This document shows positions 1 through 64,000 of a stretch of DNA of 64,000 nt, in pieces. The DNA is taken from the NCBI RefSeq assembly GCF_001306135.1, contig NZ_LGKP01000006.1:62001-126000 (forward strand). The letters are read 5' to 3'. This stretch comes from Herpetosiphon geysericola (GTDB taxonomy: Bacteria > Chloroflexota > Chloroflexia > Chloroflexales > Herpetosiphonaceae). Positions within the stretch are counted from its first letter, which is position 1, and each line of letters opens with the position of its first letter. The notes below the pieces were generated by a model. That model made no database searches. It had not been told where the DNA came from and was given only the letters and a program-made list of their open reading frames with translations. Position numbers and translations under genes: made by a program.

Positions 1-2247
1 ATTGACAATGATTTTACCCCGGTCTATGAAATTAGCGCGGGCAAAGATAAGCTCATTGCCGACTTGAAACGCGAAATCAAAGCTGCTTCTGCAATTTACC
101 TCGCAACCGACCACGACCGCGAAGGCGAAGCAATTGCTTGGCATATTTTGCAAGCAGCCAATATTGGCAAACGCAAGCCCGTCTATCGAATTACCTTTAA
201 TGAAATTACCAAGGAAGCGATTCAGAACGCAATTCGCAATCCACGCGAAATTGATGCCAACTTGGTCGATGCCCAACAAGCGCGGCGGGTGCTCGACCGC
301 TTAGTTGGCTACAAAATTTCACCAATTTTGTGGGCCAAAGTGCGTCGCGGGCTTTCAGCTGGCCGCGTGCAATCGGTTGCTGTGCGCATGGTCGTCGAAC
401 GCGAACGCGAAATCGAAGGCTTTGAACCCAAAGAATATTGGACGATCGAGGCCGATTTATCGCCAACTGGCCTGAAAAAGCTGGCTAAAAACGATATTTT
501 TCGCGCAATTCTCTACGCCCGCAATGGCAAAAAACTCGATAAATTTGCGATTCCTAGCAAAGACGATGCTGATGCTGTGTTGAATGCCTTGGAAGGCGCA
601 AATTATATTGTCGGGGCGATTACGCGCAAGGATAAACGCCGCTCGCCTTCGCCACCATTTATCACCAGTACCTTGCAACAAGAGGCCAGCCGCAAGCTGG
701 GCTTTAGCTCCAAACGCACCATGCAAGTGGCCCAAAAGCTCTATGAAGGGGTCGATGTTGGCGGCAAGGATGGCACGGTTGGGTTGATTACCTATATGCG
801 TACCGACTCGACCAACGTTGCTGTCGATGCGCAAAACGAGGCTCGCAGCTTAATTACCGAGCTATATGGCAAGGAATATGCGCCAGCCAAACCCAATATC
901 TACAAAACCAAGGCCAAAGGCGCGCAAGAAGCTCACGAAGCGATTCGCCCAACTAGCGTGATGCGCCGTCCTGATCAATTAAAAGCCACGATTGGCCGCG
1001 ATGAGCTGCGCTTATACGATTTGATCTGGAAGCGCTTTATGGCTTCGCAGATGGCAGCGGCAATTTTTGATAGCACCAGCATCGATATTGGCGCTGGAGT
1101 TGGCATCAAAACTGCTGCTGGCGCGCCCTTTACCTTTCGCGCAACTGGCTCGGTGCTCAAATTCAATGGCTTCTTGGCCGTCTATAACGTGAGCCTTGAT
1201 GAAGGCGACGAGGACGAAGACAAAGAGGCCTTGTTGCCGCAACTCAACGAAGGCCAAGCCCTCGATTTGCATGATCTGTTTGGCGAGCAACACTTTACTA
1301 CGCCACCGCCGCGCTATACCGAGGCAACCTTGGTCAAGCAGATGGAAAGCGAAGGCATTGGCCGCCCATCAACCTACGCGCCAACAATTTCGACGATTGT
1401 TGCCCGCGAGTATGTTGAGTTGGTTGAAAAGAAATTGATGCCAACGACCTTAGGCCGCGTGGTGACCGATTTGCTGGTTGAACACTTCAAAGATATTGTC
1501 GATTACAACTTTACCTCGGATATGGAACAGCGGCTTGATGATATTGCTGAAGGCCAGCGCCGTTGGGTGCCTGTGCTGCGCGAATTCTACGATCCGTTTG
1601 CTGTGCGCTTGCATGCTGCCGAAACCGAGATGCGCAATGTCAAGCGCGAAGAAATCAAAACCGAGCTGCCATGTCCGTTATGTAGCAATCATTTGGTGAT
1701 CAAATGGGGCCGTAATGGCGAGTTCTTGGCTTGTTCGCAATATCCAGAATGTAGCTGGACTGGCGATTTGGAGCGTGATGGCGAAGGTGGCATTCACATT
1801 GCCACTCAGCCCGAGATTTTCGGCAACACCACCTGCCCAGAATGTGGCAACCCAATGAGCCTGAAAAAAGGCCGTTTTGGCCCATTCTTGGCATGTACCA
1901 ACTACCCAACCTGCAAAGGCATTCGCAAAGTGCGCGCTCAGGGCAAGGATTTTGTGGTGATTCCGCCGCCCAAGCCAACCGAAGAAAAATGCCCCAAATG
2001 TGGCCGCCCAATGGTGCAAAAAGAGGGCAAATTCGGGCCATTCTTGTCGTGTACTGGCTACCCAACCTGTCGCTCGATTGTGCGCTTAACGCCCAACGAT
2101 GCCCCAACTTGCCCTCAATGTGGCGAGGGCAAAGTGGTTGCCAAACGTGCTCGTGGTGGCCGCACCTTCTATTCGTGCACCCGCTACCCCGATTGTACTT
2201 ATGCCAGCAATGCATTGCCTGTGGCAGTTTCCGAAGAAGTAGCCTAA
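1..2247 (+). CDS. topA: DNA topoisomerase I, C-terminal part (5' end outside window)
   Basis: Type IA topoisomerase that relaxes negatively supercoiled DNA through a 5'-phosphotyrosine intermediate. The frame is open from base 1, so the true start lies upstream. The Toprim acidic motif DHDREGE is encoded near 109-129, and the active-site tyrosine sits in GLITYMRTDSTN near 781-816. The C-terminus carries four consecutive Cys4 zinc-ribbon modules starting near 1672, 1834, 1990 and 2110, each of the form CPxC...C-x4-C; several such ribbons are usual for bacterial TopA and help bind single-stranded DNA. Nothing looks damaged. A hairpin follows the stop. Identification is firm. Confidence 0.97.
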   Translation: MDNDFTPVYEISAGKDKLIADLKREIKAASAIYLATDHDREGEAIAWHILQAANIGKRKPVYRITFNEITKEAIQNAIRNPREIDANLVDAQQARRVLDRLVGYKISPILWAKVRRGLSAGRVQSVAVRMVVEREREIEGFEPKEYWTIEADLSPTGLKKLAKNDIFRAILYARNGKKLDKFAIPSKDDADAVLNALEGANYIVGAITRKDKRRSPSPPFITSTLQQEASRKLGFSSKRTMQVAQKLYEGVDVGGKDGTVGLITYMRTDSTNVAVDAQNEARSLITELYGKEYAPAKPNIYKTKAKGAQEAHEAIRPTSVMRRPDQLKATIGRDELRLYDLIWKRFMASQMAAAIFDSTSIDIGAGVGIKTAAGAPFTFRATGSVLKFNGFLAVYNVSLDEGDEDEDKEALLPQLNEGQALDLHDLFGEQHFTTPPPRYTEATLVKQMESEGIGRPSTYAPTISTIVAREYVELVEKKLMPTTLGRVVTDLLVEHFKDIVDYNFTSDMEQRLDDIAEGQRRWVPVLREFYDPFAVRLHAAETEMRNVKREEIKTELPCPLCSNHLVIKWGRNGEFLACSQYPECSWTGDLERDGEGGIHIATQPEIFGNTTCPECGNPMSLKKGRFGPFLACTNYPTCKGIRKVRAQGKDFVVIPPPKPTEEKCPKCGRPMVQKEGKFGPFLSCTGYPTCRSIVRLTPNDAPTCPQCGEGKVVAKRARGGRTFYSCTRYPDCTYASNALPVAVSEEVA

Positions 2248-2260
2248 GCTTTTTGTTTGA

Positions 2261-2295
2261 CGCAAGGTTTTATCGTTGTGCGATAAAGCCTTGCG
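2261..2295 (+). terminator. Hairpin after topA
   Basis: CGCAAGG-TT-TTATCG (2261-2275) pairs with CGATAA-AG-CCTTGCG (2281-2295) around a five-base loop. Only scattered T residues follow. It lies between the topA stop and the cobS ribosome-binding site, so it is either the topA terminator or a processing hairpin. Confidence 0.6.
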
Positions 2296-2320
2296 TTGCT
2301 GTTTAACCAAGGAGATCATT

Positions 2321-3070
2321 GTGCTCAAGCAGCTTGCCGAAGCTTTGCGCTTTCTCACCATTTTGCCTGTGCCTGGCAAACCAGCCATGAGCGAACACGC
2401 GCTTGTGCGTTCGATGGTGGCTTTTCCCTTGGCGGGCACGCTGATTGGTGGCTTGGTAGCGGCCACATGGTTTGGTGCAACCTGGCTGTGGGGTGCACCA
2501 ATCGGTAGTTTATGTGCAATTTTAAGCTGGGGTGCAATTACCAGCGGCTTGCATTTAGATGGCATTGCCGATAGTGCCGATGCGCTGTTTAGCTGGCGTT
2601 CGCGTGAGCGCAAGCTTGAAATTATGAAAGATAGTCGGATTGGCACGATGGGGGCAATCGCACTGATCAGTATTTTGCTGCTGAAATGGCTATTTGTGCT
2701 TGGCTGTGGCGATCTTGCGTGGCGGGCTTTGATTGTTGCGCCAACCCTTGGTCGTTGGGTCGATATTATTGGGATTTTTTGGTTTCCACCTGCTGCTGAG
2801 GGCGGGCTTGGGCGCACATTCCACGATCATACGCGGCGTAGCGATTTTTGGTGGGCGACGATCTGCGCTGCTTTGATAGCGCTTGGCTTGCTTTGGTGGT
2901 GGGCTGGCTTGCTTTTTGGCGTGGTGATTGTGGCCACGATCATTATTGCCCGCTGGATGGTGCGCTCGCTTGGCGGCCTGACTGGTGATACCTATGGCGC
3001 GCTCTGCGAAATTGCTGAAATGCTGGTTTTAGCAGTAGTCGCAGCCTTGGTTAATCATCAAATGCTTTAA
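2321..3070 (+). CDS. cobS: Adenosylcobinamide-GDP ribazoletransferase (cobalamin synthase)
   Basis: Integral membrane enzyme that joins adenosylcobinamide-GDP to alpha-ribazole in the last steps of cobalamin assembly. The 249-residue length is normal. The conserved N-terminal stretch FLTILPVPG, the acidic motif HLDGIADSADA near residue 82 and the following KDSRIGTMG are all present, with several hydrophobic helices in the second half. The start is the GTG at 2321, which has AAGGAG six bases upstream; an earlier in-frame ATG at 2276 sits inside the topA hairpin and has no such site. No other cobalamin gene and no B12 riboswitch is visible next to it, so it stands alone, as often seen for salvage-type organisms (inference). 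Confidence 0.93.
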   Translation: MLKQLAEALRFLTILPVPGKPAMSEHALVRSMVAFPLAGTLIGGLVAATWFGATWLWGAPIGSLCAILSWGAITSGLHLDGIADSADALFSWRSRERKLEIMKDSRIGTMGAIALISILLLKWLFVLGCGDLAWRALIVAPTLGRWVDIIGIFWFPPAAEGGLGRTFHDHTRRSDFWWATICAALIALGLLWWWAGLLFGVVIVATIIIARWMVRSLGGLTGDTYGALCEIAEMLVLAVVAALVNHQML

Positions 3071-3077
3071 AATACTA

Positions 3078-3100
3078 CCGCGCCAACAACCGTGGCGCGG
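3078..3100 (+). terminator. Hairpin after cobS
   Basis: CCGCGCCA (3078-3085) pairs with TGGCGCGG (3093-3100) around a seven-base loop, eight bases after the cobS stop. There is no T-run, so it is a candidate terminator or mRNA 3'-end stabiliser. Confidence 0.5.
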
Positions 3101-3181
3101 ATGAGTACGAGAATTCATTGCTGAACCCGCTTCTGCTCGGATATATCTACGGACTTTGTTAGCAAATGTTGCAGCAACCCC

Positions 3182-3210
3182 AAAAAATCGTAACGTTTCA
3201 AGCTACGATT
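3182..3210 (-). terminator. Rho-independent terminator of the lipoprotein gene
   Basis: On the minus strand AATCGTA...TACGATT forms a stem (3186-3192 with 3204-3210) followed directly by a run of T (the A-run at 3182-3187 on the plus strand). It lies 36 bases past the lipoprotein stop. Confidence 0.7.
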
Positions 3211-3245
3211 GAGATCTTTGGCTGATTTGGGCGTTGGTGCGCTGC

Positions 3246-3671
3246 TTATGGTAGGCGGATGATGGTTTCAACCTTGATCAAGCAGGCTTCGCCGACCAAC
3301 ATTGTGCCTTCAAGCTGCACTTTTTCGCCAAGCTTGACGACCGCTCCCGCAGCATCGTGAACAACAATGGTCTCTTTGGTGTAATCTTCTGGCACTACAA
3401 TCTGGTTCTTGCCAGTGCCTTCGTTTATATCTGCTGTAAAACCTTCGTTTTGGCTCGGTTCAGCGACAAAATCCAGCCCGCATTGCACAGTACTGCTGCT
3501 TATATTCGAGCAAAAGATAGACAAACCAACTACTAGATAGCCTTCCGTTCTTATGCGCTGGCCATTATTGCTTGCTTGACATGCATCAGCAAAACTTACG
3601 GCAGCTATCTCGCCACAGCCAGCTAACAGCGCAAATAGCAATCCATAGCCCAACTGCCATCTTTGACGCAT
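3246..3671 (-). CDS. Small secreted lipoprotein of unknown function
   Basis: 141 residues. The N-terminus has a positively charged start, a hydrophobic stretch and a lipobox-like LLAGC with Cys at about residue 18, so it is probably lipid-anchored on the outer face of the membrane. The mature part keeps several cysteines and is rich in beta-forming residues; I do not recognise the family. The start at ATG 3671 is preferred over an upstream GTG at 3683 because GTGAG lies about seven bases before it and because it gives a clean signal peptide. It has its own terminator and is separated from the upstream acyl-CoA dehydrogenase gene by a hairpin, so it is probably a single-gene unit. Confidence 0.7.
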   Translation of the reverse strand: MRQRWQLGYGLLFALLAGCGEIAAVSFADACQASNNGQRIRTEGYLVVGLSIFCSNISSSTVQCGLDFVAEPSQNEGFTADINEGTGKNQIVVPEDYTKETIVVHDAAGAVVKLGEKVQLEGTMLVGEACLIKVETIIRLP

Positions 3672-3697
3672 AATTATACTCACTTGTTTAAATGCAG

Positions 3698-3729
3698 AAT
3701 GCCACCATAATTTAATTCATGGTGGCATT
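3698..3729 (-). terminator. Terminator of the acyl-CoA dehydrogenase gene
   Basis: AATGCCACCAT (3698-3708) pairs perfectly with ATGGTGGCATT (3719-3729) around a ten-base A/T loop. It lies 28 bases beyond the dehydrogenase stop, read on the minus strand. No long T-run follows. Confidence 0.6.
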
Positions 3730-3757
3730 GTAGCGTTACGAGCAACAACCTTCGTTA

Positions 3758-4918
3758 CTACATTTTGATTTTATGGCCCAGTTTTTTAAGTTCTTCGCCA
3801 GCAATCACATATTTTTGAATTTCGTTGGTGCCTTCAAAAATCCGTGTGACCCGTGCATCGCGATACATACGTTCGAGCGGTACTTCGCGGCTAAAGCCCA
3901 TCCCGCCGTAAATTTGAATCGCTTCGTCGATAATTTGCGAAGCAGCTTCGGTGCAGAACAACTTAACCATTGATGATTCAAGTGTGGCTGGTTTTTTTGC
4001 ATCAACCAAGGCTGCGCAATGATAGACCATTTGCTCCATCGCATAGATTTTGGTGCGCATTTCAGCCAACTTGATCTGAATTGCTTGGAAATCGGCGATT
4101 GGGCGACCAAATTGTTGGCGTTCGACGCTATAGTGCAAGGCCAATTCGTAGGCTTCTTTGGCCGAACCAAGCGCACTTGCACCCAAGCCACAGCGCCCAA
4201 TATCAAGGGTTTTCATTGCAACGCCAAAGCCAGCTCCAACTTCACCAAGCACGTTTTTGGCTGGTACGCGGCAATTTTCAAAGAAAATCGAGGCGGTATG
4301 CGAAGCGCGCAAGCCCATTTTTTCCTCGACTTTGCCAACTTTGAAGCCTGCAAAATCTTTTTCGACAATAAAGGCCGTGATGCCGCCGCGTGCGCCGCGC
4401 TCGCGATTGGTTGAAGCAAACACCACAATCACATCGGCAAACGAGCCATTGGTGATCCACATTTTGCCGCCGTTGATAACCCAATCGTCGCCATCTTGGG
4501 TTGCAGTCGTGGTAATGCTGGCAGCGTCGGAGCCTGCATTTGGCTCGGTCAGCGCCCAAGCACCCAATAATTTGCCTTCGTTGAGCTTGCTGAGGTAGCG
4601 TGATTTTTGCTCATCGTTGCCCGAAAGAAAAATCGACATCCCACACAACTGAGCATGCGCGCCGATAATCGTGCCAGTTGAAGCGCAATAGCGGTTAATT
4701 TCTTCTTGCAAAATACAATAGCCGACGATCCCAGCATCAGCGCCGCCGTATTCCTCGGGAAATGGAATGCCGAGCAAGCCTAAGCTGCCTGCTTTGCGAA
4801 TCGTTTCGAATGGCACACGCTCTGCTTCGTCGACCTCGCGGGCGATCGGCTTAATTTCCTTGACGGCGAAATCGCGAACGGTTTCACGCAACATGCGTAG
4901 CTCTTCGTTGAGTTCCAT
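3758..4918 (-). CDS. Acyl-CoA dehydrogenase (FadE-like)
   Basis: FAD enzyme that introduces the alpha,beta double bond into acyl-CoA, the first step of beta-oxidation, passing electrons to ETF. Length (386 aa) is that of short/medium-chain dehydrogenases. Visible signatures are ALTEPNAGSDA near residue 118, the FAD/substrate segment WITNGSFAD, and the C-terminal RIFEGTNEIQ, whose Glu362 is the expected catalytic base. The ATG at 4918 has a strong AGGAGG site. With the thiolase and the FadN-like protein upstream on the same strand it makes a fadNAE-like set, but a plus-strand hydrolase gene lies between, so it needs its own promoter. Substrate chain length cannot be told. Confidence 0.93.
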   Translation of the reverse strand: MELNEELRMLRETVRDFAVKEIKPIAREVDEAERVPFETIRKAGSLGLLGIPFPEEYGGADAGIVGYCILQEEINRYCASTGTIIGAHAQLCGMSIFLSGNDEQKSRYLSKLNEGKLLGAWALTEPNAGSDAASITTTATQDGDDWVINGGKMWITNGSFADVIVVFASTNRERGARGGITAFIVEKDFAGFKVGKVEEKMGLRASHTASIFFENCRVPAKNVLGEVGAGFGVAMKTLDIGRCGLGASALGSAKEAYELALHYSVERQQFGRPIADFQAIQIKLAEMRTKIYAMEQMVYHCAALVDAKKPATLESSMVKLFCTEAASQIIDEAIQIYGGMGFSREVPLERMYRDARVTRIFEGTNEIQKYVIAGEELKKLGHKIKM

Positions 4919-4944
4919 TGGGGAAACCTCCTAATGTAAAGGAA

Positions 4945-5100
4945 AAAGTCAAAAGTCAGAAATCAAAACTCAGAGGGCAAAAGGCCAAAACAAAATAGCA
5001 GGATTTAGATAACGTTTTCAGCACTTAAATTAGGGTGTATCATTTAAGCATGAATTCTTAGATTGAATATTTTGCATTTTGCCTTCTGCTTTTTGACTTT
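4945..5100. repeat. A/T-rich inverted repeat between two divergent genes
   Basis: AAAGTCAAAAGTCAGAA at 4945-4961 matches, inverted and with two mismatches, the sequence at 5084-5100. The flanks contain AAAAGGC-type low-complexity words. The right arm ends two bases before the hydrolase start codon. It resembles dispersed intergenic low-complexity repeats rather than a mobile element. Confidence 0.5.
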
Positions 5101-5102
5101 CT

Positions 5103-6071
5103 ATGTATCGTTTTCTACAATTAATTGGCTCGCCAAGCGAGATTGGGCGCTATTTGGCGAGTATGCTCCAACGGGTTAAATCGCCGTTTCGCTCAAGCTC
5201 GTGGGAGCATGATTTGGCCTTTTTGGCCGAATGTGCGGCGATTATTCGGCATACCCATTCGGCTTTGTGGTATGAGTTGGCGAGCTTTGCTGATGCCTTT
5301 GATGCACCAGCAGAACGCAGTTTGTTTTTGCGGGCTGCGGCCTTGCCTCAAGCTTGTTCAGCAGTGGCTTGGCAACATTCCAGCGGCCAAGTATTCGTTG
5401 GGCGTAACTACGATTTTTATATCAATATGCCAACTCGCGATTTGCTTGCGACCCACAGCAGCTATGGCTATAAGCACATTGGCATGAACGGCGGCTTGGT
5501 TGGCGGTCGCTACGATGGCATCAACGAACATGGCTTGTTTGTGGGCTTGCACAAAGTTATGGCCGATCGGCAGGAGCATTTGCAACCAGGTGTGCCGTTT
5601 CATCTGCTGCCGCGTTTGGCCTTAGATTTATGTACCAGCACTGCCGAAGTAATTAGCTTGTTTCGCGAGTTGCCCCAGCTTTCATCCTTTAATTATACTG
5701 TCGCTGATCGTCATGGCCGTTTCGCTCGTTTAGAGTGCTATCCTGGTCAGCCAATCGGCGTTTTAGAAGCAGATACGCTGTTGGCAACCACCAACCACTT
5801 CAATCACCCAGATTTGAGTCCGTTGCAAGGCCGTCGTCCGCTGAGTGATTCCAAGGCGCGTGAAGCCTTTTTATGCGCAGCGGTTGGTCATGAATATGGC
5901 GATCCTTGGTTGCAAACCGCCCAAACCATGAGCGATCACCAGATTCCGCTTTGTTGCCATAAAGAGTTTTCGAGCACACTTTGGTCGGGCTTATATGAAC
6001 TAACTCAGCAACGAGTGGCCTATAGTTTTGGCGCACCCTGCCAAGTCGGCTATCGAGAGTTGGAGTTTTAG
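5103..6071 (+). CDS. C45-type (acyl-CoA:6-APA acyltransferase-like) Ntn amidohydrolase
   Basis: 322-residue protein related to the peptidase C45 / linear amide C-N hydrolase superfamily, which act on amide bonds with an N-terminal cysteine exposed by self-cleavage. The core pattern is ACSAVAW (Cys85) followed by G-x-VFVGRNYDFY (about 95-106) and later HIGMNGGLVGGRYDGINE; Cys85 is the expected nucleophile. This implies an 84-residue segment ahead of it that would be removed or act as a pro-region (inference). The substrate is unknown. No clear ribosome-binding site precedes ATG 5103; the upstream bases belong to an A/T-rich repeat. It sits on the opposite strand inside the fatty-acid oxidation gene set, so it may be an insertion there. 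Confidence 0.75.
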   Translation: MYRFLQLIGSPSEIGRYLASMLQRVKSPFRSSSWEHDLAFLAECAAIIRHTHSALWYELASFADAFDAPAERSLFLRAAALPQACSAVAWQHSSGQVFVGRNYDFYINMPTRDLLATHSSYGYKHIGMNGGLVGGRYDGINEHGLFVGLHKVMADRQEHLQPGVPFHLLPRLALDLCTSTAEVISLFRELPQLSSFNYTVADRHGRFARLECYPGQPIGVLEADTLLATTNHFNHPDLSPLQGRRPLSDSKAREAFLCAAVGHEYGDPWLQTAQTMSDHQIPLCCHKEFSSTLWSGLYELTQQRVAYSFGAPCQVGYRELEF

Positions 6072-6083
6072 CGTTATCTAACC

Positions 6084-6147
6084 ACGAAGGACACGGAGTT
6101 TCACGAAGACTTGGTTAATCGTTCTTAGTGTGCTTCGTGTCCTTCGT
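6084..6147. repeat. Inverted pair of the ACGAAGGACACG repeat between convergent genes
   Basis: ACGAAGGACACGGAG (6084-6098) pairs with CTTCGTGTCCTTCGT (6133-6147), 15 positions with a single G-T pair. It sits exactly between the convergent hydrolase and thiolase genes, where it could act as a bidirectional terminator. Another copy of the same word family is at 10814-10839. Confidence 0.65.
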
Positions 6148-6157
6148 AGTTTCGCCC

Positions 6158-7336
6158 TTACAACAACTCGAAAATGCCCGCAGCGCCCATACCACCACCA
6201 ACGCACATCGTTACCATGCCATAGCGGCCATTACGGCGCCGAAGTTCGTTGATAATTTGGACAGTGAGTTTTGCACCAGTACAACCGAGTGGGTGGCCCA
6301 AGGCGATTGCTCCGCCATTGACGTTGGTTTTGCTTTCGTCGATGCCAAGCTCGCGAATCACTGCCAAGGCTTGTGCGCCAAAAGCTTCGTTCAATTCGAT
6401 CAAGTCGATGTCGCTGAGATTCAAGCCAGTCTTTTTCAAAACCTTGGGAATCGCCACGACTGGGCCAATGCCCATGACTTCTGGGCCAACACCACCAACT
6501 GCAAAGCCAATAAAGCGCGCCAAGGGTTTGAGGCCAAGCTCATCGGCTTTTTGGCGGTTCATCAACAGCACTGCGGCTGCGCCGTCGCTGGTTTGCGATG
6601 AATTGCCAGCGGTTACTGTGCCTTTGACATGGAACACAGGCCGCAATTTGGCCAAGCCTTCCAAGCTGGTGTCGCGGCGTGGGCCTTCATCGACCTTGAC
6701 TGTCGCATTGCTACGTTTGATCGTGCCGCCTGCTTCAGCCTCGGCAAACTCAACATCAACAGGCACAATTTCATCAGCAAAGCGACCTGCTTGAATTGCA
6801 TCGATCGCTTTCATGTGCGAGCGATACGAAAAAGCATCTGCATCTTCGCGGCTGATGTTAAATTGGCGGGCGACATTTTCGGCGGTTAGGCCCATGTTGA
6901 TGTAAATTTCTGGATAGTGCTCGGCCATCCATGGGTTGGGGGCAAATTTGTTGCCCGACATTGGCACCATGCTCATCGATTCAGCGCCGCCAGCGATAAT
7001 CACATCAGCGCCGCCTGCCATAATCCGTTCTGCACCCAAGGCGATTGTTTGCAAGCCCGAAGCACAAAAACGATTGACGGTTTGAGCTGGCACATCGATT
7101 GGCAAGCCAGCACGCAAAGCGGCAATCCGCGCAATATTCAGGCCTTGCTCGCCCTCAGGCATCGCACAACCCAAAATCAAATCTTCGATTTCGCGTGGGT
7201 CTAGGCCTGGAGCTTGTTCAACCACAGCTTTAATTGCTGCCGCTGCCAAATCGTCAGGCCGACTATTGCGAAACATCCCGCGCTTGGATTTGCCGACGGC
7301 GGTTCGCGCACCAGCAACAATCACAGCTTCATTCAT
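6158..7336 (-). CDS. fadA: Acetyl-CoA acyltransferase (thiolase, FadA-like)
   Basis: Thiolase that cleaves 3-ketoacyl-CoA with CoA in the last step of beta-oxidation, or condenses acetyl-CoA in reverse. The 392-residue length and the catalytic residues are canonical: Cys91 in NRFCASG, His348 in GHPLG and Cys378 in CVGGGMGA. The start at 7336 is chosen because AGGAG lies ten bases upstream; the in-frame extension to 7462 runs through a G-rich dispersed repeat and has no thiolase homology. It lies downstream of the FadN-like gene on the same strand, but about 490 bases of repeats and a gene remnant separate them, so co-transcription is uncertain. Confidence 0.95.
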
Positions 7337-7625
7337 CGTTGAATACTCCTTTATGGATGTGGGGATCGGGGGTTGGGGACTGGGGATCGGATTGGTAATC
7401 AATACCAGTTTCACTGACCCGCCCAGTGGCTTGATTTGCTCGAAGCGAGCGTAATAAGCCATTGATTAAACGCCCAACTTGCCCGATTAATCCTTTGGTT
7501 TCAGATAGTTGGTCTGGTTGAAGAAATTCCAAACGTTCTGCAAGCAGAATATGAGTTTGAACTTCCATCAGCGAGCCACGAGCAATTGATAAAAATCGAA
7601 TATATTCCGCTTGATACAGCCGAAA
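7329..7625 (-). pseudogene. Remnant of a four-helix-bundle (S23/23S intervening-sequence type) protein
   Basis: The open frame from 7625 to 7329 encodes EYIRFLSIARGSLMEVQTH followed by a leucine-rich helix, the C-terminal half of the small four-helix-bundle proteins first found in 23S rRNA intervening sequences. An in-frame TAG at 7626-7628 lies directly before it, and the usual N-terminal half (with the NIAEG-type segment) is absent; repeats occupy its place. An ATG at 7568 exists but would start in mid-fold. The frame ends inside a G-rich repeat and overlaps the thiolase start by eight bases. I therefore read it as a decayed gene. Small four-helix-bundle genes are often mobile between bacterial genomes. 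Confidence 0.65.
7361..7390. repeat. G-rich GGGGATCGG dispersed repeat
   Basis: Tandem words GGGGATCGG, GGTTGGGGAC and TGGGGATCGG occur in a row upstream of the thiolase gene. The same word family recurs at 51868-51896, and a C-rich relative lies near 10876-10917. Confidence 0.55.
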
Positions 7626-7661
7626 CTAATCCCTATTCACTGACCGCTGATCCTTTGTTCA

Positions 7662-7723
7662 CCACCCTTCCGTCCCGCCTCAAGGCGGGAGACGCAGGGG
7701 GCTTTAATCCCCCTGCACCCCCT
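7662..7723 (+). repeat. Two-hairpin dispersed repeat, copy A
   Basis: Begins CCACCCTTCCGT and contains hairpin 1, CCCGCC-TCAA-GGCGGG (7674-7689), then hairpin 2, GCAGGGGG-CTTTAAT-CCCCCTGC (7694-7716), ending ACCCCCT. An inverted copy with the same layout is at 56563-56622. Stem 1 differs between the copies by a compensatory change (G-C to T-A), while stem 2 is identical and the loops differ. Confidence 0.75.
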
Positions 7724-7824
7724 CAAGGGCGTGTTGTGGTTCGCAATCGGTGCTTGATGAACCTGACTCAGCCTTCGTGATCTTCGCGATCTTCGCGGTT
7801 CCGGTAAACTGACCCATCATCCTT

Positions 7825-10239
7825 CTAATTTCGCAACGGCTTGTTGTTTTGCAACATAAACATGATCCGTTCCATGGTCTTTGGTTCGTGGCACAGCGCC
7901 AAGAACACTTCGCGCTCCATGGCCAAGAAATGTTCTTCATCGACCCATTGGGGGCTGCTGAGGTCGCCGCCAGCGATGGCATAGGCCAGTTTGTTGCCAA
8001 TAAAGGCATCGTATTCGGAAATATAGCCGCCTTGTTGCATCATCCACACGCCGACCCGCATTGCAGCCAAGCCGTCGCGGCCAGCGGCATAGAGCTTTTC
8101 GCGGGCTGGTGGGCTAAAGCCAGCAGCAGCCAAATCAAGCACAAATTGCTTGGCACGGCCAATCAATTCATCGCTGTTCATAACAATTCGATCTGCTTCG
8201 GTGACAAAGCCTTGATCGCGGGCTTCGAAGGCGCTAGTGCCAACTTTGGCCATGCCAATTTGCTCGAATACTCGTTGCAGATATGGCGTTGGATCGCTTT
8301 CGGGAGCTAGTTTGATTGCCGGAGAAATCACGCGGCGCACAAATTCTTTGACCCCGCCAGCGCCAGGAATTAAGCCAACCCCAACTTCAACCAAGCCCAT
8401 GTAGGTTTCAGCGGCGATACACATGCGCGAGCCATGCATCGAAACTTCAGCGCCACCACCAAGTACCCGCCCGAAAGGCGCGGTGACAATTGGCTTGGGC
8501 GAGAAGCGCATGCCTTGCATCAAGTCGTGCGAGGTTTTCAACATTTGCTCAAGCTGATCAAATTGATCGTTTTGAGCTGCCATCATCAGCATAAAGATAT
8601 TGGCACCGATACAGAAATCTGAGCCTTGGTTGCCAACGACCATGCCCGTCCAGCGATCGTCTTTGAGCAATTCCAAGGCTTTGAAACCCATTTCGGTGAT
8701 TTCGCTATCCAGCGCATTCATCTTGGAATGGAATTCGAAGCACAAGACGCCATCGCCCAAATCGATTAAGCTGGCTGAGTCGTTGCGCGCCACTTCTTTG
8801 CCAGCGTTGCGCAATTCGTCAAGGTCAAGCTTCAAGTCGGAGCTTGGCACTGCTTCGTATTCGCCAGTGACTGGGCTGTAGGCTTGTTTGGCGCCATCGA
8901 CCGTTTGATAGAACGAGGCATGGCCTTTTTCAAGCAACGCCAACACCCAATCAGCCACCTGAATATCGCGTTCTTGCATTAGCTTCACACCATCGGCGAG
9001 GCCAATCGCATCCCACATTTCAAATGGCCCCATCTCCTTGGCAAAGCCCCAACGCAAAGCATTATCGACATCGTACAGATGGTCGCTAATTTCTGGGACG
9101 CGGCGAGCAGCATAGGCCAACGATGGCAGCAAGGTATCGGCAATCAACTTACCGCCGCGATCTTGGCTTTGGTTGACCAAGAAGCGCAAGCGTGCGGCCA
9201 AATTGCCCTGTTTTTTGGCTTGCTTGATGATTGGCAAATCAACTTCACGCGGAGCGCGATGCTCGCCAGTTTCCCAATCGAGCACCCAAAATTCCTTGCC
9301 GTTAGCACCTTTGACGGTTTTATAGAAACCTTGGCCAGATTTTTGACCGAGCCAGCCGCGTTCCATCAAGCCCTGAACTGGGGCCGGAGCCAGCAGCGCA
9401 TCACGTGATTCATCATCGGGCACGAGATTGTAGAGGTTGTGGGCAACCCCAACCATCACATCGATGCCGACCAAATCGCCAAGCCGGAAGGTTCCCGATT
9501 TGGGATTGCCGATCAAGGTGCCAGTTAATGCATCAACTTCTTCAATCGTGTAGCCGTTATCGACGATATACTTCATGGCATATGCGCCGCCAAAGGTGCC
9601 AATGCGGTTGGCAATAAAGTTTGGTGTATCTTTGGCGATAACCACGCCTTTGCCCAAGCGTTCTTGGCCAAAACTACGAATATAGTCAATAATCGCTGGG
9701 TCGGTATCTGGAGTTGGAATCACTTCGAGCAATTTCAGGTAGCGGGGTGGGTTGAAGAAGTGGGTTCCAAGGAAATGCTTTTTGAAATCGTCGGAGCGGT
9801 CTTCAGCAATTTTGTGAATTGGAATCCCGCTGGTATTTGATGAAATAATGCTGCCAGCTTTGCGAATTTCGTCGATGCGCGCCATCAGTTGCTGCTTGGG
9901 TTCGAGTTTCTCAACGATAACTTCAATCACCCAATCGGCTTCGCTGATCACAGCAAAATCGTCTTCGAGATTGCCAAGTTGTACTAACTCGCCAGCTTTT
10001 TTATTCATCAGCGCGGCGGGGCTGCTTTTGACCACCCGATCCCAGCCAGTTTGCACAATCCGATTGCGCACGGCTTTGCTTTGCAACGAAAGACCTTTGG
10101 CCTCTTCCTCAGGCGTTAACGCGCTTGGCACAATATCCAACAACACGGTGCGCACGCCAGCGTTGGCCAGATGCGCGGCGATACCACCGCCCATTGTGCC
10201 TGAGCCAATTACCACTGCCCGTTGAATGCGGTACGTCAT
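7825..10239 (-). CDS. fadN: 3-hydroxyacyl-CoA dehydrogenase / enoyl-CoA hydratase fusion (FadN-like)
   Basis: 804-residue bifunctional beta-oxidation enzyme. The N-terminal half has the Rossmann motif GSGTMGGGIAAHLANAG (about residues 11-27), and the dehydrogenase signature HFFNPPRYLKLLE near 170. The C-terminal half is a crotonase fold with the oxyanion/active-site stretches GRVLGGGAEVSMHG and GLVEVGVGLIPGAGG, both glutamates kept. This order (dehydrogenase first, hydratase last) is that of Bacillus FadN and the reverse of Escherichia FadB. The ATG at 10239 has AAGGTGG just upstream; a longer reading to 10278 has no such support. It follows the MarR gene by 104 bases and precedes the thiolase, consistent with a regulated fatty-acid degradation operon. 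Confidence 0.93.
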   Translation of the reverse strand: MTYRIQRAVVIGSGTMGGGIAAHLANAGVRTVLLDIVPSALTPEEEAKGLSLQSKAVRNRIVQTGWDRVVKSSPAALMNKKAGELVQLGNLEDDFAVISEADWVIEVIVEKLEPKQQLMARIDEIRKAGSIISSNTSGIPIHKIAEDRSDDFKKHFLGTHFFNPPRYLKLLEVIPTPDTDPAIIDYIRSFGQERLGKGVVIAKDTPNFIANRIGTFGGAYAMKYIVDNGYTIEEVDALTGTLIGNPKSGTFRLGDLVGIDVMVGVAHNLYNLVPDDESRDALLAPAPVQGLMERGWLGQKSGQGFYKTVKGANGKEFWVLDWETGEHRAPREVDLPIIKQAKKQGNLAARLRFLVNQSQDRGGKLIADTLLPSLAYAARRVPEISDHLYDVDNALRWGFAKEMGPFEMWDAIGLADGVKLMQERDIQVADWVLALLEKGHASFYQTVDGAKQAYSPVTGEYEAVPSSDLKLDLDELRNAGKEVARNDSASLIDLGDGVLCFEFHSKMNALDSEITEMGFKALELLKDDRWTGMVVGNQGSDFCIGANIFMLMMAAQNDQFDQLEQMLKTSHDLMQGMRFSPKPIVTAPFGRVLGGGAEVSMHGSRMCIAAETYMGLVEVGVGLIPGAGGVKEFVRRVISPAIKLAPESDPTPYLQRVFEQIGMAKVGTSAFEARDQGFVTEADRIVMNSDELIGRAKQFVLDLAAAGFSPPAREKLYAAGRDGLAAMRVGVWMMQQGGYISEYDAFIGNKLAYAIAGGDLSSPQWVDEEHFLAMEREVFLALCHEPKTMERIMFMLQNNKPLRN

Positions 10240-10343
10240 TGAACCACCTTTCTTTCTGGTTGGAAGCGATTTAATCAACGATCAACTGTAATCAGCGAGG
10301 GTTTTGCAGCTCGTTGAGGCTGATTGCAGGTTTGGAAAAACAA

Positions 10344-10763
10344 TTAAAGTTCGATTCGGGCAACCTTACGCAAGCCATCGGTCAATAAATCGACCAATGG
10401 ATCGCCCAATTGTTGGCGCATAGCGTTTTCGACCGCATCGCCACGTTGGCGCGCATCGGGCAACCGCTCCAAACCACTGCTGGTTAATTGGATGCGGGTA
10501 GTGCGCCGATCGTTGGGGTCGGGCATGCGTTCGAGCCAGCCATCGCGCTCAAGGCGATCGATGATTGGCGTTAGGGTTGAATTATCGAGATAGGTGCGGC
10601 TGGAAAGTTCGCCCATGGTTGGAGCTTCATCGGGCTTCATGGCTACGAGAACGAAGTATTGGGCGGTGGTCAGCCCCAAGGGAGCCAACACCCGATTGTA
10701 GTGGCTGATCAATTGGCGGGCTACGCGCCCAACTTGAAAACACAAATGATAGTGCGCTTCCAC
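10344..10763 (-). CDS. MarR-family transcriptional regulator
   Basis: 139-residue winged-helix repressor of the MarR family. The helix-turn-helix region spans TMGELSSRTYLDNSTLTPII and the wing contains DPNDRRTTRIQLT (about residues 81-93), the typical DxRD/R pattern. It starts with GTG at 10763, with AAGGACG nine bases before. It is the first gene of the minus-strand fatty-acid oxidation group, so it probably represses itself and that group in response to an acyl-CoA or fatty acid (inference). A strong promoter and an 18-base imperfect palindrome lie about 160 bases upstream. Confidence 0.88.
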   Translation of the reverse strand: MEAHYHLCFQVGRVARQLISHYNRVLAPLGLTTAQYFVLVAMKPDEAPTMGELSSRTYLDNSTLTPIIDRLERDGWLERMPDPNDRRTTRIQLTSSGLERLPDARQRGDAVENAMRQQLGDPLVDLLTDGLRKVARIEL

Positions 10764-10813
10764 AATGCTACGTCCTTGTAAGCTTGATGAAGAACAGCGA
10801 ATCGATTAATTTA

Positions 10814-10839
10814 ACCACGAAGGACACGAAGCGCACGAA
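10814..10839. repeat. ACGAAGGACACGAAG dispersed repeat, single copy
   Basis: ACCACGAAGGACACGAAG continues into GCGCACGAA, the same word family as the inverted pair at 6084-6147. It lies in the untranslated leader of the MarR gene. Confidence 0.5.
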
Positions 10840-10924
10840 TGAGTTCTCAATTCATTATTTGTGCATTGCCCCTAATGTTTATTCCTGACCCCTAGCCCCT
10901 GAATTCTGATCCCTCGTATACAAA

Positions 10925-10942
10925 TAGTCCGTACACAAACTA
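10925..10942 (-). promoter_or_regulatory. Candidate MarR operator
   Basis: TAGTCCGTACACAAACTA fits TAGTnnGTnnACnnACTA, with 12 of 18 positions palindromic and every mismatch a transition. It begins at the base next to the -10 box of the MarR promoter, a normal position for autorepression. The assignment rests on position and symmetry only. Confidence 0.45.
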
Positions 10943-10971
10943 ACTATACGCAGTGCGTTATGCTTTGTCAA
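10943..10971 (-). promoter_or_regulatory. Sigma-70-type promoter of the MarR-fad group
   Basis: On the minus strand TTGACA (10966-10971), a 17-base spacer and TATAGT (10943-10948) make a near-consensus promoter reading toward the MarR gene. Confidence 0.75.
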
Positions 10972-11000
10972 GATTGAGAATTTTGCTACGAAGTGGCTGC

Positions 11001-11029
11001 TTGCGAGGGTGGGGAAAGCTTGTTATGAT
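11001..11029 (+). promoter_or_regulatory. Promoter of jetABCD
   Basis: TTGCGA (11001-11006), a 17-base spacer and TATGAT (11024-11029) read toward jetA, whose start is about 50 bases downstream. Its -35 box lies only 30 bases from that of the divergent MarR promoter. Confidence 0.55.
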
Positions 11030-11077
11030 TAGGTAATCCTCACTTGGTCATGGATTCACCATGCATCCGCCAGAGAA

Positions 11078-12490
11078 ATGCGTGCTACCATGAGTTTGTT
11101 CGAGACCATTCCAGCCACCCTTTTTCGCCCATTGGCTAGCCGTGGTGCTGCAATTTATAGTCAGGTTTTGCTAGCACTATTTGCCGCTACCAAACAACAA
11201 TCACAACCACTTAGCCGAGAACGGGCATTAAGCCTTGTTGAACAACAATTAGAACTCCCAAACGCCGAAGATTTGACGAGCGATGCCCACGAAGAAGAAT
11301 CGGAACTTGAGCAAAATAACCATGCTTCGGCGATTTTACGCTCGCTGCGGGCTTGGGGCTGGCTGCGCTTTGAACAACAAAGCGATTATTCCTCGGCGAT
11401 TATTTTACCCGATTATGCCTTTCGGCTCTTACAACTTTTTGAAGACCTTGCGACCAAACAGCGCCAACATTTGCGCGGCATGATTTGTGGCATTCACGAT
11501 GTGCTCGAAAAAGCCTGCACCGGCGATGCACCCCATGATCGGCTCTCGAATGCCTATGACCAGACGCTTTTTCTGACGCAGGCGCTCAAAGAATTGCAAC
11601 ACAATATTGGTTTACATATTCAAACCGTGCTCAAAACCCTCAAAACTAAAGATGTGCTTGAACATGTTTTTGGCAGCTATCGCAAAGATATTGTTGATCA
11701 AGCCTATCACCAATTGCGCACCTCCGACCACCTTTCGCGCTATCGGCCTGCAATTTTACAATTTTTGCACAAAATTGAGCGTACTAATCTCATCGATCTA
11801 TCGGCGCAGCATTTGGTTAGTCGTGGTGAGGCTGCTGATTTTGAATCAGCCTACAATCGATTGACTGATCAAATTGAGACAATTCGTAGTCATTTTGAGC
11901 AACTTGATCAATTAATTAGGGTGATTGATCTCCGTCATAGCCAATTTGTTGATTCGGCAGTGCGCAATATTGAATTATTTCTCAGTGCTAGCACCAGCAC
12001 TAGCGGCCAACTCCACAGTATTTTGAGCCACATCTTACCTAATCCTGAAGCCTATGCCCAAGCCAGCCCAGAAATTAACGAACTCTTGAATATTTACGAG
12101 GTTCAATTAACTGATCAACAATCGTTAACTGCACCAACGCGCGCGGCTGTCCCTTTTGAAAGTCAGGCTGATAGCTATATACCAATTAGCGAGGCAGATA
12201 TTGAACAAGCACAGGCGGCTACCCTGCGCCAATTGCGTCGTTCGATCAGTCGCGATCGAGTGCGCCGTTATGCCTTACAACTATTGGGCGATGCCGAGCA
12301 GCGGCGTGGCTCAGAGATTGAGCTTGAAAGTATTGACGATTTATCATTAATTATCTATTTGCGCTCATATGGTGATGGCTCGCTGGGTTATAAAGTTGAG
12401 CCAATCGATAATGGTGTGTGGGTTGAGCGCGATGGCGTGGGCTTTCGCGATTTCTTGGTGCGGCGGGTTTCAACGGAGCAACCAGCATGA
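11078..12490 (+). CDS. jetA: Wadjet protein JetA (DUF5716 type)
   Basis: First gene of a four-gene Wadjet operon. JetA is the kleisin-like subunit that bridges the SMC-like JetC dimer. The N-terminus LFETIPATLFRPLASR and the later LPDYAFRLLQLFEDLA are typical of the JetA family PF18982 (formerly DUF5716), found with type III Wadjet; this type assignment is from memory of the family and not from a search. The start is ATG 11078 (GAGA before it) or ATG 11090, which gives MSLFETIP and matches family starts better. The stop overlaps jetB by four bases (ATGA), so translation is coupled. Confidence 0.85.
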   Translation: MRATMSLFETIPATLFRPLASRGAAIYSQVLLALFAATKQQSQPLSRERALSLVEQQLELPNAEDLTSDAHEEESELEQNNHASAILRSLRAWGWLRFEQQSDYSSAIILPDYAFRLLQLFEDLATKQRQHLRGMICGIHDVLEKACTGDAPHDRLSNAYDQTLFLTQALKELQHNIGLHIQTVLKTLKTKDVLEHVFGSYRKDIVDQAYHQLRTSDHLSRYRPAILQFLHKIERTNLIDLSAQHLVSRGEAADFESAYNRLTDQIETIRSHFEQLDQLIRVIDLRHSQFVDSAVRNIELFLSASTSTSGQLHSILSHILPNPEAYAQASPEINELLNIYEVQLTDQQSLTAPTRAAVPFESQADSYIPISEADIEQAQAATLRQLRRSISRDRVRRYALQLLGDAEQRRGSEIELESIDDLSLIIYLRSYGDGSLGYKVEPIDNGVWVERDGVGFRDFLVRRVSTEQPA

Positions 12491-13119
12491 GTTTAGTTAA
12501 TTTTGCTGAAGAATATAGCCAACTTTCATCAAGCGAGCAACAATTATTTGCCGATAGCGTGCGGCGTTTACTCAGCGACGGCCTGATTTGGCGCGAAGAT
12601 GAGCAGGATCGGCGGATTTTTGCATGGTTAGTGCGCCGCATCGATTTGGTGCGTGATTATTTAGCAGTTGCAGGTTGGGAACTGCATTACGCTGAAAATT
12701 TACATATTTTTCATGTCTTTCATCGTGATGGCAGCCATCGCCGCCGCTTTGATAAAGAGGAAACCCTCTGGCTGCTGTTATTGCGCTTGATTTACGCTGA
12801 ACAATATGAATCCCTTAATCCGAGTTTGACGCGCTATCCTACTACGACGGTAAGTGATCTCTATACCCGTTATAGTGAGTTTTTTCCCAATCGAGCTATT
12901 CGCAAAAAAGGTGTTTTTGATAGTGCTTTACGTCTATTCAATGAGCTTAAATTAATTCGTGCCCCGCAGAGTACGGTGCTGAGAGCCAATGATCCTGAGA
13001 CCGTGATTGAATTATTGCCAGCCCTTGAGGTGATTGTTCCTGCTAGTGGCATCGCCGCTTTGGCCGAACGTCTAGCCGAATATCAACGCCCAAGCAGTTC
13101 AGACGAGGAGCAAGCATGA
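12487..13119 (+). CDS. jetB: Wadjet protein JetB (DUF4194)
   Basis: 210-residue winged-helix subunit comparable to MukE/KITE proteins, which binds the JetA kleisin. The stretch with two adjacent arginines followed by LEHY-like and RRRFDKEETLWLLLLRLIY sequence is characteristic of DUF4194. It overlaps jetA and jetC by ATGA on both sides, so the four subunits are made in step. No membrane or signal segment is present. Function is assigned from both sequence family and fixed gene order. Confidence 0.85.
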   Translation: MSLVNFAEEYSQLSSSEQQLFADSVRRLLSDGLIWREDEQDRRIFAWLVRRIDLVRDYLAVAGWELHYAENLHIFHVFHRDGSHRRRFDKEETLWLLLLRLIYAEQYESLNPSLTRYPTTTVSDLYTRYSEFFPNRAIRKKGVFDSALRLFNELKLIRAPQSTVLRANDPETVIELLPALEVIVPASGIAALAERLAEYQRPSSSDEEQA

Positions 13120-16100
13120 TTAAGCTGAGTCGAATTTTTTTGTATCATTGGCATCGCTTCGATTGGCATGTGTTTGATGTGCAAGATAGTTTGTATTTGG
13201 CTGGGCATAATGGCTCTGGAAAATCATCAATCCTTGATGCGTTGCAACTTGTGCTCGTGGCCGATTTGGGGCGAGTACGTTTTAACAGCGCCGCCCAAGA
13301 TCGCTCTCAACGATCGCTCGATAGCTATGTGCGCGGCAAAATTGGCGAGCAACATTGGCTGCGGCCTGGCAATACGATTGGCTATGTGGTGCTAGAGTGG
13401 ACTGACGATCTGAAGCATCAAGCCTTTATCAGCGGGATTTGTATCGAAGCCCGGCCCATCAACCAGAATCTTGAAAGAACTTTTTTTATTGCTGATGGTC
13501 AGCTTAATCCTGACCTGTTTGTTAATCAGGGCAAAGAAACTACCCGCAGCGAACTTAAGAAATTGGCTCGCAATCGCACAAGCTTTAACAGTTTCGATCA
13601 AACTGGCGAATATCAGGCCGAGTTGTTGAATCGACTTGGTGGCCTCAATCAGCGCTTTTTCGATTTATTTCTGCGCGCCTTGACCTTCCAGCCAATTCGT
13701 AATATTCGTGAGTTTGTTGAACAATGGTTGTTGGAGCCGAATTCGCTTGATGTGCATACTTTGCAAAATGTTGTTGAACGACTTCGTGATTTGGAACGCA
13801 AAGCCAAACAAGTCGAAGATCAATTAAAAAGCCTCAACGCAATTATCAAAACCCAAGATGAAGCGAAACGATTTCGAGATTTGCAAGGTAAGTTTGAAAT
13901 TCTAGCGGCGCATTACAACGTTGCGGCAATTCAACAACAGATTAATCAACACCAACAACGATTAATCGATACCCGCCGTGATTATGAATTGAATCAGACT
14001 GATTTAGAACAACAACTTGGTTTGCAACAAAATGTCCAGATAGCTTGGGATGAAGCTCGACTTCAATTAAGTCAATCGGATGTTGTACGGCGTAAACAAC
14101 AACTTGCCAACGAAATTCAGCAATTGCAGCAACAAATTCAAAAAATTAATCAACGCTGGCGGCAACTCCAAGCAAAATTAACTCAAATTGCTCAATCATT
14201 GAATACATTACCAGGAATTGCTGAGCAAGATTTAGTTAATCTATTGCAGCAGCCTGAGCAAATTCCTCAAGGACAGCAAATTGTGCCTTTATTACAGCAA
14301 CAGAACATGGCGACTGGATCTGCTTTAAAATTGCAGCTCCAAGCACTGACGAGAACTGATGATACGATTGCGCGCTTAATGGAACAAGAAGGGAGCTTAA
14401 AAAAGGAAATCGCGAGCCTTGAACAATCAAATCGCCAAAATCATTATCCACAAAATGTGGAAAATGTGCGTAACTACTTAAAGCAAGAATTAAAGATTGA
14501 ACTTTTTTTGCTTTGTGAGCTTTTAGAAATTCCTGATCAACATTGGCAAGATGCTGTTGAAGCAATGCTTGGTCAGCGCCGATTCAATATTATTGTTGAA
14601 CCTAAATATTATAGCCAAGCACTAGATTTGCTTGACCAATTACGTGATAAACAGCGGCTCTATGATGTGGGCTTGGTTGATTTGCAGCAAGCAAGCGCGG
14701 AAACTCGCCCAGCACGACTATTATCATTGGCAACGAAAGTTAAAGCCAAAACAGGCTTAATTGATAAATATATTGCAGCGATTTTAGGCGATATTATCAC
14801 ATGCGAACGAGTTCAAGATTTGCGCCAACATCGGCGGGCAATTACCGCTGAAGTGATGGTTTATCAAGAATGGACGGCACGTTCAATCGATCCACGCAAA
14901 TTTCGGCCTTGGTTTATCGGCGAACGCGCACAACGCTCACAAATTGAAAGTCGCCGCCAGCAATTAACCGAAATCCAAGCTGAGTTGGCGATATTACGTC
15001 CTGAACAACAGCGCCAACGTCAATATTCTGAGCAACTTGAAAAATTACAACAAATGTTATTAGGTTTAGATTCATATTTTGAGGAAGAACTTGATGCGAG
15101 TGAATTACAACGAACGCTTGTAGAATTACAACATGAGCACGATAGCATTGATACCAGCGGCGTGGCAGCACTTGAAGCAGAAGTTAAACGTTTGCGAATA
15201 ATATATGATGAATATTCTATAAATATTAGCCGCTTTACTGAGCTAAATGGTGCTTTTAAAACTAAAATTAGCCAACTTGAACACCAAATTCAACAAGATA
15301 ACCATCAATTATTGAATGCTCAAAGCCTGTTTGAACATATGCAGCAGCAGTATCCCAACCAAATTGAAGATGCAAGCGCCGATTTTCAGCGTGAAAATAC
15401 TGAAGCTGCGCAATTTAGCCGTTTGCAAGAAACCGCTGAGCAACAGAGTCGCGGCTATCATACGCGCTTCAATAATCGCCAAGAAGCTTTGCGTGAACAA
15501 GTTCTGCTCTATAATCGCGATTTTGGCGCACGTGAACTAGCAGATATTGAGCAAACTAGCTTCCAAACCAGAAAAGCTGAATTAGAGGCTACAGATTTGC
15601 CCAATTTTGGACAGAAAATTGCTGAAGCGAAACACGAAACTGAAACCGAGCTACGTGAGCATGTTTTACACAAGTTACGCGAAAATATTGGCCGTGCTAA
15701 AGCTGAACTCGATCGAATTAATGATGCTTTACGAGGCTTAGATTTCAATGGCCAGCGTTATCATTTTCGCTATGAAATTGCCGATTCGCTGCGCGATTTT
15801 TATCAACTAATCGAACAATCAGCCAATGTGACCAGTGAAATTATTCAAGATAGTGACTTTTATCAACAGCATAAGGCAACCTTTGATCGCTTCTTCCAAT
15901 TATTGATTCAGCCTGGATTAACTGATCAAGAAAAGCTTGAACAAGCTCAAATTACCGATTATCGACGCTATTTGAGCTACGATATCGATGTGATTGATCG
16001 TGATGGCACGCGCTCTCGTTTGAGCAAGATTATGGGCCAAACCTCAGGGGGCGAAACTCAAACGCCATTTTATGTGACAATTGCAGCATCGTTTGTGCAA

Positions 16101-16397
16101 TTGTATAAAATTAGCGAACGCAGCAAACGCTCAACCATCAGAATTGTGGCCTTCGATGAGGCATTCTCAAAAATGGATCAAGATCGGATTGGCTCGACCC
16201 TCGATCTGTTCCACCATTTTGGTTTGCAGATTATCACTGCTACGCCGATTGAACGTTGCGAATATCTCGTGCCAAAAATGTGCACAACCTTGGTTTTAAC
16301 GAGCTTGAAAGATCAGCAACAGCGAGTTTTGGTTGAGCCATATCGGAATTATGCAGCACGTCTAGAGGCGCCGAATGCTGAATCTGACCAAAACTAG
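13116..16397 (+). CDS. jetC: Wadjet SMC-like ATPase JetC
   Basis: 1093-residue SMC/MukB-like ATPase that extrudes DNA loops and, with JetD, linearises small circular DNA such as plasmids. The Walker A motif GHNGSGKSS is at residues 30-38. Long glutamine-rich coiled coils fill about 230-860 with a hinge-like break in the middle. The C-terminal head carries the signature SGGETQTPFYV and Walker B VAFDEAFSKMD, with the catalytic Asp-Glu pair. The sequence is more A/T-rich than the housekeeping genes nearby, in line with horizontal movement of defence genes. It overlaps jetD by 23 bases. Confidence 0.92.
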   Translation: MIKLSRIFLYHWHRFDWHVFDVQDSLYLAGHNGSGKSSILDALQLVLVADLGRVRFNSAAQDRSQRSLDSYVRGKIGEQHWLRPGNTIGYVVLEWTDDLKHQAFISGICIEARPINQNLERTFFIADGQLNPDLFVNQGKETTRSELKKLARNRTSFNSFDQTGEYQAELLNRLGGLNQRFFDLFLRALTFQPIRNIREFVEQWLLEPNSLDVHTLQNVVERLRDLERKAKQVEDQLKSLNAIIKTQDEAKRFRDLQGKFEILAAHYNVAAIQQQINQHQQRLIDTRRDYELNQTDLEQQLGLQQNVQIAWDEARLQLSQSDVVRRKQQLANEIQQLQQQIQKINQRWRQLQAKLTQIAQSLNTLPGIAEQDLVNLLQQPEQIPQGQQIVPLLQQQNMATGSALKLQLQALTRTDDTIARLMEQEGSLKKEIASLEQSNRQNHYPQNVENVRNYLKQELKIELFLLCELLEIPDQHWQDAVEAMLGQRRFNIIVEPKYYSQALDLLDQLRDKQRLYDVGLVDLQQASAETRPARLLSLATKVKAKTGLIDKYIAAILGDIITCERVQDLRQHRRAITAEVMVYQEWTARSIDPRKFRPWFIGERAQRSQIESRRQQLTEIQAELAILRPEQQRQRQYSEQLEKLQQMLLGLDSYFEEELDASELQRTLVELQHEHDSIDTSGVAALEAEVKRLRIIYDEYSINISRFTELNGAFKTKISQLEHQIQQDNHQLLNAQSLFEHMQQQYPNQIEDASADFQRENTEAAQFSRLQETAEQQSRGYHTRFNNRQEALREQVLLYNRDFGARELADIEQTSFQTRKAELEATDLPNFGQKIAEAKHETETELREHVLHKLRENIGRAKAELDRINDALRGLDFNGQRYHFRYEIADSLRDFYQLIEQSANVTSEIIQDSDFYQQHKATFDRFFQLLIQPGLTDQEKLEQAQITDYRRYLSYDIDVIDRDGTRSRLSKIMGQTSGGETQTPFYVTIAASFVQLYKISERSKRSTIRIVAFDEAFSKMDQDRIGSTLDLFHHFGLQIITATPIERCEYLVPKMCTTLVLTSLKDQQQRVLVEPYRNYAARLEAPNAESDQN

Positions 16398-17580
16398 CAC
16401 CGCTATTTTGCAGCAATTGCTTGACCAACATGAACAACGCGATCGCCAGCGGGTTAATCGGGTCCAGGTTAAAGCAGCCAAATTTTCGCGTTATTTTGAT
16501 GAAAAACAGGTTGATGAGCGCCAACAAACTAATAGTTGTTTGCTTGAATTGGCGCGAACAAAGGTAGTTAAACTCCATTGGCGCAAATGGGAAGAGCATA
16601 ATTGGCTTGAAGCTGTTGATTTACTCGATGCGGCGGCGCTGTATCGTTTGCTGAAACGCCAACCATTGGCTGAGCAAGAACAGGCGTTGCGCGCATTGTT
16701 GGCCGAGTATGCGAACCCACAGGCTTGGTTTGCTGAGTGGTTGGCGTGGCTCGAACAGCAATTAATTCAACAACGTTCAATCCAACCACTTGATTTAACC
16801 GACCCCACTTGGAATCGCGATCTGCTACGGGCGATTTATGGCCTAACTCAACTAGCAACCCCAATCTTAGAACGCTTATTTAGTGTTCGCTGGCTTGGCC
16901 AGAGCAAACGATTTAGCGAGCTAGAAGGTGCAGTTTTGCGAGTTTTGCGCCAATTTGCACCCCAAGCCAAGCAGTTTGGCGATGATGATCGTGCTTTGCT
17001 GCAAGCCTTTAATCTCGAAAAAGTGCCGGAGTATGTGCTGCTTGCTGGTGATGTCCGGTTGAGATTGAATCAAAAAATTCTAGAATTGGGTGATTTTCGA
17101 CCAAGTTTGGGCTTACCTAGCTCAATTTTGCGCCAGGCTACGGTGCTCGATTCAGCTTGCAGTGAAATTATTACGATTGAAAATTTAACCAGCTTCCACA
17201 GTATGCTTGCCCGTCAGCCACAAGCGATGCTGATCTATACTGGTGGTTTTGCTAGTCCAAGCCTTTGCCAATTTCTGGTCAAGCTCGCAACCGCATTGCC
17301 AAGAGTCGGTTGGTATCATTGGGGTGATTATGATGTAGGTGGCTTGCGAATCCTAGCCCATTTACGCCAACACGTTGCCCAAATTCAGCTATGGCAGCCT
17401 GAGTCAACCATTTTTGAGCGGATGCCCAATGCGACGCAAGCGTTGCATCAAAAAGAGCGCCACAGCCTTGGCGAACTTCAACAGCACCCGCTGCTTGCTG
17501 ATTGTTGGGCCTTAATTGACGCAATGCTGGCCCAGAATGTAAAACTTGAGCAAGAGCAACTTGATCTTTTAGGTGGCTAA
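16375..17580 (+). CDS. jetD: Wadjet nuclease subunit JetD (DUF2220, Toprim)
   Basis: 401-residue subunit with a topoisomerase VI-like Toprim fold that cuts DNA in the Wadjet complex. The C-terminal half shows the acidic residues expected for metal binding: the Glu of TIENLTSFHS near 265 and the DYDVGG motif (D-x-D) near 320, together with LIYTGGFASP. The N-terminal half is basic and helical and should contact DNA. The start ATG 16375 lies inside the end of jetC. A long hairpin follows directly after the stop, closing the operon. Confidence 0.88.
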   Translation: MLNLTKTSTAILQQLLDQHEQRDRQRVNRVQVKAAKFSRYFDEKQVDERQQTNSCLLELARTKVVKLHWRKWEEHNWLEAVDLLDAAALYRLLKRQPLAEQEQALRALLAEYANPQAWFAEWLAWLEQQLIQQRSIQPLDLTDPTWNRDLLRAIYGLTQLATPILERLFSVRWLGQSKRFSELEGAVLRVLRQFAPQAKQFGDDDRALLQAFNLEKVPEYVLLAGDVRLRLNQKILELGDFRPSLGLPSSILRQATVLDSACSEIITIENLTSFHSMLARQPQAMLIYTGGFASPSLCQFLVKLATALPRVGWYHWGDYDVGGLRILAHLRQHVAQIQLWQPESTIFERMPNATQALHQKERHSLGELQQHPLLADCWALIDAMLAQNVKLEQEQLDLLGG

Positions 17581-17584
17581 AAAT

Positions 17585-17617
17585 CCTTTGCCCAGCGAGG
17601 GGGACGCTGGGCAAAGG
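17585..17617 (+). terminator. Hairpin closing jetABCD
   Basis: CCTTTGCCCAGCG (17585-17597) pairs perfectly with CGCTGGGCAAAGG (17605-17617) around a seven-base loop, starting four bases after the jetD stop. There is no T-run on the plus strand. Confidence 0.7.
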
Positions 17618-18242
17618 TGCGGCGGAAGGAGGTGTCTACACCGTTGCTGGCTTAGCAGGAGGCGCGGTGGAATTTGCGCCAATCCATGGGGTGCCAAGTC
17701 ACGGCAACAGTCAACGATCAAGGCCAGAACGTCCGGCACCATATTGGCCAATAGCACCACGATAGCGATCGTGGAAAGGAGGGCCTTGGCCGCAGACCGG
17801 CAATCAGAGAATCCTAGCTCAACAAGCTACCAAGTTTGGGAGCAACTGCGCTGCAACTATCAAGTCCTTGGATCAACCGAATGAGTATATCCAGCTTGAG
17901 GTTTGTGAACCAGTTAAGGGCTGGTAGGTACTCGGTTCAGGCATTGCGACGGCTAACCCGCGAACGTTGTTGGCGATTCAGGTGGTTGGAATGGCCTAGC
18001 ATTAACCACTTGCTGAATTGAGCCAACGGCGATATTTGGACGCTGCTTGCCTTCGTATGAAGGCTTTGCTGAAACTAGGCTGTGAAGCGTCGCATCTTCG
18101 TTGAGCAGAATTGCTCTGACGATTGTGTCCAGCAGTGATGGTGCTTCACGTGGCCTCGTTTGTTTATGGGTTTATAATACTGCTGCTTAGCCATAATCAA
18201 TGAAACACTTTCGCAACGTATCGTAGCGACTCCTTCACCTGC
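17618..18242. other. 625-base stretch with no recognised gene
   Basis: Between the Wadjet terminator and mutY there is no frame with a good start, ribosome-binding site and protein-like composition. A plus-strand frame beginning at 17573 (104 codons) crosses the terminator and reads as low-complexity, arginine- and cysteine-rich sequence. I also looked for RNase P RNA, tmRNA and a B12 riboswitch and saw none of their conserved cores. It may hold a decayed gene or an uncharacterised RNA. Confidence 0.4.
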
Positions 18243-19214
18243 TTAGGCTGGTAGCCGCACGCTCCAACCAGCCAAATCCTGCTCAGGTTGGTATTGCCAA
18301 ATCAACAAACCATCTTGAGCTAGCCCACTAACCAACTTGGCAAGCCAGGTCAGATCCGCCTCGTTGCCCAGCCAATCTTGCTTAACTTGCGGCCCCAAGC
18401 TTGCCAAATCGAGGCTTTGTTGCGCTTCAAGCGCCCGCAGCGCATCGATAATTCGCCCGCGAAAATAGCGATTGGAGCTATGAAACGGTTGCTCGGCAGC
18501 CTTTTTGCGGGGCTTGATCACTGGTGGTTGCCACATATCAAGCTGGGTATTGGCCTCGCGCCAGATCGCATAGGCTCGACAATGCTGATTGAGCGGGCAG
18601 CGCCAGCATTGCGGCTTGGCTGCGGTGCAAATCAAAGCTCCTAACTCCATAATTGCTTGGTTCCAAGCCCAACCTTGGCCTGGTGGAATTAATTGTTGGG
18701 CATAATCAATCAAGGTTTGTTCAGTGGTTGCTGGTGGTGCATCTTCGGGGCCAACTAACAAGCGCCGCACTACCCGCCGAATGTTGGTATCAAGAAACGC
18801 CACATCACGCTCGAAGGCAAAACATGCTACTGCGCCCGAAGTATAAGCGCCGATGCCTGGCAAATTGCGCAAGCCTTCGGGCGTATTAGGAAAGCCAGCA
18901 GGATCGGCGGGAAAGCCAGCAGCAACAATCGCTTGGGCGGCACGTTGCAAATTAACTGCCCGCCGATTGTAGCCCAAGCCTTGCCACGAACGAATGACAT
19001 CGGCGGTTGAGGCGCTAGCCAAGGCTTCGACGGTGGGAAACAGCGCCAAAAAAGCCTCATATTTGGGAATAACCCGATCAACTTGGGTTTGTTGCAGCAT
19101 CGTTTCCGACACCAAAATATAATAGGGGTTGCGGGTGCGTCGCCACGGTAAATCGCGCCCATTGGCCTGAAACCACGCCAACAGATCGGTTTGCAATGCG
19201 CTTGTTTCGTTCAT
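18243..19214 (-). CDS. mutY: A/G-specific adenine glycosylase
   Basis: Removes adenine mispaired with 8-oxoguanine. The catalytic Glu lies in SETMLQQTQV (about residue 37), the helix-hairpin-helix is LPGIGAYTSG, and the catalytic Asp is in FLDTNIRRV. A [4Fe-4S] site C-x6-C-x2-C-x5-C is present (about 192-208). At 323 residues it lacks the C-terminal NUDIX-like domain that reads 8-oxoG in Escherichia and Geobacillus MutY; instead a short tail with FRGRIIDALRAL looks like a small winged helix, as in actinobacterial MutY (family knowledge). An alternative mismatch specificity is therefore possible. The start ATG 19214 has AAAGAG upstream. Confidence 0.9.
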   Translation of the reverse strand: MNETSALQTDLLAWFQANGRDLPWRRTRNPYYILVSETMLQQTQVDRVIPKYEAFLALFPTVEALASASTADVIRSWQGLGYNRRAVNLQRAAQAIVAAGFPADPAGFPNTPEGLRNLPGIGAYTSGAVACFAFERDVAFLDTNIRRVVRRLLVGPEDAPPATTEQTLIDYAQQLIPPGQGWAWNQAIMELGALICTAAKPQCWRCPLNQHCRAYAIWREANTQLDMWQPPVIKPRKKAAEQPFHSSNRYFRGRIIDALRALEAQQSLDLASLGPQVKQDWLGNEADLTWLAKLVSGLAQDGLLIWQYQPEQDLAGWSVRLPA

Positions 19215-19358
19215 AGCTCTTTCTGTTCTAAAATGTTCTAGCTTGATCGTACCATAAACTCAGCAAATTGGCTGCAAGATCAGTCTTTTGGCGCTAGAAA
19301 ACGAACAATTGTGCGGCTATACTAAACCTACTTATTCATTGTATGGGGAGGACTCTTG

Positions 19359-20186
19359 ATGAGTCAGACGCTTGAAACAGGCTATGTTGCTGTTGATGGT
19401 GGTGAATTGTATTATGAAGCGGTGGGCAGTGGCTTGCCGTTGGTTTTTATCCACGCTGGGGTGGCCGATTCGCGTATGTGGGATGCCCAAGTTGCCCATT
19501 TTTCGCCGAAATATCGGGTTATTCGCTATGATACCCGTGGCTTTGGCCGCTCCAAAACCGAAGCCGTCAGTTTTTCCAATCGCCAAGATTTGTTGGCTGT
19601 GCTCGATCATTGCAAGGTTGATCGGGCGATTTTGATTGGAAATTCACGCGGTGGCAGTATCGCGATTGATTCAACCTTGAGCTTTCCTGATCGGGTCAAG
19701 GGCTTAGTGGTGCTTGGCTCAGGCCTGGGTGGCTTTGGCTCAGAAGAAATTCCCCCCGATTTGGTGGAGCCAATTGGCAAAATGCAAGCCGCCCAAGAAG
19801 CCAAAGATTGGGCTTTATTAGCCGAATTAGAAGCCCGCTTTTGGGCCGATGGGCCAAATCAGCCAGCAGGACGCGCCGACAATGCTGTCTATGAAGTTGT
19901 GCGCTCAATGACCTACGAGAATTATATCAATCAGCCAGTTGAAGCCGCTGCCCAACCATTAGATCCGCCAGCAATTGGCCGTTTGGCAGAAATTCAAGTG
20001 CCATTGTTGATTTTTATTGGCCTACTTGATGAAGCAGATTGTGTTGAAGCAGCGAAATATATGGCCGAGCATGTGACCAATGCCCAATATGTGGCCTTCC
20101 CCGATGTGGCGCATATGGTCAGCCTCGAAAAGCCCCAAGAATTTAATCGGATTATTGACGAATTTATCGATCGCAATCACTTGTAA
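19359..20186 (+). CDS. Alpha/beta hydrolase
   Basis: 275-residue cytoplasmic alpha/beta hydrolase of the fold-6 type. The oxyanion-hole HAG is at residues 32-34, the nucleophile Ser96 is in GNSRGG, and His252 in VAHMVSLEKP completes the triad with an Asp near 225. The N-terminal part YYEAVGSGLPLVFIHAG is typical of esterases and 3-oxoadipate enol-lactonase-like enzymes. The substrate cannot be told. The start is the ATG at 19359, eight bases after GGAGG; a TTG just before is not needed. It converges with the minus-strand membrane-protein gene, and the two stops abut. Confidence 0.88.
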   Translation: MSQTLETGYVAVDGGELYYEAVGSGLPLVFIHAGVADSRMWDAQVAHFSPKYRVIRYDTRGFGRSKTEAVSFSNRQDLLAVLDHCKVDRAILIGNSRGGSIAIDSTLSFPDRVKGLVVLGSGLGGFGSEEIPPDLVEPIGKMQAAQEAKDWALLAELEARFWADGPNQPAGRADNAVYEVVRSMTYENYINQPVEAAAQPLDPPAIGRLAEIQVPLLIFIGLLDEADCVEAAKYMAEHVTNAQYVAFPDVAHMVSLEKPQEFNRIIDEFIDRNHL

Positions 20187-20930
20187 TTAATGAATTGGCC
20201 CAGCCCGACCATTTAATAAAGGTTGGGCCAATGTATCGTCGAGCATGGCGATTGTGCGGTGCAGGTGTTGCCGCCGCTTAGTAGTTTGATACAAAATCCA
20301 GCCCGCCCCAGCAAAAAAGAGTGAAGCTAGCATATTCGTGGTCAAAACCATTGAAACCATGAGGTCAGATGGAGTGCTGAAACTATGCGCAATAATGTTC
20401 ATGCTGCTAATCATCGTCAGATAGGCAGTTGAGAACAGAATGACCGTGCGCAAGCGTTGCCAGCGGGCTTGACGAATGCATAAGCCAATCACAATAAATG
20501 TAGCAATGCTGGTGAAACTAAGCAGCAAAATGAATTTGCTTGGGCCTGCTTGGCGGCCAAGCATCAACGCCGTAAAACCCTGAATGCCACCAATCGTGAG
20601 GATTGGCGCAAGCCAAATTTGGGCCGAGCGCCGTAGCTGCAAGGCTTGTTGGCCATGCCAAAGTGCATAGGCCAAACACACAAAACCTGGGGTTAAAAAT
20701 TGAAAGAGATCGATCGACCACCCAAACAGACTTTGCCCAGAGCTTAATTTGCTGAAGCGATTCAGCGACGATAATGCACCGCCAATGGTTATCATCAGTG
20801 CGCCAAGCCCTGCCAAATAGCCACTTTCCTCATCCATCAAGCCGATCATGCTGGTGATCCACCATAAAGCAGCGGTAGTTAATGAAAAGGTAAGCAAATC
20901 GCCTGCTGCGAGCATCCAAATTGTTTGCAT
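20187..20930 (-). CDS. Polytopic membrane protein, unknown function
   Basis: 247 residues with about seven hydrophobic helices and a short charged C-terminus; no catalytic motif is recognised. The start is the ATG at 20930, which has AGGAGC directly upstream; the longer frame to 21059 overlaps the receiver gene and lacks a site. It is the last gene of a kinase-receiver-membrane protein operon, with a 25-base gap to the receiver gene, so it could be the output or sensor partner of that pair (inference). Confidence 0.7.
   Translation of the reverse strand: MQTIWMLAAGDLLTFSLTTAALWWITSMIGLMDEESGYLAGLGALMITIGGALSSLNRFSKLSSGQSLFGWSIDLFQFLTPGFVCLAYALWHGQQALQLRRSAQIWLAPILTIGGIQGFTALMLGRQAGPSKFILLLSFTSIATFIVIGLCIRQARWQRLRTVILFSTAYLTMISSMNIIAHSFSTPSDLMVSMVLTTNMLASLFFAGAGWILYQTTKRRQHLHRTIAMLDDTLAQPLLNGRAGPIH
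20204..20227. terminator. Bidirectional hairpin between convergent genes
   Basis: CCCGACC (20204-20210) pairs with GGTTGGG (20221-20227), with TTGGCCC/GGGCCAA outside it, and lies at the end of the membrane-protein coding sequence, 18 bases after the hydrolase stop. It can serve both strands. Confidence 0.55.
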
Positions 20931-20955
20931 AAAGCGCTCCTGGTTATTGGGTTGG

Positions 20956-21372
20956 CTAGCGTGGTTCCCAAACCCATTCATCATGGAGAATGCGCCAAAT
21001 TTGGTTGGGAAAACGATCTTGATTAATGGGAATGCCAATAAAACCATCGAAACCAGCATTCCGCGTTCGTTCTACATCATCGATCATAATATTGGCGGTT
21101 AAGGCGATAATTCGCGTGCCAATGAGTTTTGGATGGACTCTTAATATTGGCAACTGGGCAAATGCTGCGCGTAAAGGCCGTTTAATATCATACAAAATTA
21201 AGTCGAACAAGCCTGATGTTGGTGCATCAAGCATCGTAATTAACGATCGGCCATCGCGGCAACGTACACACGAACGCACGCCAACTTCAGCAATCAACAG
21301 ATCTTGCACGACAAAAAAGGTATCGTCACGATCTTCAACGACCAGCACATGGGCAAAGGTTGGGTCTATCAT
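20956..21372 (-). CDS. Divergent single-domain response regulator
   Basis: 138-residue CheY-like receiver with no output domain. The acidic pair is VVED (13-14) and the phosphoacceptor is Asp62 in LILYDIKRP; the Thr of ALTAN is kept. The usual Lys-Pro pair near the end of the fold reads FIGIPIN, so the conserved lysine is missing, which weakens classical switching. The start overlaps the stop of the kinase gene as ATGA, so the two are made together. Confidence 0.78.
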   Translation of the reverse strand: MIDPTFAHVLVVEDRDDTFFVVQDLLIAEVGVRSCVRCRDGRSLITMLDAPTSGLFDLILYDIKRPLRAAFAQLPILRVHPKLIGTRIIALTANIMIDDVERTRNAGFDGFIGIPINQDRFPNQIWRILHDEWVWEPR

Positions 21373-22862
21373 AGCGCTGTCTGTTTCGTCTGTGGGTCAA
21401 AAATCACAACTTCGGGCGTAAGATTTTCGGCAATCGGCAGGGTAAAGCTAAAGCTCGAACCGCTGCCAAATTGGCTTTCAGCCCACATTGTGCCGCCTTG
21501 TAATTCTACCAAGTGCCGACTAATTGGCAAGCCCAAGCCAGTGCCTTGCTGGCGCTGTGCCGAGGCAGCTTGCTCAACTTGGTGAAATTCCTCAAAAACC
21601 AAGGGCAACTCGTGAGCGGGAATCCCTGCGCCTGTATCAATCACCGAAATTTGCACCATGCCATCGCTTTCGAAGGCGCGTAGCGTAATGCCCCCGCTAT
21701 CGGTAAATTTGGCAGCGTTGGAGAGCAAATTAAGCAAAATCTGGCGTACCCGCACTTTATCGCCGCGGACTGGCGGAATTTCTTCTTCAACATCTGCTTC
21801 GAGGTTCAGCCCTTTGCTTTTGGTCAATCCAACCGCGGTGGCCATCACCCCATTGAAAATTGGCTGTAAATCAAGCAATTCGAGCTGCAATTCCATCCGT
21901 CCTGCTTCAATTTTCGAGAGATCTAAGATGTCGTTGATTAGGCCAAGCAGATGCTCGCTATTGACCAAGACCCGTTCTTGCAGCTCAATTTGGCGCGCCG
22001 TTAGCTCACCATAGCGTGGTTTGCCCAAAAACTGGGTAAAGTTGATGATTGCGTTAAGTGGCGTGCGCAATTCGTGCGACATATTGGCCAAGAAGCGGGT
22101 TTTCAAGGTATTAGCTTCGTCGGCAACAGTCCGCGCGACTTCTAGCTCTTTGTTCAGCACTTGCAACTGGCTATTCAAGCGCGATTGCATCTCATACGCG
22201 CCTTCAAGCTCCAAGAGTGTGCGGGCTACCCGCGCCTCGCTGACCCGCAACCGTTCGGCGCGGCGCTCGGCCAAACGATGGCTTTCCATGGCCCATTCGA
22301 CGGTTGCCACTAAGTCGCGGGTGGCAAGCCAACTGGTGAGGGCTGCCAAAACTAAGATTACGATTGGTGGTGTAAAGGTGGTAATAAATTGGGTAATCGA
22401 GCCATAATGATTGGTGAAATTGGTGGCCGAAGCAAAGCCAACTGAGAGAAAGATAATGACAACCAAGACAACCACAGTAAATGGTGCCCGTGGTGAATAC
22501 AAAATCCCAGCCACAATGACTGCGAGCACCAGCGAGTAGGCCATAAATTCGGTTGTGCCAGGCAGCAAAAACAAACTAATGGTTGGTGTGCCCACAATCG
22601 AGAAGAAGAATGCGCCACGAGCTAGGCGAATGTTGTTGTAGCGCAAGCCTAAAAATGCTACGCCTGTGCCAATTGCAAACAAGGCCCATGGCGGGCCGCT
22701 AAGGGCATAATTACTTGGGTTGCCAGTAACTTGGGTTAGCAACATGGCAAACCAAAATACCCCAAAGCCCAAGCACAAATAAATCAAAATCGTGAGTGTA
22801 TCGAGCCGAAACGATAGGAGATTTTCCTGAAGGCTGGCATCAATTTGATCGCGTTCTTCCAT
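21369..22862 (-). CDS. Membrane sensor histidine kinase
   Basis: 497 residues: about six membrane helices (25-185), a coiled-coil linker, a dimerisation/phosphoacceptor domain with His263 in ANMSHELRTPLN, and a HATPase domain with the N box NLLSNAAKF, the G1 box VIDTGAGIP and the G2 box GTGLGLPISR. It phosphorylates a receiver, most likely the product of the overlapping gene. The start at 22862 is preferred because GGTGG lies about nine bases upstream; the ATG at 22886 has no site. No periplasmic sensor domain is visible, so the membrane helices are the likely sensor. Confidence 0.9.
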   Translation of the reverse strand: MEERDQIDASLQENLLSFRLDTLTILIYLCLGFGVFWFAMLLTQVTGNPSNYALSGPPWALFAIGTGVAFLGLRYNNIRLARGAFFFSIVGTPTISLFLLPGTTEFMAYSLVLAVIVAGILYSPRAPFTVVVLVVIIFLSVGFASATNFTNHYGSITQFITTFTPPIVILVLAALTSWLATRDLVATVEWAMESHRLAERRAERLRVSEARVARTLLELEGAYEMQSRLNSQLQVLNKELEVARTVADEANTLKTRFLANMSHELRTPLNAIINFTQFLGKPRYGELTARQIELQERVLVNSEHLLGLINDILDLSKIEAGRMELQLELLDLQPIFNGVMATAVGLTKSKGLNLEADVEEEIPPVRGDKVRVRQILLNLLSNAAKFTDSGGITLRAFESDGMVQISVIDTGAGIPAHELPLVFEEFHQVEQAASAQRQQGTGLGLPISRHLVELQGGTMWAESQFGSGSSFSFTLPIAENLTPEVVIFDPQTKQTAL

Positions 22863-22945
22863 CGTGGGGCCACCGTTCAGTTGCATTAATTCGATTGGGT
22901 TGCGAATGCTTGATTATGGCTCAAAATCATACCATGATTTTGCAA

Positions 22946-23782
22946 TTATTGTGCGTCTGATTGCGCTAAATCAACCTGTTGCGTTTGGGCCAAACCAGCC
23001 CAATCTTCACGTTTCCACCGATATGGCAATTGCACGAATGTGCCTGCTTGGCGGGCCTGCATCAAGAGATCCAAGCCATGCTTAATTAACAGTTGTTGCT
23101 GAACGACGTTGTGCGGCTCGCCTAACACATGGCCAAAGGGAAACTTGACGCTCACGCCACGGGGTACACCAAGTTGTTGGGCGATCTCAGCCAGCAGAAA
23201 AAAGCTGACCGTACTAATGCCAGCTGCTTCCAAGACCCGCGCGATCAGTCCCACGGACTGGTTGCAAATCCCTCAGGCAGGAGTCAGCACTGCTGCTGTA
23301 ATTCCAGCAGCGCGTAAATTGCGGGCAACTGTAGGCGCGGTTTGCTTGATTAAGGTGTCGATATGCTCGTCGGTAATATGGCCCATAAAGCTATAGCATG
23401 GCCCGAGGTGCTGAATTGTGCCCTGGGCTGCGAGCTGTTGAAAATGGCTGATTGGTAGAACGATATTAACATCCTGATCAGCATCACGATGATCATAATA
23501 ATCGTGGGTAATCATCAAATCATTGGGCTTCGCGCTGGCTGGAATCAAGCGAAAGCTGGGGTCGCCATGGGGATCGTGCATATCAAAAGCTGAATCGCTG
23601 CGCAGATGAACGCCGCCAGTTGTGATTAAACTAATTCGTTGTTGAGCCAGCGTTCCACGCACCGCAGCCCATGGAATATGAGCTTCAACCGTTTGAACCT
23701 GAAAGCGTTTGGCCCAACGCTGGCCAAGCCCAGGCATTACTCGATAGAACCAAGCCCCAAGTTGATTGAATGCTCGCCGCAT
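22946..23782 (-). CDS. GrdB/PrdB-like reductase selenoprotein with in-frame TGA (Sec170)
   Basis: Two open stretches in one frame, 23782-23276 and 23272-22946, are separated only by a single TGA (23273-23275). Read through as selenocysteine they give one 278-residue protein resembling the glycine/sarcosine/betaine/D-proline reductase selenoprotein B family. The centre reads VLTPA-U-GICNQSVGLIARV, with the redox motif U-x-x-C, followed by EAAGIS and later PFGHVLGEP, the same order as in GrdB (U-G-T-C, ERAGIP, PHPLGNP). The ATG at 23782 has GGAG seven bases upstream. A hairpin suited to a bacterial SECIS follows the TGA. Such enzymes reduce substrates with thioredoxin as partner; trxA is the gene just upstream. 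A disabled cysteine homologue (TGC or TGT mutated to TGA) is the alternative. Confidence 0.75.
23246..23275 (-). promoter_or_regulatory. Candidate bacterial SECIS element
   Basis: Starting 12 bases after the TGA (23273-23275), the minus strand has CAGTCC-GTG-GGACTG (23260 down to 23246), a perfect six-pair stem with a GUG loop. The apical loop is 18 bases past the TGA and has G at its first position, which fits the loose bacterial SECIS pattern. Confidence 0.55.
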
Positions 23783-23849
23783 TGCCAAACTCCAAGCATC
23801 AAATGTGCAATTGTGCTATTGGCAGTGTAGCATGGCAAAAATTGTTGGG

Positions 23850-23888
23850 CAATAAAAAACAGCACCAATCACAACGATTGGTGCTGTT
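23850..23888 (-). terminator. Rho-independent terminator of trxA
   Basis: AACAGCACCAATC (23858-23870) and GATTGGTGCTGTT (23876-23888) form a perfect 13-pair stem; on the minus strand it is followed by TTTTTTATT. It separates trxA from the downstream selenoprotein gene. Confidence 0.9.
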
Positions 23889-23910
23889 TGTGCTTACGAG
23901 CAAGCCTAAA

Positions 23911-24252
23911 TTAGGCTTCGGTTGCTGGGTTAAGAATCGCTTCGATCCGTTCTTGGTAGATCTTCTTGGGACCTGCGCCAACAATCCGATCGACCTCTTG
24001 ACCACCTTGGAAGAAGATCAAGGTAGGAATCCCTTGAACCCCGAATTTCATGGCATTGCCACTATCTTCATCGGTGTTTACCTTGGCAATTAACAATTTG
24101 CCTTGGTATTCATCGGCCAATTCTTCGAGCACAGGGGCGATTGAGCGGCAAGGTCCACACCATGGTGCCCAGAAATCAACCAAAACCGGAATATCGGAAT
24201 TAATCACTGCTGATTCAAATTCGGCATCGCTAACTGCTAATGGCTTGGCCAT
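23911..24252 (-). CDS. trxA: Thioredoxin
   Basis: 113-residue thioredoxin with the active site WAPWCGPCRS (Cys about 38 and 41) and the cis-Pro stretch GIPTLIFF. It is a cytoplasmic disulfide reductase donating to ribonucleotide reductase, peroxiredoxins and other targets. The ATG at 24252 has AGGAGG eight bases upstream; an in-frame extension to 24306 has no thioredoxin features. It lies directly upstream of the selenoprotein gene on the same strand, but a strong terminator stands between, so the link is functional at most, not necessarily transcriptional. Confidence 0.95.
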   Translation of the reverse strand: MAKPLAVSDAEFESAVINSDIPVLVDFWAPWCGPCRSIAPVLEELADEYQGKLLIAKVNTDEDSGNAMKFGVQGIPTLIFFQGGQEVDRIVGAGPKKIYQERIEAILNPATEA

Positions 24253-24349
24253 TGAAAGTCCTCCTTGATAGCTTGTGCATTGCTGCACCTGCATGTAGTG
24301 TAGCACGTTTTTGATAAAAGCTAATAAGCGTTATATTAATGTTTAGGTG

Positions 24350-25024
24350 CTACTCGGCAGCGCTAAAACGTTGTTGTAAGGCTTGCTCAATTGCACTAGA
24401 AACCTCATTGGGAGTGCCATCAGCATCGATCAAAATCAACAAATCGCGTTCGCCGTAGTATTGGAGCAATGGCTCAGTTTTGGCATTGTATTCAGCTAAA
24501 CGGCGTTTGATGGTATCTGGTCGATCATCATCGCGCTCGATCAATTGGCCGCCGCTAGCACGACATTGATCTATGGCTGCTTGATCACTGATATGCAAAA
24601 TTTGGTCGGGCTGGCCTTTGATGCGGCAGATGCGGCGGCCACTCAAGCGCCGAATTGCCTCTTCATCGGAGAGCGTGAGCGCAATGACTACTTCAAGCGG
24701 GCGGTTGATTGCTTGCATCAATTGATCAAGGCTTTGGGCTTGGCTGAGCGTGCGCGGATAACCATCGAGCAACACGCCAACGTCGCTGGGAATAGTTAGC
24801 AGCCATTCGTTCAAGAGCTTGTTCATCAATGTATCGTCGACCAAGCGGCCAGCGGCCATCACCTGGGCAACTTCTTGGCCCAGCTCCGAGCCAGTTTCGA
24901 CAGTTTGGCGCAACCGTTGACCAGTCGAGATGGAGTCAATCGCTGCTAATTTATCTAAATAGGCTGCTTGAGTCGATTTCCCCGCACCTGGGGGGCCAAA
25001 AAGAATGAGGTTAAGTGGTTTCAT
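24350..25024 (-). CDS. adk: Adenylate kinase family protein (LID lacks the Cys4 site)
   Basis: 224-residue nucleoside monophosphate kinase, AMP + ATP to 2 ADP. The P-loop GPPGAGKST is at residues 10-18, the NMP-binding segment STGQRLR follows, and LLDGYPRT and ERDDDRPDTIKRRL are conserved. In the LID, the zinc-type pattern C-x2-C...C-x2-C is broken: only two of the four cysteines remain (GRRICRIKG and QCRASGG). The main adk of most bacteria is in the ribosomal protein operon next to secY, so this may be a second copy. The ATG at 25024 has GAGG eight bases before it. Here it stands between trxA and a tRNA gene. Confidence 0.85.
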   Translation of the reverse strand: MKPLNLILFGPPGAGKSTQAAYLDKLAAIDSISTGQRLRQTVETGSELGQEVAQVMAAGRLVDDTLMNKLLNEWLLTIPSDVGVLLDGYPRTLSQAQSLDQLMQAINRPLEVVIALTLSDEEAIRRLSGRRICRIKGQPDQILHISDQAAIDQCRASGGQLIERDDDRPDTIKRRLAEYNAKTEPLLQYYGERDLLILIDADGTPNEVSSAIEQALQQRFSAAE

Positions 25025-25104
25025 CCCTATACCTCGGCATTAAACAAATACTATACCCTATCTTATCACAGCCGTTTGGTGCTGATGTAGCGTGTTTAAA
25101 ACAA

Positions 25105-25130
25105 AACAACCGCGAATATTCGCGATTGTT
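25105..25130 (-). terminator. Terminator of tRNA-Leu
   Basis: The minus strand reads AACAAT-CGCGAATATTCGCG-GTTGTT followed by TTGTTTT; the central CGCGAATATTCGCG is a perfect palindrome. It starts four bases past the CCA end of the tRNA. Confidence 0.75.
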
Positions 25131-25133
25131 TTT

Positions 25134-25220
25134 TGGTGCCGAGGGTGGGAGTCGAACCCACACTCCCTTGCGAGAACTACGCCCTGAACGTAGCGCGTCT
25201 GCCAATTCCGCCACATCGGC
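25134..25220 (-). tRNA. tRNA-Leu (anticodon CAG)
   Basis: 87-base class II tRNA with encoded CCA. The minus strand begins GCCGATGTGGCGGAATTGG, has the anticodon loop TTCAGGG (CAG, reading CUG), a long variable arm and the T arm GTGGG-TTCGACT-CCCAC. The discriminator base is A, as usual for Leu. In the acceptor stem, position 6 is T opposite C67, an unpaired position within an otherwise perfect stem. Confidence 0.95.
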
Positions 25221-25289
25221 TAAGGGATTTGCTGCTAAAGCAACGTTATCAAGTATAGCAAATCTTCAACGATTGTGCAAGTTGGGGCT

Positions 25290-25324
25290 AAAAAACTTCA
25301 GAGCCGCAGTTGCGACTCTGAAGT
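25290..25324 (-). terminator. Terminator of the FG-GAP-like membrane protein gene
   Basis: CTTCAGAG (25296-25303) pairs with CTCTGAAG (25316-25323), with an inner CGCA/TGCG stem; on the minus strand a run of T follows. It is 58 bases past the stop of the gene at 25382. Confidence 0.85.
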
Positions 25325-25381
25325 GCTGTAGATACTCACATATTTGCTGTTGACTCTCGGTTGCCCTGAAATACTCAAAAA

Positions 25382-25954
25382 TTATTGTTGTAGTTTGGCA
25401 AGCTCTTCGCTGGTAATCATGCGAAATTGGTTGCTGCTTGCATCGTTGATATACACCATTTCTTCTTGCTTGACGCTCACCAACATATCCAAACGTTGGT
25501 CAGCATTGACATCAGCAAAGCGCAGACTAACAGGAGTTAAGTCTTCGCCGGCCCCAAACAGGTATGGGCCAACAATGGTGCGAGCCTTGGCTGGGTCGCC
25601 ACCAGGCATTTCGACAATGACGATCCGGCGTTCCATATTCATTGCGACAAAGTGCGACGGCAAACCATTGGTTTCGTCGTGGCCAACGAAGGCGGTGGTT
25701 TGCATTGTGCGCGGGCGGCCATATTTTACATCGTCGTATTTAACTTTGAACCACGAGACAATGGGGCTGAACATCGCATTGGCCAAAATCAACGCTAAGA
25801 TAATGGTGATAGCATAGGCAAATTTGTTATGCACACCAAACGACACCGAGCGACTTGCGTAGCGTTGCCGCGTTTGCGGAAGGGTAATGACGGTGGTAGG
25901 TCTCGTGCGGCGCACAACCTCCGCTGAACGTAGATCGCGACTTGTAATGGCCAT
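25382..25954 (-). CDS. Membrane-anchored protein with an FG-GAP/VCBS-like calcium motif
   Basis: 190 residues. A basic cytoplasmic N-terminus is followed by one membrane helix (about 48-70) and an outside domain. Near the C-terminus RFADVNADQRLDMLV is the DxNxDxxxD calcium-binding loop typical of FG-GAP or VCBS repeats, here as a single copy. The role is unknown; it may bind a ligand at the cell surface. The ATG at 25954 has AGGAGG; upstream codons lack support. It has its own terminator, and the hydrolase gene upstream on the same strand is 139 bases away. Confidence 0.65.
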   Translation of the reverse strand: MAITSRDLRSAEVVRRTRPTTVITLPQTRQRYASRSVSFGVHNKFAYAITIILALILANAMFSPIVSWFKVKYDDVKYGRPRTMQTTAFVGHDETNGLPSHFVAMNMERRIVIVEMPGGDPAKARTIVGPYLFGAGEDLTPVSLRFADVNADQRLDMLVSVKQEEMVYINDASSNQFRMITSEELAKLQQ

Positions 25955-26093
25955 AGCGAACCTCCTGTGAGTCAACCATTTGAGAACAAATATGCTGGCT
26001 GTGAGTATAGTAGAACATGCGTTCTGTGTCAAGCGAAAAGCAGCCTTTTTGCTTGCTAACTCTTTGATTGGTTGTCGTAAGGCCAATATTGAT

Positions 26094-26996
26094 TTATTTA
26101 GCGACTGAATATCTCACTACATGTGTCCAATGTGGATTAGCCCAAATTTCGCCATGAGTTGGCTCAAATATGTTCAATGCCTGCTGATCATCAGCCAGAA
26201 AACCCAGTAGCCACGCAGTTAAGTAGCCGCGATAACTGCCACCATCATCTTCGATTTCTGTATGCCCAGCGCCAACTGAGATTGCCAAAAAGCGCTTATG
26301 CGCGCTTGATTGTTCTAAACTGGCTTGGTTGGCAGCAGCCGGCGAGACAATCAGATCGCGGGTTCCACTTAGAATGAGCCACGGAACGGCGATTAAACTT
26401 GGATCATAGGTGTGTGCTTCATCTGTCCAGCGCTGTTGCGGTAGCGCATTGGTGATCAAAGTTTTGATCATCTGGCCTTGTGGATAGCGATTGGAGGCAT
26501 TGATTATTCCAGTCGCGCCTTGCGATGTACCAACAGCTCCGATCTGATCAAGCTGAATTTTTTGAAATAAAGCATTAGTTGGGTCTGCATTGGCAGCAAT
26601 TAAATAATCGAGAGTTTGAATAATCGCCGCCCCATCGCCAGTATTTTCACTATAACTATCAATCACAATAAATCCCCAACTTGCCAGATGTTCAAATAAA
26701 CCAGCATATTTTTCTGGCGAAGCAATCGTCCCATTGCCCCAAATAATTACTGGATATGCACGCACTAAATCAGTTGGATAATATATAATTGCTTTTTGCT
26801 GATCGTTCAGATTGACTTGATTGTGGTTAATTGCTAAGCTTCCATGCTGCGAATAATTAAATTCCAATGGATACGCAGGATCAAAGGCATAAGTGCTGCG
26901 TTTACCAGCGGTGAATTTCAGCCCGATGATACAGAGCAAAGTTAATACGATAAAACTGCCTAAAAATCCCCAAAGTAGTTTTTTCTTGCCTGCCAT
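26094..26996 (-). CDS. Membrane-anchored alpha/beta hydrolase (cutinase/PETase-like lipase family)
   Basis: 300 residues: an uncleaved N-terminal membrane helix (about 7-28), then an alpha/beta hydrolase exposed outside. The triad is readable as Ser158 in GTSQG, Asp214 in SGTRDLIV and His245 in GAGHTEIED. The stretch PVIIWGNGT supplies the oxyanion hole, and the overall order matches dienelactone hydrolase/chlorophyllase-like enzymes (PF12740 group). Natural substrates could be esters or lipids; none is shown by the sequence. The ATG at 26996 has GAGG about nine bases upstream. It is divergent from the large secreted repeat protein. Confidence 0.78.
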   Translation of the reverse strand: MAGKKKLLWGFLGSFIVLTLLCIIGLKFTAGKRSTYAFDPAYPLEFNYSQHGSLAINHNQVNLNDQQKAIIYYPTDLVRAYPVIIWGNGTIASPEKYAGLFEHLASWGFIVIDSYSENTGDGAAIIQTLDYLIAANADPTNALFQKIQLDQIGAVGTSQGATGIINASNRYPQGQMIKTLITNALPQQRWTDEAHTYDPSLIAVPWLILSGTRDLIVSPAAANQASLEQSSAHKRFLAISVGAGHTEIEDDGGSYRGYLTAWLLGFLADDQQALNIFEPTHGEIWANPHWTHVVRYSVAK

Positions 26997-27144
26997 ATGT
27001 GCAACCTCATCCGAGCCAAATTACGCTCATTTTAGCCAATTTAGCAAATTGGTGCGTCTTGCATGCCAAAAATTAGAGGTTTGTGTATCTAGGGTTGGTT
27101 GTAGCGCTACGATTGTCAGTTTCTACATCACAAGGAAGGCTGCG

Positions 27145-30100
27145 ATGATTCCAATACGCCGTGTTATGAGTATGTTGATTGTAAGTAGTATGATGATTGG
27201 TATCGTCCCTTCAAAAGCTGTTCAATCAACCGCGTCCACTGTTCAGCCCGTCGCCCAGCATGCCACATTAAACGATATTCTGCTTGATGCCGAACATTCA
27301 ACCCTTGATTTGGAAACCGATCCATGCCCTGAGCCTGCTGCAAGCGTTGATTTGCCTGATTTGGAGCCGGCACCTAATCAGCCACAAAATGCCTCAGTCA
27401 AGCATACCAACCAGGCTTTACCACCTACAAACTACCCGTTGAACTGCGAGTTTGCTCGCAATCGGGAAATTTTGGCAACGCTTAGTCCTGAATCGTTCAG
27501 CCTTGAAAATGCCAATCAAGCCTTTACAACTGAAGCATTGGTTGTGCCGGATGCTAGCCAAATGCTGATGTTTGAATACATCGTTGGGCGCAAAACAGCT
27601 GATAGCATGACCCCACTGTATGTAGAAGTATTGAGTGGGGCAAACTTTGCGACGGTGACCAATATTAGCAATTGGCGGATTAAGGGCCAATATCGGCTTG
27701 GCTGGCAAACAGGCCGATTAAATATTCAAGCATTTCGGGGCCAAACGATTAAGATCCGCTTTATTAATGATTGGTGGTGGATTGATCAGCCATCGGCCCA
27801 AGTACGCAATCTGCGCTTAGTCCAAGAAATCCCTGATTGGGAGCTATCGACTATTGGCGAATTTGCCATTCATAATGATCATTTGATCGGCGCGTATGCG
27901 GTGATTACCGGGGCCAGCGCTAGTCTTATTTCTGCCCCCATCAATCTAAATCAGCAAGTTCAAAGCCTGACATTTCGTTACCGAACTGGGCGTTGGCAAA
28001 GCGATCGTACCGCACCGCTTTTTGTTGAGATTCTAAGTGGTACAACATTTGCAACTGTCACTAATATTGATCAGTGGACGCTGCAAGGCCGATTAACTGA
28101 TGGTTGGCACGAAGCAGTGCTGGATGTTCAGGCATTTCGTGGTCAAACGATTAAAATCAAAATTATCAACGATTGGTGGCCACACGATCCTCAAGTTACG
28201 GCGATTGATCGTTTCACATTTAATAGATCCGTACCTGGTTGGGATATTTCAAATGCAAGTTTTGTGCGAACTAATACAGCAGCACTCCCATCAGGAACCC
28301 CATTAAACGTTGATTTTGAACAAGATTTTATCGCCTTTGATGTGATTGAAAACCCTGATTTTGAACAAGATCAACTCGTGCTATCTGAACTACAACAGCC
28401 GCTGATCAATCTTGAAGGCCTGCAAACGAGGGCAAGTAGTGTTGATTTTGGCGTGCCATCTGCAGCAACCAGTATTCATTTTGAATATATGGTCGGCGAT
28501 GTTGATGATGTTAATAATACTCGTCGGCTACTGGTAACGCTATTGAGCGGCGAAAACTTTGAAATTCTTGAATTTCCTCAAGGTCATACCTTTGTAAGTT
28601 CGAGCCAAGCAGGCTGGCAACAAGGTCGAATTGATTTGGTTGGCTATCGTGGGAAAACCATCAAGCTCCAGTTTATTAATGATGCGTATGGGCGCCCAAT
28701 CAGCCAGATTAAAGCGTTCAAACTTGTTCAAGATGTACCTGCTTGGCAAGTGCAGAATCATCAATTTCTTAGCATTGATCACAATCCAACCCAAGGTAAT
28801 TATGGATATCTGTATGGCCATGCAACGCAGCTAACCTCGCTAGATTTTACTGTTCCGCTGACTGCTCAACAGGTGCGCTTCGATTATCAAGCGGGCTTTA
28901 GCGACAATCCTGCTGCACGCCAGCGAGTTGCAATCAGCATCTTGAGCGGCAATACCTTTGAAATTGTCCATGCGCTTCCAGCCGATTCTTTGCTTGGTTC
29001 AACCGATCAAGGCTGGCAAACTGTAGCGCTTGATTTGCAGCGCTTCCAAGACCAAACAATTAAGCTTCAATTCACCTTAGAAGCCCATAATACTGCCTAT
29101 TTGCGGTTAGATAATCTTCAAGTAGGCCACGTTCTAGCTGGCTGGTCGAGCAGCGAGCATACGCCAATTATGCTTGAAACCCGTGATTCGAATCGCCAAG
29201 TTGTGCGATTTGCTGGCAGTAACGCGCGTTTTACCAGCGATGCCTGGACTGTGCTATCCGATACTGAAGCTCTCCAATTTAACTATAAAACTCAACACCC
29301 TGATGCGTGGTGGCGTTCGGTGATTGAGGTTTATGTGTTAAGTGGCGACGGCTTTGAAATCGTTACGCCGATTGATGCAGGCTTAGTCTATGGTTATGGC
29401 AACGACCCAAATAATGGTTGGCACGAAGCCCACTTAGGCTTGGCTCAATTTCAAGGCCAAACGATTAAGCTCCAATTTAAGCATCAAGGTCATGGCTATT
29501 CGACTTCTTGGCTGGATAATCTTCAGTTAATTGCTGGCGAAACGCGGGCAAAACAAGCAGCCCAAGATGCTCCTGATCATGCTTTTATCGAAATCTCACG
29601 CGCTGGTCAGTATGTTACGAGTTCTAGTTTTGAACTCGCCAGCGATAGTCAATTCTTGCGTTTTGTCTATCAAGTTGGCAATAAAGATCATGGGAATGCG
29701 CAACATCATTTGGCAGTTGAAGTACTTTCAGGGGCTAATTTTACAACCATTAGCAGAATCGATCAGTATCAACTGTATCATTCGCTTAACGATGGCTGGA
29801 AGATCGCACAATTGCCAATTCAGCAATTCCAAAATCAAACGATTAAAATTCGCTTTATCGCCCCTGGTTGGGTTTCTGCCCCAATCGTGCGGATTGATAA
29901 GGTTGCCTTGCTCAATCCACGAGCAAGCATTACCGGCCCAATCAATGTTCCTGGCGTGACATATTTGAATGTACCACTTGCTGAATTAGCCGGAATTACT
30001 ACCCCAACGACAATGACAATAAATTCCTTAGTTATTTATGATGAGTATATGGAAGTGGCAGGTCACGTGCATTATAGCAATAAGACTTATCCATTTGCCT

Positions 30101-31236
30101 TGACTGGTGATTTGTATCACTCTAGTCTAGGAACACCTGGTGATATTGTGGCTGATCTTCAAGACACCACTGGAACCTTTGAAGCCCTTTATTTTGCTCT
30201 ACGTCAACAACCATTTGGGCCTCAAGCCAATCCTTCAATCGTTGATCAAAATCTCTCGTTATATCTCCAACGCCATGGAACACGAGAGGCTACATTAATT
30301 GATCTAGGCTTAGATGATTCACTGAGTGCATTGTTAAGCCCAATATTCGAGCTGCCAGCGCTTATTAGTGCTAATTATGCTGACGATTACTGGTTTGGCA
30401 AGCTTCTTGAACCTCAATCTACTTTTGAAGCATTAGGTGACCCTGACGAAAAGAAGTGGACATGGAAGCGCACCACGATTGGTAAAGATTGCACATTATT
30501 ACAACGGCTTGATTTTGGTGTCGTAGTTTCAGTTCCAGATGGAAATATTGGTCAAAATAGCGGCAAATTTGGAAGTCAACTGGAAGTATTGGGATCAATC
30601 TCTAATGGTTATGTAACACCTGGACAATCGTGGCCAGCAGATTCATGTGATATCTATGATGCTGATAATGCTGGCGTTACTTTAGGCTCTAGAGATGATC
30701 CCGTGACTGTTAAAATTGTGTCCTCAGGTAACAATTTAACGGGCAATGATGCCCAAGGTGATTATTTGAGTGATGCAACCTTTGGGGGCGATGCTACTCG
30801 ATTTAAAGGTAATCAACTCTGGTTTGATCAATTTATTGGCGATTTGATCAAATCGGTTGATATGGTTTCAAAACTATTTTCAATCCCGATTACTGTTGGT
30901 GATGTATCACAATTGTTCCCAGAAAGTACACCAGATATGGGAAATAAACCTTCCTTATCAAATAGTATGATATTAAATGACTGGGATGATAATCCTAATA
31001 CAAAAATAAAAGTCTTACGTGTACCATTTCAGCAATCTGTACTCGTTAAACAACGAGATTATTTTATGGTTTCTGCTACCATTGCATGTAAGAAACAAAA
31101 TAGTAATCGAGATATGTTGGTGAAAATATATTGGGATATTCCACTTTATGATAATGTTTCCAGAAAAGAATTGAATGTTAATTTATATAATAGAAGCTTT
31201 TTGGTCGATTATAAGAGTGGTCCTTGTAATAATTAG
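27145..31236 (+). CDS. Large secreted protein with six copies of an unrecognised beta-rich module
   Basis: 1363 residues. An N-terminal hydrophobic segment (about 5-25) acts as signal peptide. Six modules of about 95 conserved residues follow, at nucleotides 27564-27843, 27958-28245, 28468-28752, 28867-29155, 29266-29538 and 29650-29928, with a spacing near 400 bases. Each has an L/F-x-F-x-Y strand, E-x-LSG-x-x-F, a GW and the motif QTIKI/L-x-F-I. They look like jelly-roll carbohydrate- or cell-surface-binding domains (inference). The C-terminal 430 residues are unrelated, A/T-rich in codons and carry several cysteines. The ATG 27145 has AAGGAAGG upstream; the longer frame from 26893 has no signal peptide and overlaps the divergent promoter region. 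Confidence 0.8.
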   Translation: MIPIRRVMSMLIVSSMMIGIVPSKAVQSTASTVQPVAQHATLNDILLDAEHSTLDLETDPCPEPAASVDLPDLEPAPNQPQNASVKHTNQALPPTNYPLNCEFARNREILATLSPESFSLENANQAFTTEALVVPDASQMLMFEYIVGRKTADSMTPLYVEVLSGANFATVTNISNWRIKGQYRLGWQTGRLNIQAFRGQTIKIRFINDWWWIDQPSAQVRNLRLVQEIPDWELSTIGEFAIHNDHLIGAYAVITGASASLISAPINLNQQVQSLTFRYRTGRWQSDRTAPLFVEILSGTTFATVTNIDQWTLQGRLTDGWHEAVLDVQAFRGQTIKIKIINDWWPHDPQVTAIDRFTFNRSVPGWDISNASFVRTNTAALPSGTPLNVDFEQDFIAFDVIENPDFEQDQLVLSELQQPLINLEGLQTRASSVDFGVPSAATSIHFEYMVGDVDDVNNTRRLLVTLLSGENFEILEFPQGHTFVSSSQAGWQQGRIDLVGYRGKTIKLQFINDAYGRPISQIKAFKLVQDVPAWQVQNHQFLSIDHNPTQGNYGYLYGHATQLTSLDFTVPLTAQQVRFDYQAGFSDNPAARQRVAISILSGNTFEIVHALPADSLLGSTDQGWQTVALDLQRFQDQTIKLQFTLEAHNTAYLRLDNLQVGHVLAGWSSSEHTPIMLETRDSNRQVVRFAGSNARFTSDAWTVLSDTEALQFNYKTQHPDAWWRSVIEVYVLSGDGFEIVTPIDAGLVYGYGNDPNNGWHEAHLGLAQFQGQTIKLQFKHQGHGYSTSWLDNLQLIAGETRAKQAAQDAPDHAFIEISRAGQYVTSSSFELASDSQFLRFVYQVGNKDHGNAQHHLAVEVLSGANFTTISRIDQYQLYHSLNDGWKIAQLPIQQFQNQTIKIRFIAPGWVSAPIVRIDKVALLNPRASITGPINVPGVTYLNVPLAELAGITTPTTMTINSLVIYDEYMEVAGHVHYSNKTYPFALTGDLYHSSLGTPGDIVADLQDTTGTFEALYFALRQQPFGPQANPSIVDQNLSLYLQRHGTREATLIDLGLDDSLSALLSPIFELPALISANYADDYWFGKLLEPQSTFEALGDPDEKKWTWKRTTIGKDCTLLQRLDFGVVVSVPDGNIGQNSGKFGSQLEVLGSISNGYVTPGQSWPADSCDIYDADNAGVTLGSRDDPVTVKIVSSGNNLTGNDAQGDYLSDATFGGDATRFKGNQLWFDQFIGDLIKSVDMVSKLFSIPITVGDVSQLFPESTPDMGNKPSLSNSMILNDWDDNPNTKIKVLRVPFQQSVLVKQRDYFMVSATIACKKQNSNRDMLVKIYWDIPLYDNVSRKELNVNLYNRSFLVDYKSGPCNN

Positions 31237-31310
31237 GTAGTTTGAATAGCGTAGGAATTAGATTACCCCTATAAGGTAAGCTAATTCCTACTAGTAGCAA
31301 AGGAATGACT

Positions 31311-31943
31311 ATGAACACATTTCAACGGTGGTTGCTGGCGGCCTCGCTGATTAGCTGTTTGGTGCTTAGTTTTTATAGTTATACAATCAATCATAATTTA
31401 GAGGTTATTGAAGCACGCCAGCGTGGGCAAATTGCGACGACAGGCCAATCATTATGGTTTAGTTGGTATTTTTGTGCTGATAAACTTACCTGGGTTTTAA
31501 GAGCTAGTGATCGTAATGCTCAAACAGAGGTTTTAGAATATCTTTCTAATGCACAACTTCATTGTGAAGCATCTTCACAATTTATCTATAATTATAATGC
31601 TTCTCTAAATTGGCCTATTAAACCATGGTGGAATTTAAGTTTAGGTTCAGGCAATGTGATTGGATTTGTGCAATTATTTGATTATTATTCAGTTGAAATA
31701 AGTCATATTAGCAGTATTATTGAAAAAGAAGGATCTGTTAGTGTTGCAAGTCGTGCTCGAATTCAGCAATTGTACGATGATCTTACAAATTTTACTGAAG
31801 AAATACCTGAATCTATGCTCCAAAAAGGAGATATTAGCGAAATCCATCAGGCAATAGTGGATTGGTGTGGCATGATCAACGATGTTGAAGCTAAAGAGGC
31901 AATTAGGCTTCGAGAAGAGCAATATCAGGATTCTTGTAAATAG
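31311..31943 (+). CDS. Single-pass membrane protein, unknown function
   Basis: 210 residues with one N-terminal membrane helix (about 7-27) and an outside domain rich in aromatic and acidic residues, with four cysteines. The family is not recognised. The ATG at 31311 is chosen over ATG 31305 because AAAGGA lies six bases before it, while it directly abuts 31305. It follows the large module protein by 74 bases and shares its low G+C, so both may belong to the same transferred segment. Confidence 0.6.
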   Translation: MNTFQRWLLAASLISCLVLSFYSYTINHNLEVIEARQRGQIATTGQSLWFSWYFCADKLTWVLRASDRNAQTEVLEYLSNAQLHCEASSQFIYNYNASLNWPIKPWWNLSLGSGNVIGFVQLFDYYSVEISHISSIIEKEGSVSVASRARIQQLYDDLTNFTEEIPESMLQKGDISEIHQAIVDWCGMINDVEAKEAIRLREEQYQDSCK

Positions 31944-31954
31944 GAGAAGTTGTT

Positions 31955-32376
31955 ATGTATCAAGTTAGAAAAGCACGCCGTTGGCAACAGGTTCATGTCC
32001 AAAAATATCTTTATCTTATTAATATTGGGCTATATTCATTAGCAATCTATCTCTTGATTTTACAGCTGAAAATATCGTTGGTTGGTGGGTTGATGATCCT
32101 TGGCATCAAGTGAATTTTGCATCATTCATCTGGTTTCCAATTGGTTTGTTGCTGATAAATCCATTAATTTGGCAACAGAAGTATATGCCAACAAGTTTAG
32201 GAATTCTCGCGGGGCTTTTGATCCTGATAAATGGATTTATGTTTGGATTTATGCAGGTCGACGTTAGTGATGCTGATCAAGTTGGTTGGGCTGTGGTAAC
32301 GCTGCTTTCGGCTATGTTTGCGTGGTATGCATGCTATCGAGCTAAGCCATGGCGCAAGTTGCAGAAGCGCAAATAG
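31955..32376 (+). pseudogene. Frameshifted small membrane protein gene
   Basis: AGGAGAAG precedes ATG 31955, which opens a frame with a basic start and a membrane helix (YLYLINIGLYSLAIYL) that ends at TGA 32111. A second frame, open from 32023 without a good start, continues NIVGWWVDDPWHQVNFASF and two more membrane helices to the stop at 32376. The pieces fit as one protein of about 140 residues broken by a one-base change near 32045-32065, in an A/T-rich stretch. A sequencing error or a true pseudogene are both possible. Confidence 0.55.
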
Positions 32377-32537
32377 GCTCGTTGGTTGAACCAAGCAGTG
32401 CTACCAGTCACATGCTGGATGATCAAACGATTACAATTGGCCAAATTGAGCATAGCTATGGGTTGGCAAGTCTGGGCAAGCTCTTGGTGATCAGCTATCA
32501 TAACATGGTTAGCCAATCAACCTAGGATACTGTTTAG

Positions 32538-34061
32538 ATGCTTGCTTATTGGATTAATTTGGTCTTTGTGGTGCTTGAAACTGCTTTAGGGACGTTTATT
32601 CTGGCTCGGGCAAGCCAGTATCGGCCTGCCCGAATCTTCTTTTGCTTAACCTTGTGCTTGGTGGTGATCAATAGCACGGCGTTGGCCCGTAACTTAACCA
32701 CTGATCCAATCATCTCTTATAAGCTGGTTTGTGTTGCGTTGATGAGCTTGGGCAGCTTGTGTTTATTAATGCTGTTGCTGTTTGCGGCGCTATTTATGCC
32801 TGAATGGTGGGAAGGCAAGCGCCCAATTCGTTTGATCAGTCTGGTTTATGGTGGGGCAATTGGCATAGTAGGGCTTGATCTGATTGGCCAATTTGGCTGG
32901 TTTACGGCGGGGATTGAGCTATCTAAAGGGATTTATCGGCCAATTGCTGGTTCGGCGGCTGGCTTAATGTTGGGGTTATTCAGCCTTGGTTGGTTGGTTC
33001 AGCTTGGTTTGTTGGCAACGGCATTTTGGCGCAATCCAGCAACGCGGCGCTCGATTAGCTGGCTCATGTTCGCAATTCTATTTGCAGTGCTTACCAACTC
33101 GGTCTTGGGAATTATTAAGTTGGATTCAAGCGGGCAGCTTGCAAGTATTTTGCAAACGGTACCCTTAGTTGTAAGCCTAACCTATATTGTGCTGCGTGGG
33201 AGTTTATTTCAAACTAAACAAGTGGCGGTGCAACAGGCGCTACAAACAATGAGCGAGGCTATGCTTGTGGTTGATCGCGAAGGCATGTTGGTGTATCTCA
33301 ATTATGCTGCTCAACAGCTTGGTTTGCAGAATCAACAACCACTTCAGCACAATTTAGCCACAATTGGGGTTGCTACTGATGATATCGCAGCATTGCAGCA
33401 TGCATTAGCACACGATCCATTTCAGCCTTTCACTCAAACGCTGGCTTTAGGCGAGCCATTGCGCTTGCTTGAAAATACTGTTTCGCCAGTGTTGGATAAT
33501 GTTGGGCAAATTCAAGGCACGATGTTGTTCATTCGCGATATTACTGAATTGGAACGGCGCACGGCGTTGCTTGAGCAGGAACGGTGGCGGCTGAGTACGA
33601 CAGTAGCGCAACTTGAGCAAGAACAAGCAGAGCGCAATCAATTGGCGCAGGCAGTACAAGCACTTTCGTTTCCAACGATTCCGGTTTTACCTGGTGTGTT
33701 GGTCATGCCGTTGATTGGCGTGCTCGATCAGCAGCGAATTGCTGAATGCCAGCGGGTCTTGATGGAAACGCTCAATCAGCAAGCGGTGCAACGCTTATTA
33801 ATTGATTTAACTGGGGTTCAGTCGATTGATGATCAGGGCGCAATTGGCATGCAACGGATTTTGGGTGCAGCCTACTTGCTGGGAGCACAAACAACATTGA
33901 TTGGGGTTCGGCCAGATGTTGCGCAAGCATTGGTAAGGATGGGAGCTGAGTTGAACACTGTAGCGACAGCAGCAACCTTGCAAGCAGCAATTGGTCAAAT
34001 TATTGCAAACAAGAGCCACATCAAGCACCAAAAATTCGCTGATGTGGCCCCTATATGTTGA
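32538..34061 (+). CDS. Seven-helix membrane sensor with PAS and STAS domains
   Basis: 507 residues: seven N-terminal membrane helices (about 1-220, 7TM histidine-kinase-type sensor region), a PAS domain (about 235-340), a short coiled coil and a C-terminal STAS domain (about 375-490) with LLIDLTGVQSIDDQGAIGM. There is no kinase domain. STAS proteins of the RsbR kind collect signals for stressosome-like switch modules; a membrane version would pass an outside signal to them (inference). It is tail-to-tail with a second STAS protein gene, with two bases between the stops. No clear ribosome-binding site was found for the ATG at 32538. Confidence 0.82.
   Translation: MLAYWINLVFVVLETALGTFILARASQYRPARIFFCLTLCLVVINSTALARNLTTDPIISYKLVCVALMSLGSLCLLMLLLFAALFMPEWWEGKRPIRLISLVYGGAIGIVGLDLIGQFGWFTAGIELSKGIYRPIAGSAAGLMLGLFSLGWLVQLGLLATAFWRNPATRRSISWLMFAILFAVLTNSVLGIIKLDSSGQLASILQTVPLVVSLTYIVLRGSLFQTKQVAVQQALQTMSEAMLVVDREGMLVYLNYAAQQLGLQNQQPLQHNLATIGVATDDIAALQHALAHDPFQPFTQTLALGEPLRLLENTVSPVLDNVGQIQGTMLFIRDITELERRTALLEQERWRLSTTVAQLEQEQAERNQLAQAVQALSFPTIPVLPGVLVMPLIGVLDQQRIAECQRVLMETLNQQAVQRLLIDLTGVQSIDDQGAIGMQRILGAAYLLGAQTTLIGVRPDVAQALVRMGAELNTVATAATLQAAIGQIIANKSHIKHQKFADVAPIC
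34015..34048. terminator. Bidirectional hairpin between convergent STAS genes
   Basis: GCCACATCA (34015-34023) pairs with TGATGTGGC (34040-34048) inside the last codons of the membrane STAS gene, just before both converging stops. Confidence 0.5.
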
Positions 34062-34063
34062 GA

Positions 34064-34879
34064 TTAGCGCGGGCGAATTGCCAAGCCCTGCAATTCGAGC
34101 GCATATTCAACCCCTGCTTGCAAGTTGGCGCGGGTTACGATGCCTGTTAGATCGATGCCCAATTGAACGATTGTTTGAGCAATTTCGGCCCCGATGCCCA
34201 CCAAGACAACGGTTGAGCCAAGCAAGCGGGCAGCGCGGGCGGCTTGCAAGAGATAGTTGGCAACCCCAGTGTCGATAACGGGCACACCAGTAATATCCAA
34301 AATGACCACATCGGCGCTATAGGTATTGATTGCTTCGAGCAAGGCTTCCATAATTTGGCCTGCGCGACGCGAATCGACCGATCCAATCAAGGGCAGCACC
34401 AAAATGCCGCCATAAACAGGCACAATTGGTGATGAAACTTCGGCTAAGGCTGATTCTTGGTTGGAGATAATTTCGACTTGGGCATCTTCATAGCCGTTGA
34501 ACATGCCCATCATGCCTTCGGCGGTAAGTTCATGTAAGCGATCGAGCATTTCGAGCAAGAAGACCGGATCATCTGCATAGTAGTTTCGCAACACGCTAGC
34601 AGTGGCTTGGTTGGCGCTACGCAACACTTGTTGCACGCTATTCAAGGGAATATTTTGGCGAAAGCGATCGTAGCTAATGTCGCGCATATGTTGTTGATAG
34701 GCATGCTTCTCTGGATCACGCAAATCTTGAATTAATGCATCCATTGAGGCAACTGTGCGTTTTTTAAGTTCCTCGCGCGGCATTTTGCTATATTCAACTA
34801 CATTGGCTTGAATTACCCCGATCGTGGCGTCGATAATTTCATCGAAGTGTTTGGTATAAAAAGCTGCTAAATCTGCCAC
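34064..34879 (-). CDS. RsbR-like STAS regulator, copy 1
   Basis: 271 residues: an all-helical N-terminal sensor (about 1-140, RsbR/RsbRD type) and a STAS domain (about 150-265). The conserved loop ILDITGVPVIDTGVANYL keeps the Thr that matches RsbR Thr171, whereas the second site (LTGI in RsbR) reads LVGI, so only one phosphorylation site seems to be left (family knowledge plus reading). It starts with GTG 34879 after AGGAGG. It is the downstream member of a tandem pair, and its STAS half is almost identical to that of copy 2, pointing to recent duplication or gene conversion. Confidence 0.85.
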   Translation of the reverse strand: MADLAAFYTKHFDEIIDATIGVIQANVVEYSKMPREELKKRTVASMDALIQDLRDPEKHAYQQHMRDISYDRFRQNIPLNSVQQVLRSANQATASVLRNYYADDPVFLLEMLDRLHELTAEGMMGMFNGYEDAQVEIISNQESALAEVSSPIVPVYGGILVLPLIGSVDSRRAGQIMEALLEAINTYSADVVILDITGVPVIDTGVANYLLQAARAARLLGSTVVLVGIGAEIAQTIVQLGIDLTGIVTRANLQAGVEYALELQGLAIRPR

Positions 34880-34988
34880 AGTTGCGAGCCCTCCTAAAAG
34901 TTAGGTTTATGGATTGCGATACAAGAGACCAACCTACTGCGATCTGCCGAGTCTCTAACTATGCTGATTTAACAGCGTTTGGGCGTGA

Positions 34989-35804
34989 TTAGCGTGGGCG
35001 AATAGCCAAGCCTTGTAAATCTAAGGCATATTCAATGCCCGATTGTAAGTTGGCGCGGGTGATAATGCCAGTTAAATCGATGCCCAATTGAACGATTGTT
35101 TGGGCAATTTCGGCCCCGATGCCCACCAAAACAACGGTTGAGCCAAGCAAGCGGGCGGCACGGGCTGCTTGTAAGAGATAATTGGCAACCCCGGTGTCGA
35201 TAACTGGTACGCCGGTAATATCTAAAATTACCACATCGGCGCTATAAGTATTAATCGATTCAAGCAGCGATTCCATAATTTGGCCTGCGCGCATTGAATC
35301 GATGGAGCCAATTAACGGTAAGACTAACACGCCCTCATAGACAGGTACAATTGGCGATGAAACTTCGGCGAGCGCATAAGTTTGCGATGAAATAATTTCA
35401 TCTTTGTGCTGCTGAAAGCCCTCGTAGACTGCGGCGATTGCGGCGGTGGTAATTTGATGACCTTTTTCAATCACATTAATTTGATCGTCGGGGCTATCGC
35501 TGTAGGCTTCGCGCAAGCTTTTAATCATAATATCGGTAGAAACAAGCAATACCTCTAAGAACGCGCCAATAGGAATGCCTTGTTGGGCACGTACATAACT
35601 GGTTTGACGCCAATAATCAGGGAAAGCCTGCGGTTTGTCGTTATCGAGATCGCGGGCATATGGATCAAGCCCAGCTATTACCCGTTTACGCACATCATCT
35701 CTGGGCATTGAACCGTAGGTGGGAATTTGGCTTTGTAAGGCGTTGATAACGCGATCGACAATGACTTCTTCGTGCTGCTTGAACATTTGATAATAGTTGG
35801 TCAT
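34989..35804 (-). CDS. RsbR-like STAS regulator, copy 2
   Basis: 271 residues, the same length as copy 1, with a helical N-terminal sensor that has diverged strongly and a STAS domain that is nearly unchanged (from NTYSADVVILDITG to QLGIDLTGI the two are identical). The two proteins would thus present the same contact surface to a kinase partner while sensing different inputs (inference). The ATG at 35804 has AGGAG six bases upstream. It lies 108 bases after leuS, with a hairpin between, so it probably has its own promoter. No RsbS or RsbT gene is visible nearby. Confidence 0.85.
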   Translation of the reverse strand: MTNYYQMFKQHEEVIVDRVINALQSQIPTYGSMPRDDVRKRVIAGLDPYARDLDNDKPQAFPDYWRQTSYVRAQQGIPIGAFLEVLLVSTDIMIKSLREAYSDSPDDQINVIEKGHQITTAAIAAVYEGFQQHKDEIISSQTYALAEVSSPIVPVYEGVLVLPLIGSIDSMRAGQIMESLLESINTYSADVVILDITGVPVIDTGVANYLLQAARAARLLGSTVVLVGIGAEIAQTIVQLGIDLTGIITRANLQSGIEYALDLQGLAIRPR

Positions 35805-35866
35805 GCAGGCTCCTTGAATGCTGGCAAGGTTTCCCGATTGCCAAGGTATCTCGCTTCTGGTTTGGC

Positions 35867-35899
35867 CAACGGAAGGGTTTCTCTACGACCCTTCCGTTG
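35867..35899 (-). terminator. Hairpin after leuS
   Basis: CAACGGAAGGGT (35867-35878) pairs perfectly with ACCCTTCCGTTG (35888-35899), beginning 14 bases past the leuS stop. No T-run follows on the minus strand. Confidence 0.6.
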
Positions 35900-35912
35900 C
35901 AACTCCAAACAC

Positions 35913-38357
35913 TTATTTGATGACGATGTTGACCAAGCGATTTGGCACAACAATTTGCTTGACGATGGTCTTGCCTTCGACCAACGGTGCAATTTTTTCA
36001 TCGGCCAACGCGGCTGCAATCATTGTTGCTTCATCGGCGCTGGCGGCTACCTGTATTTTACCGCGAACTTTACCATTGATTTGCACTGGCAATTCAATTG
36101 ATTCGTCGATTAATAAGGCTTCGTCGTAGCTTGGCCACGCTTGCACATGCACGCTTTCGCTATGGCCCAAGAATTCCCACAATTCTTCGGCAATATGCGG
36201 CGCGATTGGCGCTAACAACAAGGTTAAGGCCTCGCTGGCTTTGCGCCATTGTTCGCTGCCATAAACATCGGTTTCGCGGGCTTTCATCAATTCGTTGACG
36301 AATTCCATCAAGCCAGCAATTGCGGTGTTGAAGGCAAAGCGTTGAATATCGTCGCCAACCTTTTTAATGATTCGATGGGTTTGGCGTTCCAACGTGCTGG
36401 GATTGCCCGCTGCATCGTGGCGTTGTGGCGTATCGGTTACGACGCGCCACGCGCGATCCAAGAAACGTACACAACCTTCGATCCCGCGATTGTTCCAAGG
36501 GCCGCCTTGCTCCCACGGGCCGATGAACATCAAGAAGGTGCGCACTGTGTCGGCTCCATATTGGGCTACCAACATATCAGGGTCAATCACGTTGCCACGT
36601 GATTTGGACATTTTATTACTATCTTCGCCCAAAATCACCCCTTGGTTGATCAAGCGGGTCATTGGTTCGTTGGCGCTGACCAAGCCCATATCGCGCATGG
36701 CCTTCCACCAGAAGCGGGTGTACAACAAGTGCATCACTGCATGCTCGCGCCCACCAGTGTATTGATCAACTGGCAACCATTTGTCGGCGATGGCTTTGGT
36801 AAATGGCGCGTTGGCATCGTGGGGGCTTAAGTAGCGGGCTTGATACCACGATGAATCGACAAAAGTATCCATGGTGTCGGTATCGCGCTCAGCTTCGCCG
36901 CCACAATTGGGGCAGGTGGTAAAGCGCCAGGTTGGGTGCAATTTCAAGGGCGATTCGCCAGTTGGCTTGAAATCGACTTGATCAGGCAACAGCAATGGTA
37001 ATTGATCTTCTGGCACGGGTACAGTACCACATGTTGGGCAATAGATCATTGGGATCGGCGTGCCCCAATAGCGTTGGCGGCTCACCAGCCAATCGCGCAA
37101 GCGATAGTTAATTGCGCGCTTGCCCAATTTTTCAGCTTCCAACCACTTAATCACTGCTTCTTTGGCATCGGCGGAGCTTAAGCCGTCGATCTGGCCAGAA
37201 TTAACCACCGTGCCATAGGCTGCTTCTGCTGCTTCCAAGGGTGTTTCCGCAGTTTGTTCTGCTTGGATAACCACGCGCTTGATTGGCAAGCCAAAGGTTG
37301 TGGCAAAGGCAAAATCGCGTTCGTCGTGGCCAGGCACGGCCATGATCGCACCAGTGCCATAGGTCATCAGCACATAGTCGGCAATCCAAATTGGCACGCG
37401 CTCTTGGCTAGCTGGATTGATCGCATAAGCGCCGATCCAAACTCCTGTTTTGGGTTTTTCGTCGCCGGTCGATTGGCGCTCAACCTCGGTTTTGCGAATT
37501 GCTTCGGCGACATAGGCATCGACGCTGGCTTTTTGCTCGGCGCTGGTCAATTTGGCAACTAATGGATGTTCGGGAGCCAAGACCATAAAGGTTGCGCCCC
37601 ACAAGGTATCGGGTCGGGTCGAAAAGACCGTGATTGGGTCGCCAGCTTCAGATTTAAAGGTGATTTCGGCACCTTCCGAGCGCCCGATCCAATTACGTTG
37701 CATCGACGTAATGCGTTCTGGCCAATCCAAGCCCGAGAAATCCAGCAATTCATCGGCGTAGGAGGTGATTTTGAAATACCATTGATCCAAATCGCGCTTG
37801 GTAACTAAGCTATCGCAGCGTTCGCAGCGGCGTTCGTCGCCAATAACCTGTTCGCGGGCCAAGGTTGTATTACACTTGGGACACCAATCGACAGCTGAGA
37901 ATTTTTTATAGGCCAAGCCACGTTTGAAAAACTGAATAAAAAACCACTGGTTCCAGCGATAATATTCAGGGTCGGCGCTGATAATTTGTTGATTCCAATC
38001 GACCATCATTCCCATCGATTGCAATTGACCACGCATATATTCGATGTTCGAATAAGTCCATTTGCGTGGATCTAAGTTGTTTTTGATGGCGGCGTTTTCG
38101 GCGGGCAAGCCAAAGGCATCGAAGCCCATTGGGAAAAAGACATTGTAGCCCTGCATGCGCATATAGCGGGCATGCACATCGCTGGGCGACATGGCATACC
38201 AGTGGCCGATGTGCAAGTTGCCTGATGGATAGGGCAGCATGGTAACTGCATAATGTTTTGGTTTATCACTATCTGGCTCAAAGCGATAAATTCCATCACG
38301 TTCCCAACGTTCGCGCCATTTTGGCTCGGTGACGCTACTGTCATAACGAGTGGCCAT
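35913..38357 (-). CDS. leuS: Leucyl-tRNA synthetase
   Basis: 814-residue class I synthetase that charges tRNA-Leu. The HIGH motif is exact at residues 49-52 ([11 protein letters not shown]), and KMSKS lies near residue 580 (KMSKSRGN). The editing domain (CP1) occupies about 220-420, and zinc-type cysteine pairs ([10 protein letters not shown] and CERCDS) precede it. The ATG 38357 has AAGGAG; the longer frame to 38438 would run into the T-box terminator. Expression is controlled by the T-box leader directly upstream. Confidence 0.97.
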
Positions 38358-38404
38358 ACATAACTCCTTAGTTAAACATATCTGAATTGGCAAAAATCTA
38401 AAAC

Positions 38405-38640
38405 AAAAAACCCCGAACCCATGCGAGGGACGGAGCAAAACCCCGTGGTACCACCCTGCTTATGAGCCGAAGCACATCACTTGTAGGCGCAATAACGGGC
38501 GCACCCGCCACCAACTACGTAGCCGAGGCTGTTCCCTGGTGGGGCAATAAACGGGCGAGTTGGGCGCTTGCTGTAGCTTTGCACCAACCAGCTACTCTCT
38601 GTAAAAACGCGCTTAATACTCCCGCCAACCAATTACTATC
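38405..38640 (-). promoter_or_regulatory. Leucine T-box riboswitch of leuS
   Basis: The minus strand carries the T-box core AGGGTGGTACCACGG (38457 down to 38443), whose UGGU would pair with the ACCA end of uncharged tRNA. Stem I shows AGAGAGTAG-type apical sequence. The specifier loop lies between CGGG/CCCG (38621-38624 with 38552-38555) and GCGC/GCGC (38609-38612 with 38564-38567); its 3' side holds CTC (38557-38559), a Leu codon. The terminator is CTCCG-T-CCC with GGG-TT-CGGGG (38411-38435) followed by six T. Confidence 0.92.
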
Positions 38641-38651
38641 AATTAATCGCG

Positions 38652-38657
38652 ATTATA
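38652..38657 (-). promoter_or_regulatory. -10 box of the leuS T-box transcript
   Basis: The minus strand has a perfect TATAAT at 38652-38657, about 12 bases before the first leader stem. A TTGATG lies 19 bases upstream as a possible -35 box. Confidence 0.55.
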
Positions 38658-38659
38658 CC

Positions 38660-39196
38660 ACGGCTTGATCAGCATCCATCAATCTTTGGATGGAGCTATT
38701 TGCCTAATCGTTGCTTGATCAGAACGAAAGGCCTGAACGTGACAAAGGAACTAGTTCTAACCAAGATTAGCTGGGTACCTGTGATCATAACTAACTACAT
38801 ACCTCGCTTTTGAAACTCATTGGCCTAAGATCGCTACAAACAAGCGTTTGAAAGCCATTTAAGCTAAGCAAAGTAAAGGTTCTCCTGATTAGAATCAGCA
38901 GTTAGGTTAAATTTGCATAAAGAAATGCTTGCTAGTACAATAGTCCCATCCCCAACGGGATACGAATTTAAGCGATTGTTGCCCCATAGCGCCTCAAACT
39001 GAAGCGTTACCATACGCTCATAACCAGTGAACGGGCTTCTTTAAGCTATAACTCTCACCAATTTGCGACAATCCCCTTTTGATGAAAGGAGGGATGCAGC
39101 GTAGTATTCGTATTTTGATATTTTAGCCACTTGCTCACCATCGTACCGCTTGGAAATTGACTGGTATTACATACACACTTGTGTGTGGAGGATGGC
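38660..39196. other. Long region between leuS leader and the subtilase gene, no gene seen
   Basis: About 540 bases without a credible frame. It contains a small hairpin (CCATC...GATGG near 38676-38693), ATCCC-CAAC-GGGAT near 38948-38961, and the palindrome ACACA-CTTG-TGTGT (about 39172-39186) directly before the ribosome-binding site GGAGG of the protease gene. I did not recognise a riboswitch class. The length suggests a regulated, possibly structured 5' leader for the protease. Confidence 0.4.
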
Positions 39197-42100
39197 ATGG
39201 CCAAATTCCCCTTCATTCGGCAAGCAGCCCTCATTGCAATGACGCTCTCATTGGGACTTCAAGGTGCGGCGCAACCAGCCCGTGCAGAAGTATTGCGTGC
39301 TCCGACTGCGACGACCAAGTTCCTCGTTGAACCCAACAGCCCAGCTAATAAATTTGTCCGCACAAATGGCACGTTAATTGCCGATTATGGTTCTTTTTCA
39401 GTTTGGCAAGTTGCTGATAGTAACGTCAACAGCCTAAACCAATTAGCTGGTGCCCAAGCCGCCGATCTCGATACGATTGGCTTGCGCGGGATTAGCTTTA
39501 ATCCTTTAAAGAACGTTCCCACGGTGCAATCAAGCTTGAGCCAAAGCCCAACTGCCGACCCACAACTGTGGTTGGTGCAATTTGCGGGGCCGCTCAAGGA
39601 TGCGTGGTTGGATGAAATTACCAAAGCCGGGGCCGAACGTGTCATCTACATGCCCAATAACGCCTACCTCATTTGGGCAAACGGCCAAACCTTGGCCAAA
39701 CTCGATTCGCTTAGCAAGAGCAATGTAGCGATTCAATGGGCTGGTGCCTATCACCCAGAATATCGCTTGGCACCTGAATTGCGCCAAAAAGCCAGCAATC
39801 CCGACGCAAAGGGCCTGGTCGATGTCACGATTCAGTTCTACAACAGTGCCACGGTTGAGCGAGATGTGAACGAAGTGCTGAAAGCCAGCGCTCAAGTTTA
39901 TGCAACACCATGGCAAGTGCTCAACTTCACCACGATTTCGGTGCAAGTGAGCGAAGACGCATTGGGGCCAATTGCGCGCCGCGCCAATGTCTACAACGTT
40001 GAGTCGTGGCAAGCTCCCCAAAAATTTGACGAACGCCAAGGCCAAATTCTGGCTGGCAACGTAACCACCACTGGTGGCAAAACTGTGCCAAGTGGCCCAG
40101 GCTACCTTCAATGGTTGCAAAGCCAAGGCGTGCCAACTGATCCTAACCAATATCCAATTGTCGATGTTGTCGATGATGGTTTGGATAACGGCACGACCTC
40201 GCCAGGCCATCCTGATTTCTATGTCAATGGAACCATGCCAGGTGCTTCGCGGATTACCGCCGTTGGTAACTGTACCAACGATTCAACCGGTAACGGCCAA
40301 GCAGGCCACGGGAATCTCAATATTGGGATTGTTGGCGGCTACAATAATCTGACTGGCTCGCCCTACGTTGATGGCGCTAGCTCTGGGATTACCGGTGGCT
40401 ATCGGGTTGGCTTAGGTATTTCGCCATTCGGTCGGATGGCCAGCACCAAAATCTTCAATAACGCTGGGATCTTCAACCTAACCAACTGTGGTGGTGGTAG
40501 CAACTACTTTGGGATTATCGAAATGGCTTATAGCCATGGCGCTGCAATCTCATCCAATAGTTGGGGTGCAAGCACTGGTGGTGCTTATAGCGTTTCGTCG
40601 CAAGCCTTCGACCAAGGCACCCGCGATGCAAGCAGCACGACTGCTGGCAACCAACAAATGACCCACATTATTGCTGCTGGTAACGATGGCGCAGGCGCTA
40701 ACACAATTGGTGCGCCTGGGACTGCCAAAAACGTTATCACCGTTGGTGCAACCGAAAACGTGCGCGATCAAGGCGTGCTTGATGGTTGTAACATTCCGGA
40801 TGCTGATAATGCTGATGATTTAGCGACCTTCTCAAGCCGCGGCCCAACCGATGATGCCCGGATCAAGCCTGACATTATGGCTCCTGGGACGCACGTGATG
40901 GGACCTGCTCCGCAAATCGGTAGCTTTGACGGAACTGGCGTTTGTGGGCCAGCTAGTGGTACCCACTATCCAAACGGCCAAACCCTCTACACCTGGTCGA
41001 GCGGTACCAGCCACTCAACCCCAGCGGTTGCAGGCACGGCTTCGTTGCTCTACACCAAATATCGCACCAGCTTCGGCGGTGGGGTTGCTCCAAGCCCAGC
41101 AATGTTGAAAGCCTATATGTTGGCTTCAACCCGCTACCTGAATGGCGCAAATACCGGTGGCAGCTTGCCATCAAATACCCAAGGTTGGGGCGATGTGAAC
41201 TTGACGCCAGCCTTGGATAGCACCCAACGGATTTTGGTTGACCAAACCCGCACCTTTGGCGCAACTGGGGAAGAATTCACCCAAGTTGGTCAAATTGCTG
41301 AATCAACCAAGCCCGTTCGGATTACCTTGGCCTGGACTGACGCAGCTGGCAGCACAACTGGTAACAGCTATGTCAACGATCTTGACCTTGAAGTAACCGC
41401 TGGTGGCCAAACCTACAAAGGTAACGTCTTCAACGGCGCCCTTTCGACTACTGGTGGCACCGCCGATAACAAAAACAACGTTGAAGGCGTGTACTTGCCA
41501 GCAGGTACCACCGGCACCATCCAAGTGAAAGTTATTGCCCGCAATATTGCTGGCGATGCAATTCCTGGCAATGCCGATACCACTGACCAAGACTTTGCCT
41601 TGTATGTTTACAACGGCTCAGTTGGCCCAACGGGCACTTTGACTGGTCGCGTTGCCCAAAGCAACAACAACCCAGTTGCTGGAGCAACTGTGCGGACTAG
41701 CGCTGGCGCAAGCGCTTTGACCAATGCCAGCGGTAACTACAGCATGGTTGTACCAGTTGGTACCTATGCAGTAACTGCCAGCTTGCAAGGTGCTTTCCAA
41801 GCTGTACCAAGCGTAACGATTACCCAAAATGTCACCACGACCCAAAACTTCACTTTGAGCTATGGCTCAATCAGTGGGACGGTGCGTGATGCCTTTACCC
41901 CAAGTAACGCTGTTGCTGGGGCAACCGTTTCGGTGCCCGGGTATAGCACCATCACCAACGCTGCTGGTCAATACACCATTCCAGTGGCAAACGTTGGCTC
42001 AACTACGGTTACGGTTAGCGCTCCGAAGTATGTTACCCAATCACAAACTGTGACGGTAGCTGATGCAACCAACGCTACCCAAGACTTCAGCTTAGCCGCT

Positions 42101-45100
42101 GGTGCGGTCGCAGGGATTGTGACCAACAGCGCTAACGGTGCTCCGGTGGCTGATGCAACCGTGGCAATTAGCAACCAATATGTGAAAACCAAAGCTGATG
42201 GTAGCTTTGCAATTCGCTTGGAGCCAGGCAGCTATACCCTGACTGCTTCAAAAATTGGCTTTGCTGCTGACAGCGAAAGCTTAACGATTACGAATGGGGT
42301 TACTGCAACCCAAAATCTGGCAATTACCCCAGCGTTTGGCTACACCCCAGCCAGCTTGAGCCGCACCTTTAACTTTGGTGATGCTCCATTCACCGATACG
42401 GTTGGTTTGACATTGACCAACAATGACACCCAACCATTTACCTACACCATTCGCGAGCGCGTTGGCAATTCGACCGGTAAAATCTTGGTCGTTCAACGCT
42501 CTTCGGCCACATCGGCCACGGCTGCAACGACTGCTTTGACCGCGCTTGGCTATACCTTCGAATCAATCGATAATGTTGCCTTCGAAGCCCGTAGCTTGGC
42601 CAACCTGCAAACCTTCGATGCAGTGCTCTACTTCGGTGCAACTGGCGGTACTGGCAGTAGCCCGAACCCCAGCGAAAACAAGCTGACCGAATACTTGAAT
42701 GCTGGCGGCAAGCTGTTTATCGCCGATAACGACCTTGGTTACTACACCAACCCTGGCGTGTTCTACAAGACCATGCTTGACTCAACCTATGGTGGCGACG
42801 ATCCAGGCTCTGCTAACCGGGCCTTAACTGGCGCTGGTTTCATGGCTGGGGTAAATACAGCATCAGGCGATAGCTTCCCTGACTACTACACCCCAGGTAG
42901 CTCATCAACCGTGATCTTCCGCTATGTGAATAACGCAGTTGGCGGTAGCTTCATCCAACGTAATGGCTACAAAGCTGTTTACCTTGCAACCGACTTCGTC
43001 AACCTTGGTACAACTGCTGTTGGCGAAACGATCGAGCGCACTGTGCTTGGGCGTGTCTTGCAAGCCCTTGTTGGTGGCGATGGTTTAGCTTGGCTGAATG
43101 AAGTACCAGTAACTGGCGTGATTGCTAGTGGTGATACGACCAATGTTGCCATTGGTTGGTATCCATCGGCGGTAACTCAGCCAGGTACCTACACTGGTAG
43201 CTTGAGCCTTAGCTACTCATCAGTGATTAGCCAAACCTTCAATGTTCCAGTGACGATGGTCGTCAATCCATCAGCAACTCAAGCCCAAATCTCGGGTACG
43301 GTTGTTTCGTCTGGTGTCTGTGATACTGTGCCTGCTCCTGCAAGCGGCGCGAAGATCGTCATTACCTACACCAGTGGCTTGACCGCAACTACTACCACGA
43401 ACGCAGCTGGTCAATATAGCTTGTTCGTGCCAGAAGGTGGCACCTACACGGTTGCTGCTAGTGCCCTTGACCACCTTGGCCAATCACAAAGTGTAACAGT
43501 GGCTAACGGTGGCAATGTGACCCAAAACTTCACCTTGCGCTTGAACAAGCCTTGTGTGACGGTTAGCCCAAGTTCATTGAGCGCTTCACTGGTCTTGGGT
43601 GCTGCTCCAGTAACCCAAACCTTGGTTGTGACCAGCAAGGGTGCTCAGCCACTCAACGCAACCATCAGCGAACAAAGCCTCAGCGCCGTTAGCCAAGCTG
43701 GCTACACCATTGCTGAAGTTCCCTATAGCTGGATCGAAGCGAACGATGGCACTGACTTGGCTTTGACTGATGATGGCGCAGCCAATATCACCAGCCCATT
43801 CACCGTTACCATTTTCAACACCAGTAGCCGCAACCTGCGGGTCGGCAATAATGGTGGGATTTTGGTTGGGGCGACGACTGGCGATGTTGCAGCAAGCAAT
43901 GGCTCGTTACTGACGAGTAGCGTCAACAATCTCATCGCTCCATTCTGGGATGATATTGATGACGGCGCTGGCGGAGTCTTCTGGAAAGTTATTGGCACTG
44001 CGCCAAATCGTTCATTGATTGTTCAATGGAATAACCGCGCCCACTACGAAAACGTTGGTAGCGGCACGTTCCAAGTTGTGATCAAAGAACAAGGTGGCAT
44101 GGTCTACCAATACAAGGATGTCGATTACGGCGATGCAGCCTTCAACAATGGTGCTAGCGCAACCGTTGGTGTTCGCGGCGCAACCACGGCGCAAGCTGTT
44201 CAATACAGCTTCAACCAACCACGGGTGCGCAACGAAATGGCCTTGTGTGTCTCGGCAACCTGTGATGGGATTTCATGGTTGAGCGAATCGCCAACCACGA
44301 TTACTGGCTTGGCTGGTACGCCACCAAGCAACCAAGTTGTCAATGTCGTCTTCTCGACCACTGGTCTGACCCAAGCTGGGGTCTACACTGGCAACTTGAT
44401 CTTGACCCACAACAGCCCACAACCAGCAGTAACCATTCCAGTTACCTTGACGGTTACTGCGCCTGCCAACTTCGGTACGGTCAGCGGTACGGTTCAAGGC
44501 TTGGCTGCATGTGATGTCTCACCTGCTCCATTAAGTGGCGCAACCGTGACGATCAACACTGCAACCCCAACCGTCTTAACAACGAATGCTGCTGGCGCAT
44601 ATAGCTATAGCTTGGCTGCTGGAACCTACACGGTTACCATTGCTAAAGCTGGCTATGTGACCCAAACCTTCACCGTGACGGTTCCGGCAAGTGGTGCTGT
44701 AACCCAAAATGCCCAACTGCGCTTGAACGCGCCATGTTTGGATGTGGATACCACGCCAATCAGCGAAACTGTTGGCATCAACACCATCACGACCCAAACC
44801 CTCACCTTGGAAAACAATGGTGCTGCACCATTGACTTGGACGATTGGTGAATTGGCTGCAAATGGCCGCCCAGCCCCACGTGGTGAAGGTGTGCTCAGCC
44901 GAAACCCAGTAACGGCAAGCCAACGTCCTGCTGCTAGCCAGCAAACCGCTCCTGCTGAAGAAGTCATTCAGGATGGTGGCTTCGAGACAACCGTTGCTGT
45001 TGGCAATGGCAACACCAATCAGTTCTGGAGCCAAAGCTCAACCAACTTCGGCGTTGTGTTGTGTACAACCAGTTGTTCAACTGGTAGTAACGATATTCCA

Positions 45101-45733
45101 CATACCGGAACATGGTACGCTTGGTTCGGCGGGCTTGATCCAGCTCAATCCCCAGATGATGAAGTTGGTACCTTGTCACAAACCTTTACCGCTAATGGTA
45201 ATGCTTCTGGTACCTTATCATTCTGGTTAAATGTCGTTGACGACGGTGGTACCGCCAGTGACTATCTCAAGGTCAAGATCGATGGTACAACTGTCTATAC
45301 GGTAACCAATGCTCAAGCTGGAAACTTCACAGGTTATACCTTGATTGAAGTGCCAATTACTGCGGCAGTCTTGGCCGATACAACCAGCCATACATTGCTG
45401 TTTGACTCGTTCGTAGATGCAAGTGGTAACACCAACTTCTTTATCGACGATGTTTCGCTCGATATGGGTGGTGCTAGCGCTTCATGTACGCCAGACGTAG
45501 CTTCATGGGTTCGCGCAGTGCCAAATAGCGGCACGATTGCAGCCGATGGCTCAGCTAATGTGGCACTTGAATTCAACACCAACGGCTTGGCCGCTGGTCT
45601 CCACACGGTCAACCTGTGTGTTCAATCGAACGACACAACCAAGCCAAACGTTCAAATTCCAGTGACGATCAACGTGACTGAGAATGTTGACCCAACCCGC
45701 AAGGTCTACTTGCCTTGGGTGAACAAGAACTAA
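39197..45733 (+). CDS. Giant secreted subtilisin-like protease with repeat domains
   Basis: 2178 residues. The N-terminal signal peptide ends near AQPARAE (about residue 31). A pro-region leads to an S8 peptidase domain with catalytic Asp326 (VDVVDDGLD), His371 (GHGN) and Ser605 (SGTSHSTPAVAG). After it come several carboxypeptidase regulatory-like beta domains (starting with words such as SGTV/TGRV and NAAGxYS/YT), further Ig-like domains and a late jelly-roll-like segment near 1930-2090. The C-terminus ends VYLPWVNKN, a form seen at the end of many Chloroflexota exported proteins (memory, not searched). It is probably an extracellular, surface-held proteinase for feeding on other bacteria or polymers. 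Start at ATG 39197 with GGAGG five bases before. Confidence 0.9.
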   Translation: MAKFPFIRQAALIAMTLSLGLQGAAQPARAEVLRAPTATTKFLVEPNSPANKFVRTNGTLIADYGSFSVWQVADSNVNSLNQLAGAQAADLDTIGLRGISFNPLKNVPTVQSSLSQSPTADPQLWLVQFAGPLKDAWLDEITKAGAERVIYMPNNAYLIWANGQTLAKLDSLSKSNVAIQWAGAYHPEYRLAPELRQKASNPDAKGLVDVTIQFYNSATVERDVNEVLKASAQVYATPWQVLNFTTISVQVSEDALGPIARRANVYNVESWQAPQKFDERQGQILAGNVTTTGGKTVPSGPGYLQWLQSQGVPTDPNQYPIVDVVDDGLDNGTTSPGHPDFYVNGTMPGASRITAVGNCTNDSTGNGQAGHGNLNIGIVGGYNNLTGSPYVDGASSGITGGYRVGLGISPFGRMASTKIFNNAGIFNLTNCGGGSNYFGIIEMAYSHGAAISSNSWGASTGGAYSVSSQAFDQGTRDASSTTAGNQQMTHIIAAGNDGAGANTIGAPGTAKNVITVGATENVRDQGVLDGCNIPDADNADDLATFSSRGPTDDARIKPDIMAPGTHVMGPAPQIGSFDGTGVCGPASGTHYPNGQTLYTWSSGTSHSTPAVAGTASLLYTKYRTSFGGGVAPSPAMLKAYMLASTRYLNGANTGGSLPSNTQGWGDVNLTPALDSTQRILVDQTRTFGATGEEFTQVGQIAESTKPVRITLAWTDAAGSTTGNSYVNDLDLEVTAGGQTYKGNVFNGALSTTGGTADNKNNVEGVYLPAGTTGTIQVKVIARNIAGDAIPGNADTTDQDFALYVYNGSVGPTGTLTGRVAQSNNNPVAGATVRTSAGASALTNASGNYSMVVPVGTYAVTASLQGAFQAVPSVTITQNVTTTQNFTLSYGSISGTVRDAFTPSNAVAGATVSVPGYSTITNAAGQYTIPVANVGSTTVTVSAPKYVTQSQTVTVADATNATQDFSLAAGAVAGIVTNSANGAPVADATVAISNQYVKTKADGSFAIRLEPGSYTLTASKIGFAADSESLTITNGVTATQNLAITPAFGYTPASLSRTFNFGDAPFTDTVGLTLTNNDTQPFTYTIRERVGNSTGKILVVQRSSATSATAATTALTALGYTFESIDNVAFEARSLANLQTFDAVLYFGATGGTGSSPNPSENKLTEYLNAGGKLFIADNDLGYYTNPGVFYKTMLDSTYGGDDPGSANRALTGAGFMAGVNTASGDSFPDYYTPGSSSTVIFRYVNNAVGGSFIQRNGYKAVYLATDFVNLGTTAVGETIERTVLGRVLQALVGGDGLAWLNEVPVTGVIASGDTTNVAIGWYPSAVTQPGTYTGSLSLSYSSVISQTFNVPVTMVVNPSATQAQISGTVVSSGVCDTVPAPASGAKIVITYTSGLTATTTTNAAGQYSLFVPEGGTYTVAASALDHLGQSQSVTVANGGNVTQNFTLRLNKPCVTVSPSSLSASLVLGAAPVTQTLVVTSKGAQPLNATISEQSLSAVSQAGYTIAEVPYSWIEANDGTDLALTDDGAANITSPFTVTIFNTSSRNLRVGNNGGILVGATTGDVAASNGSLLTSSVNNLIAPFWDDIDDGAGGVFWKVIGTAPNRSLIVQWNNRAHYENVGSGTFQVVIKEQGGMVYQYKDVDYGDAAFNNGASATVGVRGATTAQAVQYSFNQPRVRNEMALCVSATCDGISWLSESPTTITGLAGTPPSNQVVNVVFSTTGLTQAGVYTGNLILTHNSPQPAVTIPVTLTVTAPANFGTVSGTVQGLAACDVSPAPLSGATVTINTATPTVLTTNAAGAYSYSLAAGTYTVTIAKAGYVTQTFTVTVPASGAVTQNAQLRLNAPCLDVDTTPISETVGINTITTQTLTLENNGAAPLTWTIGELAANGRPAPRGEGVLSRNPVTASQRPAASQQTAPAEEVIQDGGFETTVAVGNGNTNQFWSQSSTNFGVVLCTTSCSTGSNDIPHTGTWYAWFGGLDPAQSPDDEVGTLSQTFTANGNASGTLSFWLNVVDDGGTASDYLKVKIDGTTVYTVTNAQAGNFTGYTLIEVPITAAVLADTTSHTLLFDSFVDASGNTNFFIDDVSLDMGGASASCTPDVASWVRAVPNSGTIAADGSANVALEFNTNGLAAGLHTVNLCVQSNDTTKPNVQIPVTINVTENVDPTRKVYLPWVNKN

Positions 45734-45738
45734 AATCC

Positions 45739-45772
45739 TTGGCGGCTCCTGGGCTTGCTCAGGAGCCGCCAA
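45739..45772 (+). terminator. Terminator of the subtilase gene
   Basis: TTGGCGGCTCCTG (45739-45751) pairs perfectly with CAGGAGCCGCCAA (45760-45772), five bases after the stop. T residues after it are few. Confidence 0.8.
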
Positions 45773-45789
45773 TGGCTTTGGTTAACCAA

Positions 45790-45824
45790 AAAGCCCGCCT
45801 TGGAAGTTCTCCAAGGCGGGCTTT
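45790..45824 (-). terminator. Terminator of the RNase J gene
   Basis: AAAGCCCGCCTTGG (45790-45803) pairs with CCAAGGCGGGCTTT (45811-45824); on the minus strand TTGG follows the stem's own T-run. It lies between the two convergent genes, 15 bases past the RNase J stop. Confidence 0.85.
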
Positions 45825-45838
45825 CATTAGCTGTTTTT

Positions 45839-47548
45839 TTAGACTTCCATTACGACCGGAATAACCATTGGGCGACGGCGGGTGCGTTCGTAGAGATAGC
45901 GCCCAACCACTTCTTTGATTTTGCGCGCTGCTGGCGATGAAACTGCTGGCGAGTTGCCCTCGGCGGTTTCTTCACCATCGCTGAAGGCCCGCGCTGGCAC
46001 AACGTAGCTTTCGCTAAACGAAGCCCGCACTGCTTCCTTGGCTCCCTCGATCAAATCAGTTGAGTCACGGGTCGATACAAAGCCACGGCTGACAATATCT
46101 GGCCCGGCTACCAAATTGCCAGTTTGCAATTCGACTGAAACAACGACCATCAAAATGCCATCTTTGGCCAACATTTGGCGGTCGCGAACCACGGCGCCAC
46201 CAATATCGCCAACCGAAACGCCATCAACAAAGACATGCCCAACTGGCGCACGGCTAACCAATTTGCCATAGTTTTGGCTGAATTCCATAATCGAGCCACC
46301 CTCGGCAATCAGCACATTGTCGCCATTAAAGCCCATGCCCTCGGCCAATTGCTTGTAACGCGCAAGGTGGCGATAATCGCCGTGGAACGGGATGACATAT
46401 TGTGGCTGCACCAAGTTGAGCAACATTTTTAGCTCTTCTTGGGCTGCGTGCCCCGAAACGTGGACTGGCAAATCTGAACCATAAATCACATTCGCGCCAA
46501 GTTTATACAAGTTGTCGATCACTTTGTAGACCGAAACTTCGTTGCCTGGAATTGGCGAGGCCGAAATAACGACCGTATCGCCACGCTGAATCGAAATTTG
46601 GCGATGATCGCGGTTGGCCATGCGCGAAAGCGCCGCCATTGGTTCGCCTTGGCTGCCAGTACAGACAATGGCAATTTGATCATCAGGCAGGTTTTTCATA
46701 TCGCCTGGCCGAATCAACACGCCATCGGGTACTTCCAAATAGCCCAATTCGCGCGCAATCGAGGTGTTATTTTCCATCGAGCGGCCAACAGGCACGACCT
46801 TGCGGCCATAATCAATCGCTGCATTAATCGCCATTTGCACCCGCGAAATATTCGAGGCAAAGGTGGCCATAATCACCCGCCCAGGTGCGGTAGCAAAAAT
46901 TTGATCAAAGGCATCGCCAACCACGCGCTCCGATGGCGTGTAGCCCTTCGATTCCACCCGCACACAGTCGGTCACCAGAACAATGGGATTGCGGCGGCCA
47001 AAATCAACCAAGCGATCGATTTCGGTTGGCCAGTTATCAACTGGCGTGTGGTCAAGCTTCCAGTCGGTGATATACAAGGCCAAGCCTGCTGGCGAGGTCA
47101 AGCCAAAGCCGACCGAATCGGGGATGGAGTGGGCAATGTGGAATGGCTCAATCGTGAAGCAGCCAAGCTGGAATTTATCGCCTGGGGCAATTGTTTTGGT
47201 CGAAACTTTATCGGTCAAGCGATGTTCTTTGAGCTTATTCGAGAGCAAGCCCAAGGTCAAAGTCGTGCCATAGACCGTGGGAAAGCCCAAATCGCCAATC
47301 AACCACGGCACAGCCCCAATATGGTCTTCGTGGCCGTGGGTGAGCAACACGCCGCGAATATTGGCAACTTTATCGCGTAGGTAGGTAATGTCGGGCAACA
47401 CCAAATCCACGCCCATCATCTCGCTTTCGGGAAACATCACGCCCATATCGCAGATGATAATATCTTCTTCATACTCAAAAACCCACATGTTGCGGCCAAC
47501 TTCCGATGCGCCCCCAAGTGGGATAACCCGTAATTTGTTTTTAGTCAT
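45839..47548 (-). CDS. rnj: Ribonuclease J
   Basis: 569-residue metallo-beta-lactamase/beta-CASP nuclease with endo- and 5'-exonuclease activity in mRNA decay and rRNA processing. The zinc motif HGHEDH is at residues 71-76 (LTHGHEDHIGAVPW), with later metal ligands in EPFHIAHSIPDSVGF and VSGHAAQEEL. The C-terminal domain and length fit RNase J1/J2. The ATG at 47548 is set by family alignment; no ribosome-binding site precedes it. Instead a short frame with a strong AAAGGAG overlaps the start, suggesting coupled translation. The stop is followed by a strong terminator. Confidence 0.95.
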   Translation of the reverse strand: MTKNKLRVIPLGGASEVGRNMWVFEYEEDIIICDMGVMFPESEMMGVDLVLPDITYLRDKVANIRGVLLTHGHEDHIGAVPWLIGDLGFPTVYGTTLTLGLLSNKLKEHRLTDKVSTKTIAPGDKFQLGCFTIEPFHIAHSIPDSVGFGLTSPAGLALYITDWKLDHTPVDNWPTEIDRLVDFGRRNPIVLVTDCVRVESKGYTPSERVVGDAFDQIFATAPGRVIMATFASNISRVQMAINAAIDYGRKVVPVGRSMENNTSIARELGYLEVPDGVLIRPGDMKNLPDDQIAIVCTGSQGEPMAALSRMANRDHRQISIQRGDTVVISASPIPGNEVSVYKVIDNLYKLGANVIYGSDLPVHVSGHAAQEELKMLLNLVQPQYVIPFHGDYRHLARYKQLAEGMGFNGDNVLIAEGGSIMEFSQNYGKLVSRAPVGHVFVDGVSVGDIGGAVVRDRQMLAKDGILMVVVSVELQTGNLVAGPDIVSRGFVSTRDSTDLIEGAKEAVRASFSESYVVPARAFSDGEETAEGNSPAVSSPAARKIKEVVGRYLYERTRRRPMVIPVVMEV

Positions 47549-47591
47549 ACGAATACAAACCACAGTGCAAGCAGGCTCGCACTGTCGTCAT
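47541..47591 (-). CDS. Possible 16-residue leader peptide overlapping the RNase J start
   Basis: ATG 47591 follows AAAGGAGCC and opens MTTVRACLHCGLYSYD, ending at TAA 47541-47543, eight bases inside the RNase J gene in another frame. The inverted repeat CAGTGC...GCACTG lies within it. Because RNase J itself lacks a ribosome-binding site, re-initiation after this peptide would explain its translation (inference). The CxxC pair is noted but no function is claimed. Confidence 0.5.
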   Translation of the reverse strand: MTTVRACLHCGLYSYD

Positions 47592-47715
47592 GGCTCCTTT
47601 CATGGATAATCCCAACCCCATTGGCTGAGATAGTTGTTAAATAAAGCTTCTTGGTCGTACCACTCCACATAACGATGAGTAGCAGTTCTTCAGATCACAG
47701 CGTAGGCCAGCTGAC

Positions 47716-48237
47716 CTAAACTGCATTATTGGGCCAATGCTGCTTGATTTGGCTTAACAAGCTGGTTAATTGGCCAGATGTGGCATACAACGGCACTTTA
47801 TTGCAATAATGGCGATAAAACCAACGCCGATACCATGGCGCTTTGCCGAATGCGTCTGTCATCAGCACATCGATGCGCTGCACATAATCATCGTAGCTAT
47901 AGGCTGGCCGCAATTGCTCAACTGCCTGCCACGGATAAAATTGTAGCAAGCCAATTGTGCGAATCGTCAAGCCATCAGCTTCAAATTGATAGCTGGTTTG
48001 CCATTCCAAGAGCAATTGCCACAGCATGCGTGGCAAGCTCAAGCCCAAACTCAGCAAAAGAAAGGCTGTGGTTTTTTGACCAGCAGTCCAAGTTGGCGCT
48101 TGCTGTTGCCATGAACGAAACAAGGCACTTAATTCTAAGCCCAACAGATTAAATAGCAACCACCATGTGGCGATTAATAAGCCAGTGTTCAGCAAACCCA
48201 GCCCAATTAATGATCTGCGTTGCCGAAAAAAGCTCAT
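47716..48237 (-). CDS. Two-helix membrane protein with a PH-like C-terminal part
   Basis: 173 residues: two membrane helices (about 10-32 and 55-75) and a C-terminal region (about 85-170) with the pattern YQFEADGLTIRTIGLLQFYPWQAVEQL, which resembles the bacterial PH-like/YcxB-like fold. The function is unknown. The ATG at 48237 has AGAGGA about nine bases upstream. It follows the uracil-DNA glycosylase gene on the same strand by 59 bases. Confidence 0.65.
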   Translation of the reverse strand: MSFFRQRRSLIGLGLLNTGLLIATWWLLFNLLGLELSALFRSWQQQAPTWTAGQKTTAFLLLSLGLSLPRMLWQLLLEWQTSYQFEADGLTIRTIGLLQFYPWQAVEQLRPAYSYDDYVQRIDVLMTDAFGKAPWYRRWFYRHYCNKVPLYATSGQLTSLLSQIKQHWPNNAV

Positions 48238-48296
48238 GCATAATCCTCTTCGCTAAATCAACCAATTCGGATGTTCTGTGGTTTCTGCACTGAGAC

Positions 48297-48947
48297 CTAA
48301 AACATTGATGTTTGGTGTGGCGGCGTTGGCTGGTCGTTTTCAGGCTCGCTTGGTTGGCCTGCTTCTTCGTGTAAGCGCTGGTTGAGCCGCGCAATTAGCC
48401 GTGGAACCAGCCGAATATCGGCGATTGCATCGGGCATGGCGTTCATGTTGCGCAGCACATAGGCTGGGTGAAACAAGGGTAAAAATACTGTTTGGCCAAC
48501 CCGTTTCACGCCCCGAATGCCATGAATTTTAGTAATTTTGCCACCAGGGAAAAATTTGTTCATCGAATGCCGCCCAAGGGTCGCAATCAACTTGGGAGCC
48601 AAGGCCGCAATTTGGCGATCTAAAAATTGGGCACAAGCGGCAATTTCGCTTGGCTCAGGGTCGCGGTTGCCAGGTGGCCGACATTTGACCACATTGGCGA
48701 TAAACACCTGTTCACGGGTAAGGCCAATTTCGGCCAGCCATTGTTCCAGTAAGTCGCCCGAAGGCCCAACGAAAGGCCGACCAAGCGCATCTTCACGTTG
48801 GCCAGGCCCCTCACCAATTAACAAAATTTCGGCATCGGCTGGGCCTTCGCCCGGCACTGCATTGGTTCGGGTGCGACAAAGTGGGCAAGCAGTGCAGTGG
48901 GCGACTTCTTCAGCAATCAGTGCCAAGGTTGCTGCTGCATCGGTCAT
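48297..48947 (-). CDS. udg: Type-4 (family 4) uracil-DNA glycosylase
   Basis: 216-residue Fe-S uracil-DNA glycosylase that removes uracil from DNA. Signatures are the N-terminal cysteine pair in HCTACPLC, the active-site GEGPGQREDALGRPFVGPSG (about residues 47-66), NVVKCRPPGNRDP with a third cysteine, and FHPAYVLRN, motif 2 of the family. The C-terminal 20 residues are Pro/Gln-rich. The ATG at 48947 lacks a strong ribosome-binding site. No related repair gene is directly adjacent. Confidence 0.93.
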   Translation of the reverse strand: MTDAAATLALIAEEVAHCTACPLCRTRTNAVPGEGPADAEILLIGEGPGQREDALGRPFVGPSGDLLEQWLAEIGLTREQVFIANVVKCRPPGNRDPEPSEIAACAQFLDRQIAALAPKLIATLGRHSMNKFFPGGKITKIHGIRGVKRVGQTVFLPLFHPAYVLRNMNAMPDAIADIRLVPRLIARLNQRLHEEAGQPSEPENDQPTPPHQTSMF

Positions 48948-49046
48948 AGGCGCAATTTAAACCCAGAGTTGCTCAAAACCTTAATCAAACATCGTTTGCA
49001 TGTTTTGATATTGTACACGAATTTAAGCTTGTCTGATTCTGGATAG

Positions 49047-49661
49047 CTATTTGACACTCACCCGCTGACCAAACTTGCTTTCGGTGCCGTTGCGGAGGCG
49101 GGTAATATTATCGCGGTGCGAAACAACCACCGCTAAGGCAATCAAGCCACAGTAGGTCACAATTGCGATGTGGGTTTGATCGAGCGCAAAAAATATGCCA
49201 GCAGTAACTGCCGCCGCGATGCTCGCCAAAATTGAGGCCAACGAAACATAGCGGGTCAACCAAACAACCAGCCACCAAACTATGGCCGCTGCCACAAAGC
49301 CCCAAGGGAACAGGCCTAAAACACCGCCCAAGCCAGTGGCCACGCCGCGCCCGCCATGAAAGCCTGCAAAAATTGGGTAGATATGGCCAACGACGGCAAT
49401 AATTGCTGCCAGCACCATGGCCCAAGCATTATCGGGCAAGAGCCACCGCGCGACCCAAATTGCTGCAATGCCTTTGAGCGCATCGAGCACAAACACCAAA
49501 CCGCCATAGCGCGGCCCCATGGTGCGCAGCACGTTGGTCGCGCCGGTGCGCTTGGAACCAAACGACCGAACATCAATCCCACCAACCATGCGCCCAATCA
49601 GCAATCCAAAAGGAATTGACCCAAGCAAATAACTGATTACAGTAATCAGCAGGTAATTCAC
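49047..49661 (-). CDS. plsY: Acyl-phosphate glycerol-3-phosphate acyltransferase
   Basis: 204-residue membrane enzyme that makes lysophosphatidic acid from acyl phosphate and glycerol-3-phosphate. The three PlsY motifs are present: GSKRTGATNVLR (about 35-46), GFHGGRGVATG (about 100-110) and VSHRDNITRLRNGTE near the C-terminus, and there are about six membrane helices. It follows pgsA with nine bases between, so the two phospholipid genes form an operon. The ATG 49661 has AGGAG-like GGAGGC upstream. Confidence 0.96.
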   Translation of the reverse strand: MNYLLITVISYLLGSIPFGLLIGRMVGGIDVRSFGSKRTGATNVLRTMGPRYGGLVFVLDALKGIAAIWVARWLLPDNAWAMVLAAIIAVVGHIYPIFAGFHGGRGVATGLGGVLGLFPWGFVAAAIVWWLVVWLTRYVSLASILASIAAAVTAGIFFALDQTHIAIVTYCGLIALAVVVSHRDNITRLRNGTESKFGQRVSVK

Positions 49662-49670
49662 GCAGCCTCC

Positions 49671-50381
49671 TTAGTCTTGGTTTTGGCGTGGTGGTTGGCG
49701 GAAAATCTCGCGAGCAGCCCAAATATATTCAACTCCCGACATGATGGTGAGCAACACCGCCAGCCACAAGACAATTGATGATAAATGGCTAAGCCACGTC
49801 AAGCCGCCACCAAAATCAATTGCATTGAACCAGCCAGCGCGGTCGATATTGGCGCGAACCATAATCCAGCCAAGCGCAATAATCGTGATGATCATTTTGA
49901 GCTTGCCCCAGCGCCCCGATGGAATAACCACGCCTTCGGAAGCAGCTAGCGAGCGCAAACCAGTAACCACAAATTCGCGCACCAAAATAATAATCGCCGC
50001 CCAAGGCGCAAGCAGGTTGGTTGCAACCAAACAAATCAGAATGCCGGCAGTATAAATTTTATCGGCAGTGAGATCAAGGAAGATGCCTAAGTTGCTGACC
50101 CAGCCATATTTGCGGGCCAATTGGCCATCAAGCAAATCGGTGATTGCGACGATTGCATAAAACCAAAATGCCCAGAAATAGCTGACGGCAGTGTCGTTAA
50201 GCAACAACATCAACAACGGAATCGTTGCGATGATCCGAATCGAACTTAAAATGTTGGCCCAGTTCCATGGGTTCACCCAAGGCTTACGCCCAGCCCGCTC
50301 CTTCCTACGAAGCAGCGGGGGGCGTTTACTGCGTTGAAAACGCGGAGCGGGTGATTGCCCTGATGAAGGTGCATTACTCAT
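49671..50381 (-). CDS. pgsA: CDP-diacylglycerol-glycerol-3-phosphate 3-phosphatidyltransferase
   Basis: 236-residue membrane enzyme that makes phosphatidylglycerol phosphate. The CDP-alcohol phosphotransferase motif D-x2-DG-x2-AR-x8-G-x3-D-x3-D reads TDLLDGQLAR...GIFLDLTADK (about residues 82-108). An unusually long basic, proline-rich N-terminal tail (about 35 residues) precedes the first helix. The start lies three bases after the stop of the transaldolase gene. Operon order is fsa-pgsA-plsY. Confidence 0.94.
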   Translation of the reverse strand: MSNAPSSGQSPAPRFQRSKRPPLLRRKERAGRKPWVNPWNWANILSSIRIIATIPLLMLLLNDTAVSYFWAFWFYAIVAITDLLDGQLARKYGWVSNLGIFLDLTADKIYTAGILICLVATNLLAPWAAIIILVREFVVTGLRSLAASEGVVIPSGRWGKLKMIITIIALGWIMVRANIDRAGWFNAIDFGGGLTWLSHLSSIVLWLAVLLTIMSGVEYIWAAREIFRQPPRQNQD

Positions 50382-50384
50382 TGA

Positions 50385-51050
50385 TTACTCAGCAAACACA
50401 GTTGCGGCATCGGGAACTTGTTTCCAATCAACTAAGAAGGTTTCGATGCCTTTGTCAGTTAACGGGTGCTTGACCAATTGTTGCAGCACTTTGAACGGCA
50501 TAGTAGCAACATGCGAGCCAGCCAATGCCGATTGCAGCACGTGTACTGGGTGGCGAATTGAGGCAGCCAAAACTTCGGTTTGGAGATTGTAATTCTTGAA
50601 GATTTGCACAATATCGCGAATCAAAATCATGCCATCTTGGCCGATATCGTCGAGCCGCCCAAGGAATGGGCTAACGAAGGTTGCGCCAGCTTTGGCTGCC
50701 AACAAGGCTTGTGAGGCCGAAAACACCAAGGTTACGTTGGTTTTGATGCCTTCGCTGGTCAATTGCTTGACAGCTTTCAAGCCTTCGGCCATCAAGGGAA
50801 CTTTAACCACAATGTTTGGTGCCCATTTGGCCAAAATGCGGCCTTCGCGGACTATTTCATCTGCTTGTAAGGCCACGGTTTCAGCACTGACTGGGCCTGG
50901 GCAAATTTCAACAATTTCTAAAACTACATCACGGAAGTTACGGCCTGCTTTTGCTGCTAATGAAGGGTTGGTGGTCACACCATCAACAACGCCCATCGCC
51001 ACACCTTGGCGAATTTCTTCTACATCAGCAGTATCCAAAAAGATTTTCAT
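50385..51050 (-). CDS. tal: Transaldolase / fructose-6-phosphate aldolase-like (TalC type)
   Basis: 221-residue short transaldolase. The Schiff-base lysine is Lys83 in [17 protein letters not shown] and GVTTNPSL at the N-terminus and [23 protein letters not shown] are family hallmarks. Members either transfer dihydroxyacetone units in the pentose phosphate pathway or split fructose-6-phosphate; the sequence does not decide. The ATG 51050 has AGGAG nine bases before it. It heads the pgsA-plsY operon, a link without an obvious pathway reason. Confidence 0.92.
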
Positions 51051-51245
51051 CCAGTTGCTCCTTTGATTGCCCTGGTTAGAACCTATGCCTCTCAGACTTC
51101 CTCTTGCATTATAGCAGCATAATGCGCTGCATTATACCTATGCAGCTTTGGATATGAAGTTCAATAAATTCGGTATCAGGGCTGAGTTTTGACCTACGCT
51201 ACTTTGTTATAGTTCCTAAAAGCGTTAATTATTGGGAGGTGTGTG

Positions 51246-51863
51246 ATGGGCCGATTTGGCGAAGAACCGCTGGAATTTTTTAAACATGTCTATACTGATG
51301 TGCCACCGTGGGATGTGACCGTACCCCAACCAGCGTTGATCGACCTGATCAAGGCTTTTCCACCGCAGAATCCTATTCTTGATGTTGGTTGTGGTTCGGG
51401 TGATTTGGCAATTGGCCTTGCTCAACTTGGCTATAGCGTTGTTGGGGTCGATTTTGTGCCAAGCGCGATTGAGCAAGCGCGCACGAAAGTTGCAGCCTTG
51501 CCCGCCGAGGTTGCCCAACGGCTAAGCTTTGAAGTTGGCGATGGCCTCAAACCTTCATTGCTCGAAACCAAATTTGGCGCAATCGTCGATACAGGCTTTT
51601 ACCACTTATTCAATCAAGCTGATAGCGAGCCATTTATTGCTGATTTAGCTCAAGCTCTACAACCGCAAGGCCGCTATTATCTATTGGCGTTTGGGGTTGA
51701 ATTCGCTAGCGTCAATGTGCCTCGTGCCATCACCGAGGATGAAATTCGCAACCGCTTTACTCCTGAGCGTGGTTGGCGCATTCTGGCCTTGCATCCAGCC
51801 GAATTTCTCAATCGGGTCGGGCCACCAGTTGCTGCGCTAGCTGCCTGTATCGAACGGATTTAG
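51246..51863 (+). CDS. Class I SAM-dependent methyltransferase
   Basis: 205-residue methyltransferase with motif I ILDVGCGSGDLAIGLA (about residues 47-62) and the acidic end of strand 2 in VVGVDFVP. The N-terminal PPWD...QPALIDL and the later GFYHLFN fit the small thiopurine/toxic-compound methyltransferase group, but the substrate is not shown. ATG 51246 is chosen over GTG 51243 because of its better distance from GGAGG. Single gene, divergent from the transaldolase operon. Confidence 0.8.
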   Translation: MGRFGEEPLEFFKHVYTDVPPWDVTVPQPALIDLIKAFPPQNPILDVGCGSGDLAIGLAQLGYSVVGVDFVPSAIEQARTKVAALPAEVAQRLSFEVGDGLKPSLLETKFGAIVDTGFYHLFNQADSEPFIADLAQALQPQGRYYLLAFGVEFASVNVPRAITEDEIRNRFTPERGWRILALHPAEFLNRVGPPVAALAACIERI

Positions 51864-52183
51864 GTTCTGGGGATCGGTTGTTGGGGATCGGGGATCAGTG
51901 TAACTGCGAAGAGCACATAGATAGCGAAGGATATGGCTTTGGGCTTTGGGCTTTGGGGATAAGAGATTATTGGAAATTGTAAATCTATTGTGCTAGCCTG
52001 AAGCCTAGAGCCGATAGCCCTCCTTCCTCTGCGTTAAAAGCAATCCACTTTTAGTCAAAGATTCCACAGATTCGCTTGATTACTGTTTCTATAGCCAAAA
52101 GCTAATAGCCTGCCCTTCTTGACGAGTAGGCTGCAAATGCTTGATAATCGATCTTGGATTCGACCGCAAAGCAAGGAGCCGTT
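51864..52183. other. Intergenic region with G-rich and GGGCTTT repeats
   Basis: It contains GGGGATCGG words (51868-51896), a triplet of GGGCTTT/GGCTTT (about 51933-51957) and AGCC/ATAGCC words near 52005-52018 and 52093-52110. No gene is seen. The G-rich part is related to the repeat at 7361-7390. Confidence 0.55.
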
Positions 52184-52522
52184 ATGCCGGGAATGACAAC
52201 CTACGAGCGAGGATTGCAAATTTATCAAGTGTTGATGAGCTTTGCTTACCAACGCAAGACCCTCACATATGAAACCTTGGGGCAATTGATTGATCTCCCA
52301 CACCGTTTTTTGGGAAATTACTTGGAGCATCTGTTGCGCTATTGTACCAACCAAGGACTACCTCAAATTACAATTTTGGTAGTGCGCAAAGCTGAGGGTA
52401 CTCCGAGTACGGGCTTTCCTTCGGAAACAGTGGATATGGATCAAGAGCTTGAACGAGTTTTTGAGTATCCATGGTTTCGCCAAAAACCATTAACAGTCGA
52501 AGACCTCAAGGCATTAGCCTAA
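52184..52522 (+). CDS. Small winged-helix-like protein, unknown function
   Basis: 112 residues. TYETLGQLIDLPHRFLGNYLEHLLRYC followed by GLP, TILVV and a GTPSTGF turn has the outline of small domains seen in alkyltransferase-like and restriction-associated proteins (start YxxLA, then LGxxLxxI, C, LP, LVV, G-x-P-x-x-G). I cannot name a function. ATG 52184 has AAGGAG. The next gene follows after 25 bases, so the two are probably co-transcribed. Confidence 0.6.
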   Translation: MPGMTTYERGLQIYQVLMSFAYQRKTLTYETLGQLIDLPHRFLGNYLEHLLRYCTNQGLPQITILVVRKAEGTPSTGFPSETVDMDQELERVFEYPWFRQKPLTVEDLKALA

Positions 52523-52547
52523 AGTCAGAAAGAGAGAGGAGTAGCCG

Positions 52548-53141
52548 ATGACCTATCTTTATATCCTGATTGTCTGTTTGATCCTTGGTGGGTTTCTGCT
52601 TAGCCGTTTAAGGCTTGCTCGTCGTGCACCTGTGACCCTGCAAACACATGAACAGTTTTCCACCGGAGCACAATCGGTTGAGCAATTGCTTGCAGAATGG
52701 CTTGATCAATCGTTTTCGTCGCAAAATGTTCGCAATGTGGTTGTGCAAGCAATCGCTAGTTTAAACGATAACCAAATCTTTAGCTTCGCGTTTATTTGCG
52801 ATTCTGGATTATGTCTTGGTTTTATCGAACGTACATTTGATGCTAAGGGTCAAGAAACTAGTAAGCATTGTCCTTTAATCAACTTATGGACAGAAGTTCC
52901 TGAGGCCCCGATTGCGCAATTTAAGCTACCCGAGCAAGATCAATACGCAGTTTATGGATACATGCCCAATGATTTCGATCAAATGGCCAAAATCTATTTG
53001 GCAAATGGTGAGGTATTTTATTTCGAGGCTCATTCTGGGTTGCAAGTGCGGGTATTGCCCTTGACCAATCCAGCGCTCAAAGTTCAAATTATTGATACTA
53101 ACGAGGGGATGATTAATGAGTATGGATTGCCGCCTCAATAA
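52548..53141 (+). CDS. Membrane-anchored protein, unknown function
   Basis: 197 residues with an N-terminal membrane helix (about 3-20) and a mostly beta C-terminal domain. No known motif was recognised. ATG 52548 has AGAGGAG nine bases upstream. It is 25 bases behind the winged-helix-like gene and on the same strand, so they form a small operon of unknown role. Confidence 0.6.
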   Translation: MTYLYILIVCLILGGFLLSRLRLARRAPVTLQTHEQFSTGAQSVEQLLAEWLDQSFSSQNVRNVVVQAIASLNDNQIFSFAFICDSGLCLGFIERTFDAKGQETSKHCPLINLWTEVPEAPIAQFKLPEQDQYAVYGYMPNDFDQMAKIYLANGEVFYFEAHSGLQVRVLPLTNPALKVQIIDTNEGMINEYGLPPQ

Positions 53142-53229
53142 TAGTTAACGACAGTTTGCGAATCAGCCAATAACCGTAAAATGTTGGCCTGCACTAGCTA
53201 AACGGAGCATTAGAATCGCCTAAAAGCGC

Positions 53230-53257
53230 TTGACATCTCCATAGTTTGCACTATACT
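53230..53257 (+). promoter_or_regulatory. Promoter of rex
   Basis: TTGACA (53230-53235), a 16-base spacer and TATACT (53252-53257) read toward rex. Confidence 0.7.
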
Positions 53258-53263
53258 TCACAA
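53246..53263 (+). promoter_or_regulatory. Candidate Rex operator (autoregulation)
   Basis: TTGCACT-ATAC-TTCACAA has a perfect right half of the Rex site TTGTGAA-N4-TTCACAA and a left half with only TTG kept. It covers the -10 box, so binding would block transcription. Confidence 0.4.
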
Positions 53264-53366
53264 TATCAATTGAGATGCGCAATGCAGCGCCAGCCTCGTT
53301 TGAGCAGCCTCAACGGTGCATGGCCAGAGCGGCTCGTTTTGTGGTGTTTCCAAAGGAGTGTGCGGG

Positions 53367-54026
53367 ATGGACATCTCCCCCAACGCAATTCCCGATGTTG
53401 TAGTGCGGCGATTGCCAATTTACGCACGTAGCCTGAGTTATTTGGCCGAAGAAGGTGTTCGCTCGGTTTCCTCGCAAGAGTTGGGGGAACGCATTGGGGT
53501 AACTGCCGCGCAAATTCGCAAAGATCTTTCCTATTTTGGTGAATTTGGCAAACAGGGCATTGGCTATAACGTTGAGTATTTGCTGGGCCATATTCGGCGC
53601 ATTTTGGGTTTGCACGAAGTTTGGCCAGTAGTGCTGGTTGGGGTCGGGCCGCTTGGGCAGGCAATTGCTCGCTACGAGGGCTTTCGTTCGCGCGGCATTG
53701 ATATTATTGGGGTTTTCGATAACGATGCCTCGAAAATTGGCCTGCAACTGGGCCGCAATACCGTCCAGCCCGATTCTGATTTGCCGAAGATTTTGAAAGA
53801 ACATGGTATTCGTTTGGCAATTGTGGCAGTGCCAGCAGTGCGCGCCCAAGAAGTTGTCGATGTTTTGGTTGAAAATGGTGTGCAAGGTATTTTGAACTAT
53901 GCTCCAGTGGTCGTACAAACGCCCGAGAATGTTTGGGTACGTCATATCGACCCCGTGGCCTTGCTGCATAGCATGACCTATTATCTCTCGCGCGAAGATG
54001 AACACCACGCGATGAACGAACATTGA
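53367..54026 (+). CDS. rex: Redox-sensing transcriptional repressor Rex
   Basis: 219-residue NADH/NAD+ sensor that represses fermentative and respiratory genes when NADH is low. The N-terminal winged helix includes [29 protein letters not shown] (shown here only as [10 protein letters not shown] and [10 protein letters not shown]), and the Rossmann part has [13 protein letters not shown] (about 88-100) with the domain-swapped helix at the C-terminus. ATG 53367 has AAAGGAG upstream; the frame back to 53316 has no support. Convergent with a response regulator. Confidence 0.95.
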
Positions 54027-54034
54027 GCCAACAC

Positions 54035-54838
54035 CTAGCGCTGGCTTAGCAAAATTGCCAATTGCTGCAATAGCTGCTCGATTAGGCTTTCAAGTTTGCG
54101 GCGACCTAGCCCTAAACGGCCAGCGATGGTTTGTTGGGCAACTCCATGCAGTAAAAGCCCCAATAAGCGTGCCTGATCGCTTTCTAGCAAGGGTAAGCAT
54201 GAGCGCAAGGCAACATGGGCAGCGGTTGCCCCGCCAAATTCGTCTTGCAAACCCATGCCTGCTTGCCGCCCTTGCTCGCCCACATGAAACCCAGTCGTTA
54301 GCACTGCCAAAAGATTGCGCACATCGTCGATATCCCATAAGCGTGGGGCTGGGCGTTGCTGTAATTCCAACAAATTCAGTACATCAAGCTGGCCTTGGCG
54401 AAACGCCACAGCGCTAATTTCAGCGCTCAACGCAGGCACAGGCTGGGTCATTAATTCGGCTAGCCATTGAGCTTTGAGCGGCGTTAATGGTTTGCTCAGC
54501 ACTGCGCTACAACCTGTTGCCAGCGCCGCCCACTCGCGCTGTGGGTTGAGTTCGCTGCTAATTGCCACTAAATGCACTGGCGTATGGCGCGCTTGGGCCA
54601 CTGCGTCGCTGATTGCTGCGGCCAGCACCGTGCCCTCCAAGCGGGGAAAGCTGGGGTCGGGCAATTTAATATCGAGCAAGCCCAACATTGGTTGCGGCGT
54701 TTGATCGTGCTCAAACCATTGCCAAGCTTGGCGGATTGAGCGCCAAATAGTTACTTCAAAGCCAGCTTCTTGCAACAGCAACTCAGCCAAGGTTGCATGA
54801 ACGTCGCTATCTTCGACCACAAATGCTCGATACTTCAC
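54035..54838 (-). CDS. Response regulator with C-terminal helix-turn-helix
   Basis: 267 residues: receiver domain with acidic pair VVED (9-10), phosphoacceptor Asp56 in LLDIKLPDP and Lys in VLSKPLTP; a middle linker; and a C-terminal LuxR-like helix-turn-helix (GVAQQTIAGRLGLGRRKLESL, about 232-252). It probably regulates transcription on phosphorylation by the kinase encoded just upstream, 19 bases away. Rex lies convergent with an eight-base gap. Confidence 0.85.
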   Translation of the reverse strand: MKYRAFVVEDSDVHATLAELLLQEAGFEVTIWRSIRQAWQWFEHDQTPQPMLGLLDIKLPDPSFPRLEGTVLAAAISDAVAQARHTPVHLVAISSELNPQREWAALATGCSAVLSKPLTPLKAQWLAELMTQPVPALSAEISAVAFRQGQLDVLNLLELQQRPAPRLWDIDDVRNLLAVLTTGFHVGEQGRQAGMGLQDEFGGATAAHVALRSCLPLLESDQARLLGLLLHGVAQQTIAGRLGLGRRKLESLIEQLLQQLAILLSQR

Positions 54839-54857
54839 CGCTAAATCCTCCTACATG

Positions 54858-56438
54858 CTAGCTTCGTGGCAATTGAATGCAGGCCCAGGCTCCTTGGCGA
54901 TTTTCCAGCTTCAGGCTGGCGCCAATTAAGCTCAGATTGGCCAAAACGCCACGTAAGCCAAACCCATAGCCTGATCCATCGCTACTGCTTGGTTCTAAAT
55001 TGAGCACATGCTGCGGAAAGCCCGACCCATTGTCGTGAATAAGAAGCGTAATCTGGGCAGCATGGAGTTCGATGCTTACACTCAGCTGATCGCCACCATG
55101 ATCAAGGCTATTTTTCAAAAGATTATAGATTGCCCGCCCAAGTAAACGCTGGTTGGTATGGGCCTGAATTGGTTGCAGCCATGCTTGAATTTGGGGTTTG
55201 TTGGCTTTTTGGGCGAACGCAGCGCTGGCTTCTAAACGAGCAATTTCGGCGCTGCAAAGCTCAGCCAAATCAACCGGAGCTTGTTGCAGCATAGCTTTGG
55301 TTTGGGCACGGGCAATATCCAACAGATCGTGCATTTGCTGGCCAATATCTTCAATTTGTACCCGCAATAAATTCCATAATTGCATGTGTTGCGGTTGGCG
55401 CTCTAAGACATTGATTAAGCCTGTGGCGCCATCAATTGGTGAACGCAGATCGTGAATTGAAGATCGCAGCAGTTCGCGCAGAAATTCGGCCTCGTCGCGG
55501 GCATTGGTGGCCTCGCGGCGCGCTTGTTCGATCCGCAGCGAAAGCTGTTGAGCTTCGCTCATCTCAACGCTGATGCGCAACAGCAATAATGGCAGCAGCA
55601 AAAGTGCAACATGGATTTCGCCAGTGGCAATTGTAAAGCCCAAGCCACCCACAAAAATCACATAGGGAATGCTGCGTTTGGCAAGGGTATCAATGCTTAG
55701 TTGATTGCTAAGCGGGCTATTGGCCTTAGGATGAATCGCTGCAGCCTGGGCCAACATCAACCAAGCAACACAATATAACGCCCCAATAGGTAATCCAACC
55801 AACGTGCTACGGTCGAAAATCCAAGCCAAATCGACCAAACTCAAGGCCAAAATGCCGCTACTCAGTTGACGAAACAACGCTTGCCAACGCTTCGGCTGTT
55901 GCTGACGAATCAGATCGAGCGCGTAGAGCAACGAGAGATCGGCTCCGACGAACAGTCCATCGTACCATGCAACATTGGGAACAACTTGGCGAATCGCAAT
56001 CGTGGTAATAATCATCAAGCCAACGCTTAAGCCAAACCAATCGAGCACAATGCTACTGCGGCGGCGCTGGCTAAATGGCAGGCTCACAAAAAATGCGCCA
56101 GCCATCACCACGGTTGGCACATAGACAATAATTGGCAGCACGATTTGGCTTAAGCCTTTGATGCTGGTGAGCGTGCCACCCAAGCCGCGATAGATTGCCA
56201 ACATGCCCCATTGCAAGGCCAAAATTCGCCAGCCTTTGGCCAACGCCGAATGCGGACGCTGAATGGCGGGCAACCAAAAACGCCCGACACAGACCAGCAA
56301 AATCAGCACCTCAACCAAGCGACTCGTTGGGTCTGAGCGTTTGCCAAGTGCGGGCCAGATTAATGCAGCAGCCAGATACAGCAGCGCCACCGCATACCAC
56401 CAACGGCTATATAACCAGCGATGCCAGCGTTCATGCAT
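54858..56438 (-). CDS. Membrane histidine kinase
   Basis: 526 residues with eight or more membrane helices (about 12-290), a short coiled coil, a phosphoacceptor helix with His329 in SSIHDLRSPIDG and a HATPase domain (NLLKNSLDHG, LIHDNGSGFP, GYGFGLRGV). The HD-LRSP form of the H box and the reduced domain are less common than HELRTP but are a known variant. It should phosphorylate the receiver encoded directly downstream. No strong ribosome-binding site precedes ATG 56438. Confidence 0.88.
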   Translation of the reverse strand: MHERWHRWLYSRWWYAVALLYLAAALIWPALGKRSDPTSRLVEVLILLVCVGRFWLPAIQRPHSALAKGWRILALQWGMLAIYRGLGGTLTSIKGLSQIVLPIIVYVPTVVMAGAFFVSLPFSQRRRSSIVLDWFGLSVGLMIITTIAIRQVVPNVAWYDGLFVGADLSLLYALDLIRQQQPKRWQALFRQLSSGILALSLVDLAWIFDRSTLVGLPIGALYCVAWLMLAQAAAIHPKANSPLSNQLSIDTLAKRSIPYVIFVGGLGFTIATGEIHVALLLLPLLLLRISVEMSEAQQLSLRIEQARREATNARDEAEFLRELLRSSIHDLRSPIDGATGLINVLERQPQHMQLWNLLRVQIEDIGQQMHDLLDIARAQTKAMLQQAPVDLAELCSAEIARLEASAAFAQKANKPQIQAWLQPIQAHTNQRLLGRAIYNLLKNSLDHGGDQLSVSIELHAAQITLLIHDNGSGFPQHVLNLEPSSSDGSGYGFGLRGVLANLSLIGASLKLENRQGAWACIQLPRS

Positions 56439-56562
56439 AGGGCGATTGTACGCGAGGCGGGCGCTTGAGGCAATCGGAATTCTGCATTGGCATACGATTT
56501 AACACGGTAATGTTAGTAGTTGGGAATTATAGTTGGACTGAACAATCCAACAAATGAATTTT

Positions 56563-56622
56563 AGGGGGTGCAGGGGGATGAAAACCCCCTGCGTTTCCCT
56601 CCGGCGGAGGGACGGAAGGGTG
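56563..56622 (-). repeat. Two-hairpin dispersed repeat, copy B
   Basis: Inverted relative to copy A (7662-7723). On the minus strand it reads CCACCCTTCCGT, hairpin 1 CCCTCC-GCC-GGAGGG (56611 to 56597) and hairpin 2 GCAGGGGG-TTTTCAT-CCCCCTGC (56592 to 56570), then ACCCCCT. Sequence outside the repeat is not shared. Confidence 0.75.
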
Positions 56623-56755
56623 GCGAATCATTGAAACAAAACGATTCTATTGAGAATAAATAGCTCTCGTGCTGATAACAGAGCGATTATCGCTCCAATT
56701 AATAAAGAATTTGAGGGCGCTGGGCAGATTGGGGCTTGGTGTAGGCAAGCACAAT

Positions 56756-57076
56756 TCACGAAAGATAGCCACCACCCATGGGTGCTTGCTCGATCAGCGC
56801 TTGGCTGACTGCCCAAGCGAAAAAGCTGTGCAAGGCTGCTTTGGCAACTTCGCGTTCGGCCAAGCTAAGGCTGCTCAAATAGGCCTGCACCCAATAGGTC
56901 GAAATGCTATCCAGCTCGTTGGGATAGCCGCTATCAAGCCAGCGCTGGGCAAAATCGTCGAGATATTCGTTGTAATCGGCGGCGAGTTGGGGGCGGGTGC
57001 GCACCAAGGTTCCGCCAAAACTATCCAAAGCGCCCAACAATGTCCGTTCGTGAACCAAAAACTCTTGCATGGTCAT
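56756..57076 (-). CDS. Small helical protein resembling the core-binding domain of tyrosine recombinases
   Basis: 106 residues, all helical. The order of helices and the stretch ISTYWVQAYLSSLSLAEREVAKAAL with FFAWAVSQALIE is like the N-terminal SAM-like domain of XerC/integrases, but no catalytic domain follows. It may be a stand-alone DNA-binding protein or a decayed integrase; ATG 57076 has GGGAG about eight bases before. The repeat copy B lies 130 bases downstream. Function unknown. Confidence 0.5.
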   Translation of the reverse strand: MTMQEFLVHERTLLGALDSFGGTLVRTRPQLAADYNEYLDDFAQRWLDSGYPNELDSISTYWVQAYLSSLSLAEREVAKAALHSFFAWAVSQALIEQAPMGGGYLS

Positions 57077-57148
57077 GGGTAAACTCCCAAATCAAACAAA
57101 GGCGCAGCCCACCCCATTGGAGGCTGCGCTATAGCTGCGATCTTTTTT

Positions 57149-58912
57149 CTAGCGTTTGAAGCCAGTAATGGCGACGACCCCTGAGCGTGGGACTTCGTTG
57201 CCACCGATTGGCCAGTGGCTGCTCAATTCAGTCAGGCTCTTGGATTCTTCGCCTGGATGTTGAATTGAGAGGAATAGGGTGCGGCCATCAGGCGCCCAGC
57301 ATGGCCCGGTCAGCTCGCATTCAACTGGCCCTGAGGCAAATTGGAAGGCGATGCCTGCATCGGGGCCGCTGGTGCGGAAGAAAAACAGACCGTTGTTGCC
57401 TTGGAATTTGTAGATGCCTTTATTGGTTCGCGATGATGAAATGTCGGTTACCATCCATAAGTTGCCTTCGCCATCGAACACTAAGTTGTCGGGCGATGAG
57501 AAGCCGCTTTGTGAGCCACCGACCGCAAAGATGCTCCAATCGAAGCTCATGGCAGCGGGGTTGCCATCGGTTTCGGCCAAGCGCACGATTTGGCCGTGGA
57601 AGTTGCCGTGGCCAGTGTTGTTGGTCAAGGCCACGTAAACACTGCCATCAAGTGGGTGAATTTCAATATCTTCTGGGCGATCGACTGGCGTGGCTTTGAG
57701 CACCATGGCTGCTGCTTGGGCATCGGCCAACACATCTGCTTGCGAGCTAAACAGCAAATTGCCTTTGCTATCTTTGGCGCTTTGCAAGGCACTTTGGCTA
57801 TTGTAATCGAGCAAAATCCATTTGCCATTGGCAAAGTCGGCGGCGTAGAGTTGGCCGATTTCGAGAATTTGCATATTACCTGGGCGATCGGCCAAGTTGG
57901 TTAATTTGCGTTCGGCCACGAATTTATAAACACATGAATCGGCTTTGTCGTCGCCCATATAGGCCACAACTGTGCCGTCGCTGCCAACCCGCACAGCCAC
58001 ATTTTCGTGGCGGAAGCGGCCCAAGGCGGTGTGCTTGCGTGGCGTGCTGTTTTTATCAAATGGGTCAACTTCGACGACCCAGCCATAATGGCGTTTGGCA
58101 TAAATTTCTGGTTCCCAGCCATAGCCAGTTGGCGCAGCATTGGGATAATCTTGGAAGTTTTCTTCGCAGCTCAGCGCCGTGCCCCAAGGCGTTACGCCGC
58201 CTGAACAATTGCCAAGTGAGCCAATCGCGATTGGGCCGCCATCGATGTTGGCAGCAGGGCCAGTCAGGCTAATTGGCGTAGTTGCGTCGATGCGGCGGTT
58301 GTGGGCGGCATCAGTTTGGTCGAAATACCAACGGCCATCGCTATTGCGCTTGACTCGAATCACACTCATCCCAACCATATGCTTTTCGGCGTTGATCTGA
58401 TCGCTCGATTTTGCGCCCGAGCCAGTATAGCCCGAGATAAACATCGGGTTGATATATTCGTGGTTGACCAGCAACAAGCCATCGCTGCTCGATAAATCGC
58501 TGCGGGTAAAGCCAAATTGAGGCCGCGTTTGGTCGAGGCCTTTTTCAAGCATATCGATTGGGAAGAAGGCCAAAAAGTCGGCGTTTTCGCCAAACAAGCT
58601 GCCGTTGCCCATATCGTGGCCACGGTGGGCCAACAAATCGTAGCGAAAACCTTCGGGCAAAATCAAATCGTCGGCAGTGCTGGTACTGATTGGCTTGAAT
58701 GGCAAAGAACCTTGAGCTTGGCGCTGGGCCAAGATTGGCGTTGAGCTTGGAGCGTTATAGTGGGCAGCTTCAGCAGTTTGCAGATCCAACGGCAAGGCTG
58801 CAACCGCAGCGGCAGCAGCACCAGTCGCAACAAGGCTCCGGCGATTAATCCGACGTTCTAATAAATCGTGCCAAATACTTTTGCGCTCTGCACGCTGATC
58901 ATGGCTGGTCAT
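57149..58912 (-). CDS. phoX: PhoX-family phosphatase, Tat-exported
   Basis: 587-residue secreted alkaline phosphatase of the PhoX type (Ca/Fe cofactor), which releases phosphate from organic esters. A twin-arginine signal RINRRSLVATGAAAAAVAA is at about 22-40. Conserved features are the VNHEYINP stretch, the cysteine motif GNCSGGVTPWGTALSCEE (about residues 230-250) and PEDIEIHPLDG. It lacks a lipobox. ATG 58912 has GGAGG nine bases upstream; an upstream extension to 58942 has no site. It is monocistronic, as the neighbours lie on other strands or far away. No Pho box was identified. Confidence 0.92.
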   Translation of the reverse strand: MTSHDQRAERKSIWHDLLERRINRRSLVATGAAAAAVAALPLDLQTAEAAHYNAPSSTPILAQRQAQGSLPFKPISTSTADDLILPEGFRYDLLAHRGHDMGNGSLFGENADFLAFFPIDMLEKGLDQTRPQFGFTRSDLSSSDGLLLVNHEYINPMFISGYTGSGAKSSDQINAEKHMVGMSVIRVKRNSDGRWYFDQTDAAHNRRIDATTPISLTGPAANIDGGPIAIGSLGNCSGGVTPWGTALSCEENFQDYPNAAPTGYGWEPEIYAKRHYGWVVEVDPFDKNSTPRKHTALGRFRHENVAVRVGSDGTVVAYMGDDKADSCVYKFVAERKLTNLADRPGNMQILEIGQLYAADFANGKWILLDYNSQSALQSAKDSKGNLLFSSQADVLADAQAAAMVLKATPVDRPEDIEIHPLDGSVYVALTNNTGHGNFHGQIVRLAETDGNPAAMSFDWSIFAVGGSQSGFSSPDNLVFDGEGNLWMVTDISSSRTNKGIYKFQGNNGLFFFRTSGPDAGIAFQFASGPVECELTGPCWAPDGRTLFLSIQHPGEESKSLTELSSHWPIGGNEVPRSGVVAITGFKR

Positions 58913-59067
58913 GGAAATTCCTCCAAGTTGGCAACACACCATTCTTCAACTGGACACAGCCGCTAGTCTAGCCACACCATGTCAAGCCCAACTCATCAGT
59001 ATGTAAAGATCAGATTAAGAAATGAGGGTGCTATAATGAACGCTAGCAACCATAAGGAGGTTATCCC

Positions 59068-59706
59068 ATGGCAGTACGACGGGTATTGCAGATAGAAGAT
59101 CCAACTGATGCAGTGGTCTTGCGGGCCAAGGCCAAACGCATTACTAGTTTTGACCAAAGCTTGGCAGGCTTGGTTGATGATATGATCGAAACCATGCGCG
59201 AAGCCCGTGGTGTGGGCATTGCCGCACCCCAAGTTGGGGTTTCGCGCCGTGTGGTGGTGATTGAAGAGCCAGCCCAATATGAAGAAGACGAGGAAACTGG
59301 CGAGCGCACGGAAATTGCGCCTGCGGTTTTGTATGTTATGGTCAACCCTGAGATTGTTAAGGCCAGCGAAGAAACCCATATGCTGCAAGAAGGCTGCTTG
59401 AGCATGCCGGGCCGCTACACCAAAGTGCCACGCCACAAATGGGTCACGATCAAATATTACGATCTCAAAGGTCGCGAACAACGCTTGCGCCATATTCCCG
59501 CTGAAGATTACAAGGTTGGGCATATTGCGCAGCACGAATTTGATCACCTTGATGGGATTATGTTTATCGACCGCATGACCGAAGAAAGCAAGCTAGTCGA
59601 TTATCGCAAAGAAAGTGAAAGTGCCCGCCTCAAACGGCGCGGTTTGTTGGCGCGCAAAAAACGCCCCGATCCTGAGCTAGAATCAGAATCGGCAGCCAAT
59701 GAATAA
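59068..59706 (+). CDS. def: Peptide deformylase
   Basis: 212-residue metalloenzyme that removes the formyl group from nascent proteins. All three motifs are present: GVGIAAPQVG, EGCLSMPG and the HEFDH of QHEFDHLDG. An acidic insert (about 75-86) between strands and a long charged C-terminal tail (about 25 residues) extend the usual core. ATG 59068 has AAGGAGG. A TATAAT at 59032-59037 lies 30 bases upstream and is a possible -10 box, without a good -35. Confidence 0.96.
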   Translation: MAVRRVLQIEDPTDAVVLRAKAKRITSFDQSLAGLVDDMIETMREARGVGIAAPQVGVSRRVVVIEEPAQYEEDEETGERTEIAPAVLYVMVNPEIVKASEETHMLQEGCLSMPGRYTKVPRHKWVTIKYYDLKGREQRLRHIPAEDYKVGHIAQHEFDHLDGIMFIDRMTEESKLVDYRKESESARLKRRGLLARKKRPDPELESESAANE

Positions 59707-59815
59707 GCACATGCTTCATCGAAGCAACGCTTAGAGATAGTTAATGTTCAGCCAAGCAATCTGCGTTTAGAATAGGGCGACTTCTGCGCCGATATTCTGT
59801 TTGAAGGAGTTCACG

Positions 59816-60772
59816 ATGCGCGTGTTGATCACGGGAGCAGCAGGGTTTTTAGGCTCACACTTGTGTGAGCGTTTTCTTGCCGAAGGCCATTCGGTTGTTG
59901 GGATGGATAATTTCATCACTGGCAATCCGGAAAATATTGCCCATTTAGTTGGTCAAGACGATTTTCAATTTATTCGCCATGATGTGACCAACTATATTTT
60001 CTTGCCCGGCCCGCTGGATGCAGTCCTGCACTTTGCCTCGCCAGCCTCGCCAATCGATTATCTTGAACTGCCAATTCAAACGCTCAAGGTTGGGGCTTTG
60101 GGAACCCACAATGCCCTCGGTTTGGCCAAAGCCAAAGGCGCGCGCTTCTTGATCGCCTCAACTTCAGAGGTTTATGGCGATCCCCAAGTTCACCCGCAAC
60201 CAGAAACCTATTGGGGCCATGTGAATCCAATTGGGCCGCGCGGCGTGTACGACGAAGCCAAGCGCTTTGCAGAAGCTATGACTATGGCCTACCACACCTA
60301 CCACGGCGTGCAAACGCGAATTGTGCGGATTTTCAATACCTACGGCCCACGCATGCGCTTGGCCGATGGGCGGGTTGTGCCAAACTTCATTCAACAAGCT
60401 TTGCGTGGCGAGCCACTGACCCTCTACGGCGATGGCTTGCAAACCCGTTCGTTCCAGTTTGTGGGCGATTTGGTTGAAGGCGTTTATCGCTTGTTGCTCT
60501 CCGATGAGGTCGAGCCAGTTAACATCGGCAACCCCCACGAGTTCAACATGCGCGAGTTTGCCGAAATCGTCAATGCGATTACCAACAATCCTGCTGGCAC
60601 GGTGGTCAAGCCCGAACTGCGGATTAAAGATGATCCGCAAAATCGCCAGCCAGACATTAGCAAAGCCAAACGGGTTTTGGATTGGGAGCCACAAGTGACC
60701 TTGCAAGCAGGCTTGGAAAAAACGATTCCTTGGTTTGCTGAGCAATTACGCAAACGTGGCGAAATTCAATAA
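59816..60772 (+). CDS. UDP-glucuronate decarboxylase-like SDR (UDP-xylose synthase type)
   Basis: 318-residue extended short-chain dehydrogenase. The NAD motif [10 protein letters not shown] is at residues 7-16, and the catalytic Tyr-x3-Lys is in [20 protein letters not shown] and FNTYGPRM are typical of UDP-glucuronate decarboxylases, giving UDP-xylose; dTDP-glucose dehydratase is less likely. ATG 59816 has AAGGAG. It opens a run of envelope-polysaccharide genes. Confidence 0.85.
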
Positions 60773-60794
60773 GCTCCAGTTTGCGCAAGCAAGC

Positions 60795-60824
60795 GCCCTG
60801 AGCATCGGCGTGGATGGCTCGGGC
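60795..60824 (+). terminator. Possible hairpin between the SDR and O-antigen ligase genes
   Basis: GCCC-T-GAGC (60795-60803) pairs with GCTC-GGGC (60817-60824), one bulge, followed by TTTT. It could attenuate read-through into the ligase gene. Confidence 0.4.
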
Positions 60825-60867
60825 TTTTGGCATACCCATGAGCTTTAGAGAGGAGCCACGCATCGCC

Positions 60868-62292
60868 ATGCAGCGTCGAGCATTAACTTTGCGCTCCATT
60901 CAGCCATTAGATTGGCTGTTGGCAGGCTTGGGGCTAGCAGGAGTGGCGATCATCAGCCTGCTGCCATTTGCCCAAGCAGCAACATTCATTATTTGTGGCA
61001 TGTTGTTGGTTGGCATGCTGATTCAGCCAGCAGTAGGCTTGAGCTTAACCGTCGCCACCGTCATGTTGCAAGAGTTGCTGAGCTTTCCACTAGGCCTGAC
61101 CGCAACTCATGTGATTGGTATTATGGCGCTGGGGGCGTGGCTGTTATATGGCATGGCGCAGCGCAAGATCAGCATCGACACAACCTTGCTGGTGCCATGG
61201 AGCCTGTTTTTGATGGCGCTGTTGCTCTCGGCAGGCCTGACCCAATACAACGCGGTTGATGCCTTGAAGCAAGTGGTGCGCTGGTTTATGGCTTTTCTGG
61301 CCTTTGTGGTGACGGTTGCCACGATTACCACGCCCAAGCGTGCAATTGGCCTAATTGCGGTGATGTTTACAGTTGGCGTAATCGAAGCGCTAATTGGCAT
61401 TCAGCAATATCGGCTGGGCACTGGCCCGTTTGCAATTGGCGAAACTGTGCGCGCCTACGGCACAATTGGCAAACCCAACACCTTTGCAGGCTTTTTGGAG
61501 TTGATGTGGCCCTTAACCTTGAGCGTGGCCTTGGGCTTGCTCTGGTTTTGGTGGCAGCAACGCCAACGCTGGCACTATTTGCTGGGCGCGGCCTTGAGCG
61601 GCGGCGCAAGCCTGATTATTCTGGCAGCAATCGGCGTGAGTTTTTCGCGTGGCGCTTGGATTGGCATTATGGGTGCGTTGGCGGTAATGTTGCTGGCGGT
61701 TGATCGGCGGCGAGCCTTACCATTAATTGGGCTTGGCGCTGTCTTGCTCTTGGCAGTTATTAGCCAGCCAGAGCTGTTTCCGGCGGTCATTAGCGAGCGC
61801 ATTAGCAGCCTGACCAACAATCTGCGGATTTTTGATGCAGGCCGCGTGACCGTAACCGATGAAAATTTTGCGGTTGTTGAACGCATGGCCCATTGGCAAG
61901 CTGGGGCAAATATGTTTCTGGCTAATCCGCTGCTGGGCGTTGGCCCGGACAACTTCAATCGGGCCTATCCTGAGTTTTTTGTTGGCCGCTGGTCTGAATC
62001 GCAAGGCCACTCGCACAACTACTACATTCATATTGCGGCAGAAGCTGGCATTTTGGGCTTGCTGGCCTATTTAGTGCTGATTGCGGCGGTCTATCGCCAA
62101 GCTTATTTGGCAATTCAAGCAACGCGCGGCACGGTTTGGCAGATGGTAGCGATTGGCTGCTGTGGTATCATAACCGCCATTCAGCTGCACAACATTTTTG
62201 ATAATCTCCATGTGTTGAATTTTGGAATTCATTTGAGCGCGGTGTGGGCCTTATGTGTGGTTCTGACACAGCGCCAAGGGTGGCGTGCATGA
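60868..62292 (+). CDS. O-antigen ligase / polymerase family membrane protein
   Basis: 474 residues with about 11 to 12 membrane helices. The family stretch GVGPDNF-x7-EFFVG-x-SQGHSHNYYIHIAAEAGILGL is visible near residues 355-410, with the conserved His of HSHN typical of the Wzy_C/WaaL group. It should polymerise or ligate polysaccharide in the envelope. ATG 60868 is likely, although AGAGGAG is 13 bases away. The stop overlaps the next gene as ATGA. Confidence 0.85.
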   Translation: MQRRALTLRSIQPLDWLLAGLGLAGVAIISLLPFAQAATFIICGMLLVGMLIQPAVGLSLTVATVMLQELLSFPLGLTATHVIGIMALGAWLLYGMAQRKISIDTTLLVPWSLFLMALLLSAGLTQYNAVDALKQVVRWFMAFLAFVVTVATITTPKRAIGLIAVMFTVGVIEALIGIQQYRLGTGPFAIGETVRAYGTIGKPNTFAGFLELMWPLTLSVALGLLWFWWQQRQRWHYLLGAALSGGASLIILAAIGVSFSRGAWIGIMGALAVMLLAVDRRRALPLIGLGAVLLLAVISQPELFPAVISERISSLTNNLRIFDAGRVTVTDENFAVVERMAHWQAGANMFLANPLLGVGPDNFNRAYPEFFVGRWSESQGHSHNYYIHIAAEAGILGLLAYLVLIAAVYRQAYLAIQATRGTVWQMVAIGCCGIITAIQLHNIFDNLHVLNFGIHLSAVWALCVVLTQRQGWRA

Positions 62293-63242
62293 CATATTTA
62301 GTAACGGGTGGTGCGGGTTTTATTGGCTCGCATTTGTGCGAAACACTGTTGCAGCGTGGCGAACGTGTCATTGCATTCGATAATTTCAACGACTATTACA
62401 GCCCAGAACGAAAACGGCGCAACGTGGCAGTTTTGCTCAAGCACCCCAATTTTGTGCTCTGGGAAGGCGATTTGCGCGATCCTGCCAGCTTATTGGCCTT
62501 GTTTGAGCAACATCGCCCAAGCCATGTGGCCCATTTGGCAGGCATGGCCAATCCGCGTTATTCGTTGCAACACCCTGGGTTATATAGCGCAGTTAATGTT
62601 GAAGGCTCGGTTAATGTTTGGCAAGCAGCGATTAAATATGGTATTCAAGCCTTTGTGCAGGCCTCAACTTCGTCGGTCTATGGGTTGGCGCCAACGCCAT
62701 GGCACGAAGAATTAGCCACCGATCGGCCCTTATCGCCGTATGCGGCCACCAAAAAAGCTGCCGAATTGCTAGCTTACACCTTCCATTATCAAACCCAAAT
62801 TCCCACTCGTGTGGTGCGCTTCTTCACGGTCTATGGCCCGAAAGGTCGCCCCGATATGACTCCGACGATTTTTGTTGAGGCCATGCGCAAGCAAGAACCA
62901 ATTGTGCTTTACAATGGCGGGGTTGATGTCTACCGCGATTGGACCTACGTTGACGATATTGTTTCGGGGGTGATTGCGGTGCTCGATAGCGATCGGGCTT
63001 TTGATATTTTTAATCTTGGCAATTCAACCCCGGTGATGCTACGCAGCTTTATTGATACCCTGCAAGCAATTACTGGCTTGAATGCAATTATCGAAGCCAA
63101 GCCCTTATCCTCTGCCGACCCGCCAATTACCTTTGCCGATACCAGCAAGGCCCAACAATTGCTCGGTTGGAAGCCAACCACCGATATTGAGGATGGCCTA
63201 GAGCGCTATTGGGATTGGTACAAAAGCGAGTACGATTGCTAG
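62289..63242 (+). CDS. UDP-glucuronate 4-epimerase-like SDR
   Basis: 317-residue extended short-chain dehydrogenase with NAD motif GGAGFIGSHLCE (7-18), Tyr-x3-Lys in SPYAATKKAAE and the marker FFTVYGPKGRPDM of UDP-glucuronate epimerases (GalUA producers). FNDYYSPERK after the second strand supports this. It overlaps the ligase gene by four bases, so they are translated together. Together with the upstream decarboxylase-like enzyme it points to UDP-glucuronate-based sugars in the surface polymer. Confidence 0.85.
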   Translation: MTYLVTGGAGFIGSHLCETLLQRGERVIAFDNFNDYYSPERKRRNVAVLLKHPNFVLWEGDLRDPASLLALFEQHRPSHVAHLAGMANPRYSLQHPGLYSAVNVEGSVNVWQAAIKYGIQAFVQASTSSVYGLAPTPWHEELATDRPLSPYAATKKAAELLAYTFHYQTQIPTRVVRFFTVYGPKGRPDMTPTIFVEAMRKQEPIVLYNGGVDVYRDWTYVDDIVSGVIAVLDSDRAFDIFNLGNSTPVMLRSFIDTLQAITGLNAIIEAKPLSSADPPITFADTSKAQQLLGWKPTTDIEDGLERYWDWYKSEYDC

Positions 63243-63294
63243 ATCGTTCGTCGATGCTGGCATTTGGCCTAGTGTTATACACAATTGGATCATT

Positions 63295-64000
63295 ATGAAA
63301 TCGCAATCTCACGCTAATACGCCGAGTTTACGCCCTGAGCAAACCGACCAAGGCTTACCGCGCCCTGCTGAAACCGAAGCGCTTGAGCAGTTGGTTGAAC
63401 AGGCGGCTGAGGCAGCGCCCTTACCAGCCGATGCCCTGCCCGAAGATTTGGCCGATGTTCGTTCGAGCGGCTTTTCGCTGCGCGATAAATTTCTGAACAT
63501 TAAATCGTTGGCCTCGTTTGGGATTGCCTTTGCGATTCTTGGCTTTGCTTTTTGGCGCGCCGATATTAACTTGGCTGATATGTGGCGCCAAATCGGCCAG
63601 ACCAATCCTTGGCTGTATGCTGCTGGCTTTCTTGTTTTTTATGGTCTTTTTCCAGTGCGCGCGTTACGCTGGCGAATTATTTTGCGCAGCGCTGGCTTCG
63701 AGGTCGATAGCCCACAAGCTCGCAAGCGTTGGGCCGGGGTTGGGCCACTCAGCGAGTTTATTGGGCTTTCGTGGTTTGCCAACTGTGTTGTGCCAGCCAA
63801 ATTAGGCGATGCCTATCGCGGCTATCTGGTCAAGAAAAACGGCGATGCTTCGTTCTCGCGCACGCTGGGCACAATTTTCGCCGAGCGCATCGTCGATATG
63901 ATTGTGCTCTTTGGCATGCTGGTCGTTTCTGGCTTGTTGGTTTTTCGTGGCCATCTGAATAGCTGGACAGAACGGCTCTTTATCATCGGCATCGTTTTGA
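63295..64000 (+). CDS. UPF0104 / LPG-synthase-type membrane protein (3' end outside window)
   Basis: The frame from ATG 63295 is open to the window end (235 complete codons). A hydrophilic, acidic N-terminal tail of about 65 residues is followed by membrane helices; YGLFPVRALRWRIILRSAG, ANCVVPAKLGDAYRGYLVK and FAERIVDMIVLFG match the lysylphosphatidylglycerol synthase transmembrane family (PF03706). Such proteins act in lipid flipping or glycan export. No clear ribosome-binding site precedes the start, but the gene lies 52 bases behind the epimerase and is likely in its operon. Confidence 0.75.
   Translation, partial: MKSQSHANTPSLRPEQTDQGLPRPAETEALEQLVEQAAEAAPLPADALPEDLADVRSSGFSLRDKFLNIKSLASFGIAFAILGFAFWRADINLADMWRQIGQTNPWLYAAGFLVFYGLFPVRALRWRIILRSAGFEVDSPQARKRWAGVGPLSEFIGLSWFANCVVPAKLGDAYRGYLVKKNGDASFSRTLGTIFAERIVDMIVLFGMLVVSGLLVFRGHLNSWTERLFIIGIVL

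Follow-up and report, generated by a model that had tools for sequence, protein, structure and literature searches.

Our results indicate that what appear as two adjacent open reading frames in Herpetosiphon geysericola are a single selenoprotein gene. Its product probably acts as a single-subunit, thiol-dependent selenoreductase in the PrdB branch of the GrdB/PrdB superfamily, with a substrate that is probably other than D-proline; we put the probability of this reading at roughly 0.8. The gene lies on the minus strand of the window, the 64,000-nucleotide stretch of DNA that was analysed. The original prediction had given its coordinates exactly (22946-23782) and left the strand unstated. It had read the two pieces as one selenoprotein interrupted by TGA, which standard gene calling would split. 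Standard ORF calling does yield two pieces, and the reading frame holds a single TGA and no other break; conservation of this TGA, a SECIS hairpin and purifying selection join the pieces into one gene. The locus comprises the following features:

22946..23782 (-), PrdB-like selenoprotein gene of 278 residues, an ATG...TAA frame with a full-length match to TIGR04483
23780-23782 (-), ATG start codon of the selenoprotein gene
22946-22948 (-), TAA stop codon of the selenoprotein gene
23273-23275 (-), in-frame UGA for Sec170, first residue of U-G-I-C, with TGA at 81 of 82 homologous sites
23244..23262 (-), SECIS hairpin with an 8-pair stem and a GUG loop, from covariation, a covariance model and a synonymous freeze
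23790-23793 (-), GGAG, candidate ribosome-binding site 7 nt before the ATG, read from the sequence
23857..23889 (-), 15-pair intrinsic terminator between the thioredoxin and selenoprotein genes
23911..24252 (-), thioredoxin gene directly upstream of the selenoprotein gene, from TIGR01068 (121 bits) and synteny

The protein belongs to the GrdB/PrdB superfamily by homology of its Sec domain, its (U/C)xxC motif and its shared core residues. Judged by its sequence, it is of the PrdB type and not GrdB. The PrdB model TIGR04483 matches it with 163.7 bits over model positions 19-236 of 238, that is, over the full length. In contrast, GrdB-type models match only through their own C-terminal third, the best covering model positions 265-410 of 435. 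Hence, of the proposed likeness to GrdB and PrdB, the PrdB half stands and the GrdB half holds only for the C-terminal part. A glycine or betaine reductase was rejected as a candidate, since the length is wrong (278 versus about 430 residues) and GrdE is missing. The proposal that U-x-x-C occupies the catalytic Sec position of the family is borne out by the PrdB of a Terrisporobacter plasmid, which shares 35% identity with the Herpetosiphon protein over 220 residues and aligns Sec on Sec. A Cys version of the family (CPVC) was seen on a Roseomonas haemaphysalidis plasmid, next to selO (L188 5938-6846 (+)).

Similarity to clostridial PrdB goes together with clear differences. In a tree, the window protein grouped within a clade of 79 rows (SH-aLRT 98) that is separate both from clostridial PrdB and from a mixed Sec/Cys group of other Chloroflexota; the tree was made by a quick method, has several long branches, and its root was set by the choice of outgroup. 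The Terrisporobacter PrdB has in common with the Herpetosiphon protein the Sec, the Cys at +3, H64, D79, R83, H98, Y101, D109, N111, R187, E190 and R213. We compared the positions kept in at least 95% of the 79 clade members with three clostridial PrdBs. At 27 of these positions all three have the same residue, including H64, D79, R83, H98, Y101, D109, N111, C178, R187, E190 and R213. Another 22 are not wholly shared with them, including the pocket-motif residues Y100, H103, H140, N179 and H223, where the clostridial proteins have G, N, G, H and A. These residues are numbered in P0001, the translation starting five codons upstream of the ATG, so that P0001 residue 175 is Sec170 of the gene. 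The glycine-rich PrdB motifs SHGGYDN and FMGGGG are replaced.

D-proline and glycine reductases have a second subunit, with a pyruvoyl group, that is cleaved from PrdA or GrdE. Neither PF09338 nor TIGR04480, the models for PrdA/GrdE, gave a match in any of 60 genomes (the own genome and 59 relatives), whereas a real PrdA scored 80 and 976 bits with these two models. Among 400 Chloroflexota, PrdB-like matches occurred in 99 and PF09338 in only nine, all nine of which have PrdB/GrdB matches. A PrdA homologue lies just upstream of prdB in all three clostridial records versus none of 80 clade loci (the best 80 of 169, some on short contigs). One such PrdA homologue, on the megaplasmid of Peptoclostridium acidaminophilum (L186 4702-5970 (+)), lies where the PLSDB gene table is empty. 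GrdA gave no match in 31 genomes, in a search whose positive controls gave no match either. Because PrdA/GrdE is absent, the protein cannot be filed as a glycine, betaine or D-proline reductase, and naming it a D-proline or glycine reductase is not supported. An unlinked partner unlike PrdA/GrdE may exist.

How such a protein could work alone can be outlined. As sequence comparison shows, UGA codon 170 is recoded by the genome's own SelA, SelB, SelC and SelD via the hairpin directly after it. The Sec selenolate would then attack an activated substrate, and the Cys at +3 would resolve the Sec intermediate as a selenenyl-sulfide. A general dithiol donor, for which thioredoxin is the natural candidate, would re-reduce the selenenyl-sulfide. 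The substrate would be one that needs no pyruvoyl activation, such as a disulfide, a peroxide, or a carbon with an electrophilic leaving group. D-proline is probably not the substrate, because the pyruvoyl subunit is absent and the pocket-motif residues differ from those of clostridial PrdB; without the pyruvoyl group, an amino acid is not activated as in PrdAB, so that the substrate is probably a different one.

The gene neighbourhood bears on one way of filling in this scheme, namely that the protein serves thiol-redox protection and acts on disulfides, peroxides or metal-stress products rather than on a carbon-heteroatom bond. This would be consistent with the UxxC redox motif and with the thioredoxin gene next door, which adjoins the selenoprotein gene in all six Herpetosiphon genomes. 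Thioredoxin is a possible electron donor on the basis of this adjacency within one genus, since the arrangement was seen only in Herpetosiphon. A thioredoxin-selenoprotein operon was considered and ruled out by the 15-pair terminator between the two genes, because of which the selenoprotein gene is probably transcribed alone. Protection would also fit part of the Deltaproteobacteria, in which the gene is preceded by a YHS-domain P-type ATPase, by a small cytochrome c or by a rhodanese. However, these neighbours depend on lineage and are not common to Chloroflexota, and a fold search, uninformative overall, gave no thioredoxin-like match. We therefore regard a protective role as a tentative option, somewhat against the odds.

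No conserved operon partner was found across the best 80 of 169 loci, where neighbours vary by lineage. Besides the YHS P-type ATPase, cytochrome c and rhodanese, lineage-specific neighbours named by eye from sequence include a geranylgeranyl-reductase-like flavoprotein, TetR, IspG and a cyclase-like protein. The YHS-domain P-type ATPase, often together with the small cytochrome c, precedes the gene in one group of Deltaproteobacteria (L103, L105, L107, L118, L131, L136, L143 and others). Among Desulfuromonadales, the upstream neighbour is a rhodanese whose N-terminus is signal-like (L104, L110, L112, L130, L132, L140).

Alternatively, the protein might be the catalytic subunit of an ordinary D-proline reductase (PrdAB) in an aerobe, its PrdA having been missed or replaced. 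Full-length similarity to PrdB, 35% identity and the same UGxC speak for this. Yet, the 163.7 bits fall below the TIGR04483 equivalog cut-off of 300, which two clostridial PrdBs pass with 310.2 and 424.7 bits. Moreover, models shown to work find neither PrdA nor GrdE in the own or related genomes, and both SHGGYDN and FMGGGG are replaced. An ordinary D-proline reductase is hence unlikely.

That the UGA is read as selenocysteine is indicated first by its conservation. The same TGA is present in five other Herpetosiphon genomes, with protein identities of 85-93%; the nearest named matches are H. giganteus, H. llansteffanensis and H. aurantiacus DSM 785. A further 19 full-length homologues in the order, at 43-50% identity, all have TGA at the Sec codon, which thus holds for every full-length homologue (25 genomes of the order) down to 43% identity. 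A scan of 84,980 species genomes gave 169 loci, of which the best 80, from named genomes, were analysed. They come from Chloroflexota, Deltaproteobacteria, Nitrospirota, Tectomicrobia, Rokubacteria, Acidobacteriota and others. These 80 loci hold 82 homologous sites, of which 81 have TGA, one has GGA and none has a Cys codon at the Sec position; the second conserved residue of UxxC is Cys without exception. The absence of Cys at the Sec position among the best 80 of 169 is unlikely to reflect search bias, because one of the two scan patterns has Cys at that position. The question whether relatives have TGA, TGC or TGT at this codon is thereby answered in favour of TGA. As expected of a bacterial selenoprotein gene, the in-frame UGA is kept in orthologues, while more distant homologues have Cys or Sec there.

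Two side observations concern this codon. The GGA occurs in a deltaproteobacterial clade member (L122 8109-8786 (+)) whose SECIS hairpin is intact; it is either a recent change or an assembly error. Two genomes from a single genus of the same order have PrdB-like paralogues with two in-frame TGAs (L037 1495-2250 (+) and L041 1501-2304 (-)); these would read U-P-I-U, so that both residues of UxxC would be selenocysteine.

If the UGA were a true stop, a functional product of 169 residues would result, and some truncated product is indeed expected because UGA recoding is usually partial. However, C178, E190, R213, G222 and G226, all invariant or nearly so, lie in the 108 residues downstream of it. 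Across the six Herpetosiphon genomes, the part before the UGA has a dN/dS of 0.056-0.164 and the part after it one of 0.035-0.079, which points to purifying selection on the region after the TGA and agrees with the claim that the downstream part stays conserved. These values on both sides of the UGA argue against a pseudogene as well as against a dispensable tail, and a functional short product is very improbable. That a premature stop or sequencing error split a former Cys gene is hardly credible, even though standard ORF calling returns two pieces, since the same TGA recurs in six Herpetosiphon genomes, among them the complete one of H. aurantiacus, as well as in distant lineages, is followed by a SECIS element and has purifying selection on either side.

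The SECIS hairpin begins 13 nt past the first base of the UGA and has the consensus AUCAGUCC-GUG-GGACUGAU. In 40 distinct sequences, 96.3% of the cells of its stem are paired, and three pairs show double-sided changes (UA to CG, GC to AU, UA to AU); as a control, the pairing was lost when the partner strand was slid. In the window hairpin, the second pair is a C-A mismatch and the remaining stem is intact. Comparisons of Herpetosiphon with other families showed a synonymous freeze, with codons +3 to +10 identical in 82% of same-residue comparisons versus 37% elsewhere in the gene. The covariance model of the hairpin (R1) scored 60.8 bits in the window, where the runner-up reached 8.1; this was the only significant match in the window and the only one reported in the genome. 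Across 60 genomes the model matched in 27, once each in 25 and twice each in G012 and G043, and every match lay at the PrdB-like gene or its paralogue. Taken by itself, the window hairpin has an unremarkable folding energy (z -0.63); because such single-sequence folding is uninformative here, the RNA evidence is comparative.

The genome also has what is needed to read the codon. The original prediction had called for a search for selA, selB, selC and selD, and all four were found. Profile scores were 535 bits for selA, 320 bits for selB and 376 bits for selD, and a tRNA-Sec (selC) with a TCA anticodon is present (L010 9513-9609 (+)). The selD gene (L046 1480-1640 (+)) has its own in-frame TGA in a CAGU motif and encodes a Sec-containing selenophosphate synthetase. 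The tRNA-Sec gene was seen directly upstream of tuf, encoding EF-Tu (L010 9823-11079 (+)), and a ribosomal protein cluster. None of the nine relatives that are at least 90% complete and lack selA has the selenoprotein gene, while in two incomplete genomes (G008, G018) the gene is present, whole or as a fragment, and selA gave no match.

PrdB-like selenoproteins as a kind are already known, with those from oxic sea water on record since 2005. PrdB ranked third in abundance among the selenoprotein families of the Sargasso Sea (PMC1088965), and its 235 Sec forms in GOS place it among the commonest selenoprotein families (PMC2398784). Like the Herpetosiphon protein, these are PrdB-type with UxxC, mostly contain Sec, and probably belong to the same superfamily; they abound in surface sea water and owe their name to homology only, and the tree made here does not include them. 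Reviews list the family as D-proline reductase (PMC13188914, PMC9312934). Clostridial PrdB (TIGR04483) is likewise homologous over its full length, with Sec at the same place, U-G-x-C and a shared polar core. The Herpetosiphon protein differs from it in that it has no PrdA partner, scores under the equivalog cut-off, carries additional N-terminal helices (P0001 residues 4-31), has altered motif residues and falls in a separate clade. With component B of glycine, sarcosine and betaine reductase (GrdB/GrdF/GrdH; PF07355, TIGR01918), the C-terminal part and the Sec motif align, whereas about 200 N-terminal residues and GrdE are missing. The GrdB-like FarB, proposed for monofluoroacetate reduction in Synergistota (PMC10838667), offers a parallel in its proposed Sec attack on an activated carbon. 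In contrast to our protein, FarB is paired with a GrdE-like protein and works in strict anaerobes.

What is new is a clade that lacks PrdA, is almost Sec-only and has pocket residues of its own. We found no assigned function for this clade and no report naming a PrdB-like selenoprotein of Herpetosiphon in the literature covered, which was incomplete. The original prediction had foreseen a new role for the family outside amino-acid-fermenting clostridia. The host is indeed an aerobic, gliding member of the Chloroflexota whose genome has the full Sec machinery, and an aerobic heterotrophic lifestyle has been described for H. aurantiacus (PMC3368417). The family, however, had already been recorded outside clostridia (PMC1088965, PMC2398784); a new role is plausible. 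The chemistry probably needs selenium, because the clade is near-exclusively Sec (81 of 82 sites in the best 80 of 169 loci) while Cys also occurs in a related group of the same phylum.

We lean towards the view that this multi-phylum clade of PrdA-less proteins represents a distinct selenoenzyme, a reductase of one subunit that acts on a new class of substrate. It would be used by aerobic and phototrophic Chloroflexota as well as by many Deltaproteobacteria and Nitrospirota, and the names D-proline reductase and glycine reductase would be wrong for it. At present, family names assign these reductases to organisms without the remaining parts of the enzyme, and the real gene is split by standard ORF calling. 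Herpetosiphon, as a cultured aerobe, offers a direct route to the function of orphan PrdB, a question that extends to the PrdB-like selenoproteins abundant in the surface ocean, which have carried a homology-based name since 2005.

An AlphaFold model of the protein (pLDDT 93, pTM 0.91) has a Rossmann-like fold with U-G-I-C at a helix start, Sec lying between a strand and the helix N-terminus. A profile search of solved structures gave nothing significant. Fold searches with the model gave nothing informative (best Foldseek E-value 0.05; best VIA Z 8.2, at 4.3 A over 160 aligned residues), which does not show a new fold. The N-terminal helix has a positive amphipathic moment, suggesting possible membrane contact. 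Elsewhere in the window (26893-31236 (+)), an ORF of 1447 residues with internal repeats ('...LSGxxF...GxTIKxxF...' units) looks like a large secreted protein.
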